Made by a program: the position numbers and the translations under genes. A model generated the notes under the pieces. That model did no database searches. It saw only the letters and a program-made list of their open reading frames with translations, and was not told the DNA's origin. This document shows positions 1-64,000 of a stretch of 64,000 bases of DNA, one piece after another (the first letter of the stretch is position 1; every line of letters starts with the position of its first letter). The stretch comes from Roseimaritima ulvae. Its GTDB lineage: Bacteria > Planctomycetota > Planctomycetia > Pirellulales > Pirellulaceae. The stretch spans positions 4,941,404-5,005,403 of the forward strand of contig NZ_CP042914.1 of the NCBI RefSeq assembly GCF_008065135.1, read 5' to 3'.

Positions 1-92
1 GTGCTAAACATCCCGGCGATCTGTTGAATGTGCAAATCCAACGTGACGGAAAAACGCTGAACGTCCGCGTTCTGCTGGCTCAGCGGCCTTAA
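1..92 (+). CDS. C-terminal fragment, PDZ-like domain protein (5' truncated by window)
   Basis: An open frame entering from the window edge (codons starting at position 3) ends at TAA 90-92 and encodes about 29 residues. They read GDLLNVQIQRDGK followed by a short beta strand LNVRVLLAQRP. A Gly-Asp turn, an alternating hydrophobic strand, RDGK and a final strand is what the last two strands of a PDZ domain look like, as in trypsin-like or HtrA-type proteases. Too little is present to name the protein, and the catalytic part would lie upstream of the window. The 196 bp up to the next start hold no other recognisable feature. Confidence 0.45.
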   Translation, partial: AKHPGDLLNVQIQRDGKTLNVRVLLAQRP

Positions 93-288
93 ACTCCCCT
101 GGGTTACTGGCAGCGAGAAGTTTGCCAAAAAACTAACCTTTACCCCGAAGCGACGAATCGGCAGAATACCCTCGAACTGCAATGATCCCACGGGAACATT
201 GCCTGGAATCAAGCTCGCCAACGTAAGGCCGACGGAACGGTCAACGCTGGCACCCAACAACGCACTATCATTTGCAAGGAGAGCGGAC

Positions 289-903
289 GTGCGAAACACG
301 AAACTAGCGGCTTATTTGTTCGGATTTATGGCTGCTGGAGTCCTGGCTCCCCTAGCCGCCCAGGCTCAAGCCCCATCGCCCAGCAGCGGGCACCGCGTGG
401 CAGTGGTGGACGTCGCCAAGATCTTCAAAGAATCGCCGGCGATCAAGAGCCAGGTGGAAAAGGTCGAGAATGAGCTGAAAGCTTACGACACCGCCTTGGG
501 GAAAAAACGCGATGAGTTGAAAGCGGCCGTCGAACAGCTGAAGACCTACAACGTGGGCACCCCGGAATACGCCGCTCACGAAGAAAAAGTCGCCAGCATG
601 GAATCACGGCTGCGTCTGGAAATGGCTCGCAAGCGTAAAGAATTGGCCGACGCTGAAGCTCGTATCTACTACGACAACTACCAGCAGATCACCGCCGCAG
701 TGAAGTACCTGGCGACCTACAACAAGATCGACTTGGTGCTGCGTTACAACAGCGAAGAGATGGATCCGGCCAAAGGTGAGTCGGTGATCCGCAGCGTCAT
801 GAAGAACATTGTTTATCACGACGCCAAACTGGACATGACCGCTTTGGTGATGCAGTACCTGAACGCCAACGTTGCCAAAAACGACGCTCCGGCGGCCCGT
901 TAA
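289..903 (+). CDS. OmpH/Skp-family periplasmic chaperone
   Basis: A 204-residue protein of the Skp (OmpH) family, which in Gram-negatives holds unfolded outer-membrane proteins in the periplasm for delivery to the BAM complex. It has an N-terminal signal peptide (basic NTK, hydrophobic AAYLFGFMAAGVLAPLAA, cleavage near AQA). The VAVVDVAKIFKESPA segment is the typical first strand, and a long charged coiled coil (about residues 55-130) forms the arms. I chose GTG 289 because AAGGAG lies 7 nt upstream and the signal peptide starts there; an upstream TTG at 199 would add an unlikely leader. The next gene is lpxC, the usual envelope neighbourhood, but a strong terminator (969-996) separates them. 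Confidence 0.85.
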   Translation: MRNTKLAAYLFGFMAAGVLAPLAAQAQAPSPSSGHRVAVVDVAKIFKESPAIKSQVEKVENELKAYDTALGKKRDELKAAVEQLKTYNVGTPEYAAHEEKVASMESRLRLEMARKRKELADAEARIYYDNYQQITAAVKYLATYNKIDLVLRYNSEEMDPAKGESVIRSVMKNIVYHDAKLDMTALVMQYLNANVAKNDAPAAR

Positions 904-968
904 AGCAACCGCGAGACGAAACGCCTGCAACACCGTTTGCCGGCGTTTCGATAGTTTGAGATACAGAC

Positions 969-996
969 ACCGCCCGACATGAGGTCGGGCGGTTTT
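969..996 (+). terminator. Rho-independent terminator after ompH
   Basis: A perfect 10-bp stem (ACCGCCCGAC / GTCGGGCGGT) with loop ATGAG is followed by TTTT. It lies 66 nt after the ompH stop and 23 nt before lpxC, so the two are probably separate transcription units or coupled only by read-through. Confidence 0.85.
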
Positions 997-1018
997 AAGG
1001 CAGGGAGGCCTGACGGTC

Positions 1019-1897
1019 ATGCGACAGCGAAACGAACACACCATTGCCCACCATTGCCAGGTCGAAGGGCGAGGTTACTGGTCTGGACAACACGTTTGTG
1101 TGCGTCTGTTCCCCGCATCGATCGGCACCGGGATCCGTATGGTCCGCACCGACCTGGCGGAAAAACCGCTGCTGAAAGTGGGGGTGGGTGCCCGCCAAGA
1201 CCAACAATTGCGCACTACGTTGGCCTGCGGTACAGCCCGTTTTGCGATGGTCGAGCATCTGCTGGCGGCGTTGTACGCCCTGGAAATCGATAACTGTATT
1301 GTCGAAGTCAACGCTGAAGAACTGCCCGGGCTAGATGGTTCGGCAGCCGCTTATGTCGACGCTTTGCGTTCGGCCGGCTTGGTCATCCAAGCCGCTCCCA
1401 AATCACAACTGATCGTCGACCGCACGATCCGCATCGGCACCGCGGCCAGTTGGCTGGAAGTTTCGCCGTCTCCCGATGGCTACGCCCACTTTGAATACCA
1501 GCTGGACTACGGCCCCGATTCGCCGATCAAGCCGCAGAGCCATCGCGCCCGCATGAGCGCCGAAACGTTTTGCCACGACATCGCGTCAGCGCGAACGTTT
1601 GTAACTGCCGAACAAGTGGCGGAACTGAGCAAAGCCGGCGTGGCCGGACACGTGACCGGAAAAGACCTGTTGGTGTTTGACGAGCAGGGCCCGGTTGGCA
1701 ACCTGCTGCGATACAAAAACGAATGTGCCCGTCATAAACTGCTGGACTTGGTCGGTGACCTAGCATTGGTGGGTTGTGATTTGGTAGGAAGGTTTGTGTC
1801 CCACCGCGGCGGCCATTCGCTCAACGCCACCGTCGCCAAAAAATTGCTCGCTGTGGCCAATACCGCAATCGAATCCAACACGCGACGCGCCGCGTAA
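1019..1897 (+). CDS. lpxC: UDP-3-O-acyl-N-acetylglucosamine deacetylase LpxC
   Basis: A 292-residue LpxC, the committed zinc-dependent deacetylation step of lipid A synthesis in the cytoplasm. Zinc ligands are visible at H80 (in MVEHLLAAL), H239 and D243 (in CARHKLLDLVGD). The general acid/base residues E79 and H266 (HRGGHSLN) are also present. All are offset by one from E. coli H79, H238, D242, E78 and H265. SARTF and the LPGLDGS loop are family hallmarks. Length is close to the usual 300 residues, so the FabZ fusion seen in some phyla is absent. lpxA follows after 84 nt. Confidence 0.95.
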   Translation: MRQRNEHTIAHHCQVEGRGYWSGQHVCVRLFPASIGTGIRMVRTDLAEKPLLKVGVGARQDQQLRTTLACGTARFAMVEHLLAALYALEIDNCIVEVNAEELPGLDGSAAAYVDALRSAGLVIQAAPKSQLIVDRTIRIGTAASWLEVSPSPDGYAHFEYQLDYGPDSPIKPQSHRARMSAETFCHDIASARTFVTAEQVAELSKAGVAGHVTGKDLLVFDEQGPVGNLLRYKNECARHKLLDLVGDLALVGCDLVGRFVSHRGGHSLNATVAKKLLAVANTAIESNTRRAA

Positions 1898-1981
1898 CCC
1901 CATGATACCCTCAACAGACAACCTCGCCTTTGATCGCCGACCAGCGACCGGCAGAGAGCGGATTGCAAAGGAATTGCATCG

Positions 1982-2788
1982 ATGAGTAGGAAGATCGCCC
2001 CCACCGCCGCTGTCGATCCGCAAGCCATTATCGAAGATGATGTGCAGATCGGTCACTTCTGTGTCGTCGGACCGCACGTAACGATCGGGCGCGGCAGCAT
2101 CCTCTCCAACCATGTCACCATCAGCGGCCACACCACGATCGGCGAAGACAACCATTTCTTTCCCGGCGCCGTCATCGGCGAAGCGCCGCAAGATCTGAGC
2201 TACAAAGGGGAGCCCACGCGGCTGGAAATCGGACACTCCAACGTGTTTCGCGAGGGCGTCACCGTCAATCGCGCCACCATGAAAGAAGATGGCTGCACTC
2301 GCGTCGGAAACAACTGTTACCTGATGACCGGCGTGCATATCGCGCATGACTGCAGCGTCGGCGACCGCGTCATTTTGGCCAATAACACGATGCTGGGCGG
2401 CCACGCGCATATTCATAATGATGTCACCGTCAGCGGGGCCGTGGGGATCTCGCAATTCGCGTCGATCGGTTGTTTTGCCTTTGTCGGTGCGATGTCGCGA
2501 GTGTTGCACGATGTGCCGCCGTACATGCTGGTGGAAGGCAGCCCCGCTCGCCCGCGATGCGCCAACATCGTGGCGCTCAAACGCAACCAATTCCCCGCCG
2601 AAGATATCAAGGCCTTGCAAAATGCCTTCAAACTCTTGTATCGTTCCAAAGTCGGCGCCGAACAAGCGGCGGAGTTGCTGATGGGCAGCGGCCCCATCCG
2701 CCCGGTGCTGAAACATGTATTTGATTTTCTTGAACATTCCCGCGGCGGTCGCCATGGACGCGGCCGCGACCGAAGGAGAGCGGCGTGA
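1982..2788 (+). CDS. lpxA: Acyl-ACP--UDP-GlcNAc O-acyltransferase LpxA
   Basis: A 268-residue left-handed beta-helix acyltransferase catalysing the first step of lipid A synthesis. Hexapeptide repeats run from about residue 5 to 185 (for example IGHFCVVGPHVTIG, VGNNCYLM). The catalytic His pair lies in HIAHDC (H119 and H122, matching E. coli H122 and H125). A helical C-terminal domain (KRNQFPAEDIKALQNAFKLLYRS) is typical. The last 15 residues are very Arg-rich. Its stop overlaps the start of the next gene by 4 nt (GTGA), implying translational coupling. Confidence 0.93.
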   Translation: MSRKIAPTAAVDPQAIIEDDVQIGHFCVVGPHVTIGRGSILSNHVTISGHTTIGEDNHFFPGAVIGEAPQDLSYKGEPTRLEIGHSNVFREGVTVNRATMKEDGCTRVGNNCYLMTGVHIAHDCSVGDRVILANNTMLGGHAHIHNDVTVSGAVGISQFASIGCFAFVGAMSRVLHDVPPYMLVEGSPARPRCANIVALKRNQFPAEDIKALQNAFKLLYRSKVGAEQAAELLMGSGPIRPVLKHVFDFLEHSRGGRHGRGRDRRRAA

Positions 2789-3873
2789 CCCAGCGGATTG
2801 CAGTTATCGGAGCGGGACATCTGGGAAAAATCCATGCCCGCCTTCTCGGCCAAGTCGAAGACGCAGTCCTGGCCGGTATCGCCGACCCCACGCCCGCCGC
2901 TCGGCAGGCGGTCGAGGAGACGTTTGACGTCCCTGTGGTGGCCGACTATCAGGACTTGATCGCGGACATCGACGCCGCGGTAATCGCTTCACCGACCGGT
3001 TACCACGCTGAAATCGCCTCGACGCTGCTGAAGGCCGGTAAACACGTGTTCGTGGAAAAGCCGCTGGCGACATCGCCTGAAGACGCCTACGCGCTGGTTC
3101 AGCTGGCACAGCAACACCGTCGCACCCTTCAAGTCGGACATGTGGAGCGATTCAATCCGGCTTGGTCGGCCGGTCACGACGTGCTGCGGAACCCGAAATA
3201 TATCGAAGCCGTCCGCGCCAGCCGCTTCCCCGGGCGATGCTTGGATGTGGGCGTAGTGATGGACCTGATGATTCACGACATCGACCTGGTGCTTTCGCTG
3301 ACCGCAGCACCCTTGGCCGACGTACAAGCCAGCGGAATGGCCTTGGTATCGAATCACGAAGATCTCGCCGAAGCGAGACTGACCTTTGAGTGCGGTCTCG
3401 TGGCCAATCTAAAAGCTTCCCGCGTCAGCCCTACGCCGGCGCGGCAGATGCAAGCCTACACCGAAAACGGATTCGTCGAAATCGACTTTGGGGCCCCCAC
3501 AGTCACGATGATCCGCCCCGAACAACAACTGCTAGACCGCTCCTTCTCGCTGGCCGACCAGACCAGCAACCCGCTGGGCTTTGCCGACGAATTGTTCAGC
3601 GAATGGTTGGACGTGCAGGCCCCCGTGGTGGAACCGCGGAATGCGATTTTGGACGAGCTGTATGATTTCGTGATCAGCATTCGATCCGCTGTCGCCCCGA
3701 CAGTCAGCGGCTATGCGGGCGCTCGGGCGGTCGAAGTTGCCACCGCGGTGCTGGACGCCATCGAACTGCGTCAGTGGTCCGCCGGCCCCGGGCAACACGG
3801 TCCCCACGCCACGCCGGCACAAGGTATCGAAGCGGCCAGCCGTCAGTTCCGCCAACAGCGCCGCGCTGCTTAA
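2785..3873 (+). CDS. Gfo/Idh/MocA-family oxidoreductase (possible GnnA-like lipid A gene)
   Basis: A 362-residue NAD(P)-dependent sugar oxidoreductase. The Rossmann motif GAGHLGKIHARLL is at residues 8-20, followed by the family's EKPLA lysine motif (near residue 92) and the dinucleotide/substrate domain with HDIDL (near residue 168). It starts with GTG in a 4-nt overlap with the lpxA stop, so it is almost certainly co-translated with lpxA. In Acidithiobacillus and Leptospira, GnnA, from this superfamily, oxidises UDP-GlcNAc at C3 and works with the aminotransferase GnnB to give 2,3-diamino lipid A. The position suggests that role, but no gnnB is in the window. The exact substrate cannot be read from the sequence. 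Confidence 0.8.
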   Translation: MTQRIAVIGAGHLGKIHARLLGQVEDAVLAGIADPTPAARQAVEETFDVPVVADYQDLIADIDAAVIASPTGYHAEIASTLLKAGKHVFVEKPLATSPEDAYALVQLAQQHRRTLQVGHVERFNPAWSAGHDVLRNPKYIEAVRASRFPGRCLDVGVVMDLMIHDIDLVLSLTAAPLADVQASGMALVSNHEDLAEARLTFECGLVANLKASRVSPTPARQMQAYTENGFVEIDFGAPTVTMIRPEQQLLDRSFSLADQTSNPLGFADELFSEWLDVQAPVVEPRNAILDELYDFVISIRSAVAPTVSGYAGARAVEVATAVLDAIELRQWSAGPGQHGPHATPAQGIEAASRQFRQQRRAA

Positions 3874-3972
3874 GGCAGTAAAGATCAATTCCGGCACGGC
3901 TTCGCCTACCCCCTGCGGTCCTTCACTCTCCCTCCGGGCAATGGTATCTACACAAGGCGCCCCACCCCATTG

Positions 3973-4101
3973 CACCCTCCCTCCGGGAGGGTCGCGAGGA
4001 ACGAGCGGGGAGGGTACTTGGACTTGCAGGTCGTCAGAGCCGTTATCCGCAGCCGAAAAACCCTCCCCTCGCTGAAGCTCGACCCTCCCAGGGGGAGGGT
4101 G
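3973..4101. repeat. REPIN-like 129-bp element, copy A
   Basis: It starts CACCCTCCC and ends GGGAGGGTG. Each end is itself a small hairpin (CCTCCC / GGGAGG), and the two roughly 45-bp ends are inverted copies of each other around a variable centre. Copy B at 43011-43139 has exactly the same length and about the same sequence; a shorter diverged copy lies at 35949-36052. Confidence 0.8.
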
Positions 4102-4119
4102 AATTGCTTATAAACCCGC

Positions 4120-4145
4120 CGGCGCCTTCGGCTACGGGTTAAACG
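4120..4145 (-). repeat. Short GTAG hairpin repeat (TTTAACCCGTAGCCG type)
   Basis: Read on the minus strand it runs GTTTAACCCGTAGCCG, then GGCGCC, with AACCCG/CGGGTT as outer stem. The same GTTTAACCC(G/C)TAGCCG motif forms the inner inverted repeats of the element at 37526-37818, so this is a solo relative of that element's inner end. Confidence 0.55.
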
Positions 4146-4314
4146 TTTCAATCGACTGCCTGTTAGCCCGGTCGAAGCGGGGCCAGCAAGATCTTCGCCC
4201 GGCCCTTGAGCGGTTGCCCTAATCCGCACACTTGCATTGACGTGCGGATTCAATATTGCGTATTGCAGGGCTTGATTATCGTCCGCTTACGCAAATTCAC
4301 CACGGGCCGCACGC

Positions 4315-6078
4315 ATGTCAGCAAGGATGCCGACAGACGCCACCGCCAAGCGTCTTCCAATCGTCTGTTTCGTCTTGATCATGCTGGTCGCTTTTGTTGG
4401 CTGCTCGGCATTCCGCAGCGAAAACGACGACAATGAGTCGTTCAAAAAATTGCTCACCGCACCGGACCCACCCGACACGATCGGTGAAGCGGCGGTGCCT
4501 TATGGATTGACTTACGCTCGGGTGCAAGGCGTCGGGGCCGTCAAAGGCCTGCCAATGACCGGAGCTCCGGCGATCCCGTCTGAACTTCGCGATCGATTAA
4601 TTGCGGAGATGAAGACGCATGACGTACCGGAACCTGAAAAGTATCTGGAATCCAACCGCACGGCTCTCGTGATCACCGAAGCCATCATGCCGCCGGGAGT
4701 GAAACGGGGCGACGTGTTAGATGTCAAAGTCCAGACGCCCACCAGGACCGATGTCGATAACTTGAGCGGTGGCTGGCTGATGCCGTCACGCTTGCAAGAA
4801 ATGCGTCGGCTGAACGGCGCCCTGCGAACCAGCGATGTGGCCGTGATCGGCACCGGTGCCTTGGTCGTGCGGGGCCAGCACGAGGGCAATGGCAGCGAAA
4901 TGATGTTGGAAGGCACCATCCTGGGTGGAGGCATCGCCCAGATGGATCGACCGGTGGGGCTGGTGATCCGGCCGGAATTCCAACACGTCCTGCTGTCGGC
5001 CCAGTTTTCCAAAGCGATCAACAAGCGGTTCTTTTTCTTCGACGGTTCGTCACGGCGGGGGATCGCTACGCCTCGCGAAGACGACTTTATCGAATTGGAT
5101 GTACTGCCCCGCTACGAACACAATGTCCATCGCCTGTTGTCGGTCGTGCGCTCGATTTCCGTAACTCGCAACGACAGCAGCTTACACGAGCGGTTGAGCA
5201 GCCTGGCAGAGAAGCTTCGCGAGCCGACGACGGCCGCGGCCGCCGCTTTGTCCTTGGAAGCGATCGGCCCCGATGCGGTGCCCGTGCTGACCGAGGCCCT
5301 GCAAACCTCCAACCCTGAACTGCGGTTTTACGTTGCCGAAGCATTGGCCTATTTAGATGAAGAGGCTGCCATTGAACCGCTGGCCCAGTTGGCTCGCGAA
5401 CAACCGGCGTTCCGTCACCCGGCGCTGAAGGCGCTGCAGGGCATGCCTCAAACTGCCGCGACCAAGGCGCTTCGCGGCCTGTTCAACGAATCCAGCAACG
5501 AGCTTCGCTACGGCGCCTACTGTGCCTTGCGTGAGCGATCCGACGCGGCGGCCATGGTGGCCGGCCAGCGATTCGGCGACGCCTTCTTCCTGCACAGCCT
5601 GCCGTCGACCGCCGATGCCTTGGTGGCCGTCAGCTTGTTTCGCAGACCGGAGGTCGTGATCTTTGGTCGCAATCCCGCGGTCACACTTACTAAATCGTTG
5701 ATCTCGCGAGGCGGGATCGTGATCGCACCGACGCCGAACGGACAAGTCCAGCTCAGCCGATTCCAAATCGACCAAGCCGACCGGACCGCTACCGTGCCTC
5801 CCGATGTGGCTTCGGTCTGTGCCGGAGTAGTGACCGTGGGCGGCGGCTACGGGGACTGCATGGACGTCTTAAGAGTTTTGAAGTCGGAACAAGGGTTTGC
5901 TGCCCGACTGGCCTTTGATCCCAGCCCTCGACCGCTGCGAACCTACTACCGCGACTCCGACAACGACGAAAACGAATCCCCAACAGACAGCGAGACTCTG
6001 GGGCCCGAGGACATTACTCCGGAACCGGAGCCGGAGAAATCGATCTGGCAACGCATGGCTTTTTGGAGCGAAGAATAA
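4315..6078 (+). CDS. FlgI-like (flagellar P-ring domain) lipoprotein with HEAT repeats
   Basis: A 587-residue protein. An N-terminal hydrophobic segment (about residues 15-31) ends in FVGCSAF, suggesting a signal or lipoprotein peptide. Residues about 60-285 match the FlgI P-ring family: GVGAVKGLPMTG resembles its first GLxGTGD segment, TALVITEAIMPPGVKRGD resembles its VxVTAxLPPFxxxGQ stretch, and NLSGGWLMPSRL resembles its SLxGGxLLMTPL. Residues about 300-420 are HEAT-like helical repeats (for example AVPVLTEALQTSNPELRFYVAEAL). The C-terminus is acidic. Classical FlgI is about 365 residues without HEAT repeats, and no flagellar gene is nearby, so a non-flagellar periplasmic or outer-membrane role is possible. 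The start could also be ATG 4327. Confidence 0.7.
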   Translation: MSARMPTDATAKRLPIVCFVLIMLVAFVGCSAFRSENDDNESFKKLLTAPDPPDTIGEAAVPYGLTYARVQGVGAVKGLPMTGAPAIPSELRDRLIAEMKTHDVPEPEKYLESNRTALVITEAIMPPGVKRGDVLDVKVQTPTRTDVDNLSGGWLMPSRLQEMRRLNGALRTSDVAVIGTGALVVRGQHEGNGSEMMLEGTILGGGIAQMDRPVGLVIRPEFQHVLLSAQFSKAINKRFFFFDGSSRRGIATPREDDFIELDVLPRYEHNVHRLLSVVRSISVTRNDSSLHERLSSLAEKLREPTTAAAAALSLEAIGPDAVPVLTEALQTSNPELRFYVAEALAYLDEEAAIEPLAQLAREQPAFRHPALKALQGMPQTAATKALRGLFNESSNELRYGAYCALRERSDAAAMVAGQRFGDAFFLHSLPSTADALVAVSLFRRPEVVIFGRNPAVTLTKSLISRGGIVIAPTPNGQVQLSRFQIDQADRTATVPPDVASVCAGVVTVGGGYGDCMDVLRVLKSEQGFAARLAFDPSPRPLRTYYRDSDNDENESPTDSETLGPEDITPEPEPEKSIWQRMAFWSEE

Positions 6079-6096
6079 GCCGCCAATCCGCGCAGC

Positions 6097-7482
6097 TTAC
6101 TTGTCCAGCCCCAGCTTGGCCAACCACTTGCGTGCCGGCTTGCCGTTGGCGTCCAGTTCCTCTTCGCGAGCGGCACCGCCGGGTCGCTCCAGCATGCGGT
6201 CTTTCAATTCCACGTTGCGTTTTTCGATTTCTTGACGTTCACGAGCCAAGCGGGCGCGTTCCAACGAGACTTCGATTTCAGCCTGTCGCAATTTGTCCTG
6301 CCATTCGGTTTGAATCTGCTGCAGTTTTTCGCGTTCCTCGCGGACCAAGTCGTCTTGATCCAGCAAGCCGGCGATCGCCGCTGCCCCGATGGCCACATCC
6401 CCAACGGTATTGGACTGCTGTTCGAGCAACTGACGTAATTCGGCGATTTCACTGTCGCGGCGGGCGATTTCCTTGTCGGTGGTCTGTACCATCGCACGGA
6501 GCGATTGCAATTCGTCGCGGACCGCGTCGGCGTCGCCGAAATCGCCGTGAGCCAGCGATTGGTCTTCGTTTTCCAAACGTTGCAGGATTAACTTCTTGCG
6601 TTCCTCCCAGCTCATCGATTCGGTGACCGCGCCGGTGCTGGTGGCGATTTCTCCGCGGACGCTGTGAGCGGCCAACTTGGTGGCCAATTCCTGGTTTTGT
6701 TGTTCCAGCTCCGCAAGACGTGCTCTCGCCTCGTCCAGTTCTTGCTCCAGAGTTTCGTCCTGCGACTGCAGGGAAGGGGTGTCAAACAGACGTTCGCAAA
6801 GGTGTTGATCCAGTTCCGCCTGCAGCTCGCGGTTACGTTGTTGCTCAGCATCTAAATCCGTTTTGAGGCAGTCAATGGTTTGCTGTTTAAGCTCCACTTC
6901 GGCGGCCAGCGCCTGCAGGTCTTCGATCGCCTCGCGGTCGTGCTCGTGCATCGATTCGCTTTGGCGGGCAACGTTATCGGCGAGGACGGCCAGCAGATCG
7001 GTAAACCCATCGGCTTGCTCGGCGAGGGACTGCTGCACGTTGGCCAATTGCCGATGCTGCCGGACTCGACGCGCGTGTTCACGACGCCGGTGTTCCAAAT
7101 CATCGCTGCGGCGTTGCAGCTCGGCTTCGCGTTCACGCAACTGTTGCTCGCGAGCCTCCAAACGTGTCTCGTCGGAGACGCTGCGCCGCAGCAATTCGGA
7201 GATCGTGGCCAACTGCTGATCTAGCTCAACGGCCCCGCGCTCGGTAGCCACATCCTCCGCCGCACTGTCACTCGCGACAACCGGCTCTGCGGATGTCGTT
7301 TCCGCCACCGCCGCTGCCGCCGCTGGCCGCATGGTGTCTAGCGTCGCCGTGGAGAGTGGATTCGGGTCGGGCGAAGCCGTGCGTGGGGCAACCGATTGAG
7401 GTGTAGGCGACGTGCGTGGGGTGGCTGGCGCAGGCTGAGCCGCTTTTACAGTCCTTTTTGCTTTCCGTTTCCGTCGTGCCAT
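6097..7482 (-). CDS. Long coiled-coil protein of unknown function
   Basis: A 461-residue protein beginning with a very basic tail (MARRKRKAKR), then an Ala/Pro/Thr-rich linker to about residue 90. Long heptad coiled coils follow (about 95-225, 240-270 and 290-430), and a short conserved-looking tail, RKWLAKLGLDK, closes it. No signal peptide or membrane segment is evident. I prefer ATG 7482 over an upstream TTG at 7512. It converges on the FlgI-HEAT gene with an 18-bp gap. The basic head could bind nucleic acid or membrane, but this is a guess; the function is unknown. Confidence 0.65.
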   Translation of the reverse strand: MARRKRKAKRTVKAAQPAPATPRTSPTPQSVAPRTASPDPNPLSTATLDTMRPAAAAAVAETTSAEPVVASDSAAEDVATERGAVELDQQLATISELLRRSVSDETRLEAREQQLREREAELQRRSDDLEHRRREHARRVRQHRQLANVQQSLAEQADGFTDLLAVLADNVARQSESMHEHDREAIEDLQALAAEVELKQQTIDCLKTDLDAEQQRNRELQAELDQHLCERLFDTPSLQSQDETLEQELDEARARLAELEQQNQELATKLAAHSVRGEIATSTGAVTESMSWEERKKLILQRLENEDQSLAHGDFGDADAVRDELQSLRAMVQTTDKEIARRDSEIAELRQLLEQQSNTVGDVAIGAAAIAGLLDQDDLVREEREKLQQIQTEWQDKLRQAEIEVSLERARLARERQEIEKRNVELKDRMLERPGGAAREEELDANGKPARKWLAKLGLDK

Positions 7483-7827
7483 AAAGCTGATGCTCGCAAA
7501 GGCCCCGTGCAATGATACGTCCCGTGGCGGCGATGCTTGGAAACATCGCTGCGTATTAAATACCTATGTCCGAAACTCGCTGGAGTCAAAGAGCTTTCCC
7601 CCCAGCAGCTCAGCGGAACCGCCCGACGATAGTATTTGCGCGGGTCGTGCCTGCTGTACGGTTTGCACAACATCAGGGCCGGGGGAGGCGGTTTATCCAT
7701 GTCCCGTCGGAGGCCTCACTTCTCGTCGGCGTCCCCGTTGGTATACTAGGTTATTGGTGTTGCAGCCCGCCTGCTGGGGTTTGCTGCGACACTTCCCAGA
7801 TTCGAAGTACCGATAGTGCTGGAGCCG
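7483..7827. other. Divergent intergenic region (345 bp)
   Basis: It separates the minus-strand coiled-coil gene from the plus-strand UVR-motif gene and should contain both promoters. A TATACT hexamer at 7742-7747 could be a -10 box for the rightward gene, but no convincing -35 is visible. No ORF here looks coding. Confidence 0.35.
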
Positions 7828-8562
7828 ATGAAGCGTCCTCGACATATTGATCAGCTGCTAAGTCAGTGGCCCTACGATCCCAGCTCGCTGTCCGTTCGCC
7901 TAGTCCAAGGGGCCGATGGACGCGAGGTGGTGCAGATGCGCGTCGACATGGGCTTGCTGCAGCTGGAAACCACCGGGCGGCCCGACGGGTCGCAACCAGA
8001 GGGCTATGATTCCTATCTCGACTATCTAAAGGCTCGCGAGTTGGAAGATGGTCATTTTTTGCTCAGCGAAGAGCAGTGCAACGAAGTCGACCGCGAATTC
8101 ATGCAGATGTATCACCGGCGAATCTGTTGGCTGCGATTGGAATACTATCGCCGCGCGGTGATCGACGCGGACCACACGCTGGCCCTGATGGACATCTCCA
8201 CGCGTCTGGCTCCGGATGAAGAATGGACGGCCACGCATGAGGAGTACCGGCCCTTTGTATGGTTCCAGCGGACGCAGGCGCAAGCCTTGGCAGAGCTGGA
8301 AGAGAACGGCGCTGAAGCCGCTGTACAAGCATTTAATTCCGGCCTGGAATCGATTCGCAAAATTTTCATCGAACACGAAATCGAAGAGCATTTCGAATCG
8401 GACGAGCTAGTACAGCGGCTCGCCGGATTGCGGGAATCGCTGCGCAAGGAATACCAGGTCGGCAGCACGCTGCTGGAACGTTTGGACGCAGCCGTAGCGG
8501 AAGAGAAGTACGAGTTAGCGGCTAAGCTTCGCGACGAGCTCGCTCGTCGTGACGTGATGTAG
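7828..8562 (+). CDS. UvrB/UvrC-motif protein of unknown function
   Basis: A 244-residue soluble protein. The C-terminal segment LLERLDAAVAEEKYELAAKL plus RDELARR is a UVR motif, the short helical hairpin by which UvrB and UvrC interact and which also occurs in McsA and ClpC-related proteins. The rest is acidic and helical, with an aromatic central segment (MYHRRICWLRLEYYRRAV) and no zinc-finger cysteines like those of McsA. ATG 7828 is preferred over GTG 7816. The histidine kinase gene starts 9 bp after its stop, so the two probably form an operon. A DNA-repair role should not be assumed. Confidence 0.7.
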   Translation: MKRPRHIDQLLSQWPYDPSSLSVRLVQGADGREVVQMRVDMGLLQLETTGRPDGSQPEGYDSYLDYLKARELEDGHFLLSEEQCNEVDREFMQMYHRRICWLRLEYYRRAVIDADHTLALMDISTRLAPDEEWTATHEEYRPFVWFQRTQAQALAELEENGAEAAVQAFNSGLESIRKIFIEHEIEEHFESDELVQRLAGLRESLRKEYQVGSTLLERLDAAVAEEKYELAAKLRDELARRDVM

Positions 8563-8571
8563 TCGCCGCCA

Positions 8572-9924
8572 ATGTCGACCCAAACCTGGCCCGTTTCGCT
8601 GTTCCTTTCGCCGCGACTGGGCACCTCGATCTGGCTGCTGCAACTCCGCTGGATGGCCGTGCTGGGGCAGTTGATCACGGTTGCTGCCGCCTGGGGACTA
8701 CTCGAATTTGGGCTGCCACTGGGGCCCTTGCTGGGCCTGATCGCCCTGACGGCCTGCACCAATCTGGGATACGGATTGTGGCTGCGAAAAATTCGGCGCC
8801 GCGCGACCGAGGGCGATTCGAGCGGTTCGGCGACCTGGAGCGGATCGCCACTGGCGGCTCATCGCGTGGCCTCCGGTTTGATGCTGCTGGACATCGGTAC
8901 GCTGACGGCCATGCTGTTCTTCTCTGGGGGCGCCACCAATCCCTTCGCGCTGTTCTTTTTCGTGAACCTAGCCGTGGGCGGCGTGATCCTGCGGCCACTG
9001 TGGGCCTGGAGTTTGACGGCCCTGGCGATCCTAGGCTATTCCCTGTTGCTGCGGTACTTCTATCCGATCCCGGCGCTGACCCTCCGCGATTCTCCCCTGG
9101 AACATTCCGTCACCACGATCGGCGTCCTGGTCGCCTTTGCCACCTGTGCCATTGTGATCACGTTTTTTGTCACTCAAACCGCCGGCGAACTGACGCGCCA
9201 ACAAGAACAGTTGCGCAAAGCCGAACAGGAACAGCGGCGACATCGACAGCTGGAAGGCTTGACGACCCTGGCCGCCGGGGCTGCTCATGAACTGGCCACG
9301 CCGCTGTCGACCATCGATGTGGTGGTGCGAGAACTGCAGCGACATCTCGAAGAATGCCAAACGCCGCCATCGGTCAAACAAGATTTACAACTGATCGACA
9401 GCGAACTGGAATCCTGTCGACAGATTCTGGTGCGGATGCGAGCGGCTGCGGGCGACCAGACCGGCCAGAGCTGGGATCGCACAACGGTCGAAGACCTGAT
9501 CGACGCAACCCTGGAAGGCGTCCGCGATCCACATCGTGTGGACGTCGTCGATGGCCCCGTGACGGTCGAGCAACAGGCCTTGTGGTTGCCTCAGGAAGCC
9601 GTGGCCCAAGCGATCCGCAATCTGATTCACAACGGCCTGGACGCAGCCGGAGTGGATGGCCGAGTCCAGATCTCGACACGCCTCGATGACGGCTCCGTGG
9701 TGCTGGAGATCAGCGACAACGGCTCGGGGATGTCCGAGCATATCCTGGGCCGAATCGGAGAACCGTTTTTCACCACCAAAGAACCCGGTCGCGGCATGGG
9801 GCTGGGCCTGTATCTGACCCGCAATGTGATTTCGAGGCTCGGAGGGCGAATGGAATTCAAGAGCCACACCAATCAAGGCACCACCGTCTCGGTACGCCTG
9901 CCGATCGCCGACTCTACCGCCTGA
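8572..9924 (+). CDS. RegB/PrrB-type redox sensor histidine kinase
   Basis: A 450-residue membrane kinase. About six hydrophobic segments fill residues 18-205, then a short coiled coil (207-228), the phospho-acceptor box AAGAAHELATPLSTI with H239, and an ATPase domain with the N box (NLIHNGLDAA), G1 (DNGSGM), F box (GEPFFTTK) and G2 (GRGMGLGLYL). GGATNPF at residues 119-125 fits the GGxxNPF quinone-binding heptad of RegB. C281 in ESCRQIL lies 42 residues after the His, near the position of the redox cysteine of RegB (Cys265, His225). No RegA-like response regulator is in the window. Its 9-bp gap to the UVR gene suggests co-transcription. Confidence 0.88.
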   Translation: MSTQTWPVSLFLSPRLGTSIWLLQLRWMAVLGQLITVAAAWGLLEFGLPLGPLLGLIALTACTNLGYGLWLRKIRRRATEGDSSGSATWSGSPLAAHRVASGLMLLDIGTLTAMLFFSGGATNPFALFFFVNLAVGGVILRPLWAWSLTALAILGYSLLLRYFYPIPALTLRDSPLEHSVTTIGVLVAFATCAIVITFFVTQTAGELTRQQEQLRKAEQEQRRHRQLEGLTTLAAGAAHELATPLSTIDVVVRELQRHLEECQTPPSVKQDLQLIDSELESCRQILVRMRAAAGDQTGQSWDRTTVEDLIDATLEGVRDPHRVDVVDGPVTVEQQALWLPQEAVAQAIRNLIHNGLDAAGVDGRVQISTRLDDGSVVLEISDNGSGMSEHILGRIGEPFFTTKEPGRGMGLGLYLTRNVISRLGGRMEFKSHTNQGTTVSVRLPIADSTA

Positions 9925-10242
9925 CAAAGAAATAATAAGACGTAGACAAAGGAATCTCGGACCTAAATCGTCCAATTCGGATTGAGTTTGTTGAAGCGCC
10001 CGATAAGCCGCCCGAGCGTTCCTCAACTCCGCCTCCCCTCCGACAGCCCTTCAGCGTCCGCTCTGTCCTGCATTCCTCTGTCCCCCATTCCTTTATCCCC
10101 AATTCGTTGCCGGCTACCCCCTCGGCTTGTCGTCTCGGGCGATCGTCTGTTGTATGTTGGTGCGACCGCTCGCGGGTCAGCGGTGGGTTGGTTAGCAATA
10201 CGAGTGCGGTCAAGGCCGCGGGAAAGGGTGATTGAGTCGTCG
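9925..10242. other. 318-bp intergenic region, pyrimidine-rich
   Basis: No gene is supported. Around 10070-10107 a degenerate tandem of about 15 bp (CATTCCTCTGTCCCC, CATTCCTTTATCCCC, then AATTCG) is visible. An upstream extension of the following transporter frame to 9982 lacks transporter-like sequence and is not accepted. Confidence 0.4.
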
Positions 10243-11823
10243 ATGATGCAGCGAATTCAAAGCGCGAGTTTATGGGGCGGACCGCTGTTGGCGGTGTTGA
10301 CGGCGGTGGGGTGTGTGCAGTCGGGTGTTGCCTTTCCGGCGGCTTGCTGTGCAGCGGTAGCGGTGTGTTGCGCGGTGTGGTGGGTTTTTGAGACGCTGCA
10401 CTTGGCCGTGGTGGGGTTGTTGCCGTTTGTGGCCTTTCCTCTGTTGGGCGTGCTAAGTGCCGGCGAGGTAGCTCGATCCTACGGGCACTCGATGATCCTG
10501 CTGTTGTTGGGCGGGTTCTTTTTGTCGGCGGCCATGGAACGCAGTGGGGCTCATCGTCGACTGGCTTTGCAGATGGTGCGGGCTGTGGGCGGCGCCGGCG
10601 GTCGCCGTCTGGTGTTGGGATTTATGTTGGCCACCGCGGGGTTATCGATGTGGATCAGCAACACCGCCACTTCGTTGATGATTCTACCGGTTGCGTTGGC
10701 GATTTTGAATCAAACCAGTGACGACCGCCAGTTGCGGACTGCGATGCTGTTGGGCATTGCCTACTCGGCCAGCATCGGCGGCATGGGCACGCCAATCGGT
10801 ACGCCGCCCAATGTGATGATGGTGGCCTACGTGCAGCGCACGTTTGGGCATGATGTCAGTTTCTTTGAATGGATGCGGGTGGCGCTGCCCATTGTATGTG
10901 TGCTGCTGCCCATCGCTTGGCTGTGGATCACGCGTCGCGTGCAGGGCAGTCGGCCGCTGTCGATGCCTACGGTGGGGCGTTGGCGAAGCAGTGAAATCCG
11001 TGTGATGATCGTGTTTGTGATCACCGCCCTGGCTTGGATCTTTCGCGCCGCCCCGGCAGGCGGCTGGACCGCGTGGCTGCCGGCCACCAACGCTTCCGGC
11101 GGTTCGACCATCAACGACTCGACGATCGCTTTAGCCGCTTCGCTGGCGCTGTTTATCATCCCTGCCGGAGAGGACTTGGATCCGCCCGCGGAGCCGAGCG
11201 AGGACCGAGCAACGGCTCGCTCGCCGCAACGCCGCGCTCCGGTGTCGCGGCTGCTCGACTGGCCCACCGCGGCGCGAGTGCCTTGGGGCATCCTATTGAT
11301 GTTTGGTGGCGGCTTGGCCCTGGCGGCGGGCTTTGAACAAAGTGGGCTCAGCCAGCTGCTGGGCGAACAGCTCAGCAGGGTTGCGGACCAGCCGCTGTGG
11401 CTGATCACGCTGATGGTCTGTTTGCTGGTCACGTTTTTGACCGAATTGACCAGCAGCACAGCCACCACGTCGCTGTTGCTGCCGATCCTGGGCGGCTTGG
11501 CATTGGCCAGCGGGCTCCCTTTTGAATCGATCCTGGTCCCGGCCACGATCAGCGCCAGTTGCGCTTTTATGCTGCCGGTGGCCACGGCTCCCAACACGAT
11601 TGTGTTTAGCGCCGGACAGCTTTCCACCGCAACCATGGCGCGGACCGGCCTAATCCTCAATCTGTTTGCCGCCGTGCTGATCACCACCGTTTGCACGCTG
11701 ACCATTTCGCCAAAACAGCATGATGCGACAGCCCCCGCCGAAGCGGCGACGAGCGGCGGGGCGGTGGAGCACAGTCCGCAACCTTCCGGTCAACCGGGCG
11801 GCAACGGGCAAGACGGGCGCTAG
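10243..11823 (+). CDS. SLC13/DASS-family sodium:anion symporter
   Basis: A 526-residue inner-membrane transporter with about 11-12 hydrophobic segments. The duplicated DASS signature is present: SMWISNTATSLMILPVALAI (about residues 133-152) and TELTSSTATTSLLLPILGGL (about 404-423), the Ser-Asn-Thr type motifs that bind sodium and the carboxylate substrate. MGTPIGTPPNVMM and the late VATAPNTIVFSAG are also typical. The family moves dicarboxylates, citrate or sulfate; the substrate cannot be told from sequence alone. ATG 10243 immediately precedes the first membrane helix. Its stop overlaps the stop of the convergent small gene by sharing CTAG. Confidence 0.85.
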   Translation: MMQRIQSASLWGGPLLAVLTAVGCVQSGVAFPAACCAAVAVCCAVWWVFETLHLAVVGLLPFVAFPLLGVLSAGEVARSYGHSMILLLLGGFFLSAAMERSGAHRRLALQMVRAVGGAGGRRLVLGFMLATAGLSMWISNTATSLMILPVALAILNQTSDDRQLRTAMLLGIAYSASIGGMGTPIGTPPNVMMVAYVQRTFGHDVSFFEWMRVALPIVCVLLPIAWLWITRRVQGSRPLSMPTVGRWRSSEIRVMIVFVITALAWIFRAAPAGGWTAWLPATNASGGSTINDSTIALAASLALFIIPAGEDLDPPAEPSEDRATARSPQRRAPVSRLLDWPTAARVPWGILLMFGGGLALAAGFEQSGLSQLLGEQLSRVADQPLWLITLMVCLLVTFLTELTSSTATTSLLLPILGGLALASGLPFESILVPATISASCAFMLPVATAPNTIVFSAGQLSTATMARTGLILNLFAAVLITTVCTLTISPKQHDATAPAEAATSGGAVEHSPQPSGQPGGNGQDGR

Positions 11824-12020
11824 TCGAACACGACCGCGGCGACACCCGTCACGGTGGTCACGATGGCCTTGATCACACACAGGTCATTGCGACTAGCGTC
11901 GCCGACGGACAACTTAACTTTTCCCTCACCAACGTGGACCACGCCCACCTTGTCGTAGCCCTGTCTTTGCAAGGATTGTGCGATACGTGTTTCCAAGGGC
12001 TGACGGGCGCGATTTATCAT
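11820..12020 (-). CDS. Small BON-like domain protein
   Basis: A 66-residue frame whose pattern (helix ETRIAQSLQRQGY, strand VGVVHVGEGKVKLSV, helix, then VTGVAAVVFD) resembles a single BON domain, a small module found in periplasmic and membrane-associated proteins. No signal peptide is visible. ATG 12020 is preferred over TTG 12038. The gene converges tail-to-tail with the transporter, sharing the palindromic CTAG in both stop codons. The short length makes the call tentative. Confidence 0.5.
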   Translation of the reverse strand: MINRARQPLETRIAQSLQRQGYDKVGVVHVGEGKVKLSVGDASRNDLCVIKAIVTTVTGVAAVVFD

Positions 12021-12104
12021 GGTGTCGTTCAAGAGCAAGGTGGGGGGGAGTGCGGCGGGAGCAACCGGCTTGGGAGTAGGACGCCAGCGCAGAACGCGAC
12101 CGGT

Positions 12105-12521
12105 TTAGTGCGGAAGCTTGGGCTTCAACGCTGCGTAACTATACATCCCTAAAACGGCTCCGGCGAACGTTAGCAGCGCAATCCATTCTCCGCCACCGAT
12201 CTGCGCATAGATTGGCCCCGGACATGCGCCCGTAATCGCCCAACCCGCGCCAAACAGAACCCCTCCAATAAGCACTCCGCGATGGTAGGGCTTGGGGGTG
12301 TAACGAATCGGTTGGCCGGTAACCGCATGCACCTTGAACCGCTTCAACAACCACATCGACGCCATCGCCACCACGATCGCCGTACCGATGATCAGATACA
12401 TGTGCGGCTCTCGAAATAAGAACATGTCATGCACCCGTTGCCATCTCGCGACCTCGCTTTTGGTAAACAAAATGCCCAGATAGATACCGATCAATAAGAC
12501 GTTTAGATAGATTTTGATCAT
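12105..12521 (-). CDS. YeeE/YedE-family sulfur transporter, second half
   Basis: A 138-residue membrane protein with about four helices and the family motif GAGWAITGACPGPIYAQ, including the conserved cysteine. YeeE/YedE proteins (TsuA in its best-studied form) import thiosulfate-like sulfur compounds, relaying the substrate past membrane-embedded cysteines. Full-length members carry two such halves; here the halves are separate genes. ATG 12521 overlaps the stop of the upstream half by 4 nt (ATGA), so the two are translationally coupled. Confidence 0.85.
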   Translation of the reverse strand: MIKIYLNVLLIGIYLGILFTKSEVARWQRVHDMFLFREPHMYLIIGTAIVVAMASMWLLKRFKVHAVTGQPIRYTPKPYHRGVLIGGVLFGAGWAITGACPGPIYAQIGGGEWIALLTFAGAVLGMYSYAALKPKLPH

Positions 12522-13006
12522 TGGAATAACCACCACCCCAGTCCCCAGGTCACACTCAGCCCGCCAGCAAAGAAACAGATCGTGGCCACCAGGCTTGGCC
12601 CGTTCAAATTGGCAATCCCCGTGATCGAATGGCCGGAGGTGCAGCCGCCGGCATACCGCGTCCCGAAGCCGATCAAAAATCCTCCGACAAGCAGCTTGAT
12701 GCCGCCCGACAAGGTTTCAAAAGAAGCCGGCAAAAAATCGACCGGGGTAGCGGAAAGCCAATGACTGGCGATCCAGGACCCGACGCCGATGCCCAACACA
12801 AATACCAGCGTCCAGGCATTCGCGCGGCGATCAAACTGACTGAGGTACGGCCAGCGGCAACGAGGAGTACAGACCGCGCCGATCTCCTGCAGGCTGGTCG
12901 AAATCCCAAACGCCTTGCCCGCCAACACGTACAACAGCGGCACGGTAAGCCCAATCAAGATTCCCGATAGCCACCACGGCCAGGGTTCCATCAACCACGC
13001 CACCAT
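12518..13006 (-). CDS. YeeE/YedE-family sulfur transporter, first half
   Basis: A 162-residue membrane protein with four to five helices and the motif GTRYAGGCTSGHSITG, the conserved-cysteine signature of the YeeE/YedE family. Start ATG 13006 has AAGGAG 6 nt upstream, better than ATG 13036. It is the first gene of a coupled pair with 12105-12521, and an ArsR-family regulator lies 72 bp upstream on the same strand. Together they look like a regulated uptake system for thiosulfate or a similar reduced sulfur compound. Confidence 0.87.
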   Translation of the reverse strand: MVAWLMEPWPWWLSGILIGLTVPLLYVLAGKAFGISTSLQEIGAVCTPRCRWPYLSQFDRRANAWTLVFVLGIGVGSWIASHWLSATPVDFLPASFETLSGGIKLLVGGFLIGFGTRYAGGCTSGHSITGIANLNGPSLVATICFFAGGLSVTWGLGWWLFQ

Positions 13007-13078
13007 CAGAGACTCCTTCAAAAAAAGTCGAAACATCGTGACACGACGACATCTCCATTCAAAAAAACGAGCCGCCCG

Positions 13079-13459
13079 CTAACGGCCGGCAGCGGACAGG
13101 AACCGGCCCTCGATGCAGGCCATCAAGCCCTGCAGGTGGGGTTCGGCGATTTGATAAAACACTTTGCGGCCCTCGCGTTGGCTGGTGAAAAAGCCGCAGC
13201 GTTGCATCAACCGCAGATGTTCCGAAGCCACGTTGTCGGGAATCCCACAATCGGCCGCCAGTTCGCCCACGGTAAAGCGACCATGCAGCAGCAATTGCAC
13301 CATCCGCAAGCGGGCGGGATGCCCCAGCGTCTTCAGGCACTCCGCCGCGCTGGACAGCCCCTCAGGGTCGTGCACCGGCTTGTCCAGCTCGCTCTTGGTC
13401 TTCGATACGCTTTTGGTATTGGCTTTTGTTTTCTTCACCGCCGATGGGTTCCCTTTCAC
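13079..13459 (-). CDS. ArsR-family transcriptional regulator
   Basis: A 126-residue winged-helix repressor. The Lys/Ser-rich N-terminal 30 residues are unusual and may be untranslated if a later start is used. The core has KTLGHPARLRMVQLLL, the recognition helix region GELAADCGIPDNVASEHLRL and the wing SQREGRKVFYQI. Cysteines at AAEC, ADC, QRC and MAC offer metal- or thiol-sensing possibilities, but the classical ELCVCDL metal site is absent. With YeeE/YedE genes downstream it may sense persulfide, as SqrR/BigR do; this is inference. The start codon is GTG. Confidence 0.82.
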   Translation of the reverse strand: MKGNPSAVKKTKANTKSVSKTKSELDKPVHDPEGLSSAAECLKTLGHPARLRMVQLLLHGRFTVGELAADCGIPDNVASEHLRLMQRCGFFTSQREGRKVFYQIAEPHLQGLMACIEGRFLSAAGR

Positions 13460-13469
13460 GTCTATTTAT

Positions 13470-13485
13470 ATCGACATATTGCGAT
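13470..13485. promoter_or_regulatory. Candidate ArsR operator
   Basis: An imperfect palindrome ATCGACATATTGCGAT (arms ATCG/CGAT around a central ATAT) lies 11 nt upstream of the ArsR start, inside an AT-rich patch. It could be an autoregulatory operator; the symmetry is modest. Confidence 0.4.
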
Positions 13486-13504
13486 GTGTCAACGTTACCA
13501 GCAC

Positions 13505-15016
13505 TCAGCGTGCGGACACCACATGCCGCTCGACGAGGTTTTTGAGGGAGCTGGCCGAGCGGATCTCGCCTACGGCCGACGTGGTTGGGAAGAGCATCTT
13601 GGGGATCGCTCCCCGGCCGGCTCGATTGTAGAGATCGACATTTTTGGCGATATACGCTGCCGGGGTGCCGCTGTCCAATTCCTTCTTGAGAGCTTCGGCG
13701 CCGACGATTTTCTCCGCGTGCGGATAGGCCGTGCGGTAGCTGGGCGGAGCGGTCATCAAGTAGTGATGAAACGCCTCGAACTTGTCGGGTTCCAATCGCC
13801 AGACCGCTACGGACAGTTTGGCCAGGTCGCAGGCGTCGCGAGTTTGAGCGCCCGAGGCGTTGGCGTGCGGGTTGCACTGACGGTTCAGCGGAGTTGGCAG
13901 CAGCACCACCCCCAGTCGCCCGTCGTAGGCTTCCCGCGTTTGCCGGATCGCTTCATGTGTGGCGCGGCAATGGGAACAGGTGTAGTCCAGCATTTCGACG
14001 AAGAAATAATCCGCATCGGGACTGCCCAACAGCGGCCAATGTTTCACATCCAAACGCACGCTGTTCAGAATCTTGACCGTCTTCCGCTCGGGCTTCTCCT
14101 CCGGCGCATCGACTTGTGCGACCAGCATGCCGGACGGCCGCAGCCACTGCACCGCGGCCCACTGCCAGGGCTGCGGCGCCGTACGCCCGCCGGGAGGCAA
14201 CCGCCGCGAAACCGGAGCTTCGAATACATCCAACTCGCTCTGCGAAGCCGGGGCGGGAACGGTGGCCGGAGCGGGAGCGGGAGCGGGAGCGGGAGCGGGA
14301 GCGGCGTCCGCGGGTTCCGCCGGCGCGTCGAATAGAGTTTCCCCAGGAGCACCGAACAACTCTTCGCCGGGCGCTTCTAAGTTAGTGTCCGCGGCTGCGG
14401 CGGCCGAGTTGGTCGTGGCGGCGGGCGCGGGAGCGTGTTCGATGACTTCAAAGGTTTGTGGCGGCGCGGCCAGAACCTGGGTCGTGATCAGAGCCGTGGT
14501 GGCCAAGAAGGCGGCTGCGGCAGCCATCCACGTCGCCCGCGGTCTGGCAGGTCGCCGCCACAGGATCAATGCAGCCAAGGCAATCCCGCAGCTGTGCGCG
14601 GCCAAACAGTAGGCGCACAGGTGCTTCACCCAGAATAGTTGCAGTCCCACGAACCACAGCGCGGCTAGTCCGGCCGACAGGGCGGCAAAACTGATCACGG
14701 ACCATCGCAAGGTCTTCAGTCGTTGAACGGATCGGGGCACACACAGCAGGCCCAGCATGGTTGCGTACAGAGCCGTGGCGGGAACGCCCACGGGGACGCC
14801 GGCCAATTGGGACCACCGAGTCGTCATCACATGGCTGCAGTTGAACACGTTACCACTGCCGCAACCGGCCACCTTTCCCGCCATCAGACTGACCGTAGCC
14901 AGATAACCGCTGACGACCAAGCCGGCGATCGCCAGCAGCCGCAACGTCCAAATGTACGCGGGCGGCGAGAGGGAAGGGGTGACGGACAGAGCGCGGGGGT
15001 AATACACGACGGACAT
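13505..15016 (-). CDS. VKOR-DsbA fusion (vitamin K epoxide reductase plus thioredoxin-fold domain)
   Basis: A 503-residue membrane oxidoreductase. The N-terminal VKOR domain (about residues 14-150) has CGSGNVFNCSHV and the active-site pair CAYC. A further membrane helix and an Ala/Pro linker follow, then a C-terminal DsbA-like thioredoxin domain with CSHC (in MLDYTCSHCRATHEAI). Such fusions make disulfides in exported proteins, the VKOR half re-oxidising the DsbA half with quinone. The linker is encoded by six GGAGCG hexamers (14268-14303). ATG 15016 has CAGGAG about 8 nt upstream and is preferred over 15061. It lies 45 bp beyond the ArsR gene, upstream on the same strand. Confidence 0.88.
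   Translation of the reverse strand: MSVVYYPRALSVTPSLSPPAYIWTLRLLAIAGLVVSGYLATVSLMAGKVAGCGSGNVFNCSHVMTTRWSQLAGVPVGVPATALYATMLGLLCVPRSVQRLKTLRWSVISFAALSAGLAALWFVGLQLFWVKHLCAYCLAAHSCGIALAALILWRRPARPRATWMAAAAAFLATTALITTQVLAAPPQTFEVIEHAPAPAATTNSAAAAADTNLEAPGEELFGAPGETLFDAPAEPADAAPAPAPAPAPAPATVPAPASQSELDVFEAPVSRRLPPGGRTAPQPWQWAAVQWLRPSGMLVAQVDAPEEKPERKTVKILNSVRLDVKHWPLLGSPDADYFFVEMLDYTCSHCRATHEAIRQTREAYDGRLGVVLLPTPLNRQCNPHANASGAQTRDACDLAKLSVAVWRLEPDKFEAFHHYLMTAPPSYRTAYPHAEKIVGAEALKKELDSGTPAAYIAKNVDLYNRAGRGAIPKMLFPTTSAVGEIRSASSLKNLVERHVVSAR
14268..14303. repeat. GGAGCG hexanucleotide repeat (6 copies), in frame
   Basis: Six perfect copies lie inside the VKOR-DsbA gene and encode the Pro-Ala linker on the minus strand. 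Copy-number change would alter linker length without a frameshift. Confidence 0.9.
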
Positions 15017-15161
15017 CAACTGGCTCCTGGCTATGGGACATGCTGCCGGGTCGCCCCCCACCTGGCACCATTATTCGATTCTAAGCAACCGAAGCCTGAC
15101 AATGGGCACTTTTTGTGCCAAATAATGTGTCTTTGTGCAGATTGTTGCTAGCTGCCCTTGT

Positions 15162-16433
15162 TTACTTCAGCACGATGGCCGTCGCATGGCCTTGGGCGGT
15201 ATGGGTAACCACGGCCACATAGGGTTGCTGCAACACTCGAGAGGAGGCAGAGACGGAGAGCGGGAAGTCTCCGTTGAGTTGATCGGCGTTGCGAAGCGGG
15301 GGCACGGTTTGGTGTTGAATCGCCAGCGTAGCCAGCACCAAATGCATCGTTCCGGTGGCCGCTCCGCAGTGTCCGGTGGAGGCGATCGGAGCGCACAGCG
15401 GCACGCCGGGCAGAACCGCGGAGAGCGCCCCGAGTTCGGCGTCGTCTTGTTGGGGGTCGCCCATTGCGTGGGAGACGACCAGTCCGACTTGTTCGGCCGT
15501 ACAGCCGGCGTCGGCCATGGCTGCTCGCAACGCCAGTTCGATGGACGATTGGCTGCCACGTTGTGACGTTGCCGGCACAAAACGAACGGCCGAACCGGCC
15601 ACGGTGGCCAGTACCTTGGCACCGCGTCGGGTGGCCAATTCGCGGCTTTCCAACAGCAGCGTGGCCGCTCCTTCGCCGCCCACCACGCCATCGCGGTCCG
15701 CAGCGAAGGGCCGCGAGGAATCGGCCAGCTTTTCCGCGGGCGTCGCCAAGGGGACGGCGCCGGAATAGATAAAGCCAGATTCATTGATGCGAGTCCCGGT
15801 GGCTCCGGTAAACATCGCATCGGCGATCCCGCGAGTGATGCACGAGGCCGATTCGATCAGCGCGGCCGGCCCCGAGGTGTCGCCCAACACCAACGTGTTA
15901 TTAGGACCAAACGCTTGGACGGCGATGCCCACATGGCAAGCCGCCATATTGGGCAGGTATTTCAGCATCCACAGGGGAAATAATTCCTTCATCACGTAGG
16001 TGCCGAATTCCACTACCGGATCGACGCCCGGCTCTTGGCTCATCCGCTTGGCCGTGTCGGCCAATTCGCAGGGCGAGCCAAAAAACATTTCGGAACCGAA
16101 CACGGTGCCGATACGGCCCCGATCGAACTGCTCTGCCTGCCCCAAAAAGTCTTCGAAACCGCTGTCGGTGTGCGCCATCTGCGAAGCGGCAAAGGCCGTC
16201 TGCAGCTCGCGGCACATGACTTTGAGGGCTTTCCGCGGACGCACATATTGTTTGGGATCAAAATCCGCAATCGCCGCGCCGATGCTGGCCGGACCGGCCA
16301 CTCCGTTGGCGTGCGGCAATTTTCCGATGCCACTGTGCCTCTGACACAGCGCATTCCAGAACATATCGGTACCTACACCGATGGGCGTCACGGCACCAAC
16401 GCCTGTAATGACAACTTCGCGGCCTTGGGGCAT
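15162..16433 (-). CDS. Ketosynthase-like protein lacking the catalytic cysteine
   Basis: A 423-residue thiolase-fold protein of the beta-ketoacyl-ACP synthase family (FabF/KAS-II type). ITGVGAVTPIG at the N-terminus, RPFAADRDGVVGGEGA and STGHCGAATGTMHLVLATLAI are clear family motifs. Where active enzymes have TACxSG, this one has DTSGPA (residues 185-190), so no cysteine is available. The usual Lys before the second His is also replaced (APIASTGH). Histidines remain at SHAMGD and TGHCG. This pattern recalls chain-length factors and other inactive partner ketosynthases. No partner synthase or acyl carrier protein lies nearby. Confidence 0.8.
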   Translation of the reverse strand: MPQGREVVITGVGAVTPIGVGTDMFWNALCQRHSGIGKLPHANGVAGPASIGAAIADFDPKQYVRPRKALKVMCRELQTAFAASQMAHTDSGFEDFLGQAEQFDRGRIGTVFGSEMFFGSPCELADTAKRMSQEPGVDPVVEFGTYVMKELFPLWMLKYLPNMAACHVGIAVQAFGPNNTLVLGDTSGPAALIESASCITRGIADAMFTGATGTRINESGFIYSGAVPLATPAEKLADSSRPFAADRDGVVGGEGAATLLLESRELATRRGAKVLATVAGSAVRFVPATSQRGSQSSIELALRAAMADAGCTAEQVGLVVSHAMGDPQQDDAELGALSAVLPGVPLCAPIASTGHCGAATGTMHLVLATLAIQHQTVPPLRNADQLNGDFPLSVSASSRVLQQPYVAVVTHTAQGHATAIVLK

Positions 16434-16566
16434 CGCAGACTACAAAATAGAAGGGGAAGCGGAATTGGGTTTGGATTCTAGCGAATCAGGAGCTATCCGA
16501 AAACAACGCCTCCGGAGCGGGCGGCGGGCCCAGCTGTGCTGACCGCCCCATGATAGTCAAAACCGC

Positions 16567-17253
16567 TTAGAAAAAATCCCGCAAAGAGGTGACCGCCAGG
16601 GGTTCGCGAGTGGCAAAGGGTTCGCCATAGCGGCGATTGATCAACCGCCCCCAGTAGGCTGCATCGTCACGAAACCGGTCTAGCAAGGTTGGCGGTTCGC
16701 TGGGCCGGCCGGTGATAAATTGACTTTCAAAGCAGCGAATCGCCTCCAACTTGCGATCCCATTGCTCGCTGATGTCGACGATCCAGGAGGGCTGGACGGC
16801 CAACCGCAGGTGGATGCAGTAGTAATAATAAATGCGCTCGGGATGAAACGGCTCGCCCGGCAAGTCCGTTTTCGACAATTTGGCCCAAAATCGCGCCGCT
16901 TCGACCAGTTCAGTCGCCACCACGTGATCGGGATGCGCGTCCTTCCAATAGGGCGCAAACAGCCAACGGGGACGGGTTTGGCGAATGTACCCGGCCACGA
17001 TCGCCCGAGCTTCCAGGGTATGCTGTAAGGAGCGATTAGGCAGCCCAGCGTTCTGTCGCCAGCTGACGCCCAGAGCCTTGGAAGCCGCCGCCGTCTCTTC
17101 GGCTCGCAACGCTTCGCTGCCATGCGGGGTCGGCTCTCCGCTGGTCAAATCCAAAATCCCCACCTCCCAGCCGGCGGAGATCATTTTGGCAATCGTGCCG
17201 CCCATGCCCAGCTCGGCATCATCCGGGTGGGGGGCAATGACCAACATGTCCAT
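16567..17253 (-). CDS. LmbE/PIG-L family deacetylase, BshB1-like
   Basis: A 228-residue zinc deacetylase. HPDD at residues 9-12 (IAPHPDDAELG) and the later AHPDHV are the metal motifs of LmbE/PIG-L proteins. The C-terminal stretch RYGEPFATREPLAV is characteristic of BshB1, which deacetylates GlcNAc-malate in bacillithiol synthesis; bshA and bshC are not in the window. Its start overlaps the stop of the upstream propeller gene by one base (TGATG on the minus strand), so they are co-translated. Other N-acetylglucosamine derivatives remain possible substrates. Confidence 0.75.
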   Translation of the reverse strand: MDMLVIAPHPDDAELGMGGTIAKMISAGWEVGILDLTSGEPTPHGSEALRAEETAAASKALGVSWRQNAGLPNRSLQHTLEARAIVAGYIRQTRPRWLFAPYWKDAHPDHVVATELVEAARFWAKLSKTDLPGEPFHPERIYYYYCIHLRLAVQPSWIVDISEQWDRKLEAIRCFESQFITGRPSEPPTLLDRFRDDAAYWGRLINRRYGEPFATREPLAVTSLRDFF

Positions 17254-19094
17254 CAGGGTGTCTCTTCGCTGGAGGTGTTTTTATCGCTGCTGCTGTTTTT
17301 ATCGCTGGCTTCCGCCGAATCGGTCTTATCCTGAGAGCCCGCCTCATTTTGAGACCCCGCAGAAGCTTCTGAGCCGGCTTGGTTTTGCGCGTCGGCTTGG
17401 TTTTGCACGTCGGATGAGCGCGGAGGCAGTAGGTACGCCACGGCTTCTCGGCTGCTGCGGACCAGCAGCCGCCGTCCGGAGACCGCCGGATAGTTCCAGG
17501 TATTGGAATCGAGGCCGTCGAGTCGGGCGAGTTCGACGAAACGATCGCTCTGGCAGCTAACCAGGGCGACCTCGCCGGTTTCGACCTGCACGACCAGCGT
17601 GTCCTCGACCCGCAGCATCTGGCCTTGGCCGTAGCGGCTGCCGCGTGGTTGCCGCCACATCCGCTCGGGGCCCCGCAAGTCCACGCACTCCAAAGTTCCG
17701 TCGGACAGGGCGTAGGCGAAGTCGCCGTCGAGGACGGCGTGGGTGAATTTGGTTTTGAGCATCCGTCCGTCGGCCCATTCGATTTCCGCGCGTTCGGCCG
17801 GCGGGGCTTCGCTATCGATCCGCAGCAGTTGGCTGCCGCCCCCGTAGCCCTTGCCCAGCAGCAGTCCATCCTCGCCGTAGACGACCGCGTTGGAGCAGGT
17901 GGCCCCGCCACTGCTCGAGCCCGGCCAATCGACTTCCCACAACACGCTGCCGTCGTCGATCGCGTGTCCGGTGACGTTGGATTCGTTGACCGACACGATT
18001 TGTCGCTGTCCGTCCAGCGTGGCCACGATCGGCGATGCATAGCTGATCTGGGTTTCGCCACCGATCCAGCGGACGGCCCCGCTGTCCGCATCCAGCGCGA
18101 TCAGGCTGCCGATCGGGCTGTCCGGTTGCTGGCGATCGAGCGGCCCGCCGTAGGGCACCACGACCATCGCCTCGGCGCCCGTTGGCACGATCAACGGCGA
18201 CCCCGCGCGGCCCCAGGTGACGGCTTGCTCGGCGGCGGCTTGATCCAACCCGGCGTGTTCCCACAGATCTAACTGCCAGATTAATTGACCGTCTTTCCCA
18301 TCCAGACAAACCACCTTGCCCACCGCGTCTTGCGCGTACACGCGGCCGTTGAACACGGTCGGCGTGGATCGCGGGCCGGTTCCGCCCAGGGGATTAAAGT
18401 GGGCGCCCGGCGAGGCGTGGTACCAGACCAGTTGTCCGTCCGCGATGCGGTAGCAGGTGACCCACTGTTCGCCCTGCTGGCCCTCGCCCCGCTGCTCCAT
18501 GGTCACCGCATAATCGCCCACGATCACAAACCCGGACCACGCGGCGCCGACCGGTTGGCGCCACAGTTCCTTGGCGCCCGTCCAATCGGTGGAAAAAGCG
18601 CGGGTGGGGATCACGCCGTCGCGTTGGTTGCCCAGAAACCCCGTGAAGTCGTCGTCGCTAACAGACTGCAGATCCGCGACCCCTTCGACCTCCGAAGCCG
18701 CAGGCGAGCGCGAGGCGAATCGATATTCAAACAATGGCACCAATTCACCATTGACGCCCACCAGTTCGTACAACACGGCCAACACGCCGACCGCGGCGAC
18801 GAACACGCCCACCGGCAACCAACGTTGCCAGGACGGCACCGGACGGCGCAGCGTCCAGGTTAACCCGGCCAACAAAGCGATCCCGCCCAGCCCATAACTG
18901 ACCATGTTCATCAATTGCGCATCGGACCAGGGTTTGACCGTTTGAGCGACAAAAATCAGCAGCACACTGATGCCGATGATCCACAGCGCCCAACGTCGAC
19001 GCGGTCGGCGGAGAGGGGTTGCACCGGAGCTTTCGGCGTGCGGCTGAGCCGGTTCGTACGGTTGGCTTTCGACAGGTTCGTTGGTCGCTGACAC
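17253..19094 (-). CDS. Membrane-anchored PQQ-type beta-propeller protein (BamB-like fold)
   Basis: A 613-residue protein starting with GTG. A Pro/Arg-rich cytoplasmic head is followed by three hydrophobic segments (about residues 34-115). A large WD-like PQQ_2 propeller follows (about 150-560) with repeats such as GKVVCLDGKDGQLIWQLDLW, GSLIALDADSGAVRWIGGE and DGSVLWEVDWPG. No PQQ-enzyme catalytic set was recognised, so it is more likely a structural or binding propeller than a dehydrogenase. The tail is Ser/Glu/Lys-rich low complexity with Ala-Gln-Asn-Gln repeats. Translationally coupled to the downstream deacetylase gene. Confidence 0.75.
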   Translation of the reverse strand: MSATNEPVESQPYEPAQPHAESSGATPLRRPRRRWALWIIGISVLLIFVAQTVKPWSDAQLMNMVSYGLGGIALLAGLTWTLRRPVPSWQRWLPVGVFVAAVGVLAVLYELVGVNGELVPLFEYRFASRSPAASEVEGVADLQSVSDDDFTGFLGNQRDGVIPTRAFSTDWTGAKELWRQPVGAAWSGFVIVGDYAVTMEQRGEGQQGEQWVTCYRIADGQLVWYHASPGAHFNPLGGTGPRSTPTVFNGRVYAQDAVGKVVCLDGKDGQLIWQLDLWEHAGLDQAAAEQAVTWGRAGSPLIVPTGAEAMVVVPYGGPLDRQQPDSPIGSLIALDADSGAVRWIGGETQISYASPIVATLDGQRQIVSVNESNVTGHAIDDGSVLWEVDWPGSSSGGATCSNAVVYGEDGLLLGKGYGGGSQLLRIDSEAPPAERAEIEWADGRMLKTKFTHAVLDGDFAYALSDGTLECVDLRGPERMWRQPRGSRYGQGQMLRVEDTLVVQVETGEVALVSCQSDRFVELARLDGLDSNTWNYPAVSGRRLLVRSSREAVAYLLPPRSSDVQNQADAQNQAGSEASAGSQNEAGSQDKTDSAEASDKNSSSDKNTSSEETP

Positions 19095-19204
19095 GGCGCG
19101 TTGAGGTGCTAAAGCGTGAAGGGGCCCATCCAGTTTCCGAACGACACAGTATAATGCCTTGCGGCCCGCATCAGGCTAGCCCCCAGCCACCGCCCTGATC
19201 AAGC

Positions 19205-20098
19205 ATGCCGCTATCCCAGCCTGTTGTTTGCACACGAATTGCGACTCCCCCCACGCCGATGTCCGCCGGAACCTACCAACTGATCGATTTCGGCGCAGGC
19301 CGCAAACTGGAATCGTTGGGGGGGTACCTGGTGGATCGCCCCTCGCCGGCGGCCGAACCCCATCGCCGCCGACAGCGTGACTGGAGCGCCGCGGATGCCC
19401 GTTTCGACGCCGACCGCCGGCGCTGGACCTTTCATCGACCATGGCCCGAAGCGGCGGAGTTGGACTGCGGCTCGTTTGTGATGCCGATTCAGCCCACGCC
19501 GTTTGGCCACATCGGTATTTTTCCGGAACAGCACGCCAACTGGAAATGGCTGCGGACGCGGGTCCAGCAACATCGCGAAGAAGCGCCGCTGCAAGCCCTC
19601 AACCTGTTTGGTTACACCGGCGCCAGTTCGCTGGCCGTGGCCACCGCCGGCGGCAAAGTCGCCCATGTGGACGCGGCGAAACCGAACGTGATGGCGGCTC
19701 GGCGAGCGGCAGACCGCGCGGGCTGTGATCAATCGATCCGGTTCCTGACCGATGATGCGGGAAAATTTGTTGCCCGCGAATTGCGAAGACAACGGCAATA
19801 CGACCTGATCATCCTGGACCCACCGGCCTACGGGCATGGCCCCCGCGGCAAAGCTTGGCGGCTGGAACGCGACCTCTGGCCGTTGCTACAACAGTGCCTG
19901 GACCTGTTAACCGCACCGGTCCGGCAACTGTTGCTGACCGGGCACAGCGAACAGGTTGGCAGCGCCGACGTAACCGCCTGGTTGCGGCGACAACTGGGCT
20001 CCGGGGTCGAGATCGCCGCGGGCCGCTCCGGCCTGCCCGATACCGCTCGCCGTAAACTGGATTGCGGTTTTTACGTGAGGGCGGTGTGGGAGCCGTAG
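19205..20098 (+). CDS. Class I SAM-dependent methyltransferase, RlmI/RlmK-like
   Basis: A 297-residue methyltransferase. NLFGYTGASSLAVATAGG is the SAM-binding motif I, AHVDAAKPNVMAARRAAD is motif II, and IILDPPAYGHGPRGKAW carries the DPPxYG motif of the RlmI/RlmK group that methylates rRNA bases. It lacks the N-terminal PUA domain of RlmI. The RNA target cannot be assigned. Its TAG stop is part of the GTAG head of a REP hairpin (20095-20118). Confidence 0.82.
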   Translation: MPLSQPVVCTRIATPPTPMSAGTYQLIDFGAGRKLESLGGYLVDRPSPAAEPHRRRQRDWSAADARFDADRRRWTFHRPWPEAAELDCGSFVMPIQPTPFGHIGIFPEQHANWKWLRTRVQQHREEAPLQALNLFGYTGASSLAVATAGGKVAHVDAAKPNVMAARRAADRAGCDQSIRFLTDDAGKFVARELRRQRQYDLIILDPPAYGHGPRGKAWRLERDLWPLLQQCLDLLTAPVRQLLLTGHSEQVGSADVTAWLRRQLGSGVEIAAGRSGLPDTARRKLDCGFYVRAVWEP

Positions 20099-20118
20099 CC
20101 GAAGTCGCCAGACATTGG
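20095..20118 (+). repeat. GTAG-headed REP hairpin, copy 1
   Basis: GTAG followed by CCGAAGTC, loop GCCA, GACATTGG. The stem is slightly degraded (A instead of T). It overlaps the stop codon of the methyltransferase gene. Confidence 0.8.
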
Positions 20119-20213
20119 ACGTTTGCTTTGAAAGCCACATATTCGACGCCGCTGAGACGCTGGAGGCGTCAGTTCACCCTCCCCTCGGGCATTGGTGTCT
20201 ATACATCTTCCTT

Positions 20214-20234
20214 CACCCTCCCGGGGGGAGGGTG
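20214..20234. repeat. Single CACCCTCCC hairpin (half REPIN)
   Basis: CACCCTCCC and GGGAGGGTG form a compact palindrome identical to the outer hairpin of the 129-bp elements. A related but diverged stretch lies just before it (about 20173-20205) and matches part of 3906-3940. Confidence 0.7.
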
Positions 20235-20395
20235 AAATGCTACGGAGTTAGACGTCTCTGCTGGCTAGGGGGCAAACGATAAAATCCACCGCCAGCCCCC
20301 ATGTAGCGTCCCCGCGGCGGATAGCCGACGTGAATCGGGTATGATAGAGAAATCCGCCAGCGTACTGCCTTCACACCTTGCTCACTTCGCAGCTT

Positions 20396-21319
20396 ATGCC
20401 CGCACCTGAAATCGAACACCCCACTCTCCCCCTTGCCGATCGACTGTGCCAGCACATCGCCGAATTTGGAACCTGCATGGTGGCCTTCAGCGGCGGCGTG
20501 GACAGCGCGGTGGTAGCGGCCGCGGCGTATCGTGCCCTGGGTCGACGAGCGATCGCGGTGACGGCGGTCAGCCCCAGTGTTTCGGAATCCCAATTGGCGG
20601 CGGCTCGCGATGTCGCCCGGCAGATCGGCATCGAACATCGTGAAGTCGCCACCGACGAAATCGAAAACGCCGACTATGTTCGCAACGACAGCCAACGCTG
20701 CTTTCACTGCAAACAAACCCTGTACCGACGTCTGACCAAGCTGGCTAACCAACACGCGATCGACGTCATCGCCTCAGGCACCAACGCCGACGACACGCAC
20801 GATTACCGGCCCGGAATCGCGGCCGGCCAGCAGGCCAGCGTCCGCGCGCCCTTGGCGGACCTGGGCATCGACAAATCCGCCGTGCGAGAGATCGCTCGCC
20901 GCTGGAACCTATCGGTCTGGGACGCCCCGGCGTCGCCCTGCCTGTCCAGCCGTTTGGCCTACGGCGTCACGGTCACGACGGAGCGATTAAAGATGGTCGA
21001 AGAGGCCGAAGCGTTTTTGTCCGGCAAAGGGTTTTCGCCGCTGCGGGTGCGATTGCACGAGGGGGACCTGGCCCGCATCGAAGTCCCCCGCAGGGACCTC
21101 GTTCGCATGTTGGCCGAACCGTTGTGGACGCAAACGGTGACGGCACTGCGGACGGCCGGATTCCGGTTCGTGACGGTCGACCTGGAAGGCTTTCGCAGCG
21201 GCAACCTAAACACACTCGTCTCGATCGCCTCGCCCGCTTCATCGCCAGCCGCCGAGACCATAACCGAAACCAATATGACAACATCGCCTGCCACGCATCC
21301 ACAGGATTCCGCCGAGTGA
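20396..21319 (+). CDS. larE: ATP-dependent sacrificial sulfur transferase LarE
   Basis: A 307-residue PP-loop ATPase. FSGGVDSA is the pyrophosphatase loop, and RCFHCK and DAPASPCLSSR are LarE motifs. The cysteine of SPCLSSR (C182 from this start) corresponds to the sacrificial Cys176 of Lactobacillus LarE, which donates its sulfur to the nickel-pincer cofactor of lactate racemase. larB, larC and larA are not in the window, so the cofactor user is unknown. ATG 20396 is preferred over TTG 20378. Its stop overlaps the next start (GTGA), coupling it to a kinase gene. Confidence 0.88.
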   Translation: MPAPEIEHPTLPLADRLCQHIAEFGTCMVAFSGGVDSAVVAAAAYRALGRRAIAVTAVSPSVSESQLAAARDVARQIGIEHREVATDEIENADYVRNDSQRCFHCKQTLYRRLTKLANQHAIDVIASGTNADDTHDYRPGIAAGQQASVRAPLADLGIDKSAVREIARRWNLSVWDAPASPCLSSRLAYGVTVTTERLKMVEEAEAFLSGKGFSPLRVRLHEGDLARIEVPRRDLVRMLAEPLWTQTVTALRTAGFRFVTVDLEGFRSGNLNTLVSIASPASSPAAETITETNMTTSPATHPQDSAE

Positions 21320-22857
21320 ATACGCCTGCAGAGAAGCCCGACCCGCCGCCGGCAAGACCCACCGATGACGGCTCGGGAGCGATCGATTTAACCGGCCACT
21401 TGATGGGCGACTACCAGGTTCTGCGCCGTTTGGGACGTGGCGGCATGGCCGATGTCTACGTGGCGCAGCAAAAATCACTGGGTCGCAAAGTGGCCATCAA
21501 GGTGCTGCGCAAAGACTTGGCCGGCGATGCCAGCTACGTCGAACGCTTTCGCCGCGAAGCCCGCGCGGTGGCGAAACTGTCGCACGCCAACATCGTGCAG
21601 GTCTATGAAGTGGGCCAACAGGATTCGCACTACTACATCGTGCAAGAGTTTGTCGATGGCCAAAACCTGCGTGAAAAACTCGAACGCGACGGCACCCTGT
21701 CGGTCGCCGATGCGGTCAAAGTCATGGCCGGCGTGACCGACGCGTTGATCGCGGCCAACGAAGCCGGCGTGACGCACCGGGACATCAAACCCGAAAACAT
21801 CATGCTGTCGCGACGTGGCGAAGTGAAGGTCGCCGACTTTGGTTTGGCTCGAGTACTGGGCGGCGAACCGCTGACCGACTTGACCCAAGCCGGACTGACG
21901 ATGGGCACGCCGCGATACATGAGCCCCGAACAGATGCAGGGCAAAGCCGTCGATACCCGCAGCGATCTGTATTCGCTGGGCGTGACGATGTTTCACCTGT
22001 TGTGTGGAAGGCCGCCCTTCGAAGCCGACGACCCGCTGGCCATGGCGGTCAAGCACCTGCAGGAAGAACCACCGGATCTGGTCGAATGCCGCGCGGGCGA
22101 AGACCTACCGATGTGGCTGGTCGCGACGGTCGAAAAACTGCTGCGGAAAACGCCCGAACAGCGGATGCAATCGCCGCAAGAGCTGGCCGCCGCGATTCAC
22201 GCCGGCATCACCCAGCTGAGCCCCTCGTTGGCGCGGACCACGGCCACCAGCTTGTCCGCGGCCATGGCTCTGCAGATGGCGGTCGACCACCAAAAATCCA
22301 ATCGGCTGTCGCGGCACTGGAAGTCGCTGGCTTTGTGGTTGCTGCCCTTGGTAGGCCTGTTGGCCGGCGGCGCGTGGGCGGCCAACCAACAAACCACGTC
22401 GATCCGTCAACTACTGTCGGCCGACTCGCAAGACGTGGTGCGACTGGACTCCGCCGCCGCGCAGTACCTCGAAGCCGCTCGCGTCGATCGCCCCCAGGCC
22501 TGGCGGGCGGTATGGACCTATCATTCGCCCGAGGACAGCCAGACCAACGCCGACTACGCCGTGAAAGCTCAACTGCAACTGGCGCGTCTGTATCAGCAAC
22601 GCGGCGAATGGCAACCCGCCGCGGACGCCTTGTCCCAGTTCATCGACGACGCCGAAGCCCCACTGTTGTACCGCATGCTGGGGCAGGCGATGCTGGTCGA
22701 AATGTCGGAACAGCAAGCGGACGTGAAAACGGCCGGGCGGTGGCGAAGCGAATTGCAGAAAAATTACGAACAGCTGGCCGCAACCAATCCGACGCATCTA
22801 GAATTGTTTCATCGCAAGGCGCCGCGCAGTGTCGCCGAACGTTTGAAGCCTCAGTAG
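21316..22857 (+). CDS. Transmembrane Ser/Thr protein kinase
   Basis: A 513-residue Hanks-type kinase. Motifs in order: GRGGMADVYVA (glycine loop), VAIKVL (ATP lysine), THRDIKPENIM (catalytic loop), DFGLA, GTPRYMSPEQ, and DxYSLGV. The kinase domain spans about residues 33-295. One membrane helix (about 350-370, LWLLPLVGLLAGGAWAA) places a 140-residue C-terminal domain outside, with TPR-like helices (LQLARLYQQRGEWQPAADALSQF). The GTG start overlaps the larE stop by 4 nt. An ORF start at 21124 would overlap larE by nearly 200 bp and is rejected. Confidence 0.9.
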   Translation: MNTPAEKPDPPPARPTDDGSGAIDLTGHLMGDYQVLRRLGRGGMADVYVAQQKSLGRKVAIKVLRKDLAGDASYVERFRREARAVAKLSHANIVQVYEVGQQDSHYYIVQEFVDGQNLREKLERDGTLSVADAVKVMAGVTDALIAANEAGVTHRDIKPENIMLSRRGEVKVADFGLARVLGGEPLTDLTQAGLTMGTPRYMSPEQMQGKAVDTRSDLYSLGVTMFHLLCGRPPFEADDPLAMAVKHLQEEPPDLVECRAGEDLPMWLVATVEKLLRKTPEQRMQSPQELAAAIHAGITQLSPSLARTTATSLSAAMALQMAVDHQKSNRLSRHWKSLALWLLPLVGLLAGGAWAANQQTTSIRQLLSADSQDVVRLDSAAAQYLEAARVDRPQAWRAVWTYHSPEDSQTNADYAVKAQLQLARLYQQRGEWQPAADALSQFIDDAEAPLLYRMLGQAMLVEMSEQQADVKTAGRWRSELQKNYEQLAATNPTHLELFHRKAPRSVAERLKPQ

Positions 22858-22897
22858 CCTCAACAGTTTCTTTAACCAACATCTAGCGAGCATTACC

Positions 22898-23305
22898 GTG
22901 AAACGTTTTATTGTTCCCGTCGCCCTTCTGCTCCTCGTCGCCTGCCTGGGGACTCTCGCCATGAACTCCACGCCCACGGTCGCCGCCGAAGAAGCCGAGC
23001 CCCGCAAACTGCGTCACGTGGTGATGTTTCAATTCAAAGAAACGGCCACGCCCGAGCAGGTCAAAACGGTGGTGGACGCCTTTGCCGCATTGCCCAGCAA
23101 AATCGACAGCATCACGGGCTTCGAACACGGCACCAACAACAGCCCGGAAAATCTGAACGACGGTTTCACCCACTGCTTCACCGTAACCTTCGCATCCGAA
23201 GAAGGACGCGCCGCCTACCTGCCGCACCCGGAACACAAAGCCTTTGTCGAAGTGCTCAAACCCCATCTAGAAAAAGTGCTGGTGTTTGATTATTGGGCGA
23301 AGTAG
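22898..23305 (+). CDS. Exported Dabb (stress-responsive A/B barrel) domain protein
   Basis: A 135-residue protein from a GTG start. A signal peptide (residues 1-30, LLLVACLGTLAMNSTPTVAA) is followed by a Dabb domain: LRHVVMFQFKETATPEQVK, then ITGFEHGTNNSPENLNDGF and YLPHPEHKAFVEVLKP. Dabb dimers form an alpha/beta barrel; their roles vary and are mostly unknown. It lies 40 bp after the kinase gene on the same strand. Confidence 0.82.
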   Translation: MKRFIVPVALLLLVACLGTLAMNSTPTVAAEEAEPRKLRHVVMFQFKETATPEQVKTVVDAFAALPSKIDSITGFEHGTNNSPENLNDGFTHCFTVTFASEEGRAAYLPHPEHKAFVEVLKPHLEKVLVFDYWAK

Positions 23306-23314
23306 GGCTTGCCT

Positions 23315-23338
23315 CCAAACTCGGGCGAGTTCGGCTAC
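23315..23338 (-). repeat. GTAG-headed REP hairpin, copy 2
   Basis: On the minus strand: GTAG, CCGAACTC, loop GCCC, GAGTTTGG. Relative to copy 1 the inner G-C pair is swapped to C-G, keeping the stem. The TAG stop of the SGNH gene lies inside GTAG. Confidence 0.82.
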
Positions 23339-24618
23339 GGGTTGGGCGGTCGAGGCGATACCGGATTGCTAAGGCCTTGGTCGCACAGCTCCTCGGCCAA
23401 CAACTGGCCGGCTTTGTGGTGGCCCGCCACGTTCCAGTGCCCGCTGCCCAGGGCCGTATTTTCGAAACCGTGAAAATAAATCTGCTCCGCTTCGGCATCC
23501 GCCTGCATGCGGTCGGTCAGCAAGATCACCGGAAAGCCGTGTTGTTGGCCCAAAGCCTGCAGACGTCGCTCGGGATATTTTAAGTCGTCCACGCCCAGTC
23601 GTTCGGCCAACTCGATAGCTTGCGAGGGATCGGGATCGACCTGGACCGCGGCGGTCACCGCCATCACGGCAAACGCGGCCCGGTGCGCGGCCGCTTCGCG
23701 TTGCATCTCCACGATCAAACGATCGGTCACCTCCCAGGCCTGCTCCCAGGGCCCGGCGGGCGGCAGATAGACCGCCGCGTCCAACCCCACTTCGACATCC
23801 GGCGAGTTGCCAGCCTGTTCCGTGGCCGCTTGTTCTGCTGCCGTTTGGGCTGCCGCTCGTCGCCGGGCGTCGCGCCACTGGTAGACCAGACCGCACAGGC
23901 GGATGTGTTGAATCAAAAAATGCTTGCCGCGAATCCAGGCCGAGTTGTGAAACCGCCGCGGTCCGTCGGCCGACAACATCGCCGAACGGTCCAACACCAG
24001 CTCGTCATCGCGCAGTTCGTAGAACGGCCGGTAGGTTTCCGGTTCCAATTGCTTGGAGTTATTCCGCACATCGTTGTAAGGCAGGAAAGCCAGCAGGATC
24101 ATGTCGGGTTGGAAATCCCACACCCGCTGTCGCAGGGTTATTAACTCCTGCGCGGTACCGTACCCGGAGACGCCAAAGTTAAGGCATTCGACGTGGCGCG
24201 GGCCGGCGGCCTGACACGCGTTCAACTGCGTTTCGGCAACGGACCAAAACGTCTGCTCGATTTCCACTTGCACCGCTTCCGCGTACGAATCCCCCAGCAC
24301 GGCGATGCGAAACACGTCGGGGTCTTTCTGTTTGGTGACCGCGGTATCACGCATGCCATGCGCGTTGGTGGTCACGTACACCCGGCCCTCGTTGACTTGC
24401 CATCCCGCAAAATCGGGGGACAGCCGCATCCCACACTGCTCGTCGAACTCGTACAGCAAGCCAGGCGGCACGCCCAAGCCCAGCACCCGTAAGCCGGCTT
24501 CGCAAATCAGCAAACCCACGCACAGGCTGATTGCCAGCAACAGCAAGCGTTTACTGAAAGCGGAACGTCGTCGCAAGAAGCCGCGTACCCGGCCGGACTG
24601 CGGTTTCAATGTGGGCAT
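23335..24618 (-). CDS. Membrane-anchored SGNH/GDSL-type hydrolase
   Basis: A 427-residue protein. An N-terminal signal-anchor (about residues 23-45) is followed by an SGNH fold. Block I is VLGDSYAEAV with the nucleophile Ser, a Gly/Asn block is NFGVSGYGTAQEL, and block V is GSGHWNVAGHHKAG with the catalytic His. SGNH proteins of this architecture often add or remove acetyl groups on extracytoplasmic polysaccharides. The substrate is unknown and no polysaccharide cluster flanks it. Start ATG 24618 (MPTLK) is preferred over 24645. Confidence 0.72.
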   Translation of the reverse strand: MPTLKPQSGRVRGFLRRRSAFSKRLLLLAISLCVGLLICEAGLRVLGLGVPPGLLYEFDEQCGMRLSPDFAGWQVNEGRVYVTTNAHGMRDTAVTKQKDPDVFRIAVLGDSYAEAVQVEIEQTFWSVAETQLNACQAAGPRHVECLNFGVSGYGTAQELITLRQRVWDFQPDMILLAFLPYNDVRNNSKQLEPETYRPFYELRDDELVLDRSAMLSADGPRRFHNSAWIRGKHFLIQHIRLCGLVYQWRDARRRAAAQTAAEQAATEQAGNSPDVEVGLDAAVYLPPAGPWEQAWEVTDRLIVEMQREAAAHRAAFAVMAVTAAVQVDPDPSQAIELAERLGVDDLKYPERRLQALGQQHGFPVILLTDRMQADAEAEQIYFHGFENTALGSGHWNVAGHHKAGQLLAEELCDQGLSNPVSPRPPNP

Positions 24619-24803
24619 CGATTCATCCGTTGGCCCGGTCCCCAAAACAGCGAGCGTTCTTTAAATTGGCGGCCGTATTATAGCCGCAAGCCGCACGCCT
24701 TTCGACTCTTCCGAACCGCTTCCGCGGCCCACTGCATCCCTCTTAATACCTGTCCTAGTTTTAAAATCTTTCCAAATTCAAAACCTTCTGGCGAGTACCT
24801 GTC

Positions 24804-26228
24804 ATGACACAGTTTCGAACCGAACACGACTCCATGGGCGACGTGCAAGTACCCGCCGACGCGTACTACGGTGCCCAAACGCAGCGGGCGGTCGAAAATT
24901 TCCCGATCAGTGGTTGGCGGTTGCCGGCTGCCATGATTTCAGCCATGGGGCTGGTCAAGTTGGCCTGCGCGACGGCCAATCGCGATCTGGGCAAACTCAC
25001 CGGCTCGGGCAAAAATCCGCTCGATGACCGCTCGGTCGATTGTTTGTTACAGGCGGCACGTGAAGTCGCCGAGGGTGGTTTGGCCGATCAGTTTCCGATC
25101 GACGTGTTCCAAACCGGCAGCGGCACCAGCAGCAACATGAACGTCAACGAAGTGATCAGCAATCGGGCGATCGAAATTGCCGGTGGCGATCGCATGGAAA
25201 CCACCAAAAGCATCCACCCCAACGACCACGTCAACATGGGGCAGAGCACCAATGACACCTTCCCCACGGCGATCCACGTGGCCGTGGCCCAGCAGATCCA
25301 CACTCAACTGATTCCCGCGCTGCAAAAACTGCATAACAGTTTGGCGGCCAAAGCCAGCGAATGGGACAAGTTGATCAAGATCGGACGGACTCATCTGATG
25401 GACGCCACGCCGCTGCGTTTGGGTCAGGAATTCGGCGGTTTCGCGCGGCAGATCGAACTGTCCATCCAGCGTGCCCAACGCGCGGCCGATGCGGTATTGG
25501 AACTGCCCGTCGGCGGCACCGCCGTAGGCAGCGGCATCAATACGCATCCGGAATTCGGACGCCGTGTGGCCGAAGTGCTGGCGGAGGAAACCGGTCTGGC
25601 GTTTGTCGAAGCGGAGAATCATTTCGAAGCCAACGCCCAACGCGACGCCTTGGTCGAATCGCACGGGGCTCTCAAGTGCGTGGCTCAGACGCTGTTCAAC
25701 GTGGCCAACAACATTCGCTGGTTGGGCAGCGGACCACGCTGTGGATTCTACGAAGTCCAATTGCCCAGTCGCCAACCCGGCAGCTCGATCATGCCCGGCA
25801 AAGTCAATCCAGTGATGTGCGAGTCGCTGATGCAGTTGGCCGCTCGAGTGGTTGGCAACGACGGCTGCATCACCATGAGCGGCGCCGCCGGTGGCAATTT
25901 TCAATTAAACATTATGATGCCGGTGATGGCGCAGACCACCTTGGAATCGATCCAGTTGCTGGCGTCTGGAGCCGATGCGTTTGTGGAATTCTGCGTCGCG
26001 GAAATGACGGCCAACGCCGATGTCTGTGAAGCCGCCGTGGAACAGAGTCTGTCGATGTGCACCAGCTTGAATCCGCTGATCGGCTATGAGCAAGCCGCCA
26101 AGCTGGCCAAAGAAGCCTTCAGCACCGGCAAGACGATCCGAGAACTGTGCTTGGAAAAAGGCGTCCTGGATGAGCAGGCGTTGCGTGAAGCGCTCGACCC
26201 CTGGTCGATGACCGAACCGCAAGCCTAG
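24804..26228 (+). CDS. fumC: Fumarate hydratase class II
   Basis: A 474-residue iron-independent fumarase interconverting fumarate and malate in the TCA cycle. Signature GSSIMPGKVNPVMCE is the flexible catalytic loop, and GSGTSSNMNVNEVI, KSIHPNDHVNMGQSTND and GRTHLMDATPLRLGQE bind substrate. Full length for the family. It converges on the AsmA-like gene and their stop codons overlap in a shared CTAG (26225-26228). Confidence 0.96.
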   Translation: MTQFRTEHDSMGDVQVPADAYYGAQTQRAVENFPISGWRLPAAMISAMGLVKLACATANRDLGKLTGSGKNPLDDRSVDCLLQAAREVAEGGLADQFPIDVFQTGSGTSSNMNVNEVISNRAIEIAGGDRMETTKSIHPNDHVNMGQSTNDTFPTAIHVAVAQQIHTQLIPALQKLHNSLAAKASEWDKLIKIGRTHLMDATPLRLGQEFGGFARQIELSIQRAQRAADAVLELPVGGTAVGSGINTHPEFGRRVAEVLAEETGLAFVEAENHFEANAQRDALVESHGALKCVAQTLFNVANNIRWLGSGPRCGFYEVQLPSRQPGSSIMPGKVNPVMCESLMQLAARVVGNDGCITMSGAAGGNFQLNIMMPVMAQTTLESIQLLASGADAFVEFCVAEMTANADVCEAAVEQSLSMCTSLNPLIGYEQAAKLAKEAFSTGKTIRELCLEKGVLDEQALREALDPWSMTEPQA

Positions 26229-29200
26229 CGTCCAAACAGTTTATCGATGCCGCGATTCATCTGTTGCTGTAGATAGTTTTCCGCAGTTTGTTGACCGGCT
26301 TTCAACGCCATCTCGCTGACCGTTTGAGCGATGCCGGCCGTGTTCAGGCTCGGTCGGCTGAGCGTTCCGGCGATCGGCAGCGTGACCGTTTCACCGGCCA
26401 ACGATTGCACGTCGCTGCCCAGCCAAGCGGCGTCCAATGGAACTTGCGCGACCAGGTTCAGGCGGCCGTCGATGGCCACGCTACCGCTGGTCAGCAAGCG
26501 GGCGTCATCGATCGTGAAATACATCCGCTGGTGCGAGACCACCGCATCCCGCAGTTCGAACTCCACGACCTGAGCGGGCATGGTCAGGAAGCGGCGTGTC
26601 CGCGTGACGGGCTGACTGGGCACCTGGCCGCGGCTGAGACTCTTCAGTTGGTCGACACCGGCGATCACCTGGTTGGCCAATGGTCCCGCGTTCAATTCCG
26701 CTCCTTGCACCGACAACTGACCGACCACCCGCGAGCGTGCGGCGTCGTCGGGCACGATCACACAACGACTCAGGTCCACACTGACGGTGCCTGCGACCTC
26801 GGTAGCGTCGGCGGCCAGCGGAGCCAGGTACTTCAGCCAGTTCCGCGCCATCTCCGGTTCCAGTCGAATGTTTTCGGCGAACCGTCCCGGCTGCTGTTCA
26901 ATCCACAGACCATCCTGGCCGTAGTGCACCTGTCCATTCAGGTGCAATTGGCCCAGATCCATGGGGATGGTGGTGGGCGCGATCTGCGTAGCGGTTTCCG
27001 TAACTTTTAATTCAGCCGTACTGGCACCGAAGCGAATGCCCGCCAAGCTGCCTTGCTGCCAACCGATCGAGCCGCGGACGTCGACGGCCAGTTGTCCGTC
27101 GCTTTGTCGTTGCATCAGGATGTCCAGCGGCGCGATGTGCGTGCCTTCCAACTGGATGGTTTGACCGGTCAGCGTGGAGAGCCGTTGGGATGCGATGGGC
27201 ATGTTCATTTCGCTGGGACCTTTGAGGCTGATTTCGCCCAGCATCTCGTTCCAGATCACGTGCCCATCGACGGTCGTGTTCAACCATTCGCTGGCGATCT
27301 GCACTTGGTCTGCGATCGCTCCACCGGTGTTGGCGTCGTAGCGAAACACGCCGCGCACCGAGGCCGTGGGTTCGGCCCAAATCGTGCTGGTCGTCTGCGG
27401 CCCGCGCACCGGTCCGACCAGATTGGCTGTCGCCGGATCGGCGGATTGCATGATCACCAGGTTTGCCGCCGACGCATCGGTATCGATCGACCACAGGTCG
27501 TCTTGGCCATGCAGCGTCGCGGAACCTTCGCAGCGACCGTACACGCGGTAGCCGGCCTGGGAAGCGGGCGCCGGAGGTCCGACGTAGTTGACTCGCTGGA
27601 CGCCGCCGACTATCCGCCCCGGGACGTTGCCAGTCGGAACGCCAGCTTGCGCGACGGTCGGCAGCAGCGCATTTTGCATTCGCTGCAAATCCATTCTCCA
27701 GCCCAATTCCAGTTCCGTGGATGCGGCCGAAGAACGACCGGTGACGGCCAACGTGACCGCTTCGCCTTCGACCGTTAGCGTATCAACCACGATCGAACCG
27801 GCCGTCAGATCGCAGTCGCCGCCGAATCGAATTTTCATATAGGGCTGAGTAAACAGCTGTTGATTCCAAGCCCCCCGCGGCCGTTCCAGATCGATCGCGG
27901 CGGCGGTCAGTCGGCCGCCATTGCGGGTGACCTGGGCGGTCCACTCGCTGGCAAACGAACCGTCGATCGAATGCAGCTCCGCGGGCATCCAGGGTTGCAC
28001 CAGGTCAACCAGGGCAAGACAGGAACCACGGCCTTTAATTTTCAGGGGCAGCGGATTGCCGGCGGCCGGTTCTCGAACCGGGCTCAGCAGCGTCGCTTCC
28101 CAGGTTTGTCCGTCACCTCGCATGGTCGCGGCCAACTGATTTAATTCCGCCAGCGTGTCGCCGGCCCACACGCCCGCGGCATCCACATGCGCGACCAGCG
28201 ACGGTTGGCGGATGGTTTGGCCACCGGGCAGCTGCACGTTCAGCCCTTTAGCTTGCAGGTCGCCGTTCAGTTTCCATTGATTGCCGGCTCCGGCGGCCCA
28301 GCCGATATTGCCTTTGGCGGTGCCTCGCAATCCGGCGTCGGGCAGCTCGACCAGCGGTTGCAGCATGCTGGCCAAACGACTGAAGTCGACATCGAACTGG
28401 CCCGTTCCCGAGCGCAGGTCTCCCTGTCCCGAAGCGCTGCCAAAGGCGCTGCTCAATTCAATCCGCTCGGCCTTGGCGACGCCATTGCGAAGCACCATGG
28501 TGGCATTCGCGTTGAGCGGGTCGAGCACGATCGGGCGGCCACTGGCGCGGCCCCGAACGGGCGTGCTGCGGAGCGAGCAATGGGTGCGGTAGAAGCCGTC
28601 GGGGCTGGGACCGGATTCAATCTTGGCGGTGACCTGCCCGGCGGTGATGGTCGCTCCACTGCGAAGCGGCAGCAGACCGGGAGCCGCTTGGTCCAGTTTC
28701 GCCAGCTCGATCTCCGCCGTGCCCTGACCGCTGATCGTTTCCACCCAGGCCAGCGACAGGATCGAGGAATCGGGCAACGGAACCGTCCCGGTCATGGTGA
28801 CCGAGCCAAAGTCGCTGGTGGCGTACAGTTGTTGGGTTTGGACCACGCCCTGCTGATAGACCAGCGATCCTTGCAAGCTGGCGAATTCGTTCTTCCAAGT
28901 CCGCTCGCCCAGCCGGGGATCGGCGGCCACCAGTTTGCGGACTTCGACCCCTTCAAACCGACCCGCCAACATCCCACTGGCGTACTGAGTCAAGTGAACC
29001 ACGCCGCTGGCGTCGCCGGACATTTGTCTGGGCAGCGATTCCATGCGTTCGGGGAACCGGCGTTTGACCAGCGTCACGCCGTGCAGCGGCAGACTGCGCA
29101 TCCGCAAGTCGGCCTGCCAGGCCGGTTGATCGGCCGCAAGCGACTGTGGATCGTGGGCCAGCACCGCACCTAATTCCAATGCGCCGTTGGCTCCCGAAGG

Positions 29201-29824
29201 ATCGGTCACCACCGACGAGGCTTGAACCTCGATTTTGTCGGCTTTCATCGCCACGGTGGAACGGATGTTGCCGGCAAACCATGCCGTCCCACTATCGACA
29301 TCGGTAACCGTCAAATTGACGTCGTGCACTTCGATCGTGGCCGTCATCGCTGCGTCACTGGAATCGCTTTCAAACAGCGCGGCCAGATCCTCTTCCAAAC
29401 TGCTGCGGCCCTCGGCGACGGCCATCTCGGCCTGCACGCCGCGGACGGTAACCTGCCCCAAATCGCTCAGGGCCCCCAGGCAGTCCATCAGTTGCAGATT
29501 GGTTTCGATCGATTCGATATACGCTTTGGTTTCGCCCGATGCCCCGACAACTTCCACGCCATGCAGTTGCAGCGGAGTGATCCAGCCAAATTGCAGCGAG
29601 CGGGCGTTGACCTGCCAACCATACTCGGCCGCAGAGCGGGACAGGACGCCGTGACCGAGGCCCAATTGCGAGGCGATACTGGGCAGGGCCAACGTGACCA
29701 CCGCCAATAACATCCCGCCGACCAATACCATGGTCCGTTTGCGACGCAACCGTTGCCCGCGCCGTAGCTGGGTTCGTTGACGCACAGACTGCAGAAAACG
29801 ACTCGTCGACTTTCGGTCCACCAT
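26225..29824 (-). CDS. Large AsmA/TamB-like membrane-anchored protein
   Basis: A 1,199-residue protein with a basic cytoplasmic head (RRGQRLRRKRTM), one membrane helix (about residues 32-50), then a very long beta-rich periplasmic region with repeated short strands (for example QVTVRGVQAEMAV, GRFEGVEVRKL). The C-terminal stretch SVAIDGRLNLVAQVPLD and the closing amphipathic part resemble AsmA-like C-terminal domains. AsmA/TamB/YhdP proteins bridge the inner and outer membranes and move lipids, which would suit a Gram-negative cell making lipid A. The assignment is by architecture; the subfamily is not certain. Confidence 0.65.
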   Translation of the reverse strand: MVDRKSTSRFLQSVRQRTQLRRGQRLRRKRTMVLVGGMLLAVVTLALPSIASQLGLGHGVLSRSAAEYGWQVNARSLQFGWITPLQLHGVEVVGASGETKAYIESIETNLQLMDCLGALSDLGQVTVRGVQAEMAVAEGRSSLEEDLAALFESDSSDAAMTATIEVHDVNLTVTDVDSGTAWFAGNIRSTVAMKADKIEVQASSVVTDPSGANGALELGAVLAHDPQSLAADQPAWQADLRMRSLPLHGVTLVKRRFPERMESLPRQMSGDASGVVHLTQYASGMLAGRFEGVEVRKLVAADPRLGERTWKNEFASLQGSLVYQQGVVQTQQLYATSDFGSVTMTGTVPLPDSSILSLAWVETISGQGTAEIELAKLDQAAPGLLPLRSGATITAGQVTAKIESGPSPDGFYRTHCSLRSTPVRGRASGRPIVLDPLNANATMVLRNGVAKAERIELSSAFGSASGQGDLRSGTGQFDVDFSRLASMLQPLVELPDAGLRGTAKGNIGWAAGAGNQWKLNGDLQAKGLNVQLPGGQTIRQPSLVAHVDAAGVWAGDTLAELNQLAATMRGDGQTWEATLLSPVREPAAGNPLPLKIKGRGSCLALVDLVQPWMPAELHSIDGSFASEWTAQVTRNGGRLTAAAIDLERPRGAWNQQLFTQPYMKIRFGGDCDLTAGSIVVDTLTVEGEAVTLAVTGRSSAASTELELGWRMDLQRMQNALLPTVAQAGVPTGNVPGRIVGGVQRVNYVGPPAPASQAGYRVYGRCEGSATLHGQDDLWSIDTDASAANLVIMQSADPATANLVGPVRGPQTTSTIWAEPTASVRGVFRYDANTGGAIADQVQIASEWLNTTVDGHVIWNEMLGEISLKGPSEMNMPIASQRLSTLTGQTIQLEGTHIAPLDILMQRQSDGQLAVDVRGSIGWQQGSLAGIRFGASTAELKVTETATQIAPTTIPMDLGQLHLNGQVHYGQDGLWIEQQPGRFAENIRLEPEMARNWLKYLAPLAADATEVAGTVSVDLSRCVIVPDDAARSRVVGQLSVQGAELNAGPLANQVIAGVDQLKSLSRGQVPSQPVTRTRRFLTMPAQVVEFELRDAVVSHQRMYFTIDDARLLTSGSVAIDGRLNLVAQVPLDAAWLGSDVQSLAGETVTLPIAGTLSRPSLNTAGIAQTVSEMALKAGQQTAENYLQQQMNRGIDKLFGR

Positions 29825-29924
29825 GACACGCTCGATTGCGAAAAGGGCTGCCGGCCAACAACAAGCGTTGGACGCTGGCGCAGTTTAGGCAAAAACGTGT
29901 CAAAACCCCAAGACAGGTTTTTCG

Positions 29925-30716
29925 TCACACCCGGCGAAGCACAAACAAGGCGTCTGTCAGGTCGTCGTCGATATCGCGAGCCGATTCGATGTCGTAATCG
30001 AAGTCGTAAACTTCGGCGATTTCAAAGCTTTCGACTTTAGCCAGCATTTTTTCCACCTGCGGCACGGTGTACAGCCGCAGATCAAAGTCGCTCTGGCAGC
30101 GAATCGTGCGAGCGGCCACCCGCGCCGTCGCGGTACGTCGCGCCGTCAACGTGGCCCGCATCTGCTCGCGGCGACGAGCACGGTTGAATTCGCGAACCGT
30201 CAGCGTCACGCTGACTTCCGTACCGCCGTGCCGAGCTTTCCAGCGTTCGGTGCACTCTTCGTCAGCGTCCAGCGGGATGATATGGAAGCCCAGGATATAG
30301 ATGCCGCCCGGACGGATGGCCTCCGCAACACAGTGCAAATGACTGAGCGCCTGCTGTTCGCTGAGCAGGTGCCGAAAGGTGTTGAAGGTGCAAAACGCCG
30401 CGTCCACCGGCTGCTCCAACTGGAAACAGGCCATGTCGCCATGGATCAACTGGGCGGATAACTTGCGGCGCCGCAGGCGATTGCGGAGATACGCCAACGA
30501 GGGTTTGCTGATGTCTAGGCCGATGACGTCGTAGCCGCGGGCGGCCAAGTCGACCACCAATCGCCCGCCGCCACAGCCCGGTTCGAGCAACCGCCGCACG
30601 GGACCGCTAGCATGTTCGGCGAAAGCGGCTTCGAAGAATTTAACCTCTAGATCGGTTTCGTCGCGAAACACCAGGTCAAAATATTGCGGATAGTCGTACC
30701 AGTTTTCCGTTTTCAT
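29925..30716 (-). CDS. Class I SAM-dependent methyltransferase
   Basis: A 263-residue methyltransferase. LLEPGCGGGRLVVDLAARGY is SAM motif I, VIGLDISKPSLAYL is motif II and RPGGIYILGFHI lies in the later core. The C-terminal half is Arg-rich (ARRREQMRATLTARRTATAR). Target unknown. It is the last of three minus-strand genes (Rpe, pseudo-phosphatase, methyltransferase) with gaps of 30 and 19 bp, so it is likely part of that operon. Confidence 0.82.
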   Translation of the reverse strand: MKTENWYDYPQYFDLVFRDETDLEVKFFEAAFAEHASGPVRRLLEPGCGGGRLVVDLAARGYDVIGLDISKPSLAYLRNRLRRRKLSAQLIHGDMACFQLEQPVDAAFCTFNTFRHLLSEQQALSHLHCVAEAIRPGGIYILGFHIIPLDADEECTERWKARHGGTEVSVTLTVREFNRARRREQMRATLTARRTATARVAARTIRCQSDFDLRLYTVPQVEKMLAKVESFEIAEVYDFDYDIESARDIDDDLTDALFVLRRV

Positions 30717-30735
30717 TACCGACCAGCGTTCCGCA

Positions 30736-31326
30736 TCAAACCAACAAATGGTGGGCTTTGGCGACTGGTTGATGGGGCTCGATCAATTCCCACGTTCCGG
30801 CATCGGTTTCCGATTTCCACAGATCACGCAGTTCTTCGCCGCACAGCAGCGAGCGTACGATGCTGGCCAAGGGATCGGGGATCACCATCACGATCGCCCC
30901 GTCGCGATGCTTGCGAATGATTTTTCGCAAGGCGCCTTCGATGCGGTCGCGAGCATCGTCGATGGTTTCGCCGCAGGGCGGACAGATGTTACAGGGCGAT
31001 TCCTGGCCTTCGCGGTACACGCGCGGCAGCTGACGACGGACTTCATCGATCAACTTGCCGTGCCACAGCCCGTGGTCCAAGTTGTGAAAGCACTCGATGA
31101 CCTTGGTCTTGCATCGCCGACCAGCCGCTAGCAATTCAGCGGTTTCCTGAGCCGACTCGCAGGGAGCGGTGTAGATTCCGCCAAACTGGACGCGTTCCAA
31201 ATCTTTGGCCGTTTGGGTCGCTTGCTCGCGTCCCTGTTCGGACAGCGGCATATCCAGCGAACCCTTGATCCGCTTCTGCTCATCGAATTCGGTAGCGCCG
31301 GGGCGCACCAACACGACTCGTAACAT
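30736..31326 (-). CDS. Histidine-phosphatase-fold protein without catalytic residues
   Basis: A 196-residue protein with the overall layout of the phosphoglycerate mutase/histidine phosphatase family. In place of the RHG signature it has R8-P9-G10. The second-motif Arg is S58 (APCESAQETAELL), the Glu of the LxExDxGxWEG motif is N82 (FHNLDHGLWHG), and the second His is P150 (MVIPDPLAS). Thus both phospho-transfer histidines and two helpers are replaced while the fold motifs remain. It probably binds rather than hydrolyses phospho-compounds. It also has extra cysteines (PCNICPPCGE), which could bind a metal. It follows rpe by 30 bp. Confidence 0.78.
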   Translation of the reverse strand: MLRVVLVRPGATEFDEQKRIKGSLDMPLSEQGREQATQTAKDLERVQFGGIYTAPCESAQETAELLAAGRRCKTKVIECFHNLDHGLWHGKLIDEVRRQLPRVYREGQESPCNICPPCGETIDDARDRIEGALRKIIRKHRDGAIVMVIPDPLASIVRSLLCGEELRDLWKSETDAGTWELIEPHQPVAKAHHLLV

Positions 31327-31356
31327 TTCGAACTTTGACTTTGAGGAATGAACCGG

Positions 31357-32031
31357 CTACAGGGCGTCACGTAATTGACGCACCGCGGCCGCGTAATCGT
31401 CCTGGCCAAAAATGGCCGAACCCACCACAAATAAATCGCATCCTGCTTGATGGCAGGGACCAATCGTCTCTGGCTTGATGCCGCCATCGACTTCCAATAA
31501 CAGCTCGGGATGCGACTGCCGTAACTGTTGCAATCGCTGGACCGCCTCGGGATCAAAGGCTTGACCACCAAACCCCGCATTCACGCTCATCACCAACACC
31601 GCATCGACCTGGTCGAGGCAGCCGGACAACGCCTCCATGGGCGTCTGCGGATTCAACGCCACACCGGCCACGATGCCGTGACTGTGGATCTGCTGAATCA
31701 GCTGTGCCGGTTCGGGAACCGCTTCGATATGAAAGGTCAGCATGTCCGCCCCGGCAGCGGCAAAGTCATCGACATAAGCCGCGGGGTCGGAAATCATTAA
31801 ATGCACATCGAGCGGCAAATCGGTCAACTTCCGCAGCCCGGCCACAATTGGCATCCCGTAGGTCAGGTTGGGCACAAAGTGACCATCCATCACGTCCAGA
31901 TGCAAGGCCCGAATACCGGCCGCTTGCAAACGCTCCACTTCGCTCCGCAAATCGCCGAAATCACACTGCAACAGGCTGGGAAGCACTGCCGGTGAGGCGT
32001 TTCGCAGTTTGGTTAGTCGTTCCTGATGCAT
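31357..32031 (-). CDS. rpe: Ribulose-phosphate 3-epimerase
   Basis: A 224-residue TIM-barrel epimerase interconverting ribulose-5-phosphate and xylulose-5-phosphate. Metal and catalytic motifs are present: LHLDVMDGHFVPN, DVHLMI, MSVNAGFGGQAF, LEVDGGI and the phosphate-binding VVGSAIFG. Full length. It is the first gene of a minus-strand group with the pseudo-phosphatase and the methyltransferase. Confidence 0.95.
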   Translation of the reverse strand: MHQERLTKLRNASPAVLPSLLQCDFGDLRSEVERLQAAGIRALHLDVMDGHFVPNLTYGMPIVAGLRKLTDLPLDVHLMISDPAAYVDDFAAAGADMLTFHIEAVPEPAQLIQQIHSHGIVAGVALNPQTPMEALSGCLDQVDAVLVMSVNAGFGGQAFDPEAVQRLQQLRQSHPELLLEVDGGIKPETIGPCHQAGCDLFVVGSAIFGQDDYAAAVRQLRDAL

Positions 32032-32295
32032 AGTGCCGTGGCGAGGTGAATTAACGGGTCTAGTTCAAGTCAGACCGTTGTCATCACCGAAAGCCGGCTT
32101 GTCAATTCACCTGATTTCCGAATTACCCTCACCAGCGGCGTTCAGACGGGCACTGCAGCAAGCATTTATTTAAGAAACGCGATTCAAGCACGCCTTAACG
32201 GAAATTTAATCGCCATAATTGTTTTCATGGATATTTCGCACCAGCCCCTCCAGAGAGGGCAACAAGCCCAAAAAAGTCGACCCGGCCGCGGTTTC

Positions 32296-32602
32296 ATCAG
32301 CCGCCGGCCGCTAGTGTCACGGCAAATGGGGACATGAACCAGCCAAGACATGAACCAGCCAAGACAGGTTTCAGCCGCGAAGCGGCGGCAGCATGTGGCC
32401 ATGGGCGCCAGCCCGTGGAACCGGGGGAATAACACACCGCAAAATCCCAGCGGGACGACATCGATTTGCGGCCGCCGCGGACTGCTGTCGCCCCGTTGGG
32501 GCTTGGTGCGAGTGGACGTCCTCCAACCATGGGCTGGCGCCCATGGCTACATGATGTCGTCCCTTCGGGACTGCTATCAGCCGCCGGCTGCTAGTGTCAC
32601 GG
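32296..32602. repeat. Composite repeat bounded by 27-bp direct repeats
   Basis: A 27-bp sequence starting ATCAGCCGCCGGC occurs at 32296-32322 and 32576-32602 with one mismatch, exactly 280 bp apart. Inside are an inverted pair of about 22 bp (GCCATGGGCGCCAGCCC at about 32397-32418 and its complement at 32528-32550), a second inverted pair (GGGACGACATC at 32452-32462 and GATGTCGTCCC at 32553-32563), and a tandem 16-bp duplication near 32333-32366. The modules run in order A-B-A'-B'. Confidence 0.75.
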
Positions 32603-32625
32603 TTTCCGCCTCGGAGATTGCGCGT

Positions 32626-32682
32626 CCAAAGTCTGGCGACTTCGGCTACGGATTCGGTCCAAAGTCTAGCGACTTCGGCTAC
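32626..32682 (-). repeat. Two tandem GTAG-headed REP hairpins, copies 3 and 4
   Basis: On the minus strand, copies at 32659-32682 and 32626-32649 (33-bp period), each GTAG, CCGAAGTC, four-base loop (GCTA or GCCA), GACTTTGG. They lie 17 nt downstream of the stop of the minus-strand DUF1573 gene. Confidence 0.85.
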
Positions 32683-32698
32683 CGATGGGGCAGCGGCT

Positions 32699-33706
32699 TT
32701 ATTCTGCTTCGGCTTCGGCTTCGGCTTCGAGCACGTTGCCGGTCACTAGAAATTCGGTGTAGCGATCGTGGGGCAGGTCCGAAACGATGCGGATGCTCTG
32801 CGCGATCGGTCCCGCCTGGTCGTCGGCCGTGAAGGTCAGCGGTAAAAAGTGGACTTTTTTCTGGCCTTCGGGAGCTGCAAACGAGAACCGCTCGTCGCTG
32901 CAAAGAACTTTGGCAATCCCAAAGGGCTGTTCGCCGCGGACGACCAATCGCCGCGTGAACTCACCGCCCGGCTTGACGGCGCCCATCGTCAGGGCCGCCG
33001 GACTGACGCTGAGCGAGGGCCGCACCTTGCCGGCGATACACATTTCTACCGTGGGCGACTGCTGGTCGTTGGTCAGCAGGGTCAACTGTTCGTGGATTTC
33101 GCCGACCGGCATCGAAGCCTTCGCCTGCAGCACCAGGTCGTACTTGACCGAACGGCTGCTGCGGACCGGCTCGGACAATTTCACCTGCATATCGGTGCAA
33201 TGGCTGCGGACATCGGTGATCTGCCAATCGCTGCGGTTGAAACGCGTCACGGAGAGTTTGATTTCCTTGGTCTCGCCTTCTCGGATTTCGCCAAAGTTGG
33301 CCGCAGGGGGATCAAACACTACATCGGTGCGAATCACGCCAGTGACGCTCAGTTGGACTTCCGCGTAAAATGGCCGATCGAAGACGACCGTGATCGTGGC
33401 GGATTTGGGACCGGTAAAAGACGAGGTGTTGAATTTGGCCACAATGGCCGACTTTTCTCGGCTCTTGACGGTGGACTTGGTGACACTGGGCGTGGTGCAA
33501 CCGCAACTGCTGCGAACCGCCGCGACGTGGACGTCTTCCTGGTAGATGTTTTCGAATTCAAAATGATGCTCGATCTTGGCCCCTCGAGCGACGGCGCGGA
33601 AATCGTGGCTGGTCGCGGAAAACATTTTGGCAGCCCAGTCCTGGCCGAACGCCGCGGTGGGGGCTAAGAACAGACAGAGCACGATACCCCGGAACAAGTT
33701 TTTCAT
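32699..33706 (-). CDS. Exported DUF1573 protein
   Basis: A 335-residue protein with a clear signal peptide (LFRGIVLCLFLAPTAAFG). DUF1573 repeats follow: SATSHDFRAVARGAKIEHHF, then the hallmark SSCGCTTPSVTKSTV (about residues 63-78). Two or three further Ig-like beta domains follow (NFGEIREGETKEIKL, TMGAVKPGGEFTRRL). The family is common in planctomycetes and Bacteroidetes; function unknown, presumably extracytoplasmic binding. The C-terminus is a short Glu-Ala repeat encoded by CGGCTT-type hexamers near 32703-32730, which may vary in length. Confidence 0.82.
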   Translation of the reverse strand: MKNLFRGIVLCLFLAPTAAFGQDWAAKMFSATSHDFRAVARGAKIEHHFEFENIYQEDVHVAAVRSSCGCTTPSVTKSTVKSREKSAIVAKFNTSSFTGPKSATITVVFDRPFYAEVQLSVTGVIRTDVVFDPPAANFGEIREGETKEIKLSVTRFNRSDWQITDVRSHCTDMQVKLSEPVRSSRSVKYDLVLQAKASMPVGEIHEQLTLLTNDQQSPTVEMCIAGKVRPSLSVSPAALTMGAVKPGGEFTRRLVVRGEQPFGIAKVLCSDERFSFAAPEGQKKVHFLPLTFTADDQAGPIAQSIRIVSDLPHDRYTEFLVTGNVLEAEAEAEAE

Positions 33707-33888
33707 GAGACACGGTCACGGTGGATGCGGAGGAAATTTTGGAGGGACCTTGCGGTTAGGATAATGATTATCGCAGTGTGCTAAAAGATTGCTTTCTTTC
33801 CTGCTGGCCGGCTTGCTACCATTTAGACCACACCTCCACGCGCCGTATCCCGACCCTTCACTCTCCAATTCGATCGCCGCCCATCGCG

Positions 33889-34881
33889 ATGACAGCCCCC
33901 CGCCCCGACTCCACCGCGTCCGAGCCACCACCGGAGGCTTTGGTGCAGACCGAAGGCCTGACCAAGCGTTACGGCGACTTCCATGCACTTCGCGACTGTA
34001 GCGTCGAAGTGGCGGCCGGCGAGGTGTTTGGTTTGCTTGGTCCCAACGGCGCCGGCAAAACGACGTTGCTGCGGTTGCTGATGGGCTATCTGTTTCCGAC
34101 CTCCGGGCGAGCGACGATCGGCGGCTTGGATGTGACCCGCAACAGCGTGGCGGTGCGGCGAATGGTGTCCTACCTACCCGGCGATGCCCGCTTGCCGCGA
34201 CACATGCGAGCTCGCAGCGTGCTGGAATTTTTCGCTCAAATGCAACCCGACGGCGACCTAACTCGCTCGTTGGACGTGGCCAATCAGCTGGAACTGGAAC
34301 TCAACCGGCGGGTGGCGTTCATGTCCACCGGGATGCGTCAGAAGCTGGCCCTGGCCGTTGTCCTGGGGGCTCGTACGCCGCTGCTGGTCCTGGACGAGCC
34401 GACGGCGAATCTGGATCCGACCGTGCGGAGTTCGATTCTGCAGATGGTCGCCGAGGCGCAGAGCGAGGGGCGAACGGTGATCTTTTCCTCGCATGTGTTG
34501 GCGGAAATCGAAGAGGTTTGCAGTCGGGTAATCTTCTTGCGTCAGGGCGTGCTGGCGAAACGCCAACGCATGGATGAACTGAAACAGCGACATCGCATCG
34601 TCGCCCAACTGGATGCCCCGCTGACCAGTTCGCTGCCGGACACGCTGCGTTCACAGGTGGAAATCAGCACCTTTTCGCCGGCGGCCGAACCACATACGCA
34701 GTGGGTGCGGATGGATACGGCCGGCGATCTGGCACCGCTGCTGGGCTGGCTGGATTCGCTGCAGCTGAAGCGAATGCGGGTCGAACCGCTGGGACTGCGA
34801 GCGATCTACGACGAGGTCCATGATCTGGAGCGGTTGTCCAACCCGTACGCCCCGCCAGCGGAGATCGGAGTCACGGTGTGA
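33889..34881 (+). CDS. ABC transporter ATP-binding protein (ABC-2 type)
   Basis: A 330-residue ATPase. Walker A is GPNGAGKTT, the signature is MSTGMRQKL (a relaxed LSGGQ), Walker B is LLVLDEPTANLDP and the switch His lies in FSSHVLAEIEEV. The C-terminal 90 residues are typical of the CcmA-like/ABC-2 exporter group. ATG 33889 begins a short Pro-rich leader just before the ATPase domain; an upstream frame to 33778 is not family-like. Its stop overlaps the permease start by 4 nt (GTGA). The cargo is unknown. Confidence 0.92.
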   Translation: MTAPRPDSTASEPPPEALVQTEGLTKRYGDFHALRDCSVEVAAGEVFGLLGPNGAGKTTLLRLLMGYLFPTSGRATIGGLDVTRNSVAVRRMVSYLPGDARLPRHMRARSVLEFFAQMQPDGDLTRSLDVANQLELELNRRVAFMSTGMRQKLALAVVLGARTPLLVLDEPTANLDPTVRSSILQMVAEAQSEGRTVIFSSHVLAEIEEVCSRVIFLRQGVLAKRQRMDELKQRHRIVAQLDAPLTSSLPDTLRSQVEISTFSPAAEPHTQWVRMDTAGDLAPLLGWLDSLQLKRMRVEPLGLRAIYDEVHDLERLSNPYAPPAEIGVTV

Positions 34882-35840
34882 TTGATCGAGTGTTATGCAA
34901 GAAATACGTCGGCCAGTCGGCGCTGCTGTGGTGGGCCTGCGCGATCGCCCTGTTCGCCTTTTCCTGGACGCGGGTCTGGGTGGTCAGCCTGCTGGACATG
35001 CAACAATTCACGACGGTCGTCGAGCAGTTTCGCGACTTTGAAAAATTCTCGCCGATCGCCTTCGACCAGTTGATTACCTATACGGGCCGCGTCGGCGCCA
35101 CATTTGACGAACCGATCATCGTGGTTTGCATCGTGGTTTGGTGCCTGGCCCGCGGCTCGGACGTGGTCAGCGGCGAACTGGGCCGAGGGACTCTGGAGAT
35201 GTTGTTGGCCCAGCCGATCAGCCGCACGCGGTTGCTGCTCTCCCATGCGGCGGTTTCCTCCGCGGGCTTGCTGGGCTTGGTGCTGTTGGTGTGGCTGGGG
35301 ATGTGGATCGGTATTCAAGTCACGCAGTTCGAAGAAACCATTCCACCGCCGACGTTCCGCGTCCCGCTGCTGAATATCGATATCCCCCTAACTCAGGGCG
35401 AACCGGAAACGGTCACGGTGTGGATGTCCGAACGCGTCGACGCGGGCTGCTTTGCGGCCAGCATCGTGAGCCTGTTCGCGTTTGGCTTTTTCCTGCTGGG
35501 GCTGAGCACGCTGATGAGCAGTTGGGATCGCTATCGCTGGCGGACGATCGGCGTGGTGATCGCGTTTTACGTATTGCAAACGGTGATGTTTACGTTGTCC
35601 AAAGCCGCCGAGCCGCTGGCTTGGCTGGAACGGTTTACCTTCCAGACGCTGTATCGCCCGCAGCAGTTAACCATGATGACGTTAAAAGAGGACGGTCCCG
35701 GCGTATGGCGGCTGCTACCGGTTGAGGGCGAGCTGTGGGGGCCGATGATGTATCCGCTGATTCTGGTCCTGCTGGGCTCGGCGGCCTTCGCCGCCGCGAT
35801 CTGGATTTTCCGCCGCCGCGACCTGCCGGCTCCCTTGTAG
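34878..35840 (+). CDS. ABC-2 type transporter permease
   Basis: A 320-residue permease with about six hydrophobic segments. A first helix ALLWWACAIALFAFSW is followed by an extracytoplasmic loop, then RGSDVVSGELGRGTLEMLLAQPISRTRLLLSH, the typical ABC-2 stretch with the cytoplasmic coupling helix. It starts with GTG overlapping the ATPase stop, so the two form one exporter. A REP hairpin begins 7 nt after its stop. Confidence 0.87.
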   Translation: MIDRVLCKKYVGQSALLWWACAIALFAFSWTRVWVVSLLDMQQFTTVVEQFRDFEKFSPIAFDQLITYTGRVGATFDEPIIVVCIVVWCLARGSDVVSGELGRGTLEMLLAQPISRTRLLLSHAAVSSAGLLGLVLLVWLGMWIGIQVTQFEETIPPPTFRVPLLNIDIPLTQGEPETVTVWMSERVDAGCFAASIVSLFAFGFFLLGLSTLMSSWDRYRWRTIGVVIAFYVLQTVMFTLSKAAEPLAWLERFTFQTLYRPQQLTMMTLKEDGPGVWRLLPVEGELWGPMMYPLILVLLGSAAFAAAIWIFRRRDLPAPL

Positions 35841-36224
35841 CCGCCCCGTAGCCGAACTCGCCAGAGTTTGGACGCTTTGCGCCGCGACGCGACCAGCGCC
35901 AGAGAAGACGCATGAATTAATCGCATTGCATAGCAAACGTCCTCTCTTCACGCTCCTTTTTAAGGAGGGTCGAGCCTTAGCGAGAGGAGGTTCTTGTGCG
36001 GCGGCGCGGTCGCCCTCTCCTCGCTGACGCTCGACTCTCCCAGAGGGAGAGTGAAGTAAATCCGTCATTAATACACTTCACGCCCCGAGGGGAGGGTGCA
36101 ACGCCAGCAATTCAGGCGTCTCCCGAGAGTTCGACGGCCGGGTTTCCCTCGAAACTCTGCCGAGTCCGGCTACTGGTCATTTCACTGCGGGGGGCTAAAC
36201 TGCAGCGTTTTACAGGATCCCGTG
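35841..36224. other. Intergenic region holding a composite REP/REPIN cluster
   Basis: 384 bp without a gene. REP hairpin copy 5 (plus, 35848-35871: CCGAACTC, GCCA, GAGTTTGG) opens the cluster. A shortened REPIN (35949-36052) with compensated outer hairpins (CTCCTTTTTAAGGAG; CTCTCCCAGAGGGAGAG) lies in the middle, and a degraded REP in inverted orientation (about 36150-36173) closes it. Confidence 0.75.
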
Positions 36225-37451
36225 ATGAAATATGCGATAATTATTCCCGATGGTTGTGCCGACGAGCCGATCGAGGCTCTCGCAGGACGCACGCCCCTGC
36301 AAGCTGCTCAGCTGCCGTTTACCGATGCGCTGGCAGCGGCCGGTTCGTTGGGGCTGGCCAACAATACGCCCGCGCATTTGCCAGCCGGCAGCGAAGTCGC
36401 CAATCTGTGCCTGCTGGGTTACGACCCGGACCAATATTTTACCGGGCGGGCGCCTTTGGAAGCCGCCGCGCAAGGCATCGAATTGGGCGAACACGACTGG
36501 GCCGTGCGCTGCAACCTGGTGACGATTGAAGACCAAGTAATGGTCGACTTCACCGCCGACCACATCACCACCGACGAAGCCGCCCAGCTATTGGCCACTG
36601 CGCAGCAAGCTTTATTGAGTGATCAAACGGGACCGGGCAAGTTTGAATTTGTCACCGGCGTCAGCTACCGCAACCTGTTGATCTACCGTGGCCAGCCGGA
36701 CACGCCGCCGCCGTTTTCCGGCGAAACCCGCACCCGCGCGCCACACGACCTAACCGACCTGCCGGTCACCGATGATTTTCCCCGGGGCCCCGGCAGCCAA
36801 CAATTGCAGCGGTGGATGGACGCCAGCGAGGAAATCTTCCGCGACCATCCGGTGAACCAACAGCGCCGTGCGGCGGGCAAACGCCCGGCAACCAATCTAT
36901 GGCTATGGGGCTTGGGCAAATCGCCACAGCTGCCCTCGTTCGCTGACCGCCACGGTGTGCAAGGCGTGATGATCACAGCGGTCGACCTGCTCCGCGGAAT
37001 CGCCGCCTTGGTGGGCTGGCCGAGAATCGAAGTCGAGGGCGCGACCGGCTACCTGGACACCGACTACGCCGCCAAAGGTCGCGCTGCGGTCGAAGCCCTG
37101 CAGTCCAACGATTTGGTGTGCGTGCATATCGAAGCCCCGGACGAAGCGTCGCACGAAGGCCGTCACGACGCCAAGATCGAAGCCCTGCAGCAGATCGACC
37201 AACACATCGTCGGCCCCCTGCACAAAGCGTTGGCCGAACAGGGCGATTACCGGATATTGGTCACCCCCGATCACCCCACGCCCTGTGGCACCAAAAAACA
37301 CAGCCACGGCATGGTGCCGTTTGTAATCGCCGGCACGGATGTCGAAGCCGACGAGCAGCAAACGTACGACGAAGTCGCCGCCGCAGCCGCCGGCCGACGA
37401 CTCGACGCCGGCTGGGACCTGATGCAGCAGTTTATTAAGGGGAGTGGGTGA
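36225..37451 (+). CDS. iPGM-superfamily protein: cofactor-independent phosphoglycerate mutase or proposed homoserine kinase
   Basis: A 408-residue alkaline-phosphatase-superfamily enzyme of the archaeal ApgM type (COG3635). The start is YAIIIPDGCAD with a metal Asp, followed by PAHLPAGSEVANLCLLGYDP and the late metal cluster HIEAPDEASHEG, VTPDHPTPCGTKKHSHGMVPF. This subgroup is annotated either as 2,3-bisphosphoglycerate-independent phosphoglycerate mutase or, in the bacterial branch (TIGR02535), as a proposed homoserine kinase. The next plus-strand gene is aspartate kinase, which favours the threonine-pathway role, though repeats separate them. ATG 36225 matches the conserved N-terminus; the upstream extension to 36096 runs into repeats. 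Confidence 0.78.
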   Translation: MKYAIIIPDGCADEPIEALAGRTPLQAAQLPFTDALAAAGSLGLANNTPAHLPAGSEVANLCLLGYDPDQYFTGRAPLEAAAQGIELGEHDWAVRCNLVTIEDQVMVDFTADHITTDEAAQLLATAQQALLSDQTGPGKFEFVTGVSYRNLLIYRGQPDTPPPFSGETRTRAPHDLTDLPVTDDFPRGPGSQQLQRWMDASEEIFRDHPVNQQRRAAGKRPATNLWLWGLGKSPQLPSFADRHGVQGVMITAVDLLRGIAALVGWPRIEVEGATGYLDTDYAAKGRAAVEALQSNDLVCVHIEAPDEASHEGRHDAKIEALQQIDQHIVGPLHKALAEQGDYRILVTPDHPTPCGTKKHSHGMVPFVIAGTDVEADEQQTYDEVAAAAAGRRLDAGWDLMQQFIKGSG

Positions 37452-37491
37452 GTGGGGCAGTGGGGCAGTGGGGCAGTGGGGCAGTGGGGCA
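37452..37491. repeat. GTGGGGCA octamer array, 5 copies
   Basis: Five perfect 8-bp units directly after the iPGM-like stop. The same octamer recurs at 46640-46662, again close to an AAATCTC array. Confidence 0.9.
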
Positions 37492-37496
37492 GTCGT

Positions 37497-37524
37497 AAAT
37501 CTCAAATCTCAAATCTCAAATCTC
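37497..37524. repeat. AAATCTC heptamer array, 4 copies
   Basis: Four perfect units. The array resumes at 37821-37840 on the far side of the inserted element, and a 19-copy array of the same heptamer lies at 46730-46862. Confidence 0.9.
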
Positions 37525-37525
37525 C

Positions 37526-37818
37526 TGACTTTAACGGAATCTATGTATGGGCCGTACAAAGCCGAGCAATCGTTTAACCCGTAGCCGGAGGAGGCCGCTG
37601 AGTTAGTCGTGGAGCGACTGATTCAGCGGCCTCCGCAGGCGCAGGCGTCCGCGCGCCCTAGCATTGCAGTCGACGCGAACGGTTCGCCACCACCGGCAAA
37701 CACGCCAACGTTTTCGCTTGCCCTCGCCGACGCCTGCGGCTAGGGGTTAAACGATTGCTCGGTGGTTCAAAGCCTGACAAATCGTTACCGAACCCATACA
37801 TAGATTCCGTTAGAGTCA
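37526..37818. mobile_element. MITE-like element, 293 bp, with 26-bp terminal inverted repeats
   Basis: The ends (37526-37551 and 37793-37818) are inverted copies matching at 25 of 26 positions, beginning TGACT and ending AGTCA. A second inverted pair lies inside (about 37561-37591 and 37732-37763, containing GCAATCGTTTAACCC). A long perfect hairpin (GGAGGCCGCTGA ... TCAGCGGCCTCC with an inner AGTCG/CGACT stem) sits at about 37588-37633. There is no transposase gene. It interrupts an AAATCTC array, so a target duplication cannot be read unambiguously. Confidence 0.82.
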
Positions 37819-37904
37819 GCAAATCTCAAATCTCAAATCTGAGACACGAGATCTGAACTCGTTCCCACTTCAAACTTCCCCCTTCAAACTTCAAACTTCA
37901 ATAG

Positions 37905-39692
37905 ATGTCGCTCATAGTTCAAAAGTTTGGCGGAACCAGTGTCGCCGATGCGGAAAAGATTCGCGCGGCGGCTCGCAAAGCGGTCCGTGCTCAACAACAG
38001 GGGCACAAAGTCGTGATGGTGGTCAGCGCGATGGGAAAAAACACCGATACCCTGCTGGACTTGGCCTCGCAGGTCAACGAACGACCGCCGGCCCGCGAAC
38101 TGGATATGCTGCTCAGCACTGGCGAACAAATCAGTGTCGCTCTGGTGGCCATGGCGATCGACAGCATGGGCTCCAAGGCGGTCAGCTTGACCGGCGGCCA
38201 GATGGGCATCCGCACCGACAACACGTTCACCAAAGCTCGTATTCAGTCGATCAGCACCGATCGCATCGAACGCTTGCTGGACGACGGTAATATCGTCATC
38301 GCTGCCGGATTCCAAGGCATCGACGAAGACCTGAACATCACCACGCTCGGCCGCGGCGGCAGCGACACCACGGCCGTCGCGTTGGCAGCCGTGCTGGGCG
38401 CGGAAGCCTGCGAGATCTACACGGACGTCGACGGCGTCTACACGACTGACCCGCGGGTGTTGCCCGAAGCCCGTCGCGTGGACGTGATCAGCTACGACGA
38501 GATGCTGGAACTGGCCAGCCTCGGCGCCGGGGTGATGCACAGCCGGAGCATCGAATTCGCGAAGAAATTCGGCGTGCCGATCCATGTCCGCAGCAGTTTC
38601 AGCGACACCGATGGCACGATGATCGTCACGGAACCGGAATCCGCCGCGGCGGCCGTTTGTGGTGCGGCTCTAACCCGCGATGAAGCTCGCGTGACCGTGT
38701 TGGGAGTCCCCGATGTGCCGGGTACCAGCCTGGAAATCTTCTCGGCCATCGCCGACCAAAAGGTGGCCGTCGATATGATCGTGCAGAACATCGGCAACGA
38801 TGGCCGCACCGACATCTCCTTTACCGTTCAGCGCAGCGATCTGGAATCGACCCTCCAGGCGGTTGGCGCGGCAGCCAATCGCTTGGGCGCGGCCGGGATT
38901 TCCCACGACGATAAAGTCTCCAAGGTTTCGGTCGTCGGTTTGGGGATGGCCGTGCAAACCGGCGTGGCGCACAAAATGTTTCGCGCCCTGGCCGCCGCGG
39001 ACGTCAACATTCAGATGATCACGACCAGCGAAATCAAGATCTCCGTGCTGGTCTCGCGTGATCAAGCCGACCGGGCGCTGCGCGCGGTGCATCAGGCCTT
39101 TGAGCTGACGGTCGAACCGGCGGACAAAAAGTCGTGGGCTCAGATCCGCGCCGCACGCAGCGAGGAAGCCGATATGGAAAGCTTGGTGGCACGGTTGCAA
39201 GGCGACGTGCTGGAAGAATTAACCCTGACCGGCATCGCCGTGACGCCCAATCAGGCTCGCGTGACCCTCCGCGGCGTTCCCGATACGCCGGGCATCGCCG
39301 CCGACATGTTCGAATCGGTCGCCCAGGCCGGGGTGTTCGTGGACATGATCGTGCAAGGCATCGATGGCGAAGACGGTCGCACCAGCGTCAGCATGACGGT
39401 GGCCGAAGCCGAATTGCAGGGCTGCCTCAAGGTCGCGAAAGAATTGATGCAGCGGCATGGGCTCCGTGACGTCCAGGGCGGCGACGGGATCGCCAAGCTG
39501 ACCGTCAGCGGGATCGGTTTGCGGAGCCACACCAACGTGGGCACGCTGATGTTTCGTTCGCTGGCCGACGTCGGCATCAATGTGGAAATGATCAATACCA
39601 GTGAACTGCAAGTCAACGCGGTGATCGACGGCAAACAAGCCGAACAGGGCTGCGAACAATTAAATACGGCCTTCGCCGGTGTGCTGCGATGA
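37905..39692 (+). CDS. lysC: Aspartate kinase with four ACT domains
   Basis: A 595-residue aspartokinase, the first step to lysine, threonine and methionine. The kinase domain (about residues 1-245) has VQKFGGTSV, TLGRGGSDTTAVALAA and the EIYTDVDGVYTTDPR signature. It is followed by two ACT pairs: about 262-400 (EARVTVLGVPDVPG ... VSVVGLGMAVQTG) and about 433-595 (QARVTLRGVPDTPG ... LTVSGIGLRSHTN). Most bacterial enzymes have one pair; the doubled form resembles cyanobacterial aspartokinases and suggests elaborate feedback control. Its stop overlaps the next start by 4 nt (ATGA). Confidence 0.95.
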   Translation: MSLIVQKFGGTSVADAEKIRAAARKAVRAQQQGHKVVMVVSAMGKNTDTLLDLASQVNERPPARELDMLLSTGEQISVALVAMAIDSMGSKAVSLTGGQMGIRTDNTFTKARIQSISTDRIERLLDDGNIVIAAGFQGIDEDLNITTLGRGGSDTTAVALAAVLGAEACEIYTDVDGVYTTDPRVLPEARRVDVISYDEMLELASLGAGVMHSRSIEFAKKFGVPIHVRSSFSDTDGTMIVTEPESAAAAVCGAALTRDEARVTVLGVPDVPGTSLEIFSAIADQKVAVDMIVQNIGNDGRTDISFTVQRSDLESTLQAVGAAANRLGAAGISHDDKVSKVSVVGLGMAVQTGVAHKMFRALAAADVNIQMITTSEIKISVLVSRDQADRALRAVHQAFELTVEPADKKSWAQIRAARSEEADMESLVARLQGDVLEELTLTGIAVTPNQARVTLRGVPDTPGIAADMFESVAQAGVFVDMIVQGIDGEDGRTSVSMTVAEAELQGCLKVAKELMQRHGLRDVQGGDGIAKLTVSGIGLRSHTNVGTLMFRSLADVGINVEMINTSELQVNAVIDGKQAEQGCEQLNTAFAGVLR

Positions 39693-41923
39693 ACCGGCCC
39701 GGCGACGGCGATTTTGACGCGTCGTCCGGCGATTCTTCTCCGCCCGCTCCCTCGGGCGTCCGCGCCCTGCTCGTGAGACTGCTGCCCGATGGTGAAGTGA
39801 TCCGCTGTGGGACCGTCCACGCCATCGCCGCAGACCGCGGACAAACCGTGGTCGTACAAACCCATAGCGGCCAATGGCTGGGCGAATGCCTTGTCGACAA
39901 CGCTGCTCAAGCCACCGGTCCGCTTTCCGGGGAACTGCTGCGAACGGCCACCGAACAGGATCAGGTGCGAGCTCGCCAAGTTGCCGCAGCGGCCGAGCAA
40001 CTCCGCTCCAAGGCTGAACAAAGCGCACAGCAAGCCGAACCGCCGATCGTGGTCGTGGCGGCCCAAATCGATCTGCTCCAGCACACCGCCGTGGTCCGCT
40101 TTCTGGGCAAACCATCCGAAGCCCTGGGTCCCCTGGCGGTTCAACTGGCCGATGCCTGCCAGCTGCAACGCGTGCAGTGGACCGCGATCGAAACCGGATC
40201 ATCGATCACCGCCGGACCGTCGTCGGATGAAATCCTCGACGGCGAGTTCTGGGAACGCTTTGACCACATCACGACCCCCGGCGACGAACTGGGACACGCC
40301 CTGGGCAAAGACTTTCGCATCCATGCCGGCAACCGTGGCTTGTACCAACAAAAACGCCGCGGTGCCTCGCCGCCAGGCAGGCGAGTCCCCGAGGGCCGCA
40401 GCTGGATGATCCGCGTCCGCACCGCAGCCGGCGGGATCACGGCATCGCAATTGTGCAACCTGCTGGAGCTCGCCCAACAGTTTGCCGACGGCACGCTGCG
40501 GTTGACCATCCGCCAAGCGATTCAGTTGCACGGCGTGGCTGCCGATGCCGGCGGGGAAGTCCTCGGCGAACTGCGGCAGCGCCTGCTGACGACCGTCGGC
40601 AGCTGTGGAAACGCGGTCCGCAATCTGACCTGCTGCCCGCTGCCACTGGACGCCGATCCGCAAGCTCGCCGCGGACAACGTGAGGTCCGCGAGCTGGCGC
40701 TGAGCCTGGCCCGCGACCTGCTGCCCAGCGGCCCAGCCTTTGAATTCCGCTTTACGGACCAGGCCGCGGCGGCGAGCCTCCCTTCCATAGCAGCCGATCC
40801 AGCGAAGGCTTCCGCGGCGACTCGCGTTCTGCCGCATAAATTCAAAGTCGGCGTGGCCTCGGACCGCCATGATTGCGCCGACGTGCTGACCAACGACCTG
40901 GCGTTCGTCGTCCGCACCGCCGAGCACACCGGTTCGCAGCGAGCGCAGCGAGTGGACATCTATGTTGGCGGTTCGACCGCCTACCGAACCGACGACAGCC
41001 GCTCGTTCCCCCGTCTGGCCAGCTGGCTGGGGACCGTACCGATCACCGATTCGCTGGCCGCCGCCGAAATGCTGCTGGGCATGTTCGCCCGCCGCGATAC
41101 CCCCGGCCCGCGTCACTTCCGCCGCTGGAAATACGTCGTGCAGCGAACCGGCATCGAACCCCTGGCCGATCAATTTCGCCAACAATCCCAGGGTCGCATC
41201 GACTTGCAGCGGGACGCCCCGGCAGCGCTGTCCGGTCAGGGAACTCATCGCGGCCATGGAACCGATGCCGATGGCGACCGTTGGATCCGGCTGGTCCCGC
41301 CCGGGGGACGGCTGACCATCGACCATCTGCCCACCTTGCGGAAGCTGCGGCAAGCCCACGCGACCGTGCGCGTGGGGACGCAGCACGACCTGATCGCCAG
41401 CATTCCCGAATCGACCGCGGCCGCGCTGAGCGACGAACTGTGCAGCCTGGGCGGGAATCCCGGCAGCCTGCAAGGCAATGCTGAAAGCCTGGCGGGCGAT
41501 GCTGAAAGCCTGGCGGGCGAATCCGGATGGTTGGCGAGCGGGCGAGCGCAGCGAGTATGTCCGGCCCTGCCCACCTGCCCCTTGGCCGTCGCGGCGGCCG
41601 AAAACGACTGGACCACCTGGGATACAGCCGTTCAGGCGTCCGCTCGGCTCGTCGGCGTGTCGCCCCCCGAACTGGCCCTCAGCGGCTGCGCCAACGGCTG
41701 CTCGCGACCGCTGACCAGCCCCATCGGACTCGTCGCCGAAAGCCCTCACAAACGAGCCGTATTCCTGGGTGGGGGCCCCTTGCACCTGGGACGCCGTGTG
41801 GGAACGATTACCTCCGCCCAACAATTCGTGGATTTGCTAACGCCCTGGCTAACCCGTTTTGGGGCGGAAAAGGCCGATCAGGAGGATTTTAGCGACTGGT
41901 TTTGGCGGACAGCGCGAAAATAA
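39689..41923 (+). CDS. PSP1-like domain fused to siroheme sulfite/nitrite reductase
   Basis: A 744-residue fusion. Residues about 23-170 resemble the PSP1 (YaaT-type) C-terminal domain: VRLLPDGEVIRCGTVHAI, TVVVQTHSGQWLGE, then a helix and VVVAAQIDLLQHTAVVRFLG. Residues about 185-744 are a ferredoxin-like sulfite/nitrite reductase: LTIRQAIQLHG (271-281), and 4Fe-4S/siroheme cysteines C624, C630, C667 and C671 in the expected CxxxxxC ... CxxxC arrangement. A variable tract near residues 590-612 carries a direct duplication (about 41475-41522). ATGA overlap with lysC couples its translation to the amino-acid pathway. Assimilatory sulfite reduction is the likeliest job. Confidence 0.8.
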   Translation: MNRPGDGDFDASSGDSSPPAPSGVRALLVRLLPDGEVIRCGTVHAIAADRGQTVVVQTHSGQWLGECLVDNAAQATGPLSGELLRTATEQDQVRARQVAAAAEQLRSKAEQSAQQAEPPIVVVAAQIDLLQHTAVVRFLGKPSEALGPLAVQLADACQLQRVQWTAIETGSSITAGPSSDEILDGEFWERFDHITTPGDELGHALGKDFRIHAGNRGLYQQKRRGASPPGRRVPEGRSWMIRVRTAAGGITASQLCNLLELAQQFADGTLRLTIRQAIQLHGVAADAGGEVLGELRQRLLTTVGSCGNAVRNLTCCPLPLDADPQARRGQREVRELALSLARDLLPSGPAFEFRFTDQAAAASLPSIAADPAKASAATRVLPHKFKVGVASDRHDCADVLTNDLAFVVRTAEHTGSQRAQRVDIYVGGSTAYRTDDSRSFPRLASWLGTVPITDSLAAAEMLLGMFARRDTPGPRHFRRWKYVVQRTGIEPLADQFRQQSQGRIDLQRDAPAALSGQGTHRGHGTDADGDRWIRLVPPGGRLTIDHLPTLRKLRQAHATVRVGTQHDLIASIPESTAAALSDELCSLGGNPGSLQGNAESLAGDAESLAGESGWLASGRAQRVCPALPTCPLAVAAAENDWTTWDTAVQASARLVGVSPPELALSGCANGCSRPLTSPIGLVAESPHKRAVFLGGGPLHLGRRVGTITSAQQFVDLLTPWLTRFGAEKADQEDFSDWFWRTARK

Positions 41924-42054
41924 GCCGCCGGGAAACAATTCGGCACCCCAAAAGAAATAATTTTTTGGCGTTTTCCTGGCAATCGAGTAGTCTGGAGGCT
42001 GAGGGCACGCTCTCGGTGAAAATTCAAATAGAGAACAGTTCAAAAGGTTCGCAA

Positions 42055-42954
42055 ATGTCATTTCGGAAACTGGGTTTGGTAGCACTTCGCGGGATCGCTC
42101 CGGCGCTGTTGGTGATTGGGTGCCTGAGCCCCGTTGCATCGGCCGAACGTATCGACCCCGAAGCCGCTCGGGAAGTCGAGTTCTTCGAAGCCATGGACGC
42201 CGGGGATATCGAAGTCAAATTCATCCCCCGCAACGCCGCAGCCGCCAATGTCATGATCAAAAACATGACCGACAAACCCCTGCATATTCAACTGCCAGAA
42301 GCCTTTGCGGGCGTTCCGGTCAATGCCCAGTTCGGTGGCATGGGCGGTATGGGTGGCGGCATGGGTGGCATGGGCGGAATGGGCGGCGGCATGGGCGGCA
42401 TGGGTGGCGGCATGGGCATGGGCCAAGCCATGGGCGGCGGAATGGGAGGCATGGGCGGCGGAATGGGTGGCATGGGCGGAATGGGAGGCATGGGCGGAAT
42501 GGGAGGCATGGGTGGCATGATGCGTGTCGCTCCGGAGAAAGTCCGCAAGCTGGCCGTGACGACCGTTTGCCTGGAACACGGCAAGCCCGACCCGACGCCC
42601 AAAATGGCCTACAAAATTGTGCCCTTGAAAGTGGTCACCAAAGACGAACGCGTGGCTTCGCTGTGCAGCATGTTGGGCAAGAAGCAGGTCGCTCAAAACA
42701 CCGCCCAAGCGGCCGCGTGGCACCTAACCGACAAACTCAGCTGGCAAGAATTGGCCGCCAAGAATCGCATCGAAAGCCGCTACACCGGCAACGTGCGGTT
42801 CTTCAACCCGATCGAGCTGCGGCAAGCCATGACGGTGGTCAACTACGTTACCACTCAAGCCATCGACAAGAGCGATCAGAGCGACTCGGCGTCGGACGTC
42901 GAGTCCAACTCGGACATCGACAAAAACGCCTTCCAGATCTCGGCCCGCCGCTAA
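42055..42954 (+). CDS. Secreted Gly/Met-rich protein
   Basis: A 299-residue protein with a signal peptide (LVALRGIAPALLVIGCLSPVASA). An N-terminal domain includes IEVKFIPRNAAAANVMIKN. A tract of GGM/GGMGG repeats follows (about residues 94-158), and a C-terminal domain has VTTVCLEHGKPDPTPKMAYKI. ATG 42055 has AAAAGG upstream; the longer frame to 41902 lacks a signal peptide. The repeat tract (42334-42519) is imperfect GGCATG-type DNA that could vary in length. Function unknown; Gly/Met repeats suggest a flexible or copper-binding surface, but this is speculative. Confidence 0.72.
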   Translation: MSFRKLGLVALRGIAPALLVIGCLSPVASAERIDPEAAREVEFFEAMDAGDIEVKFIPRNAAAANVMIKNMTDKPLHIQLPEAFAGVPVNAQFGGMGGMGGGMGGMGGMGGGMGGMGGGMGMGQAMGGGMGGMGGGMGGMGGMGGMGGMGGMGGMMRVAPEKVRKLAVTTVCLEHGKPDPTPKMAYKIVPLKVVTKDERVASLCSMLGKKQVAQNTAQAAAWHLTDKLSWQELAAKNRIESRYTGNVRFFNPIELRQAMTVVNYVTTQAIDKSDQSDSASDVESNSDIDKNAFQISARR

Positions 42955-42979
42955 CTCCGGCACCGGTCAGGTAATGCCC

Positions 42980-43183
42980 GTAGCCGAAGTCGCCAGACTT
43001 TGGAGCCTTTCACCCTCCCTCTGGGAGGGTCGCGAGGAACGAGCGGGGAGGGTTCGTTGGACTCGCAGGTCGCTGGGCCGTTCTCCCCTGCCGAAAAACC
43101 CTCCCCTCGCTGACGCTCGACCCTCCCAGGGGGAGGGTGAAGTATTGCCTAGCCAAGCTCCAATCTCTGGCGAGATCGGCTAC
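42980..43183. repeat. Composite REP-REPIN-REP cluster between convergent genes (copy B)
   Basis: A plus-oriented REP hairpin (42980-43003: CCGAAGTC, GCCA, GACTTTGG), a 129-bp REPIN (43011-43139), and a minus-oriented REP (43160-43183: arms CCGATCTC and GAGATTGG around GCCA on the minus strand). The last ends 2 nt before the hemL stop. It fills the gap between two converging genes. Confidence 0.85.
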
Positions 43184-43185
43184 GC

Positions 43186-44502
<1,317 letters not shown>

Positions 44503-44783
44503 AACGGTTCGAAAATTCCTATCAAGGGAAGCGGTAAGCAAACCTTCAAGGTACCGCAAATGATATGCGGCGCGAGCCACCGCAAAGGGTTTCAGGAAAC
44601 CGAAACCAAGGACGAGAATCTTCCAACGAACAACTACCAGAGCGCGGCAATCGATATAAATTGCCAGGTATTCACAAACAATTAATTTAATTTGCTAGCG
44701 GCCTATTGCCGTCTTGTGCTCTGGCAGCGAAAATTGCCCGCGACGTGTTTGCTTTCCCCCCTTCATTGAGTAATGGAAGAACC

Positions 44784-44978
44784 ATGACCCATTTGTTGCG
44801 TTTGATGTTTGCTGCGATGCTGTTGGTAACCCCTTGCGTGTTCTCCGGTTGCGACAGCGATGCTCCTGCTCCTGCAGAAGCTCCCGCCGATGCACCTGCT
44901 GACGCTCCCGCTGATGAACCGGCTGACACTCCAGCCGTAACCGAAGAAACTCCCGCAGAAGAACCTGCTGGCGAATAA
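44784..44978 (+). CDS. Small Ala/Pro/Asp-rich lipoprotein
   Basis: A 64-residue protein with a lipoprotein signal: hydrophobic LLRLMFAAMLLVTPC, lipobox VFSGC and lipidated C23. The mature part is an acidic low-complexity tail (APAEAPADAPADAPADEP). GGAAG lies 7 nt upstream of ATG 44784. Function unknown; such short acidic lipoproteins are common in planctomycetes. A strong terminator follows at 45017-45045. Confidence 0.75.
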   Translation: MTHLLRLMFAAMLLVTPCVFSGCDSDAPAPAEAPADAPADAPADEPADTPAVTEETPAEEPAGE

Positions 44979-44987
44979 TCGTTTCGC

Positions 44988-46580
44988 TCAACGAGCGTAA
45001 ACAAGAATCCTAGCATCGCCGACCGCATAGCGGTCGGCGTTTTTTATATGAGCGACCAAGTGCAGCGTGCCGGCGGCCTGCTCGGGAATTGCCAATCGGG
45101 CTTGGAACGGGCCGGCCGCATCGACATCGATTTCCAGACGCGTGATTTCGGTCTCATTGGCCAGCCGATAACGTTCATCAGCGGCCGTCCCCGTAGGCAC
45201 GCTGCCGATTGCGCGATGTAAGGCGATCGAGAGAGTACCGGCCAGCGGCGTTTGTCCGCGGACGACCAACGTTTGCCCCTGAGCCGCTTTGCCTTCCACA
45301 TCCAAGCTAACCGTTTCAGGGTGTTGCAACCGCAGCATCGGATCGCCCAACAGGTTGTACAGCTGCATGTGTTCGCGTCGTTCGGCGGGCAAGTCCGCGG
45401 CGGTGGGACTGATCAAGCCCGCCAGCGTATCAATCACCGCGCGGCGTTTGTTCAGCTCCGGATCGTTTTTCGACAGCGTGGCTAGTTCACGCAGCGAGGC
45501 CAGCCAGGCGTCGCCCAAGCGTTCGCTTCGTTGTTCGTAAACGCCACGGATCAGCCCCGTCGCGACCGCGGCATTGCCATAGGGCAGTGTGATGCGAGAA
45601 CCGGCCAAGACCGCGATCGGGCCTTCGTCGGCCAGTAACATCTGCTCGGCCAGACAGTCCTGGTTGGCATCGAAGGCGCCGGTGTAGCAGGCCAGCATCA
45701 GCGCGATCGGCGGCGGGGCGCCGTTGAGTTGCAGGCGATCCACATCATGAACCGTCAACACGGCTCGCCCCGAGGCGGTCTGCGGCACGCGGTCCAGCTC
45801 GGTAACCCGGCCGTGTCCGGCATACACCCAAAACCGAGCTCCCCGGGCGTACTGCTGCAGCACCGCTTCGTGAAACCGGTCCAGGCCCGGATTGAAGGGG
45901 CTACTGGGACTGGCATAGGTCACGTGGGTGCGAGTCGAGGCGGGTAGCGAACCGGTGATCATGCTGCGCGTGACCGATTCGATCGCCGCATCGGCTAGAA
46001 AGCCAAAGCCCCCCACGCCGGCGGTCAGCAGCACCCGTTGCCGCCAGGCCCCGAAGTCGGTGGAATCCTCGTAGGCCGCAATCCGTCGGATGTAAGCGGA
46101 GAGTTGTTCCGCCGAATCGACGGGAATTCTACCCACCACGGCTTCGGGAATCCCGTCCGCATCCAGGTCGCCGTAAAACGTATCGCCGGGTAACTGCGGC
46201 GTGGTTCCCCAGGCCGCCGTGACGCCGGCCGCGCGATGCAAGGTAGGAACTTCATACTGCGGATTGCTGTCGCCGTCGGAGCGGCCGATCGCGCAGTCGC
46301 CGACCAGCACGATAAAGCGTGTTTTTTCCGGATCCGCAGCTTGCCCGATCCGCTGCTGCACTTCCGCCGCCGAAGCCGCGCTGTCGACCACGCGGAGGGA
46401 AAGTCCGTCAGCGGCTCGCCGTGCCAACAGCGGAGTCAGCGCATCGCGGAATTCCGTGGGGCAAACCACCACCGCATCCGCGGCCGCGGCGGGTTCCACC
46501 GCGGCAGCCCGATGCACCGAAAAGACCACTATCAGCAGACCGGCAAACCAGCCCAGCCGGTTAGGTATTTGAATATCCAT
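44988..46580 (-). CDS. C25 (gingipain-like) cysteine peptidase family protein
   Basis: A 530-residue exported protein with a signal peptide (about residues 10-28). A gingipain-like caspase fold follows: VLVGDCAIGR, then FYGDLDADGIPEAVVGRIPVDS (a C25 hallmark), the catalytic His in WVYAGHGRVTE (H256) and the catalytic Cys in ALMLACYTGAF (C298). A C-terminal Ig-like domain (about 430-530) replaces the usual gingipain haemagglutinin or secretion domains. No type IX sorting domain is recognisable. Start ATG 46580 is chosen because the longer frame runs through repeats. It follows two VWA genes on the same strand after a 291-bp repeat region. Confidence 0.75.
   Translation of the reverse strand: MDIQIPNRLGWFAGLLIVVFSVHRAAAVEPAAAADAVVVCPTEFRDALTPLLARRAADGLSLRVVDSAASAAEVQQRIGQAADPEKTRFIVLVGDCAIGRSDGDSNPQYEVPTLHRAAGVTAAWGTTPQLPGDTFYGDLDADGIPEAVVGRIPVDSAEQLSAYIRRIAAYEDSTDFGAWRQRVLLTAGVGGFGFLADAAIESVTRSMITGSLPASTRTHVTYASPSSPFNPGLDRFHEAVLQQYARGARFWVYAGHGRVTELDRVPQTASGRAVLTVHDVDRLQLNGAPPPIALMLACYTGAFDANQDCLAEQMLLADEGPIAVLAGSRITLPYGNAAVATGLIRGVYEQRSERLGDAWLASLRELATLSKNDPELNKRRAVIDTLAGLISPTAADLPAERREHMQLYNLLGDPMLRLQHPETVSLDVEGKAAQGQTLVVRGQTPLAGTLSIALHRAIGSVPTGTAADERYRLANETEITRLEIDVDAAGPFQARLAIPEQAAGTLHLVAHIKNADRYAVGDARILVYAR
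45017..45045 (+). terminator. Rho-independent terminator of the small lipoprotein gene
   Basis: A perfect 10-bp stem CGCCGACCGC / GCGGTCGGCG with loop ATA is followed by six T. It lies inside the 3' coding end of the convergent C25-peptidase gene (codons for ADRYAVG). Confidence 0.88.
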
Positions 46581-46639
46581 ACCTGCAGTGTAACGGCAGC
46601 GGGCAGTCCAAGCCCAGAAGAGTTTTTTTGGTGGGCATC

Positions 46640-46662
46640 GGGGCAGTGGGGCAGTGGGGCAG
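46640..46662. repeat. GTGGGGCA octamer array, about 3 copies
   Basis: Same unit as 37452-37491, ending about 6 nt before a REP hairpin. Confidence 0.82.
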
Positions 46663-46667
46663 TAGGG

Positions 46668-46691
46668 GTAGCCGAAGTCGCCAGACTTTGG
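46668..46691 (+). repeat. GTAG-headed REP hairpin
   Basis: GTAG, CCGAAGTC, GCCA, GACTTTGG; identical in core to the copy at 42980-43003. This copy is the exception that does not lie just after a same-strand stop codon. Confidence 0.83.
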
Positions 46692-46729
46692 ATGGGTGGG
46701 GCAGGACAGGGAAAGGGACGTAAGGGACG

Positions 46730-46862
46730 AAATCTCAAATCTCAAATCTCAAATCTCAAATCTCAAATCTCAAATCTCAAATCTCAAATCTCAAATCTCA
46801 AATCTCAAATCTCAAATCTCAAATCTCAAATCTCAAATCTCAAATCTCAAATCTCAAATCTC
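46730..46862. repeat. AAATCTC heptamer array, 19 perfect copies
   Basis: 133 bp of uninterrupted AAATCTC units, ending 10 bp before the stop of the minus-strand VWA gene. There are no spacers between units, so it is not a CRISPR. Confidence 0.95.
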
Positions 46863-46871
46863 GCCACTCGC

Positions 46872-49448
46872 CTACCCCCCCAGCGCCACTCTCCGCAGCC
46901 CCACATCACCGACGAACAACACGATGGCGGCCATCAACAACCAGGGCCACAGGGTCACGGGCCGGTTGGTTTGTCGCTCGTCGCTGCGGAGCGATTGTTG
47001 CGGCGTGGGCTGATACATACCGCCGCTGACCCGGGCGATGTCTTGCAGCGTTTCCGTGCCCACCGGCTGCAGCCGCAATTCCTCCGGATAGCTGACCACG
47101 AATCCTCGGGACTGCCGCAGCGGGGAATGGCCCGGTGCCTGCGCCGCCAGATCGAGCTGATAGACGCCGCGATCGCCACTGGCAAACCAGGTCTCGTACC
47201 GCCCCGGTGCGGTCTGCCGCAGAGGATGCTGCTGGGAGTCGAGATGGGGATCGATGACGGTCAGTTGAGCGTCCGCGGAATCGAGAAACGCGCCTTGAGG
47301 CTCGGCGGCGTCGAGGGTCACGCGTGTCCTGCCACCAACGGTTTGCAGTTGGACGAACATGCCTTGGCTGTCGTTCTTTCGCATCGCATGCCGAATCACC
47401 TGAGCCCAGAACACGCCGAATTCGGGCCACGCTAACCACTCCGCGGCCCAGCGGCTTTTCGCATCGCTGGTGAAGGCCACCGTCATGCCCAGTCCGTATC
47501 GCCACCAAGCCAATAAGGGGTCGCCGTTTTCAGTCGTCAGGATCAGTTCACTGGTGGGTTTCGGCGCCGTGACGACGTAGCCCAACAGCAGCGGGCTGAG
47601 TTCGATGTCGATGCCCGCGAGCACCTGAGTGGGGCGAGCCAACATCGGCAAAAACGGTTCTTCCTGCAACGCTTCTTTGCTGGCTTCCACGGTTTCTTTG
47701 GCAAACACCTGAGGCACCGACTGGGGATCGGTGCACATGTAGTGGCGACCGTCGCCCAGCCGTGCGATGTCCTGCAGCAGTTGCGCGTCCGCGCCATCGC
47801 CCATCGCCACGGTGCTGACTGTCATCTGTTGGCTGGACATCTCGCCGGCTAGTTGGGCGAACGCGCCGGGCGAAGAGATCCCGTCGCTCAGCAGAATGCA
47901 GTGTTTACGCTTCGCCTCCGAACCGGCCAGCGCTTGATAAGCCTGCTCCATCGCCGGGTACATATTGGTTCCGCCTCCGGCGTCGATGGTGGCGATCTGG
48001 TCGATCAGGTAGCCGCGGTCGGTGCCCGGCCGCAGTTGGCTGACCCAATAGGTTTCATTATCAAATGCGATCACGCCAATGGAATCGCGGGGCCCCATCA
48101 GCTCCACGGCCGCGCGGGCGGCGTCTTTAGCCAGTTCGATTTTTTCCCCTCCCATCGAACCGCTGCGGTCGATCACCAGGATCATGGCAAATCCCGGCTG
48201 CTCGCGTTCCTTTTCAAAATTGCTGCGGACCGGCAGAATCTCTTCCAGTTGCGTCTTGTAATAACCGCCCAAACCGAAGGACTGGTCACCGCCCAACATG
48301 ATCAACCCACCGCCCAGGTCTTGAACATAAGTCCGCAATAGATCCATCTGCTGCAGCGTCATCGCGGTGGCGGGAACGTTCGAAAGCAGCAGACATTCGT
48401 AGCCCTGTAGTTCCGCCAGATCACGCGGCAGGCCTTCCGGTGGGCGGACTTCAATATCGATCTGCTGTTCGTCGAGCGCCCACCGCAAGGCGTCGGCTTG
48501 TTCGACATCGGGATCGATCAGCAACGCCCGCGGCCGTCCGGCGGAATACACCAACGCGGCCGCTTCGTTATTGTCCAGCAACGTGTCACGATCCCCAAAC
48601 TGCCGCAGCCGGGCCGCGAACGTAACCTGCCGTTCGTCCAAGATGGATTGTCGAAAACGAAAGCGATTTTCACCTTGCTGCAGCTCCACCTTGTTCTGCC
48701 CGCCATCGTCGATCCGCACGTCGTTGCGATACAAATCGACAAACCCGCTGGCTGCGACATTCGTATTGACGACCACTTCCACAAAAAACGGTTCGCCCTG
48801 TCGCACCTGAGCCGGCGTTTCGACCGCCGCCAACTGGATCTCCGGTTCACTGCGGACAGGCAAGGGCACCGTGTCGATCGGTACGCCCGCTGCGGCCGCG
48901 GCCGCCACGGCGTTACCCACGGTTGCGTTTCCATCGCTCAACAACACCACCCGCGGCACGTATGAAGGCGGGATGGCGGCCACCGCGGCGTCGATCGCCG
49001 CCGCCAAATCCGTGCCCTGTGGGCTTGCAGCGTCGCTGGCAACCGCGGCAGGTTCGACAACCGCGGCAGCGTCGGACACCGCGGCGTTGGCCTGAGAATC
49101 GAAAGCCAGGTATCGCAGCGTTAGCGAATCATCCGCTGCGGCTTCGGCGGCCGAGCGAACGTATGCATCGGCGGCCTCGCGAGCGGCCCTGTCGATGCTT
49201 TGACTATGGTCGATCGCATATACAACCATTTGCCGCTGAGTTCGAGTCAGCAGCATCAGACCGGTCAGCGCTAACACCAAACAGGTCACCACCAGCGAGC
49301 GAACCAGCAGGCTGAGCCACCGCTGCCAGAGCGGAAAATCGCTCAGGCTACGGAAATGAAACAGCACCAGGATCGGTAATGCCACAGCTAACAACCACAG
49401 GTACTGCGGTCGCAACCATTCCCATTCGAAGCCGTACCATGAATCCAT
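46872..49448 (-). CDS. Membrane protein with central VWA domain
   Basis: An 858-residue protein. Two N-terminal membrane helices (about residues 15-75) are followed by a first VWA-like segment (VVYAIDHSQSI). A canonical VWA domain with MIDAS residues comes next (MILVIDRSGSMGGEKIELAK ... GGGTNMYPAM, about 425-590), and a C-terminal beta-rich part ends in another helix (LWPWLLMAAIVLFVGDVGL). Layout matches planctomycete glutamine-amidotransferase-like/VWA proteins. Its ATG abuts the TAG of the upstream BatA-like gene (49448/49449), so they are co-transcribed. Likely a protein-interaction scaffold at the membrane. Confidence 0.82.
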   Translation of the reverse strand: MDSWYGFEWEWLRPQYLWLLAVALPILVLFHFRSLSDFPLWQRWLSLLVRSLVVTCLVLALTGLMLLTRTQRQMVVYAIDHSQSIDRAAREAADAYVRSAAEAAADDSLTLRYLAFDSQANAAVSDAAAVVEPAAVASDAASPQGTDLAAAIDAAVAAIPPSYVPRVVLLSDGNATVGNAVAAAAAAGVPIDTVPLPVRSEPEIQLAAVETPAQVRQGEPFFVEVVVNTNVAASGFVDLYRNDVRIDDGGQNKVELQQGENRFRFRQSILDERQVTFAARLRQFGDRDTLLDNNEAAALVYSAGRPRALLIDPDVEQADALRWALDEQQIDIEVRPPEGLPRDLAELQGYECLLLSNVPATAMTLQQMDLLRTYVQDLGGGLIMLGGDQSFGLGGYYKTQLEEILPVRSNFEKEREQPGFAMILVIDRSGSMGGEKIELAKDAARAAVELMGPRDSIGVIAFDNETYWVSQLRPGTDRGYLIDQIATIDAGGGTNMYPAMEQAYQALAGSEAKRKHCILLSDGISSPGAFAQLAGEMSSQQMTVSTVAMGDGADAQLLQDIARLGDGRHYMCTDPQSVPQVFAKETVEASKEALQEEPFLPMLARPTQVLAGIDIELSPLLLGYVVTAPKPTSELILTTENGDPLLAWWRYGLGMTVAFTSDAKSRWAAEWLAWPEFGVFWAQVIRHAMRKNDSQGMFVQLQTVGGRTRVTLDAAEPQGAFLDSADAQLTVIDPHLDSQQHPLRQTAPGRYETWFASGDRGVYQLDLAAQAPGHSPLRQSRGFVVSYPEELRLQPVGTETLQDIARVSGGMYQPTPQQSLRSDERQTNRPVTLWPWLLMAAIVLFVGDVGLRRVALGG

Positions 49449-51290
49449 CTAACCCACCATCCTGCGTTGGTACAGCACCCATTCACTCACAATGAATCCC
49501 AGCGCCAACAGGCACAACGTAAACCAAACCGAACGGGCGGTGATCCGCCGGACGGGCGGGGCCGCAGCAGCCGGCTCAACATGTTGACGCAAATCGCTTT
49601 CCTGGGCGTTGGCCAGATTGACGGCTACCCGTCGGCTTTCATCGCCGTCCGCCGAGGAAGGCTCGAGCGTTTTAATGCCGACGTGTTGCAGGGGCCCCAG
49701 CGCGGCGTCGAAGGCGCCGCCCGCCATAGTCTGCTGGCCGGTCGAGAGGGCCGGTTGCAGCTGCGGCGATGCGTTGGACAACCAGGTGATGACGTTGGTC
49801 AGCATCACCGGAAACGCCACTCGCAGCGGCAGATCGCCGTCGTCCAGTTGCGTGGACAACACGACCACGCGCCGGGTGCCGCCGGGATCGTCCGCATCCA
49901 ACAGAGCAGACATCATCACGCTCCCGTCGGCCGTGCTCAGCAGCGTCGTGCTGTCGGCCCGCATCTGCAACCGGCGAGCTCCGGGCAGGCTCACATTGGT
50001 CAACTGAACGTGTGCCAGCAGCGGCGACGAGATCTGCTGTTGGGCGACGACTGGTTCGGCGATGGGACGTCCCAGTCTCCAGAACGGAGCGTCCTGTTGG
50101 GGGTCGATAAACAACAGCGGTCCGTCGGGCAGTTCCTCCGGCACGAGGCGATGGAACACCGTGATCCCGCCGCGCGGTCGAGGCTTGATCGGTTGCGGCG
50201 AAGCGGTCAGCTGAACTCGTGGGATCGCCGACAAGCCACCCGCCAAAAACAAGTTCTCCGATTCAGTAACTAGATTGACCGGCAGGGCAGGGCGGGGCGG
50301 CAGGATCACCACGGCGCGGTTGTCGAGCGCCAAGGCGTCGGCGGGATGCGTATCGGACGCAATTCCTGTGTCCGCCGGATCCCCCACGACGTCCAAACGG
50401 GCGGTCAACACTCCGCCCCGGACATCGGCGTCGGTAAAAGTTTTACGCCAAGGCTGTCCCGGTTTCAGCCGCAGCGGCAGGACGTCGACCAGTTGCTCAT
50501 CCAGCTCCAGCGTCAGGCGGCATTCCCGTTCCTGCGGATCGTCAGAATGATTGACGACTTCGATCCAGACCGCATAGCCGATGGGGTCGACCTGCGAACG
50601 ACGCGTTTGGAAACCGGTGATGCCGATATTGGCCGCCGACTGACCGACGCGTTGCAGTCGCACGTGGCTGGCGGCGGTGAGCCGTTGGTGAGTCGATTCG
50701 GCGAAGCAGCCGTCGCTGACCAGCACAATCTCGCGGCTCGACGCCTCGCTGGCCAGCTGCCGCGCTTTGTCGAGGGCTTGATCGATTTGAGCCGGCGCGT
50801 CGCTGGGTTGCAAGGTTTGCAGGGCCTGGCGGATCGAGGGCCCAAACTCGGTCATGCCCACCACGACCTGGGCGGGACTGCCGGCGGCGATCAACGCCAT
50901 CTGATCGCCCGCTCGCATTTCCTTGACCTCCGCCTCGGCGGCTTCCAGAGCGGCTTCCCAGCGGAGACCGTCGGCGTCGCGGGCCTGCATACTGGCCGAG
51001 GTATCGACCACCAACACGATACGCCGGCTGAGCTTGCCCTGCCCGGGCCCCAAGGGGTCCAGCAGCGCCAGCACCACCAAGCCCAGGAAGGCGAGTTGCA
51101 ACAACAGACTGCCCACGTGCCGTAGCCGTGTGCCCAGGGCGCGGGAGCGTTTTTGATGGAATACCTGTTCCCAAAACAACAATGTGGCGACGCGGCGGTG
51201 GCGAAGTCGGGTTCGCAGGAGGAAGAACGCCACGATGGGCAGGGCTGCTAGCACCCATATCCAGCGATCCGGCGAGTTAAATTGGAACAT
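49449..51290 (-). CDS. BatA/VWA-domain membrane protein
   Basis: A 613-residue protein. The N-terminal BatA-type segment (FNSPDRWIWVLAALPIVAFFLL) and second helix (LLLQLAFLGLVVLALLDPL) are followed by a VWA domain with DTSASM (MIDAS), then beta domains and a C-terminal helix (VWFTLCLLALGFIVSEWVLY). BatA-type proteins usually sit near moxR and DUF58 genes, which are absent here. It heads a minus-strand row BatA-VWA-C25 peptidase. Confidence 0.83.
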   Translation of the reverse strand: MFQFNSPDRWIWVLAALPIVAFFLLRTRLRHRRVATLLFWEQVFHQKRSRALGTRLRHVGSLLLQLAFLGLVVLALLDPLGPGQGKLSRRIVLVVDTSASMQARDADGLRWEAALEAAEAEVKEMRAGDQMALIAAGSPAQVVVGMTEFGPSIRQALQTLQPSDAPAQIDQALDKARQLASEASSREIVLVSDGCFAESTHQRLTAASHVRLQRVGQSAANIGITGFQTRRSQVDPIGYAVWIEVVNHSDDPQERECRLTLELDEQLVDVLPLRLKPGQPWRKTFTDADVRGGVLTARLDVVGDPADTGIASDTHPADALALDNRAVVILPPRPALPVNLVTESENLFLAGGLSAIPRVQLTASPQPIKPRPRGGITVFHRLVPEELPDGPLLFIDPQQDAPFWRLGRPIAEPVVAQQQISSPLLAHVQLTNVSLPGARRLQMRADSTTLLSTADGSVMMSALLDADDPGGTRRVVVLSTQLDDGDLPLRVAFPVMLTNVITWLSNASPQLQPALSTGQQTMAGGAFDAALGPLQHVGIKTLEPSSADGDESRRVAVNLANAQESDLRQHVEPAAAAPPVRRITARSVWFTLCLLALGFIVSEWVLYQRRMVG

Positions 51291-51439
51291 TTAGGGAGTT
51301 TTCGTGGCGATGGACCGCAGGAATCCGGCTAGTTTCTATAGCACAAACCTCGAATTTACAGCAAAATGACGGGCAGGGCATGGTCGTGCGTTTTCGATCA
51401 GGCCAAACGAGCCCCCCAGAAGCCGGTTGCGGTTTACGC

Positions 51440-52168
51440 ATGTCGCTGTTGATCACCTGCGAAAACGGTGGGAATAAACTTCCCCCCTTCGTCATCGACG
51501 CTTTCCGAAGCGCCGCAGCGATCCGCGATTTAGCTTCCCCCTTGGGGTTCGACCCGGGCGCCAAAGCCGCGGCGTTGGATTTGGCCGAGCGCACCAAGGC
51601 TCCGATGGTGTCCTGCCCCTATTCCCGCCTGGCCATCGACGTCAACCGTTCGCCTCACCATCGCCATCTATTTTCGCCGCACACCAAAAAACTTTCCCCT
51701 GAGATCCGCGAAGCCTTGGTCCGCCATGTTTACGAACCGTACCGCCGGCAGGTGCATGCGGCCATCGACAAACTGCTGCAGTCACACGCTTACGTGATTC
51801 ACATCGCCGTGCGAAGCTTTCCGCTGCAGGGCAAGACCGGGCCGCGGCGGACCGATGTCGGGCTGATTTACGATCCCTGCCGCGAAGACGAGCGGGAATT
51901 TTGCCTGGATTGGTACGAAGAGCTGTACTACGAAGCGCCGTGGATTCGCGTCCGCCGCAACTATCCGGTACGCGGCCGACACGACAGTCTGGTGAAATCG
52001 CTGCGTGACACTTATTCGCCCCACGAATACCTGGGCATCGAAATCCATCTCAACCAAGCCTGGGCGGAACGCCGAACGCGGATCCGCAAACAATCTTTTT
52101 CCAGGATCGGCGACACCTTGGCAACCATTCTAGAATTGCCACCGCTAGCCACCATCGGAGCGGCTTAA
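51440..52168 (+). CDS. N-formylglutamate amidohydrolase-family protein
   Basis: A 242-residue protein of the N-formylglutamate amidohydrolase fold. LLITCENGGNKLP at the N-terminus, DVNRSPHHRHLFSP, HIAVRSFPLQGKTGPRRTDVGLIYDP and NYPVRGRHDSLVKSLR are family motifs. The first block normally reads CEHGG; here the His is Asn (CENGG), so the usual metal or substrate His is changed. The substrate is uncertain and no hut genes are nearby. ATG 51440 begins the conserved part; ATG 51380 would add 20 residues. Confidence 0.75.
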   Translation: MSLLITCENGGNKLPPFVIDAFRSAAAIRDLASPLGFDPGAKAAALDLAERTKAPMVSCPYSRLAIDVNRSPHHRHLFSPHTKKLSPEIREALVRHVYEPYRRQVHAAIDKLLQSHAYVIHIAVRSFPLQGKTGPRRTDVGLIYDPCREDEREFCLDWYEELYYEAPWIRVRRNYPVRGRHDSLVKSLRDTYSPHEYLGIEIHLNQAWAERRTRIRKQSFSRIGDTLATILELPPLATIGAA

Positions 52169-52234
52169 GCCGCCCGGCGTGGCTGATGTAAACTTTCCCA
52201 CTTGATAAAAATCCGTTGGTTCGGCCCCTACTTC

Positions 52235-53281
52235 ATGATCGACTTACGCAGCGACACCCTCACCAAGCCCACCCCCGCCATGCGCCAGGCAATGGCCGAG
52301 GCCGTCGTGGGGGACGACGTCGTAGACGTGGACCCCACCGTCGAGCAATTGCAGGAAGCCACGGCCGAACTTCTCGGTAAGGAGGCGGCGCTGTTTATGC
52401 CCAGCGGTTCGATGGCCAATCAGATCGCCGTCCGCGTGCACTGCGATCGCGGCAGTGAGTTTCTCTGCGAAGCCGACTGCCATATCTATCAGTACGAACA
52501 AGCCGCCTTCGCTCAACTGTCCGGCCTAGTCGCTCAGACCGTTCAGGGCACCGGCGGTGTGCTGCAGCCCTCACAGCTGCAGGGCCTGGTTCGGCCGCAC
52601 AATGACCACATGGTACGGACGCGCTTGGTGACGCTGGAAAATACGCACAACCGCGGCGGCGGCACCATTCAGCCATTGGATAACGTGCGGGAAATTTGTC
52701 GCTGGGCCGCCGACAACGATCTGCGTCGACATCTGGACGGAGCTCGACTGTGGAACGCCGTCGCCGCCACGGGCATCGAAGCCGAACAATGGGCTTCGCA
52801 CTTCGATTCGGTCAGCGTCTGCTTCAGCAAAGGTCTGGGCGCCCCGGTCGGTTCAGCGCTGGCGGGCACCAAGTCCTTTATTGCCGAAGCTCGGCGGGCG
52901 CGAAAACTATTTGGCGGTGGGATGCGGCAAGCGGGCATCATCGCGGCCGGCGCCCTGTATGCCCTGCAACATCATCGCCAGCGATTGGTCGAAGATCACC
53001 GGCACGCCCAAATCCTGCAAGCCGCCGTGCAGGACAGCCCGGGCCTAACGCTGGGGCCGGCCGCAGTGCAAACCAATATCGTGGTGTTTTTCGTCGACCC
53101 GCAGTGGGGAACTGCGGCGGAGTTTGTCGGCCAATTGGAAGCGGCAGGCGTGCGGAGTTTTGCCATCGGAGCTCAAAGCGTGCGGATGGTGACGCATTTG
53201 GACGTCACTCAAGCCGACGTCCAGCAAGCGGCCGAGGTGCTGCGAGAGGTCGCAGCGGCGAGTCCGGCTTGCGATGGCTGA
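52235..53281 (+). CDS. Low-specificity L-threonine aldolase
   Basis: A 348-residue PLP enzyme splitting threonine to glycine and acetaldehyde. DLRSDTLTKPT, DVDPTVEQLQ, PSGSMANQIA, LENTHNRGGG, HLDGARLWNA and the PLP lysine in SVCFSKGLGAPVGS are typical. It is 33 bp shorter than the longest frame, since ATG 52235 is the family start. Its stop overlaps the next gene by 8 bp. Confidence 0.92.
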   Translation: MIDLRSDTLTKPTPAMRQAMAEAVVGDDVVDVDPTVEQLQEATAELLGKEAALFMPSGSMANQIAVRVHCDRGSEFLCEADCHIYQYEQAAFAQLSGLVAQTVQGTGGVLQPSQLQGLVRPHNDHMVRTRLVTLENTHNRGGGTIQPLDNVREICRWAADNDLRRHLDGARLWNAVAATGIEAEQWASHFDSVSVCFSKGLGAPVGSALAGTKSFIAEARRARKLFGGGMRQAGIIAAGALYALQHHRQRLVEDHRHAQILQAAVQDSPGLTLGPAAVQTNIVVFFVDPQWGTAAEFVGQLEAAGVRSFAIGAQSVRMVTHLDVTQADVQQAAEVLREVAAASPACDG

Positions 53282-54938
53282 GCAGGCAGACGACGCGACC
53301 GGCGCAATTAATGATAAGAATCCTCTTGAACCGCACGAAGTGATTCGACCTTCCTGGCCGTGGCTGTTGCTGTTGGGCTCCGCTGTGGCCGTCTTAAGCG
53401 CTATCATCCGTATCGCCGAATGCGGAGAAAGCCTGTGGGTCGACGAGCTGCACTCGGCCTGGGCGATCGCGGGCCGCTGGGACCAGGTCGCCGCACGCGC
53501 GGCCGCCGGCAACCAAACACCGTGGTACTTTTGGCTGCTGCGAGTGTGGACCAATACGTTAGGTAGCAGCGAGTTGATGTTGCGAATGCCCTCGGTGTTG
53601 GCCCTTGCGGCCACCAGCGGAGTGCTGGTCGTAGCGGCCGCCCGCGCGTCGGGTCGATGGATGATCGGGGTGCTCGCCGGAGGTCTGCTGGCGATCGATC
53701 TGAACGCCATCTATTTCGGCAGCGAAGCCCGCTCTTATGGCTTGGTGATCCTGTCCGCCACCATCGCTGTGTGGGCCGCGGTAGAACTGGCCGATCCGCA
53801 CAGCGCCGGCCGCAACCGTTGGCGGTGGACGCTGTGGTTGGCCTGCTTATTCGGCTTGTTAATGCATCCCACGGCGGGGCTAGTGTTGGCCGTCGTTGTC
53901 GCCGCGGGCTGGATCTGGTCGCGGCTCGCCGACGCAGCTACCGCGTGGAAAGCCATCGTCTTGGTTGGCAGTGCGGCCGCGGCGGTGGGAGCTTTTGCCG
54001 TCAACGCGTTCGTCGTTAGCCGGGTCTGGCAACAGCGGGATCACTGGAACACTTTCGGCGTGCCGCAGTCCGCCTGGGACCTATGGACGATGTGGCCCTG
54101 GACAATCGTCGCGATACCGATTGGCGTGTGGGCCATCGCAGTCTTGGCCGCTCGCTGCTTTGGCGAACAACCGCAGAACCGGCAGCGTTTGCAGGTCTGG
54201 CCGTTCCTGTTGTCGGTGGTGCTGGCGGGCACGTTGGCCTGTTGGCTGTTGGCGTCGTATGCAGGGGTGCCGATGTGGCATCGTCGCTACATCGTAGGCT
54301 TGATGCCGCTGGTCGCCTGGGCCACTGCCGATGCCTGGGCCGCCGCGATCGATCGCCTGCCGCGTCGCTTGCGATTTCGCGGCGCAGGCGTGGTTTGGGG
54401 TGCACTCGCAATGGTCGTCGCGCTGATGGGATTGTTGTATGACCAACAAACCGCCACGCTGTGGCGCGACAATCGCGTGACGCTGCGCGCCGAAGACTGG
54501 CGCGGCGCCGCAGCTTGGCTGAACCAGCGGCGGGCCCCGGGCGAACCGGTGTACGTGGGCGCCGAATTGATCGAATCAAACCAGTTGGCCGAGCTTGATC
54601 CCGCGGACCCGCAGTACGAATCGATTCGGCAGTACCTGTTGTTTCCCGTTTCCGGTCCCTATGCGATCGAGGGAGCGGAACCACTGGGGCTGGCCGCACA
54701 GAGCATGCGACACGACCTGCGGAAGATGCTAACCGATGCACCGGAGAATCATTCGCCAGAAGATCGTTCGCCGGACGTGCGTTGGATGATTTATCGGATC
54801 GCCGAGCCGCAGCTGAATCAGCTGTATCTGCACGCCAACCAGCCCACTCTGGCCGCCCCCGCGATCCGGTTTACCGAGGGCATGACGCAAGGGTTCGGAG
54901 CGTTAACCGTGGTGCGGCTGGAAACGCGACGGGATTGA
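53274..54938 (+). CDS. GT39/ArnT-like integral membrane glycosyltransferase
   Basis: A 554-residue protein with about 10-11 hydrophobic helices. The first extracytoplasmic loop SLWVDELHSAW carries the Asp-Glu pair of the GT-C fold, and FGSEARSYGLV is the second conserved loop. A soluble C-terminal domain (about 425-554) follows the last helix. GT-C enzymes transfer sugars from lipid-phosphate donors outside the inner membrane. The acceptor is unknown; lipid A or protein are both possible in this genome. It overlaps the aldolase stop by 8 nt. Confidence 0.75.
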   Translation: MAEQADDATGAINDKNPLEPHEVIRPSWPWLLLLGSAVAVLSAIIRIAECGESLWVDELHSAWAIAGRWDQVAARAAAGNQTPWYFWLLRVWTNTLGSSELMLRMPSVLALAATSGVLVVAAARASGRWMIGVLAGGLLAIDLNAIYFGSEARSYGLVILSATIAVWAAVELADPHSAGRNRWRWTLWLACLFGLLMHPTAGLVLAVVVAAGWIWSRLADAATAWKAIVLVGSAAAAVGAFAVNAFVVSRVWQQRDHWNTFGVPQSAWDLWTMWPWTIVAIPIGVWAIAVLAARCFGEQPQNRQRLQVWPFLLSVVLAGTLACWLLASYAGVPMWHRRYIVGLMPLVAWATADAWAAAIDRLPRRLRFRGAGVVWGALAMVVALMGLLYDQQTATLWRDNRVTLRAEDWRGAAAWLNQRRAPGEPVYVGAELIESNQLAELDPADPQYESIRQYLLFPVSGPYAIEGAEPLGLAAQSMRHDLRKMLTDAPENHSPEDRSPDVRWMIYRIAEPQLNQLYLHANQPTLAAPAIRFTEGMTQGFGALTVVRLETRRD

Positions 54939-54967
54939 TGTCCACGGCCACGTGTTCGACAAGGCTC

Positions 54968-56674
54968 TTAACCACCCTGTTTGACGGGCGTCGCTTTCTT
55001 GCCGCGTCGCCGGCCGATGTAATTCTTCGGTTCGGTGGCGGAGAAGTTGGTCCATTCGCGATGCTGATGCGGCCCGGTGGTTTCTTTTACCGGACGTCGC
55101 GCTCCGGCCGGGGCGTGCAGGACTTGTTCGGCCATTTCGTGCCAGGTGCTCACCATCCGCTGCAACCGCTCTGGCTCATCCGCGGCCAAGTTATGGTTTT
55201 CCGCGCGGTCGTCGGCAAGGTTGTACAGCTCCCACGGGCCGCTGCGGAAACTGACCAGTTTCCAGTCTCCCTCGCGCAGACCGCGATCGCTGGCGAACAG
55301 CAGGTGCAGCGGCGGTCGGCTGGGCAGCGACTGGCCCTGCAACACGGGATTTAACGACACACCGGAGATCGGCCGCAGTTGGCGATCGGGCCAGCTGTCG
55401 GGCAGTTGCGATTCAGTCACCTCGACCAACGTCGGCAGCACGTCGATCAAGTGCGCCGGTTGATCGACAACGCTTCCGGCGGGCAGTGAAATTCCGGCCG
55501 GCCAGTGAAAAATAGCCGGCGTGGAGATCCCGCCTTCGTATTGATTCTGTTTGTAATAACGAAACGCTCCGTTGCGAGCCCATGACCAGCCAGTCGAATC
55601 ACCGAAGTAGCGTCGCGCCGAAGTCGGTTCGATGTCCAGCCGCGGCGGCGTGCGGTCATAGGGACAGGCGCCGTTATCGGAAACGAACAAGATCAAGGTG
55701 TTTTCCAGCTCGCCGTGCTGCTTTAAGTCCGCCACCAGACGTCCGACCTCTTGATCCAAACGGTCGATCATAGCGGCCAGCGTGGCCATCCGTTTGGCTT
55801 CGTATTCGCGTTGCCAAGGCAGCAACTGATCCCAAGCGGGAACATGCTCGGGACGCGGCGAAGGTTCCAAGTCCTTCGGCAACACGCCCAATCGTTTGAG
55901 TTTTGCGATCCTTTGCGCTCGCACCGCGTCCCAGCCTTGGTCGTACCGGCCTTCATATTTGGCGTAGTCTTGAGGCAAGGCGTGCAGGGGCGCGTGGGGC
56001 GCATTAAAAGCCAGGTAGAGGTACCAGGGATCGTCACCGCGGCGAGCTTCCTCGAGAAACTTCAGCGAGTAATCCACGTTGGCCACGGTGGTATAGAAGC
56101 CGTCTTTCGGGACCTCAAACGGTTCGCCATTGAGCCGAAAGGTGTTGTCGCCGGCAAAGTAGTTACAAGCTCCGCTCAGATGGCCGAAGTACCGCTGAAA
56201 GCCGAAGTCGGTCGGTTGTTTTCGCAGGTGCCATTTGCCGGCCATGAGAGTGAAGTAATTGTTGTTGCCCAGTACCTCGGCCGACGTTACGCCGTGCGAC
56301 AAGGCCGTGTCGCCCGCCGCGATGCAGTACTGGCCGGTCAACAACGAGACCCGCGAGGAATGGCATTTGGCGGTGTTGTAAAACTGCGAAAAACGGACTC
56401 CCCCCTGAGCCAAGGCGTCCAGGTTCGGTGTGTCAATTTCGCCGCCGTAGCAACCAAGATCCGAGTACCCCATGTCGTCGGCAAGTATCAAAACGATGTT
56501 TGGACGATCGCTTGACTCGGCTTTAAGAGACGGCGTATCGAGGATTTGCGAAAACAGTGCCGTGCAAGCCAATATGGCGAGTGTCGTTATTCTGTGTAGT
56601 ACATGACATGGGGATTCTCGGCGGCAACCGAGAGCTCCCGATTGATGCGTCAACTTGGCAAGGCACTGAAGCAT
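54968..56674 (-). CDS. Sulfatase (arylsulfatase family), exported
   Basis: A 568-residue sulfatase with a signal peptide (ITTLAILACTALFSQIL). PNIVLILADDMGYSDLGCYGG holds the metal aspartates. The formylglycine site is C104-H-S-S-R (TAKCHSSRVSLLTG); the third position is Ser rather than the usual Pro or Ala, which might affect maturation. GKWHLRK, LYLAFNAPHAPLH and the late LFVSDNGACPYD/metal loop complete the set. Planctomycetes carry many sulfatases for algal polysaccharides. No matching maturase (FGE or anSME) is in the window. Confidence 0.9.
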   Translation of the reverse strand: MLQCLAKLTHQSGALGCRRESPCHVLHRITTLAILACTALFSQILDTPSLKAESSDRPNIVLILADDMGYSDLGCYGGEIDTPNLDALAQGGVRFSQFYNTAKCHSSRVSLLTGQYCIAAGDTALSHGVTSAEVLGNNNYFTLMAGKWHLRKQPTDFGFQRYFGHLSGACNYFAGDNTFRLNGEPFEVPKDGFYTTVANVDYSLKFLEEARRGDDPWYLYLAFNAPHAPLHALPQDYAKYEGRYDQGWDAVRAQRIAKLKRLGVLPKDLEPSPRPEHVPAWDQLLPWQREYEAKRMATLAAMIDRLDQEVGRLVADLKQHGELENTLILFVSDNGACPYDRTPPRLDIEPTSARRYFGDSTGWSWARNGAFRYYKQNQYEGGISTPAIFHWPAGISLPAGSVVDQPAHLIDVLPTLVEVTESQLPDSWPDRQLRPISGVSLNPVLQGQSLPSRPPLHLLFASDRGLREGDWKLVSFRSGPWELYNLADDRAENHNLAADEPERLQRMVSTWHEMAEQVLHAPAGARRPVKETTGPHQHREWTNFSATEPKNYIGRRRGKKATPVKQGG

Positions 56675-57101
56675 GTTGAATCCCCTTGTTTGGGTGGCGG
56701 GTGCGCGGCACTCGTTTCAACCGCGTTTGGCCGCTGACTGATCGCATTTGTGGCAGCTTCAAGCAGCGCACAAAAAAACCAAGGGACCACGGTCGGCAAA
56801 CCGTATGTCGAACCCTTGGCGGCAAGGAACCGAACTCGATTCCCAACCGTATTGTCTTCTCTCGCATTTCATAAGTCAATTCCCAGAGGCAACCGGGACA
56901 ACCCAGAAAGGTCAATTTCAGATGGCAAGGCATCGAAAATCACGTCGCCAGCAGCATGGGGCTGCGTGACACTGGAAGCAAACGGACTGCTGGTACTTCA
57001 CTCCGCCGGGAACGAAAAAGCGGGACGCCCTCTTTGACGAAACCGGTGAACGGATTTCCTTTGCTCACGCAACCAAAGACCGGTCTCCAACGGCCGTGAC
57101 T
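56675..57101. other. 427-bp region without a recognisable gene
   Basis: Short frames exist on both strands, but none has a credible start, homology-like motif or codon pattern. No repeat shared with the rest of the window was seen. It separates the sulfatase upstream region from the 3' end of the methyltransferase gene. Confidence 0.5.
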
Positions 57102-57797
57102 TTATGCGTAAGACACCCAGCCTCGGAAAGCGAACCCGGCGTAAAACAGCTCAACGTTCGTGAACCCCGCCTCTTGCAACAACGCTTCGTCTCGCTGGGG
57201 TTCGAGAATGGTTAGATAGGCGTCTACAGCCTTTCGGAACTGCGATGCCTGTTCAGCATCAACGGCGGGGCGAACCATGTAGGCTGCGTACCGTGATAGC
57301 CACCGCTCGCGCGCGCCATCGGTTTGCGGGAAACTCAGGTGCACGACGATGAACGGTGCTTGTGGCTTGAGCCGCTGACGAATGGCGGTCAACATCTGTT
57401 TTCGCTCTTCCAGGTCTGCAAAATGCATTGTCAAAATGCACGTGGCCGCATCAAACGGACCCTCTGGCGCAGCATCGACCTTGCCCTCGTGTAGCCTGAC
57501 TCGCGGGGCAAGCGGCCCCAGCGTTTGCTCGGCAAGTTGCAGCATTGCCGGGGAAGGGTCCACGCCATCAAATTCCCAGCTCGGTTCCGCTTCGGCAAAC
57601 ACCTTCAACTCCAGTCCGCCGCCGGCTCCCACGACCAGAATACGGCTGTCGCTCTGCACCCGCTCGGCCAGCAACAACGCCGCCATCCGCTGCATGTCCG
57701 CGAAGCCCGGAACGGTAATCGGTGGCGAATCCACGTATTTCGCGACCGCTTGCGGGGTGTGAAATGCCGCTTCGAGAAAATCAGTTTTGGAGTCCAT
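57102..57797 (-). CDS. Class I SAM-dependent methyltransferase
   Basis: A 231-residue methyltransferase. ILVVGAGGGLELKVFAE is SAM motif I, FDGVDPSPAMLQLAEQTLG is motif II, and CILTMHFADLEERKQMLTAI and PFIVVHLSFP follow. Target unknown. Its start lies 17 nt inside the end of the upstream Rrf2 regulator gene on the same strand, so the two are one transcription unit, presumably controlled by that regulator. Confidence 0.82.
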   Translation of the reverse strand: MDSKTDFLEAAFHTPQAVAKYVDSPPITVPGFADMQRMAALLLAERVQSDSRILVVGAGGGLELKVFAEAEPSWEFDGVDPSPAMLQLAEQTLGPLAPRVRLHEGKVDAAPEGPFDAATCILTMHFADLEERKQMLTAIRQRLKPQAPFIVVHLSFPQTDGARERWLSRYAAYMVRPAVDAEQASQFRKAVDAYLTILEPQRDEALLQEAGFTNVELFYAGFAFRGWVSYA

Positions 57798-58254
57798 GTC
57801 GGTTCCGTTTGGCCTTTAGAGAAATGCCTTTCGCTTTGAGGCGTTGGTGGCAATCGGCGCTCAGCGAGGCGAGCGTGACTTCCCCCAACTGCCGCAGCAG
57901 CAGTTGCTCGGCTTCATCAAACGTCTTGCCCAGTGCGGCGTTCACGGATTGCTCCACCAGACACCCGGGAGCTTCCGTGCGATTGCCCATCGCCAGCAGC
58001 CCCGGGCTGCCCACCGCTTCATAGATGTCCAGCAAAGTGACATCGGCCAGCTCGCACGCCAAAGTCCAACCGCCTCCGTGGCCTTTGACGCTTTGCACGT
58101 ACTGCTGCTCGCGAAGCCCCGCCATCAGACGACGCACCACCACAGGATTCGTGTCCATAACCTTCGAAAAATGGTCCGAAGTCACCGGTTCGTCCAGCTC
58201 TGCCATGTGCAGCAAAATGTGCAGGACGCCGGATAGCTTGCTATCTCGTTTCAT
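57781..58254 (-). CDS. Rrf2-family transcriptional regulator
   Basis: A 157-residue winged-helix regulator. LSGVLHILLHMAELDEPVTS and VVVRRLMAGLREQQYVQSVK form the helix-turn-helix. GHGGGWTLACELADVTLLDIYEAVG is the Rrf2 wing and signature. Cysteines occur at C92 (LAC), GCLVE and ADC, but not in the three-Cys cluster of IscR or NsrR, so an Fe-S cofactor is unlikely. ATG 58254 is inside the left arm of a perfect 9-bp inverted repeat, a likely autoregulatory operator shared with the divergent methyltransferase gene. Confidence 0.87.
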   Translation of the reverse strand: MKRDSKLSGVLHILLHMAELDEPVTSDHFSKVMDTNPVVVRRLMAGLREQQYVQSVKGHGGGWTLACELADVTLLDIYEAVGSPGLLAMGNRTEAPGCLVEQSVNAALGKTFDEAEQLLLRQLGEVTLASLSADCHQRLKAKGISLKAKRNRHGLQN

Positions 58255-58276
58255 GTAACTTAAGGTATTACATGAA
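58250..58276. promoter_or_regulatory. Probable Rrf2 operator (27-nt dyad)
   Basis: Perfect 9-bp arms TTCATGTAA (58250-58258) and TTACATGAA (58268-58276) flank a 9-bp AT-rich spacer containing CTTAAG. The dyad covers the start codon of the Rrf2 gene and lies 66 bp upstream of the divergent TTG-start methyltransferase. Confidence 0.75.
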
Positions 58277-58342
58277 GTCGGGTCCGTCAAGTTCGGCTTG
58301 GAAAGCCGCGGCGGCTCAGCCACTCACTCGAGGAGCAACACG

Positions 58343-58942
58343 TTGTCACTACCAGACTGGAACGCTCGCTATTCCGCATCGGAATTTGCTTACGGCACGG
58401 AACCGAATTCGTTTCTCAAACAACACGCAGACCTGTTGTTGGATCCGGTGCTTTCGATAGCCGAAGGCGAGGGCCGCAACGCCGTGTACCTGGCCTCCCA
58501 GGGCTGGCAGGTTCACGCGGTCGACAATTCCAGCGTGGGGCTTGCCAAAGCCGCCAAGTTAGCTGCCGACAGAAATGTGGTGATCACGACCGAAGTCGCG
58601 GACTTGCAAACCTTTGCACCCGAGCCAAACGCTTATGGCGGCGTTGTCTCGATCTACGCGCATTTGTCGAGCTCGATTCGAGCGCGGCTTTACCCGTTAT
58701 TGGTGCAGACAATGAAGCCCGGCGGCATCCTGATTCTGGAAGCGTATGCAGAGAACCAACGTGGTCGCGGCACCGGCGGGCCCAGTGACCCGGACCTGCT
58801 GCTGACCTGCGGCAAGGTCGAGAGAGATTTGATCGGACTGGAAACCATGCTGTTGCAAGAAACCGAGCGTGAAGTGCTCGAAGGCAAGTTTCACACAGGC
58901 ATGGCTTCCGTGATCCAGTACATCGGCAAGAAGTCCAGCTGA
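58343..58942 (+). CDS. TehB-like class I methyltransferase
   Basis: A 199-residue protein. It opens LPDWNARYSASEFAYGTEPN, the start typical of TehB-like methyltransferases, then ILSIAEGEGRNAVYLASQGW (motif I) and HAVDNSSVGLAKAA (motif II). ISIYAHLSSSIRARLYPLL and KPGGILILEAYAENQ follow. TehB proteins methylate tellurite or act as general thiopurine-type methyltransferases; the substrate here is unknown. The TTG start has AGGAG at 58331-58335, 7 nt upstream. It diverges from the Rrf2/methyltransferase pair and probably shares the operator. Confidence 0.8.
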   Translation: MSLPDWNARYSASEFAYGTEPNSFLKQHADLLLDPVLSIAEGEGRNAVYLASQGWQVHAVDNSSVGLAKAAKLAADRNVVITTEVADLQTFAPEPNAYGGVVSIYAHLSSSIRARLYPLLVQTMKPGGILILEAYAENQRGRGTGGPSDPDLLLTCGKVERDLIGLETMLLQETEREVLEGKFHTGMASVIQYIGKKSS

Positions 58943-59440
58943 ATCCACTCGGTCAACATTGAACCACGGCAATGGACGCGTCGCCGACCAGACCAACGGG
59001 AAAGGACGGTACTCCGATCGCGTACTTGAGTGCTGAAAGCCCAGACCACAAAGCAGCGGTAGTTTTTAAGCAGCACCCACGTGCGCCATGCGTGCCGTCC
59101 AAACGCCGGTCCACCAGAAGTCCCAGGGCCAAACGAATCAGTCGAAGTCCGCCACGAAGGGACGCGAGCTTTTCCGACGGGCCGAAGGTCCAGCCATATA
59201 ACAGCCCAGGGCAAGGCAATGTGAGGAACGAGCGTTGCCGCCGCCCTGGGTTTGCGGTCGCGTTTTTTCGCGTCCCCGGCCGCCCTTTGGGCGGCGACAG
59301 CCGCCAACAGGGCGGCCGGGGACCATGCGGATATGGGCCACAAACCCAGGGCGGCACTCCGCTCGGAGAGAACAAAGGTGGAGAGAACAAAGGTGTCAGG
59401 AGTCTTTGATCACGGATTGGCGTACCGGTAAGCTTGTTGG
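58943..59440. other. 498-bp gene-free region leading into a RAYT module
   Basis: Nothing convincing from 58943 to about 59190. From 59200 the sequence holds structured repeats including GAGGAACGAGCG, a core also seen in the 129-bp REPIN ends, and a large nested hairpin. Confidence 0.55.
59241..59354. repeat. Nested triple hairpin upstream of the RAYT gene
   Basis: Outer arms CCGCCCTGGGTTTG (59241-59254) and CAAACCCAGGGCGG (59341-59354), middle arms GTCCCCGGCCGCCCT (59272-59286) and its exact complement (59309-59323), and an inner GGCGGC/GCCGCC stem. All three pairs are perfect. Confidence 0.85.
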
Positions 59441-60155
59441 CTGCCCAGACCAAAGCGAGCCGACGAAGCCAACGGGATCTACCACGCCCTCAACCGGGGC
59501 AACGCGAGGAGGACGATCTTTGAAAAACCGCAGGACTATGATGCGTTTGAACGGATCCTCGCGGAAGGTCTGCAGCGATACCCTTGCCAAATCCTGAGCT
59601 ACCAGTTGATGCCCAATCACTGGCATTTTGTGCTGCAGCCCTTGGAGGACGGGGCGATGAGCAATTTCCTGCGGTGGGTCACTTTGACCCATACTCAGCG
59701 GTATCATGCACACTATGGCACTGCGGGAGAGGGGCATGTCTACCAAGGTCGGTTTAAGAGCTTCCCCATTCAGGATGACGGCCACTTCTTCGTTGTGTCT
59801 CGCTATGTCGAGCGAAACGCATTGCGAGCCGGACTTGTCGACCGGGCCGAAGCATGGAAATGGGGATCTTTGCACCATTGGCGAAGTCGCCCCGAACCGT
59901 CGCCAAAACTGCTGTCCTCCTGGCCGCTCACACGTCTTCCCAACTGGACCCGTCGCGTGAATGAGCCACTCTGCGACAAGGAGCTCAAGGCCGTTCGCTG
60001 GAGTGTCAAAAGGGGCTGTCCATTTGGTGAACAGGCCTGGGTGGAATCGATCGCCAGGAGGCTTGGTTTAGAGTCGACCCTGCGGCCGCGCGGACGCCCG
60101 CGAGTGCGTCCCCTGAAGGAAACTCGCAAACAATAACTCCTGGCACCTTAGTTCT
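59384..60155 (+). mobile_element. RAYT (REP-associated tyrosine transposase) module
   Basis: A transposase gene flanked by inverted 20-nt motifs: AGAACAAAGGTGTCAGGAGT at 59384-59403 and the complement of AGAACTAAGGTGCCAGGAGT at 60136-60155 (18 of 20 match). Both contain GGAG, a tetranucleotide like those read by RAYT enzymes. The left motif is preceded by a nested hairpin and a partial GAGAGAACAAAGGTG duplication. Confidence 0.75.
59441..60136 (+). CDS. REP-associated tyrosine transposase (RAYT), CTG or degraded start
   Basis: A single-strand HUH transposase of the IS200-like RAYT group, about 231 residues. From CTG 59441 the frame reads LPRPKRADEANGIYHALNRG, matching the usual start MPRPxRxxxxGxxYHxxNRG, so ATG appears changed to CTG. 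The first ATG is inside the HUH motif (MPNHWHFVLQP) and would remove the N-terminus. The catalytic His pair HWH and the nucleophile Tyr (SRYVERNALRAGL) are intact, as are RFKSFPIQDDGHF and a basic C-terminus. Either CTG is used or the gene has lost its start. RAYTs are thought to copy REP hairpins around genomes. Confidence 0.82.
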   Translation: MPRPKRADEANGIYHALNRGNARRTIFEKPQDYDAFERILAEGLQRYPCQILSYQLMPNHWHFVLQPLEDGAMSNFLRWVTLTHTQRYHAHYGTAGEGHVYQGRFKSFPIQDDGHFFVVSRYVERNALRAGLVDRAEAWKWGSLHHWRSRPEPSPKLLSSWPLTRLPNWTRRVNEPLCDKELKAVRWSVKRGCPFGEQAWVESIARRLGLESTLRPRGRPRVRPLKETRKQ

Positions 60156-60216
60156 TTCTGAGAGAGTCGTCATGAACTGGGCAGACTGCGCCGTCTGCTT
60201 CAGGCATAATGTGTGC

Positions 60217-60957
60217 ATGACGATTAAAAATCAAATGCTGCCCGACAAAGGTCGATTTGCAACGACACGTTGGAGTGTGGTGGTTTCGGCTGGTCAGCCG
60301 AGGTCGAAAGACGCACGGCAAGCACTCGCAACGCTTTGTGAATCGTATTGGTATCCGCTTTACGCTTTTGCTCGGCGGAGTGGAAACCGCCATGAAGACG
60401 CGAGTGACCTTGTTCAAGCCTTCTTCGCCAATTTGTTGGAAACGAATGGCTTGCAAGTCGCCCAGCCTGAACGCGGTAAGTTTCGTGCATTCTTGCTGGG
60501 AACGCTGAAGAATTTCGCAGCCAAACAATGGCGGTCAGCATCCACTAAGAAACGAGGTGGCGAATATCGTCTCCTGTCGATTGACTATCGCGTTGCAGAA
60601 GGCCGCTATCTGTGCGAACCTCAGGATGATCTGACTGCCGAAAAGATTTTTGAGCGCAAGTGGGCGATGACGGTGCTCCATACGGCGATGGCGAAACTAG
60701 CAGCCGAGCAAGAGACAGCCGGAAAAACGCCACGATTCAACGGCCTCAAAATGTACCTGGGAGGCGACAAAACCCGAGTGCCCTATCGTGAGCTGTCGCA
60801 GAGCCTCAACATGTCCGAAGGCGCGATCAAGGTCGCGATTCACCGACTTCGCACGCGCTATCGCGAACTCCTCAGAGATGAAATCGCCGATACGGTTGCC
60901 GACCCAAACGACGTTGACGATGAACTTCGGTCCTTATTCGCTGCCCTCAGCCGCTAA
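60217..60957 (+). CDS. ECF-type RNA polymerase sigma factor
   Basis: A 246-residue sigma-70 family factor. Region 2 is SDLVQAFFANLLE with upstream ARQALATLCESYWYPLYAFAR, and region 4 is VPYRELSQSLNMSEGAIKVAIHRLRTRYRELL. This long-spaced form, with a roughly 90-residue linker, is a planctomycete ECF subgroup that is often followed by a Ser/Thr kinase instead of an anti-sigma factor, as here. ATG 60217 is preferred over 60172, which would start within the RAYT flank. Confidence 0.87.
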   Translation: MTIKNQMLPDKGRFATTRWSVVVSAGQPRSKDARQALATLCESYWYPLYAFARRSGNRHEDASDLVQAFFANLLETNGLQVAQPERGKFRAFLLGTLKNFAAKQWRSASTKKRGGEYRLLSIDYRVAEGRYLCEPQDDLTAEKIFERKWAMTVLHTAMAKLAAEQETAGKTPRFNGLKMYLGGDKTRVPYRELSQSLNMSEGAIKVAIHRLRTRYRELLRDEIADTVADPNDVDDELRSLFAALSR

Positions 60958-61070
60958 AAAAACCTGTAACGATTTGGGAGAAAGCGGTAAGGGGAATGAC
61001 GGACGTCCACAACAACGCATTTTCGCACCTGTTTGCGGCGTCGGTTTAACTAATCTACTGGTTTTCCTTT

Positions 61071-62567
61071 ATGACCGCCGCTCGAACATGCCCCCAATGT
61101 GACAAAGAGATCCCCGCAGACGCACCTGATGGCGTGTGCCCGCAATGCTTAGTTGGCCTGGGATTCGACAGCGTCAGTGGCACGCCCTCGGGTGCTGCCA
61201 GCCAAATCCCGGCGTTTGTTCCACCGACTGCGGACGAGCTTGCTGAGCACTTCCCGCAACTAGCGATCCTGGACTACATCGGGTGTGGAGGCATGGGGGC
61301 GGTCTACAAGGCGCGACAGTTGCATCTCGATCGCGTTGTCGCGCTGAAAATCCTTCCCTCGGAATTAGCGACCGATCCAGCATTTGCCGAACGCTTTACG
61401 CGTGAAGCGCAAGCGATGGCCAAACTTTCGCATCCCAACATCGTCCTCGTCTTCGACTTCGGCGAAGCGAACGGATTGCCCTACCTGATCATGGAGTATG
61501 TCGATGGCGTAAATCTGCGCAGCGCGATCCACGGCAAAGAGCTTACACCGGAGCAGGCGATCGCGGTCATACCGCAAATCTGTGAGGCCCTGCAATACGC
61601 GCATGATATCGGTGTCGTTCATCGTGACATCAAGCCTGAGAACATTCTGCTGGACCGCGCGGGCCGAGTGAAAGTCACCGACTTCGGCTTAGCGAAATTG
61701 TTGGGAACCGATGCAGCGACCTTTACGCTGACCGGCAGTCGGCAAACGATGGGCACGCCACACTACATGGCACCCGAACAAATCGAGCATCCACAGCAGG
61801 CCGATCATCGAGTCGACATCTACGCACTGGGCGTGGTCTTTTACGAGCTACTGACCGGGGAATTGCCCATCGGCCGCTTCTCGCCCCCTTCGCGAAAGGC
61901 CGCTGTCGACGCAAGGCTGGATGATGTAGTGCATAAGACACTTGAAAACGAACCCGGTCGCCGGTACCAGCAGGCGAGTGAAGTGAAAACAGATGTCGAT
62001 GCAATCACGAACGCTCTTCAGCCCGCACGCTCCACGGTTACAGTGATGCAAGTCTTGCATGATTGGTGGCGAGATTTGCAAACAGGTGGAGAATCCATTT
62101 CACAATTGGGGTTCCAGTACTTGCTTATTTGCTTGCTCAAATGGGCGGCGTTTGCCTTCCACGTGGTTTCCTTCTATCAATTGGTGCGAGTGACTGGCAT
62201 CGATTCGGAAACGAAGGAAATCGGCGGGTGGATGACAAAGAGTCATGCTCGTGGTCGCTCCTTTGAATTCCTTAACGCGCCGGGACCTGTTCTCGCATGG
62301 TTTGTCGCCGGCCTAGTGACTTATTACGTTTACTGGCGCATCAGAAAGACAGAAACGGGCAGCACGAGAGGTTTTCAGTATCCGATCAGGCACTTTTTCG
62401 TTTGGGTTCTGATGGTTGTGTACGGCGTTGCAGTTGTTGTCGATTCGCGCGAGAGCTTCATCCCATCTTCGCTTGTTCTGGTTTTTCTTTTCGTAGCGAG
62501 CGTTGTCGGGCAGCAGATCAGGAATGTCATTTCCGCAGGCAAGAATTCTCGTGAAAATATCGCGTAA
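61071..62567 (+). CDS. Zinc-ribbon Ser/Thr protein kinase with membrane domain
   Basis: A 498-residue protein. A zinc ribbon (TCPQCDKEIPADAPDGVCPQC, four Cys) is followed by a kinase domain: GCGGMGAVYKA, VALKIL, VHRDIKPENIL, DFGLAKL, GTPHYMAPEQ (about residues 55-320). Three or four membrane helices end the protein (about 365-490: LLICLLKWAAFAFHVVSFY, VLAWFVAGLVTYYVYW, FFVWVLMVVYGVAVVV). It follows the ECF sigma gene by 113 bp. In planctomycetes such kinases are proposed to control the neighbouring sigma by phosphorylation. Confidence 0.9.
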   Translation: MTAARTCPQCDKEIPADAPDGVCPQCLVGLGFDSVSGTPSGAASQIPAFVPPTADELAEHFPQLAILDYIGCGGMGAVYKARQLHLDRVVALKILPSELATDPAFAERFTREAQAMAKLSHPNIVLVFDFGEANGLPYLIMEYVDGVNLRSAIHGKELTPEQAIAVIPQICEALQYAHDIGVVHRDIKPENILLDRAGRVKVTDFGLAKLLGTDAATFTLTGSRQTMGTPHYMAPEQIEHPQQADHRVDIYALGVVFYELLTGELPIGRFSPPSRKAAVDARLDDVVHKTLENEPGRRYQQASEVKTDVDAITNALQPARSTVTVMQVLHDWWRDLQTGGESISQLGFQYLLICLLKWAAFAFHVVSFYQLVRVTGIDSETKEIGGWMTKSHARGRSFEFLNAPGPVLAWFVAGLVTYYVYWRIRKTETGSTRGFQYPIRHFFVWVLMVVYGVAVVVDSRESFIPSSLVLVFLFVASVVGQQIRNVISAGKNSRENIA

Positions 62568-62640
62568 CCTTTTCCGCTTTAAAGGTTATTGAATTGCAAC
62601 GGATCGCACAGCTCTCCATTCAATGCCCAGCGAGGAACAC

Positions 62641-64000
62641 ATGTTACGATCACTTTTTAACCATCGCGTGCTTACGATTGCAATTGTCGGACTGATCGTA
62701 GTACCGCTTGTCGGCTACGTTGTTCTGATTTACCCACATCGGACTAGTTTCGAGCTTAACGAACTGAAGAGAGAATACAGCCAGCGGCGTTCAGAAGTTT
62801 CTCGCGTAAAGCAGTCGCAAGGAAATTCACCGGAGCTTTCGAGAGCGAAGGCTGAATTCGATGCCTGGCAAGATGCGGCACGCGAGCGATGTATGCAGAT
62901 CGCCACGACCGAGGGTACCACGGCAGAAGGAACCACTGCACTGCTGCTGGTCACGCGATGGTGGCCCGAGTCATCGGAAGCGGAAGAAGCTCACGCTCAA
63001 CTGCTCGATGCGACCGACGCTCTACCAATGGATGTCCTGGGTGAGGTACTCAATAATGCCCAAGTCGGAAAGCACGACGAACTTGAAACATGGCGACCCT
63101 TCGTCGCTCGCATCATCACACGCGTAGAAAGAGAACCGGACCATGCCGATTCTGCATGGGTACTGAGCCGAGCAAGCATCTTCGTTAATCCTGATCAATA
63201 CTCGACAACAAGCCCGTGCAAAGAGTTTGTCGCTATCGGTGAGTTGATTCTCAATCGTTTCTCGGATCGCATAGGCATTCAGAACTTTTGCGAGGTGGTC
63301 GGCGGACAGGGTAATGCGGCCCAATGGGGGCTCGACTATGAACCGCACTTGCGTCAGATTATCGAGGTCAATCCGGATCGATTTGTACGGTGCACAGCGA
63401 AGTTCAGTCTCGCCTCGATTGTCAGAGCTGGCGGAATCGAACGTCAGGCGGAAGCGGAAAAACTGTTCGCGGAGTTTCTCGTCGAGTTCGATGGCCAAAC
63501 TGAATATCACGCGCAGGGCGTTGAAATGGGCAATCGCAAGGCAGCTCAGCGCATCCTCGCGGGAATGAGACAACACGGACTAGGCAAGCCCGCAATTGAG
63601 ACGGTGGGTGTCGACCTCGATGGACAACCGATGGCTTTGGCTGATTATCGCGGCAAGGTCGTCGTGCTGTCCTTCTGGGCGACATGGTGTGGTCCGTGCA
63701 TGAAAGCGATACCTCACGAAAAAGAGTTGCTCGAATATTTTGGCAACGAGAACTTTGCCATTGTCGGCGTCAACGGTGATTCGCAGAACCCCGGACGGGC
63801 GCACAATGCCGTTCAGGAACATGGAATCACTTGGCGATCCTTTCAGAGCAAGCGAGCGGATGGATCAAGCATTGACCAAGATTGGCATGTTGGTGGTTGG
63901 CCCACCTTCTATCTACTCGATTCCGACGGCACAATCGCGAACACCTGGCAAGGAATGCCGTCACCGCCCTTGATGCGTACTGCAATTGCGGAATTGATCG
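62641..64000 (+). CDS. Membrane-anchored TlpA/thioredoxin-domain protein, 3' truncated by window
   Basis: The frame from ATG 62641 stays open to the window end (453 codons). An N-terminal membrane helix (LTIAIVGLIVVPLVGYVVLI) is followed by a coiled coil and about 250 residues of helical, TPR-like sequence. A TlpA thioredoxin domain then begins near residue 320: LADYRGKVVVLSFWATWCGPC with the WCGPC redox pair, and the late cis-Pro stretch GGWPTFYLLDSDGTI. TlpA proteins reduce periplasmic thiols. It lies 73 bp after the kinase gene, giving a sigma-kinase-thioredoxin row. Confidence 0.88.
   Translation, partial: MLRSLFNHRVLTIAIVGLIVVPLVGYVVLIYPHRTSFELNELKREYSQRRSEVSRVKQSQGNSPELSRAKAEFDAWQDAARERCMQIATTEGTTAEGTTALLLVTRWWPESSEAEEAHAQLLDATDALPMDVLGEVLNNAQVGKHDELETWRPFVARIITRVEREPDHADSAWVLSRASIFVNPDQYSTTSPCKEFVAIGELILNRFSDRIGIQNFCEVVGGQGNAAQWGLDYEPHLRQIIEVNPDRFVRCTAKFSLASIVRAGGIERQAEAEKLFAEFLVEFDGQTEYHAQGVEMGNRKAAQRILAGMRQHGLGKPAIETVGVDLDGQPMALADYRGKVVVLSFWATWCGPCMKAIPHEKELLEYFGNENFAIVGVNGDSQNPGRAHNAVQEHGITWRSFQSKRADGSSIDQDWHVGGWPTFYLLDSDGTIANTWQGMPSPPLMRTAIAELI

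Follow-up and report, generated by a model that had tools for sequence, protein, structure and literature searches.

The question raised by this locus is how a strongly palindromic segment came to interrupt an array of AAATCTC heptamers just upstream of lysC in Roseimaritima ulvae. The window (the whole stretch of R. ulvae DNA analysed, 64,000 nucleotides) had previously been annotated from its sequence, and the original prediction described the segment as a MITE-like element without a transposase, with terminal repeats matching at 25 of 26 positions, nested inner repeats and a strong hairpin; insertion into the array, which resumes on the far side, was considered the simplest history. This description is borne out. 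Inclusion of the flanking C and G moves the limits from 37526–37818 to 37525–37819 and extends the terminal inverted repeats (TIRs) to 27 bp with 26 matches, the inner repeats match at 86%, and the DNA fold of the element (-98.4 kcal/mol, z -12.9) was not equalled in stability by any of 200 dinucleotide shuffles. No open reading frame of at least 80 codons is present within the 295 bp, and the array continues with three units after the four on the left. The 8 bp target duplication, the in-phase array left on excision, the core built from a pair of REP sequences and the role of heptamer arrays as the usual target are additions to that description.

Features of the element upstream of lysC and of its surroundings (positions in the window)
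Feature	Position	Strand	Remarks
Whole non-autonomous element, 295 bp	37525–37819	.	Delimited by terminal repeats, copies and target duplication
Left terminal inverted repeat, 27 bp	37525–37551	+	CTGACTTTAACGGAATCTATGTATGGG
Right terminal inverted repeat, 27 bp	37793–37819	-	26/27 against the left repeat
Left inner inverted repeat	37562–37598	+	Holds REP 37571–37591 (CGTTTAACCCGTAGCCG...)
Right inner inverted repeat	37726–37762	-	Holds REP 37733–37753 in inverse orientation
Internal hairpin of the core	37584–37640	+	Arms of 26 (37584–37609 and 37615–37640), 85% complementary
Left copy of the 8 bp target duplication	37517–37524	+	CAAATCTC
Right copy of the 8 bp target duplication	37820–37827	+	CAAATCTC
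Heptamer array, left part (target)	37497–37524	+	(AAATCTC)x4
Heptamer array, right part	37820–37840	+	Three units
Presumed apgM-like phosphoglycerate mutase, upstream neighbour	36225–37451	+	Reading frame listed from 36096, ATG at 36225
lysC (aspartate kinase), downstream neighbour	37905–39692	+	Starts 85 bp after the element; name from the original prediction

Removal of the element together with one copy of CAAATCTC yields an unbroken, in-phase AAATCTC array, and this restored phase and the duplication together support insertion into the array. A search for further copies was positive both in R. ulvae and in its relatives. The R. ulvae genome (8.21 Mb, one contig) contains eight copies over element positions 1–293 at 86–100% identity, that of the window included, as well as shorter ones; its copies diverge from the element of the window by 5–14%. 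A 23-mer of the end has 22 sites there at up to three mismatches. An insertion sequence with these ends was rejected for this genome, since the 18 TIR sites inspected, also at up to three mismatches, all fall at known copies or fragments. Within the family, the 23-mer (up to three mismatches) occurs in ten of 241 genomes and its reversed-pattern control in none. The exact TIR pattern gave 14 stretches in named genomes, nine of them in Roseimaritima sediminicola JC651 and five in the MAG HKST-UBA42; in the former, a TIR 17-mer has 205 sites, many of them paired, against eight control sites. A laxer pattern was found in nine of 396 genomes sampled from the order (the control matched once in each of three genomes) and added G355, G509, G513, G521 and, with a single site, G125. 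Viral contigs searched with the exact pattern and a plasmid collection searched with the element DNA gave no match. Two miRNA matches in Rfam lay far below their cut-offs and were read as chance. Neither the unpaired R. sediminicola TIRs nor the variant ends in the g36 genomes could be retained as full or parent insertion sequences: seven distinct loci of the former look truncated by eye, and the delimited elements of the latter are short too, with locus L119 holding another, inserted insertion sequence.

The insertion behaviour was examined on 55 distinct elements delimited in six genomes (33 in R. sediminicola, ten in R. ulvae, four in G066, three each in G237 and G231, and two in G233) by pairs of ends with no more than seven mismatches each and nine together, lying less than 450 bp apart. 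Identical copies and elements flanked by fewer than 8 bp of sequence were dropped. The loci had been picked by their matches rather than at random, and the set does not extend to G235, G236 or the second family of the order in which such ends occur. When exact flank duplications of 3–16 bp were sought, 8 bp was found in 16 elements and 15 bp in four, three of the latter being also exact at 8 bp, while none of the 55 had an exact duplication of 3–7, 9–14 or 16 bp. The exception to the 8 bp rule is the R. sediminicola element L084 132–455, which has an exact 15 bp duplication and no 8 bp one. A match of at least seven of eight positions is seen for 30 of the 55 elements, compared with a mean of 9.0 and a maximum of 18 in 2000 shuffles; among the R. 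ulvae elements this holds for only five of ten. The duplication is likewise 8 bp (CTAATTTC) at L080, a site with little array.

The target octamer reads S-ARRYYT-S. With at most one mismatch it is present on one or both sides of 50 elements and on both sides of 43, leaving five with no such octamer on either side. An in-phase heptamer adjoins 47 of the 55 elements, including all ten delimited in R. ulvae, where the fragments L009, L012 and L013 fall outside the set. The corresponding background in 464 kb of the R. ulvae genome (a 400 kb sample plus the window) is 318 of 6104 octamers at up to one mismatch and 109 of 470 exact octamers.

The arrays themselves are widespread. Among short tandem arrays in the 464 kb sample, period 7 is the most frequent, with 13 entries (three in the window) against 0–4 for any other period in the range 4–15; units outside the motif, such as GAAGGGG, CTCGCAA and AATCAGA, also occur. 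Of the 241 family genomes, 75 contain three consecutive units of the motif. In R. ulvae this pattern has 903 matches and its mirror image 16, matches inside one array being counted with overlap, although the mirrored control is high in some genomes, with 493 against 0 in G007, and also exceeds the motif in G182, G067 and G139. In other family genomes (for example at L182, L184 and L197) the array units change letters yet keep S-ARRYYT, a constancy that the search itself required. Octamer arrays of GGGGCAGT precede both AAATCTC arrays of the window, at 37439–37493 before lysC and at 46640–46667 before 46730–46862. Arrays are present in eight of the ten TIR-positive family genomes and in 67 of the 231 others (p 0.0017, uncorrected for kinship), so that arrays are associated with the element and can nevertheless exist in its absence.

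This bears on the order of events. Arrays might instead have arisen from the element, through replication slippage beside the hairpin that amplified the duplicated target after insertion. Consistent with such an order, arrays often start at an element and their units can differ between its two sides (for example at L006); in the 37 of 55 elements that could be used, the left and right outer units are modestly alike (4.41 of 6 positions against 4.07 when permuted, p 0.005) and are identical in six cases against 3.1 (p 0.06); and the genus relatives have neither array nor element before lysC. However, arrays exist without elements, both in the 67 TIR-negative genomes and at 46730–46862 of the window, where 19 perfect AAATCTC units are uninterrupted, and no octamer–CTGAC junction occurs in any of 30 array loci taken from genomes in which the 23-mer was not found (G125, with its single site under the laxer pattern, among them). 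Moreover, the excised site of the window is an in-phase array, and period 8 would be expected from an 8 bp duplication by itself. We therefore regard amplification after insertion as improbable and prefer to see the arrays as the target.

The cores enclosed by these ends are diverse. Those of the 55 elements fall into six groups (25, 10, 8, 5, 4 and 3 elements) that show no blastn match to one another (E 1e-4, at least 30 bp), each limited to one genome or genus, with R. sediminicola holding two. The core of the window's element is an inverted pair of a REP sequence, REP-A, as in REPINs. REP-A has 47 sites in 400 kb of the R. ulvae genome; of the 13 Y1_Tnp matches in this genome, ten loci were examined and REP-A lies near one only (L075, six sites), a locus of 3174 bp whose 212-residue reading frame scores as Y1_Tnp with 29 bits, the cut-off being 23. 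The REP family is thus linked to a RAYT-like gene, and an earlier reading of the core as an integron attC array was dropped once this gene had been seen beside the same repeats. Another Y1_Tnp (IS200/RAYT-like) gene lies in the window at 59477–59818 (L070), without either of the REPs searched for nearby. A second REP-like sequence, GTAGCYGAAGTCGCCAGACTTTGG, has eight window sites at up to four mismatches (20095, 23315, 32626, 32659, 35848, 42980, 43160 and 46668) and is perhaps one of the GTAG REPs described in PMC3733652.

In G231 a core query has 90 matches, including a cluster at 2531198–2532567 without any of the six sites that the 23-mer end has in this genome, and the same query has no match in R. 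sediminicola JC651 (G083). In loci of the other genomes, core matches lie beside a TIR in 96 of 98, 15 of 16, 21 of 21, 10 of 11 and 7 of 7 cases, the loci having been picked for their TIRs. At four G231 loci (L119, L282, L283 and L285) an insertion sequence with a DDE_Tnp_1 transposase (PF01609) occupies the hairpin loop of a REP-like core inside a MITE, at core positions 60–69 and 206–215 and with 10 bp duplications as read from overlapping matches; this insertion sequence forms a third level of nesting and appears to target such hairpins.

The presence of a REP pair suggests a second alternative, namely that the whole segment is a REPIN or BIME moved by the single-strand Y1 transposase of a RAYT, its outer repeats being merely an extended palindrome. 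The RAYT-like gene of the genome would suit this explanation, as would the tandem BIME-like arrays of similar sequence, with 139–221 bp units carrying the REP of the core, that are seen at L016, L020 and further places in R. ulvae. Against it, the outer ends are conserved from genome to genome around changing cores, and 8 bp are duplicated on insertion, which Y1 transposition is not known to do. The duplication and the conserved outer ends argue that the unit moved otherwise than by single-strand transposition of a REP pair, and we consider a REPIN or BIME origin of the entire segment very doubtful. Since the same ends surround different cores in different lineages, the ends rather represent the mobile unit and the core an exchangeable filling.

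A search for an insertion sequence with matching ends, suggested in the original prediction, was successful in another family of the order, where a transposase gene lies beside such ends. On a contig of G513 the end is followed, from 84 bp inside, by a 113-residue reading frame and then, in another frame, by one of 298 residues that is stopped by the end of the contig. The latter matches the NCBIfam IS256 model with an E of 5e-6, at 25.7 bits against a curated cut-off of 150. In G509 a decayed piece 96% identical to this transposase is separated from an end of this kind by about 190 bp, and relatives occur in ten of 119 genomes of the family of G513. In G420 a frame of 428 codons lies between 29 bp ends (28 of 29 matching), the right one at the end of the contig; these ends agree with those of the window's element at 12 of the first 16 bases. 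The best NCBIfam match of its product is IS1249 (E 1e-4, 21.4 bits), followed by IS256 (0.003, 16.8 bits against 150); both matches lie far below cut-off. Pfam gave nothing above cut-off for the transposase proteins and a PDB sequence search with that of G420 gave nothing at E values up to 1. Relatives at 26–45% identity are found on cyanobacterial plasmids, most of the annotated ones being named hypothetical protein. Three aligned sequences share, among other invariant residues, D159, D221, C242-x-x-H245 and RTSN-x-x-D330, which may, judging from the alignment, represent a Mutator-like catalytic core.

Insertion sequences of the IS256 family duplicate 8–9 bp of target, and their transposases are expected to carry a TTN-x-x-E motif. 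The present group resembles IS256 and Mutator-like insertion sequences in the similarity of its transposase and in its 8 bp duplication, a length read on the MITEs (the transposase-bearing copies of G513 and G420 reach a contig end and that of G509 is decayed). It differs in that the similarity is weak and partial and in having, in the three-sequence alignment, RTSN-x-x-D in place of the expected motif. With one truncated sequence as query, no transposase homolog was found in R. ulvae or in 16 of 18 other genomes searched, and no complete element was seen that combines the exact TIR variant with an entire transposase.

Prokaryotic MITEs are non-autonomous derivatives of insertion sequences. 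The element shares with them a short, non-coding sequence without a transposase, terminal inverted repeats, multiple copies and, with the exception of L084, a target duplication of constant length. It departs from them in its interior, one of six unrelated groups of palindromic cores not seen as the remnant of a parent insertion sequence, and in the concentration of its insertions in heptamer arrays; an autonomous element with the same ends, as known MITEs may have in the same genome, was not recognized in R. ulvae. In Pack-MULEs and fold-back Mutator elements of eukaryotes, which belong to a related transposase superfamily, the ends also enclose unrelated interiors. The present elements are in contrast bacterial and very short, with palindromic repeats in the place of gene pieces. 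As in the REPINs and BIMEs with RAYT, the GTAG REPs and the TIRtrons treated in PMC3733652, where REPs are reported for Planctomycetes, R. baltica among them, the core is an inverted REP pair from a family with a neighbouring RAYT-like gene, but here conserved ends flank the pair and an 8 bp duplication accompanies them. Heptameric repeats are reported from Xanthomonas and Nostoc (PMC4692102) and, as TAACTGA, from Beggiatoaceae, cyanobacteria and Bacteroidetes (PMC4679880). As in these cases, the arrays are intergenic, of period 7 and over-represented; unlike them, many keep S-ARRYYT with changing letters and hold transposon insertions.

We propose, with good though not complete confidence, that this is a MITE, non-autonomous and of IS256-like type, whose REP core is exchangeable and which settles in heptamer arrays. 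Its 27 bp ends would be shared with a group of insertion sequences that encode an IS256-like DDE transposase; its interior is an inverted pair of REP palindromes from a host family with a RAYT-like gene. The transposase, acting in trans, would have cut and inserted the element with an 8 bp stagger. Insertions prefer S-ARRYYT-S, most of all where this octamer is repeated with period 7, and they gather in heptamer arrays, which would already have been in place and may serve as harmless landing places. In different lineages the same ends surround different palindromic cores, presumably through exchange. Since no transposase homolog was found in R. ulvae, it is the mobilizing enzyme of this genome that we infer to have been of the IS256-like type. 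Activity there is probably old, given the 5–14% divergence of its copies and the small share of its elements with well matching duplications. That 33 of the 55 elements come from a single genome weighs against the proposal, as do the five elements without the target octamer, the 15 bp duplication of L084 and the low IS256 scores.

A wider reading, which we put forward only tentatively, is that a group of DDE transposases reads a phased tandem repeat, S-ARRYYT-S every 7 bp; the heptamer arrays, perhaps a motif-constrained class of repeats of this family that the papers searched do not describe, would then be a genome-wide landing pad, and the ends a shuttle that has repeatedly taken up host REP families and thus joined two unrelated transposition systems. 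If this is true, tandem repeats of set period would be an unusual choice of target for a bacterial transposon, and insertion into them would account for the spread of such elements without harm to genes. With six groups of unrelated cores inside the same ends, both the swapping of MITE interiors and the way DDE and RAYT systems interact can be tested directly, and the motif-bound arrays of the family are brought to attention. As far as the literature searched reaches, the kind of element is known, and the combination and the choice of target are new: searches on planctomycete REPIN/RAYT, Rhodopirellula MITEs, cyanobacterial heptanucleotides, nested MITE/REP and IS256 MITEs in tandem repeats gave no title describing such an element, and those on Roseimaritima transposases with repeats and on heptanucleotide tandem repeats in planctomycetes gave nothing.

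The genes apgM and lysC are adjacent in all four genomes of the genus searched, separated (from the last aligned apgM residue) by 453 bp in R. ulvae and by 107, 54 and 72 bp in three relatives. In these three relatives, compared as the original prediction had proposed for strains, the element is absent and so is the array, as judged by eye. That the long hairpin is an attenuator or insulator between the two genes and is kept for that role would agree with the gap of only 54–107 bp in the relatives and with the RNA fold of the R. ulvae gap (-214 kcal/mol, z -10.2, none of 100 shuffles equally stable), but a simple scan of 37380–37960 gave neither a σ70-like promoter nor a T-run terminator, the genome has further copies at other sites and the three relatives do without it, and we hold such a role to be quite unlikely. 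For the MITE favoured here, an effect on lysC expression, as the original prediction had suggested, is possible. A TTCAAAC-like stretch at 37867–37901 ends just before the start of lysC.
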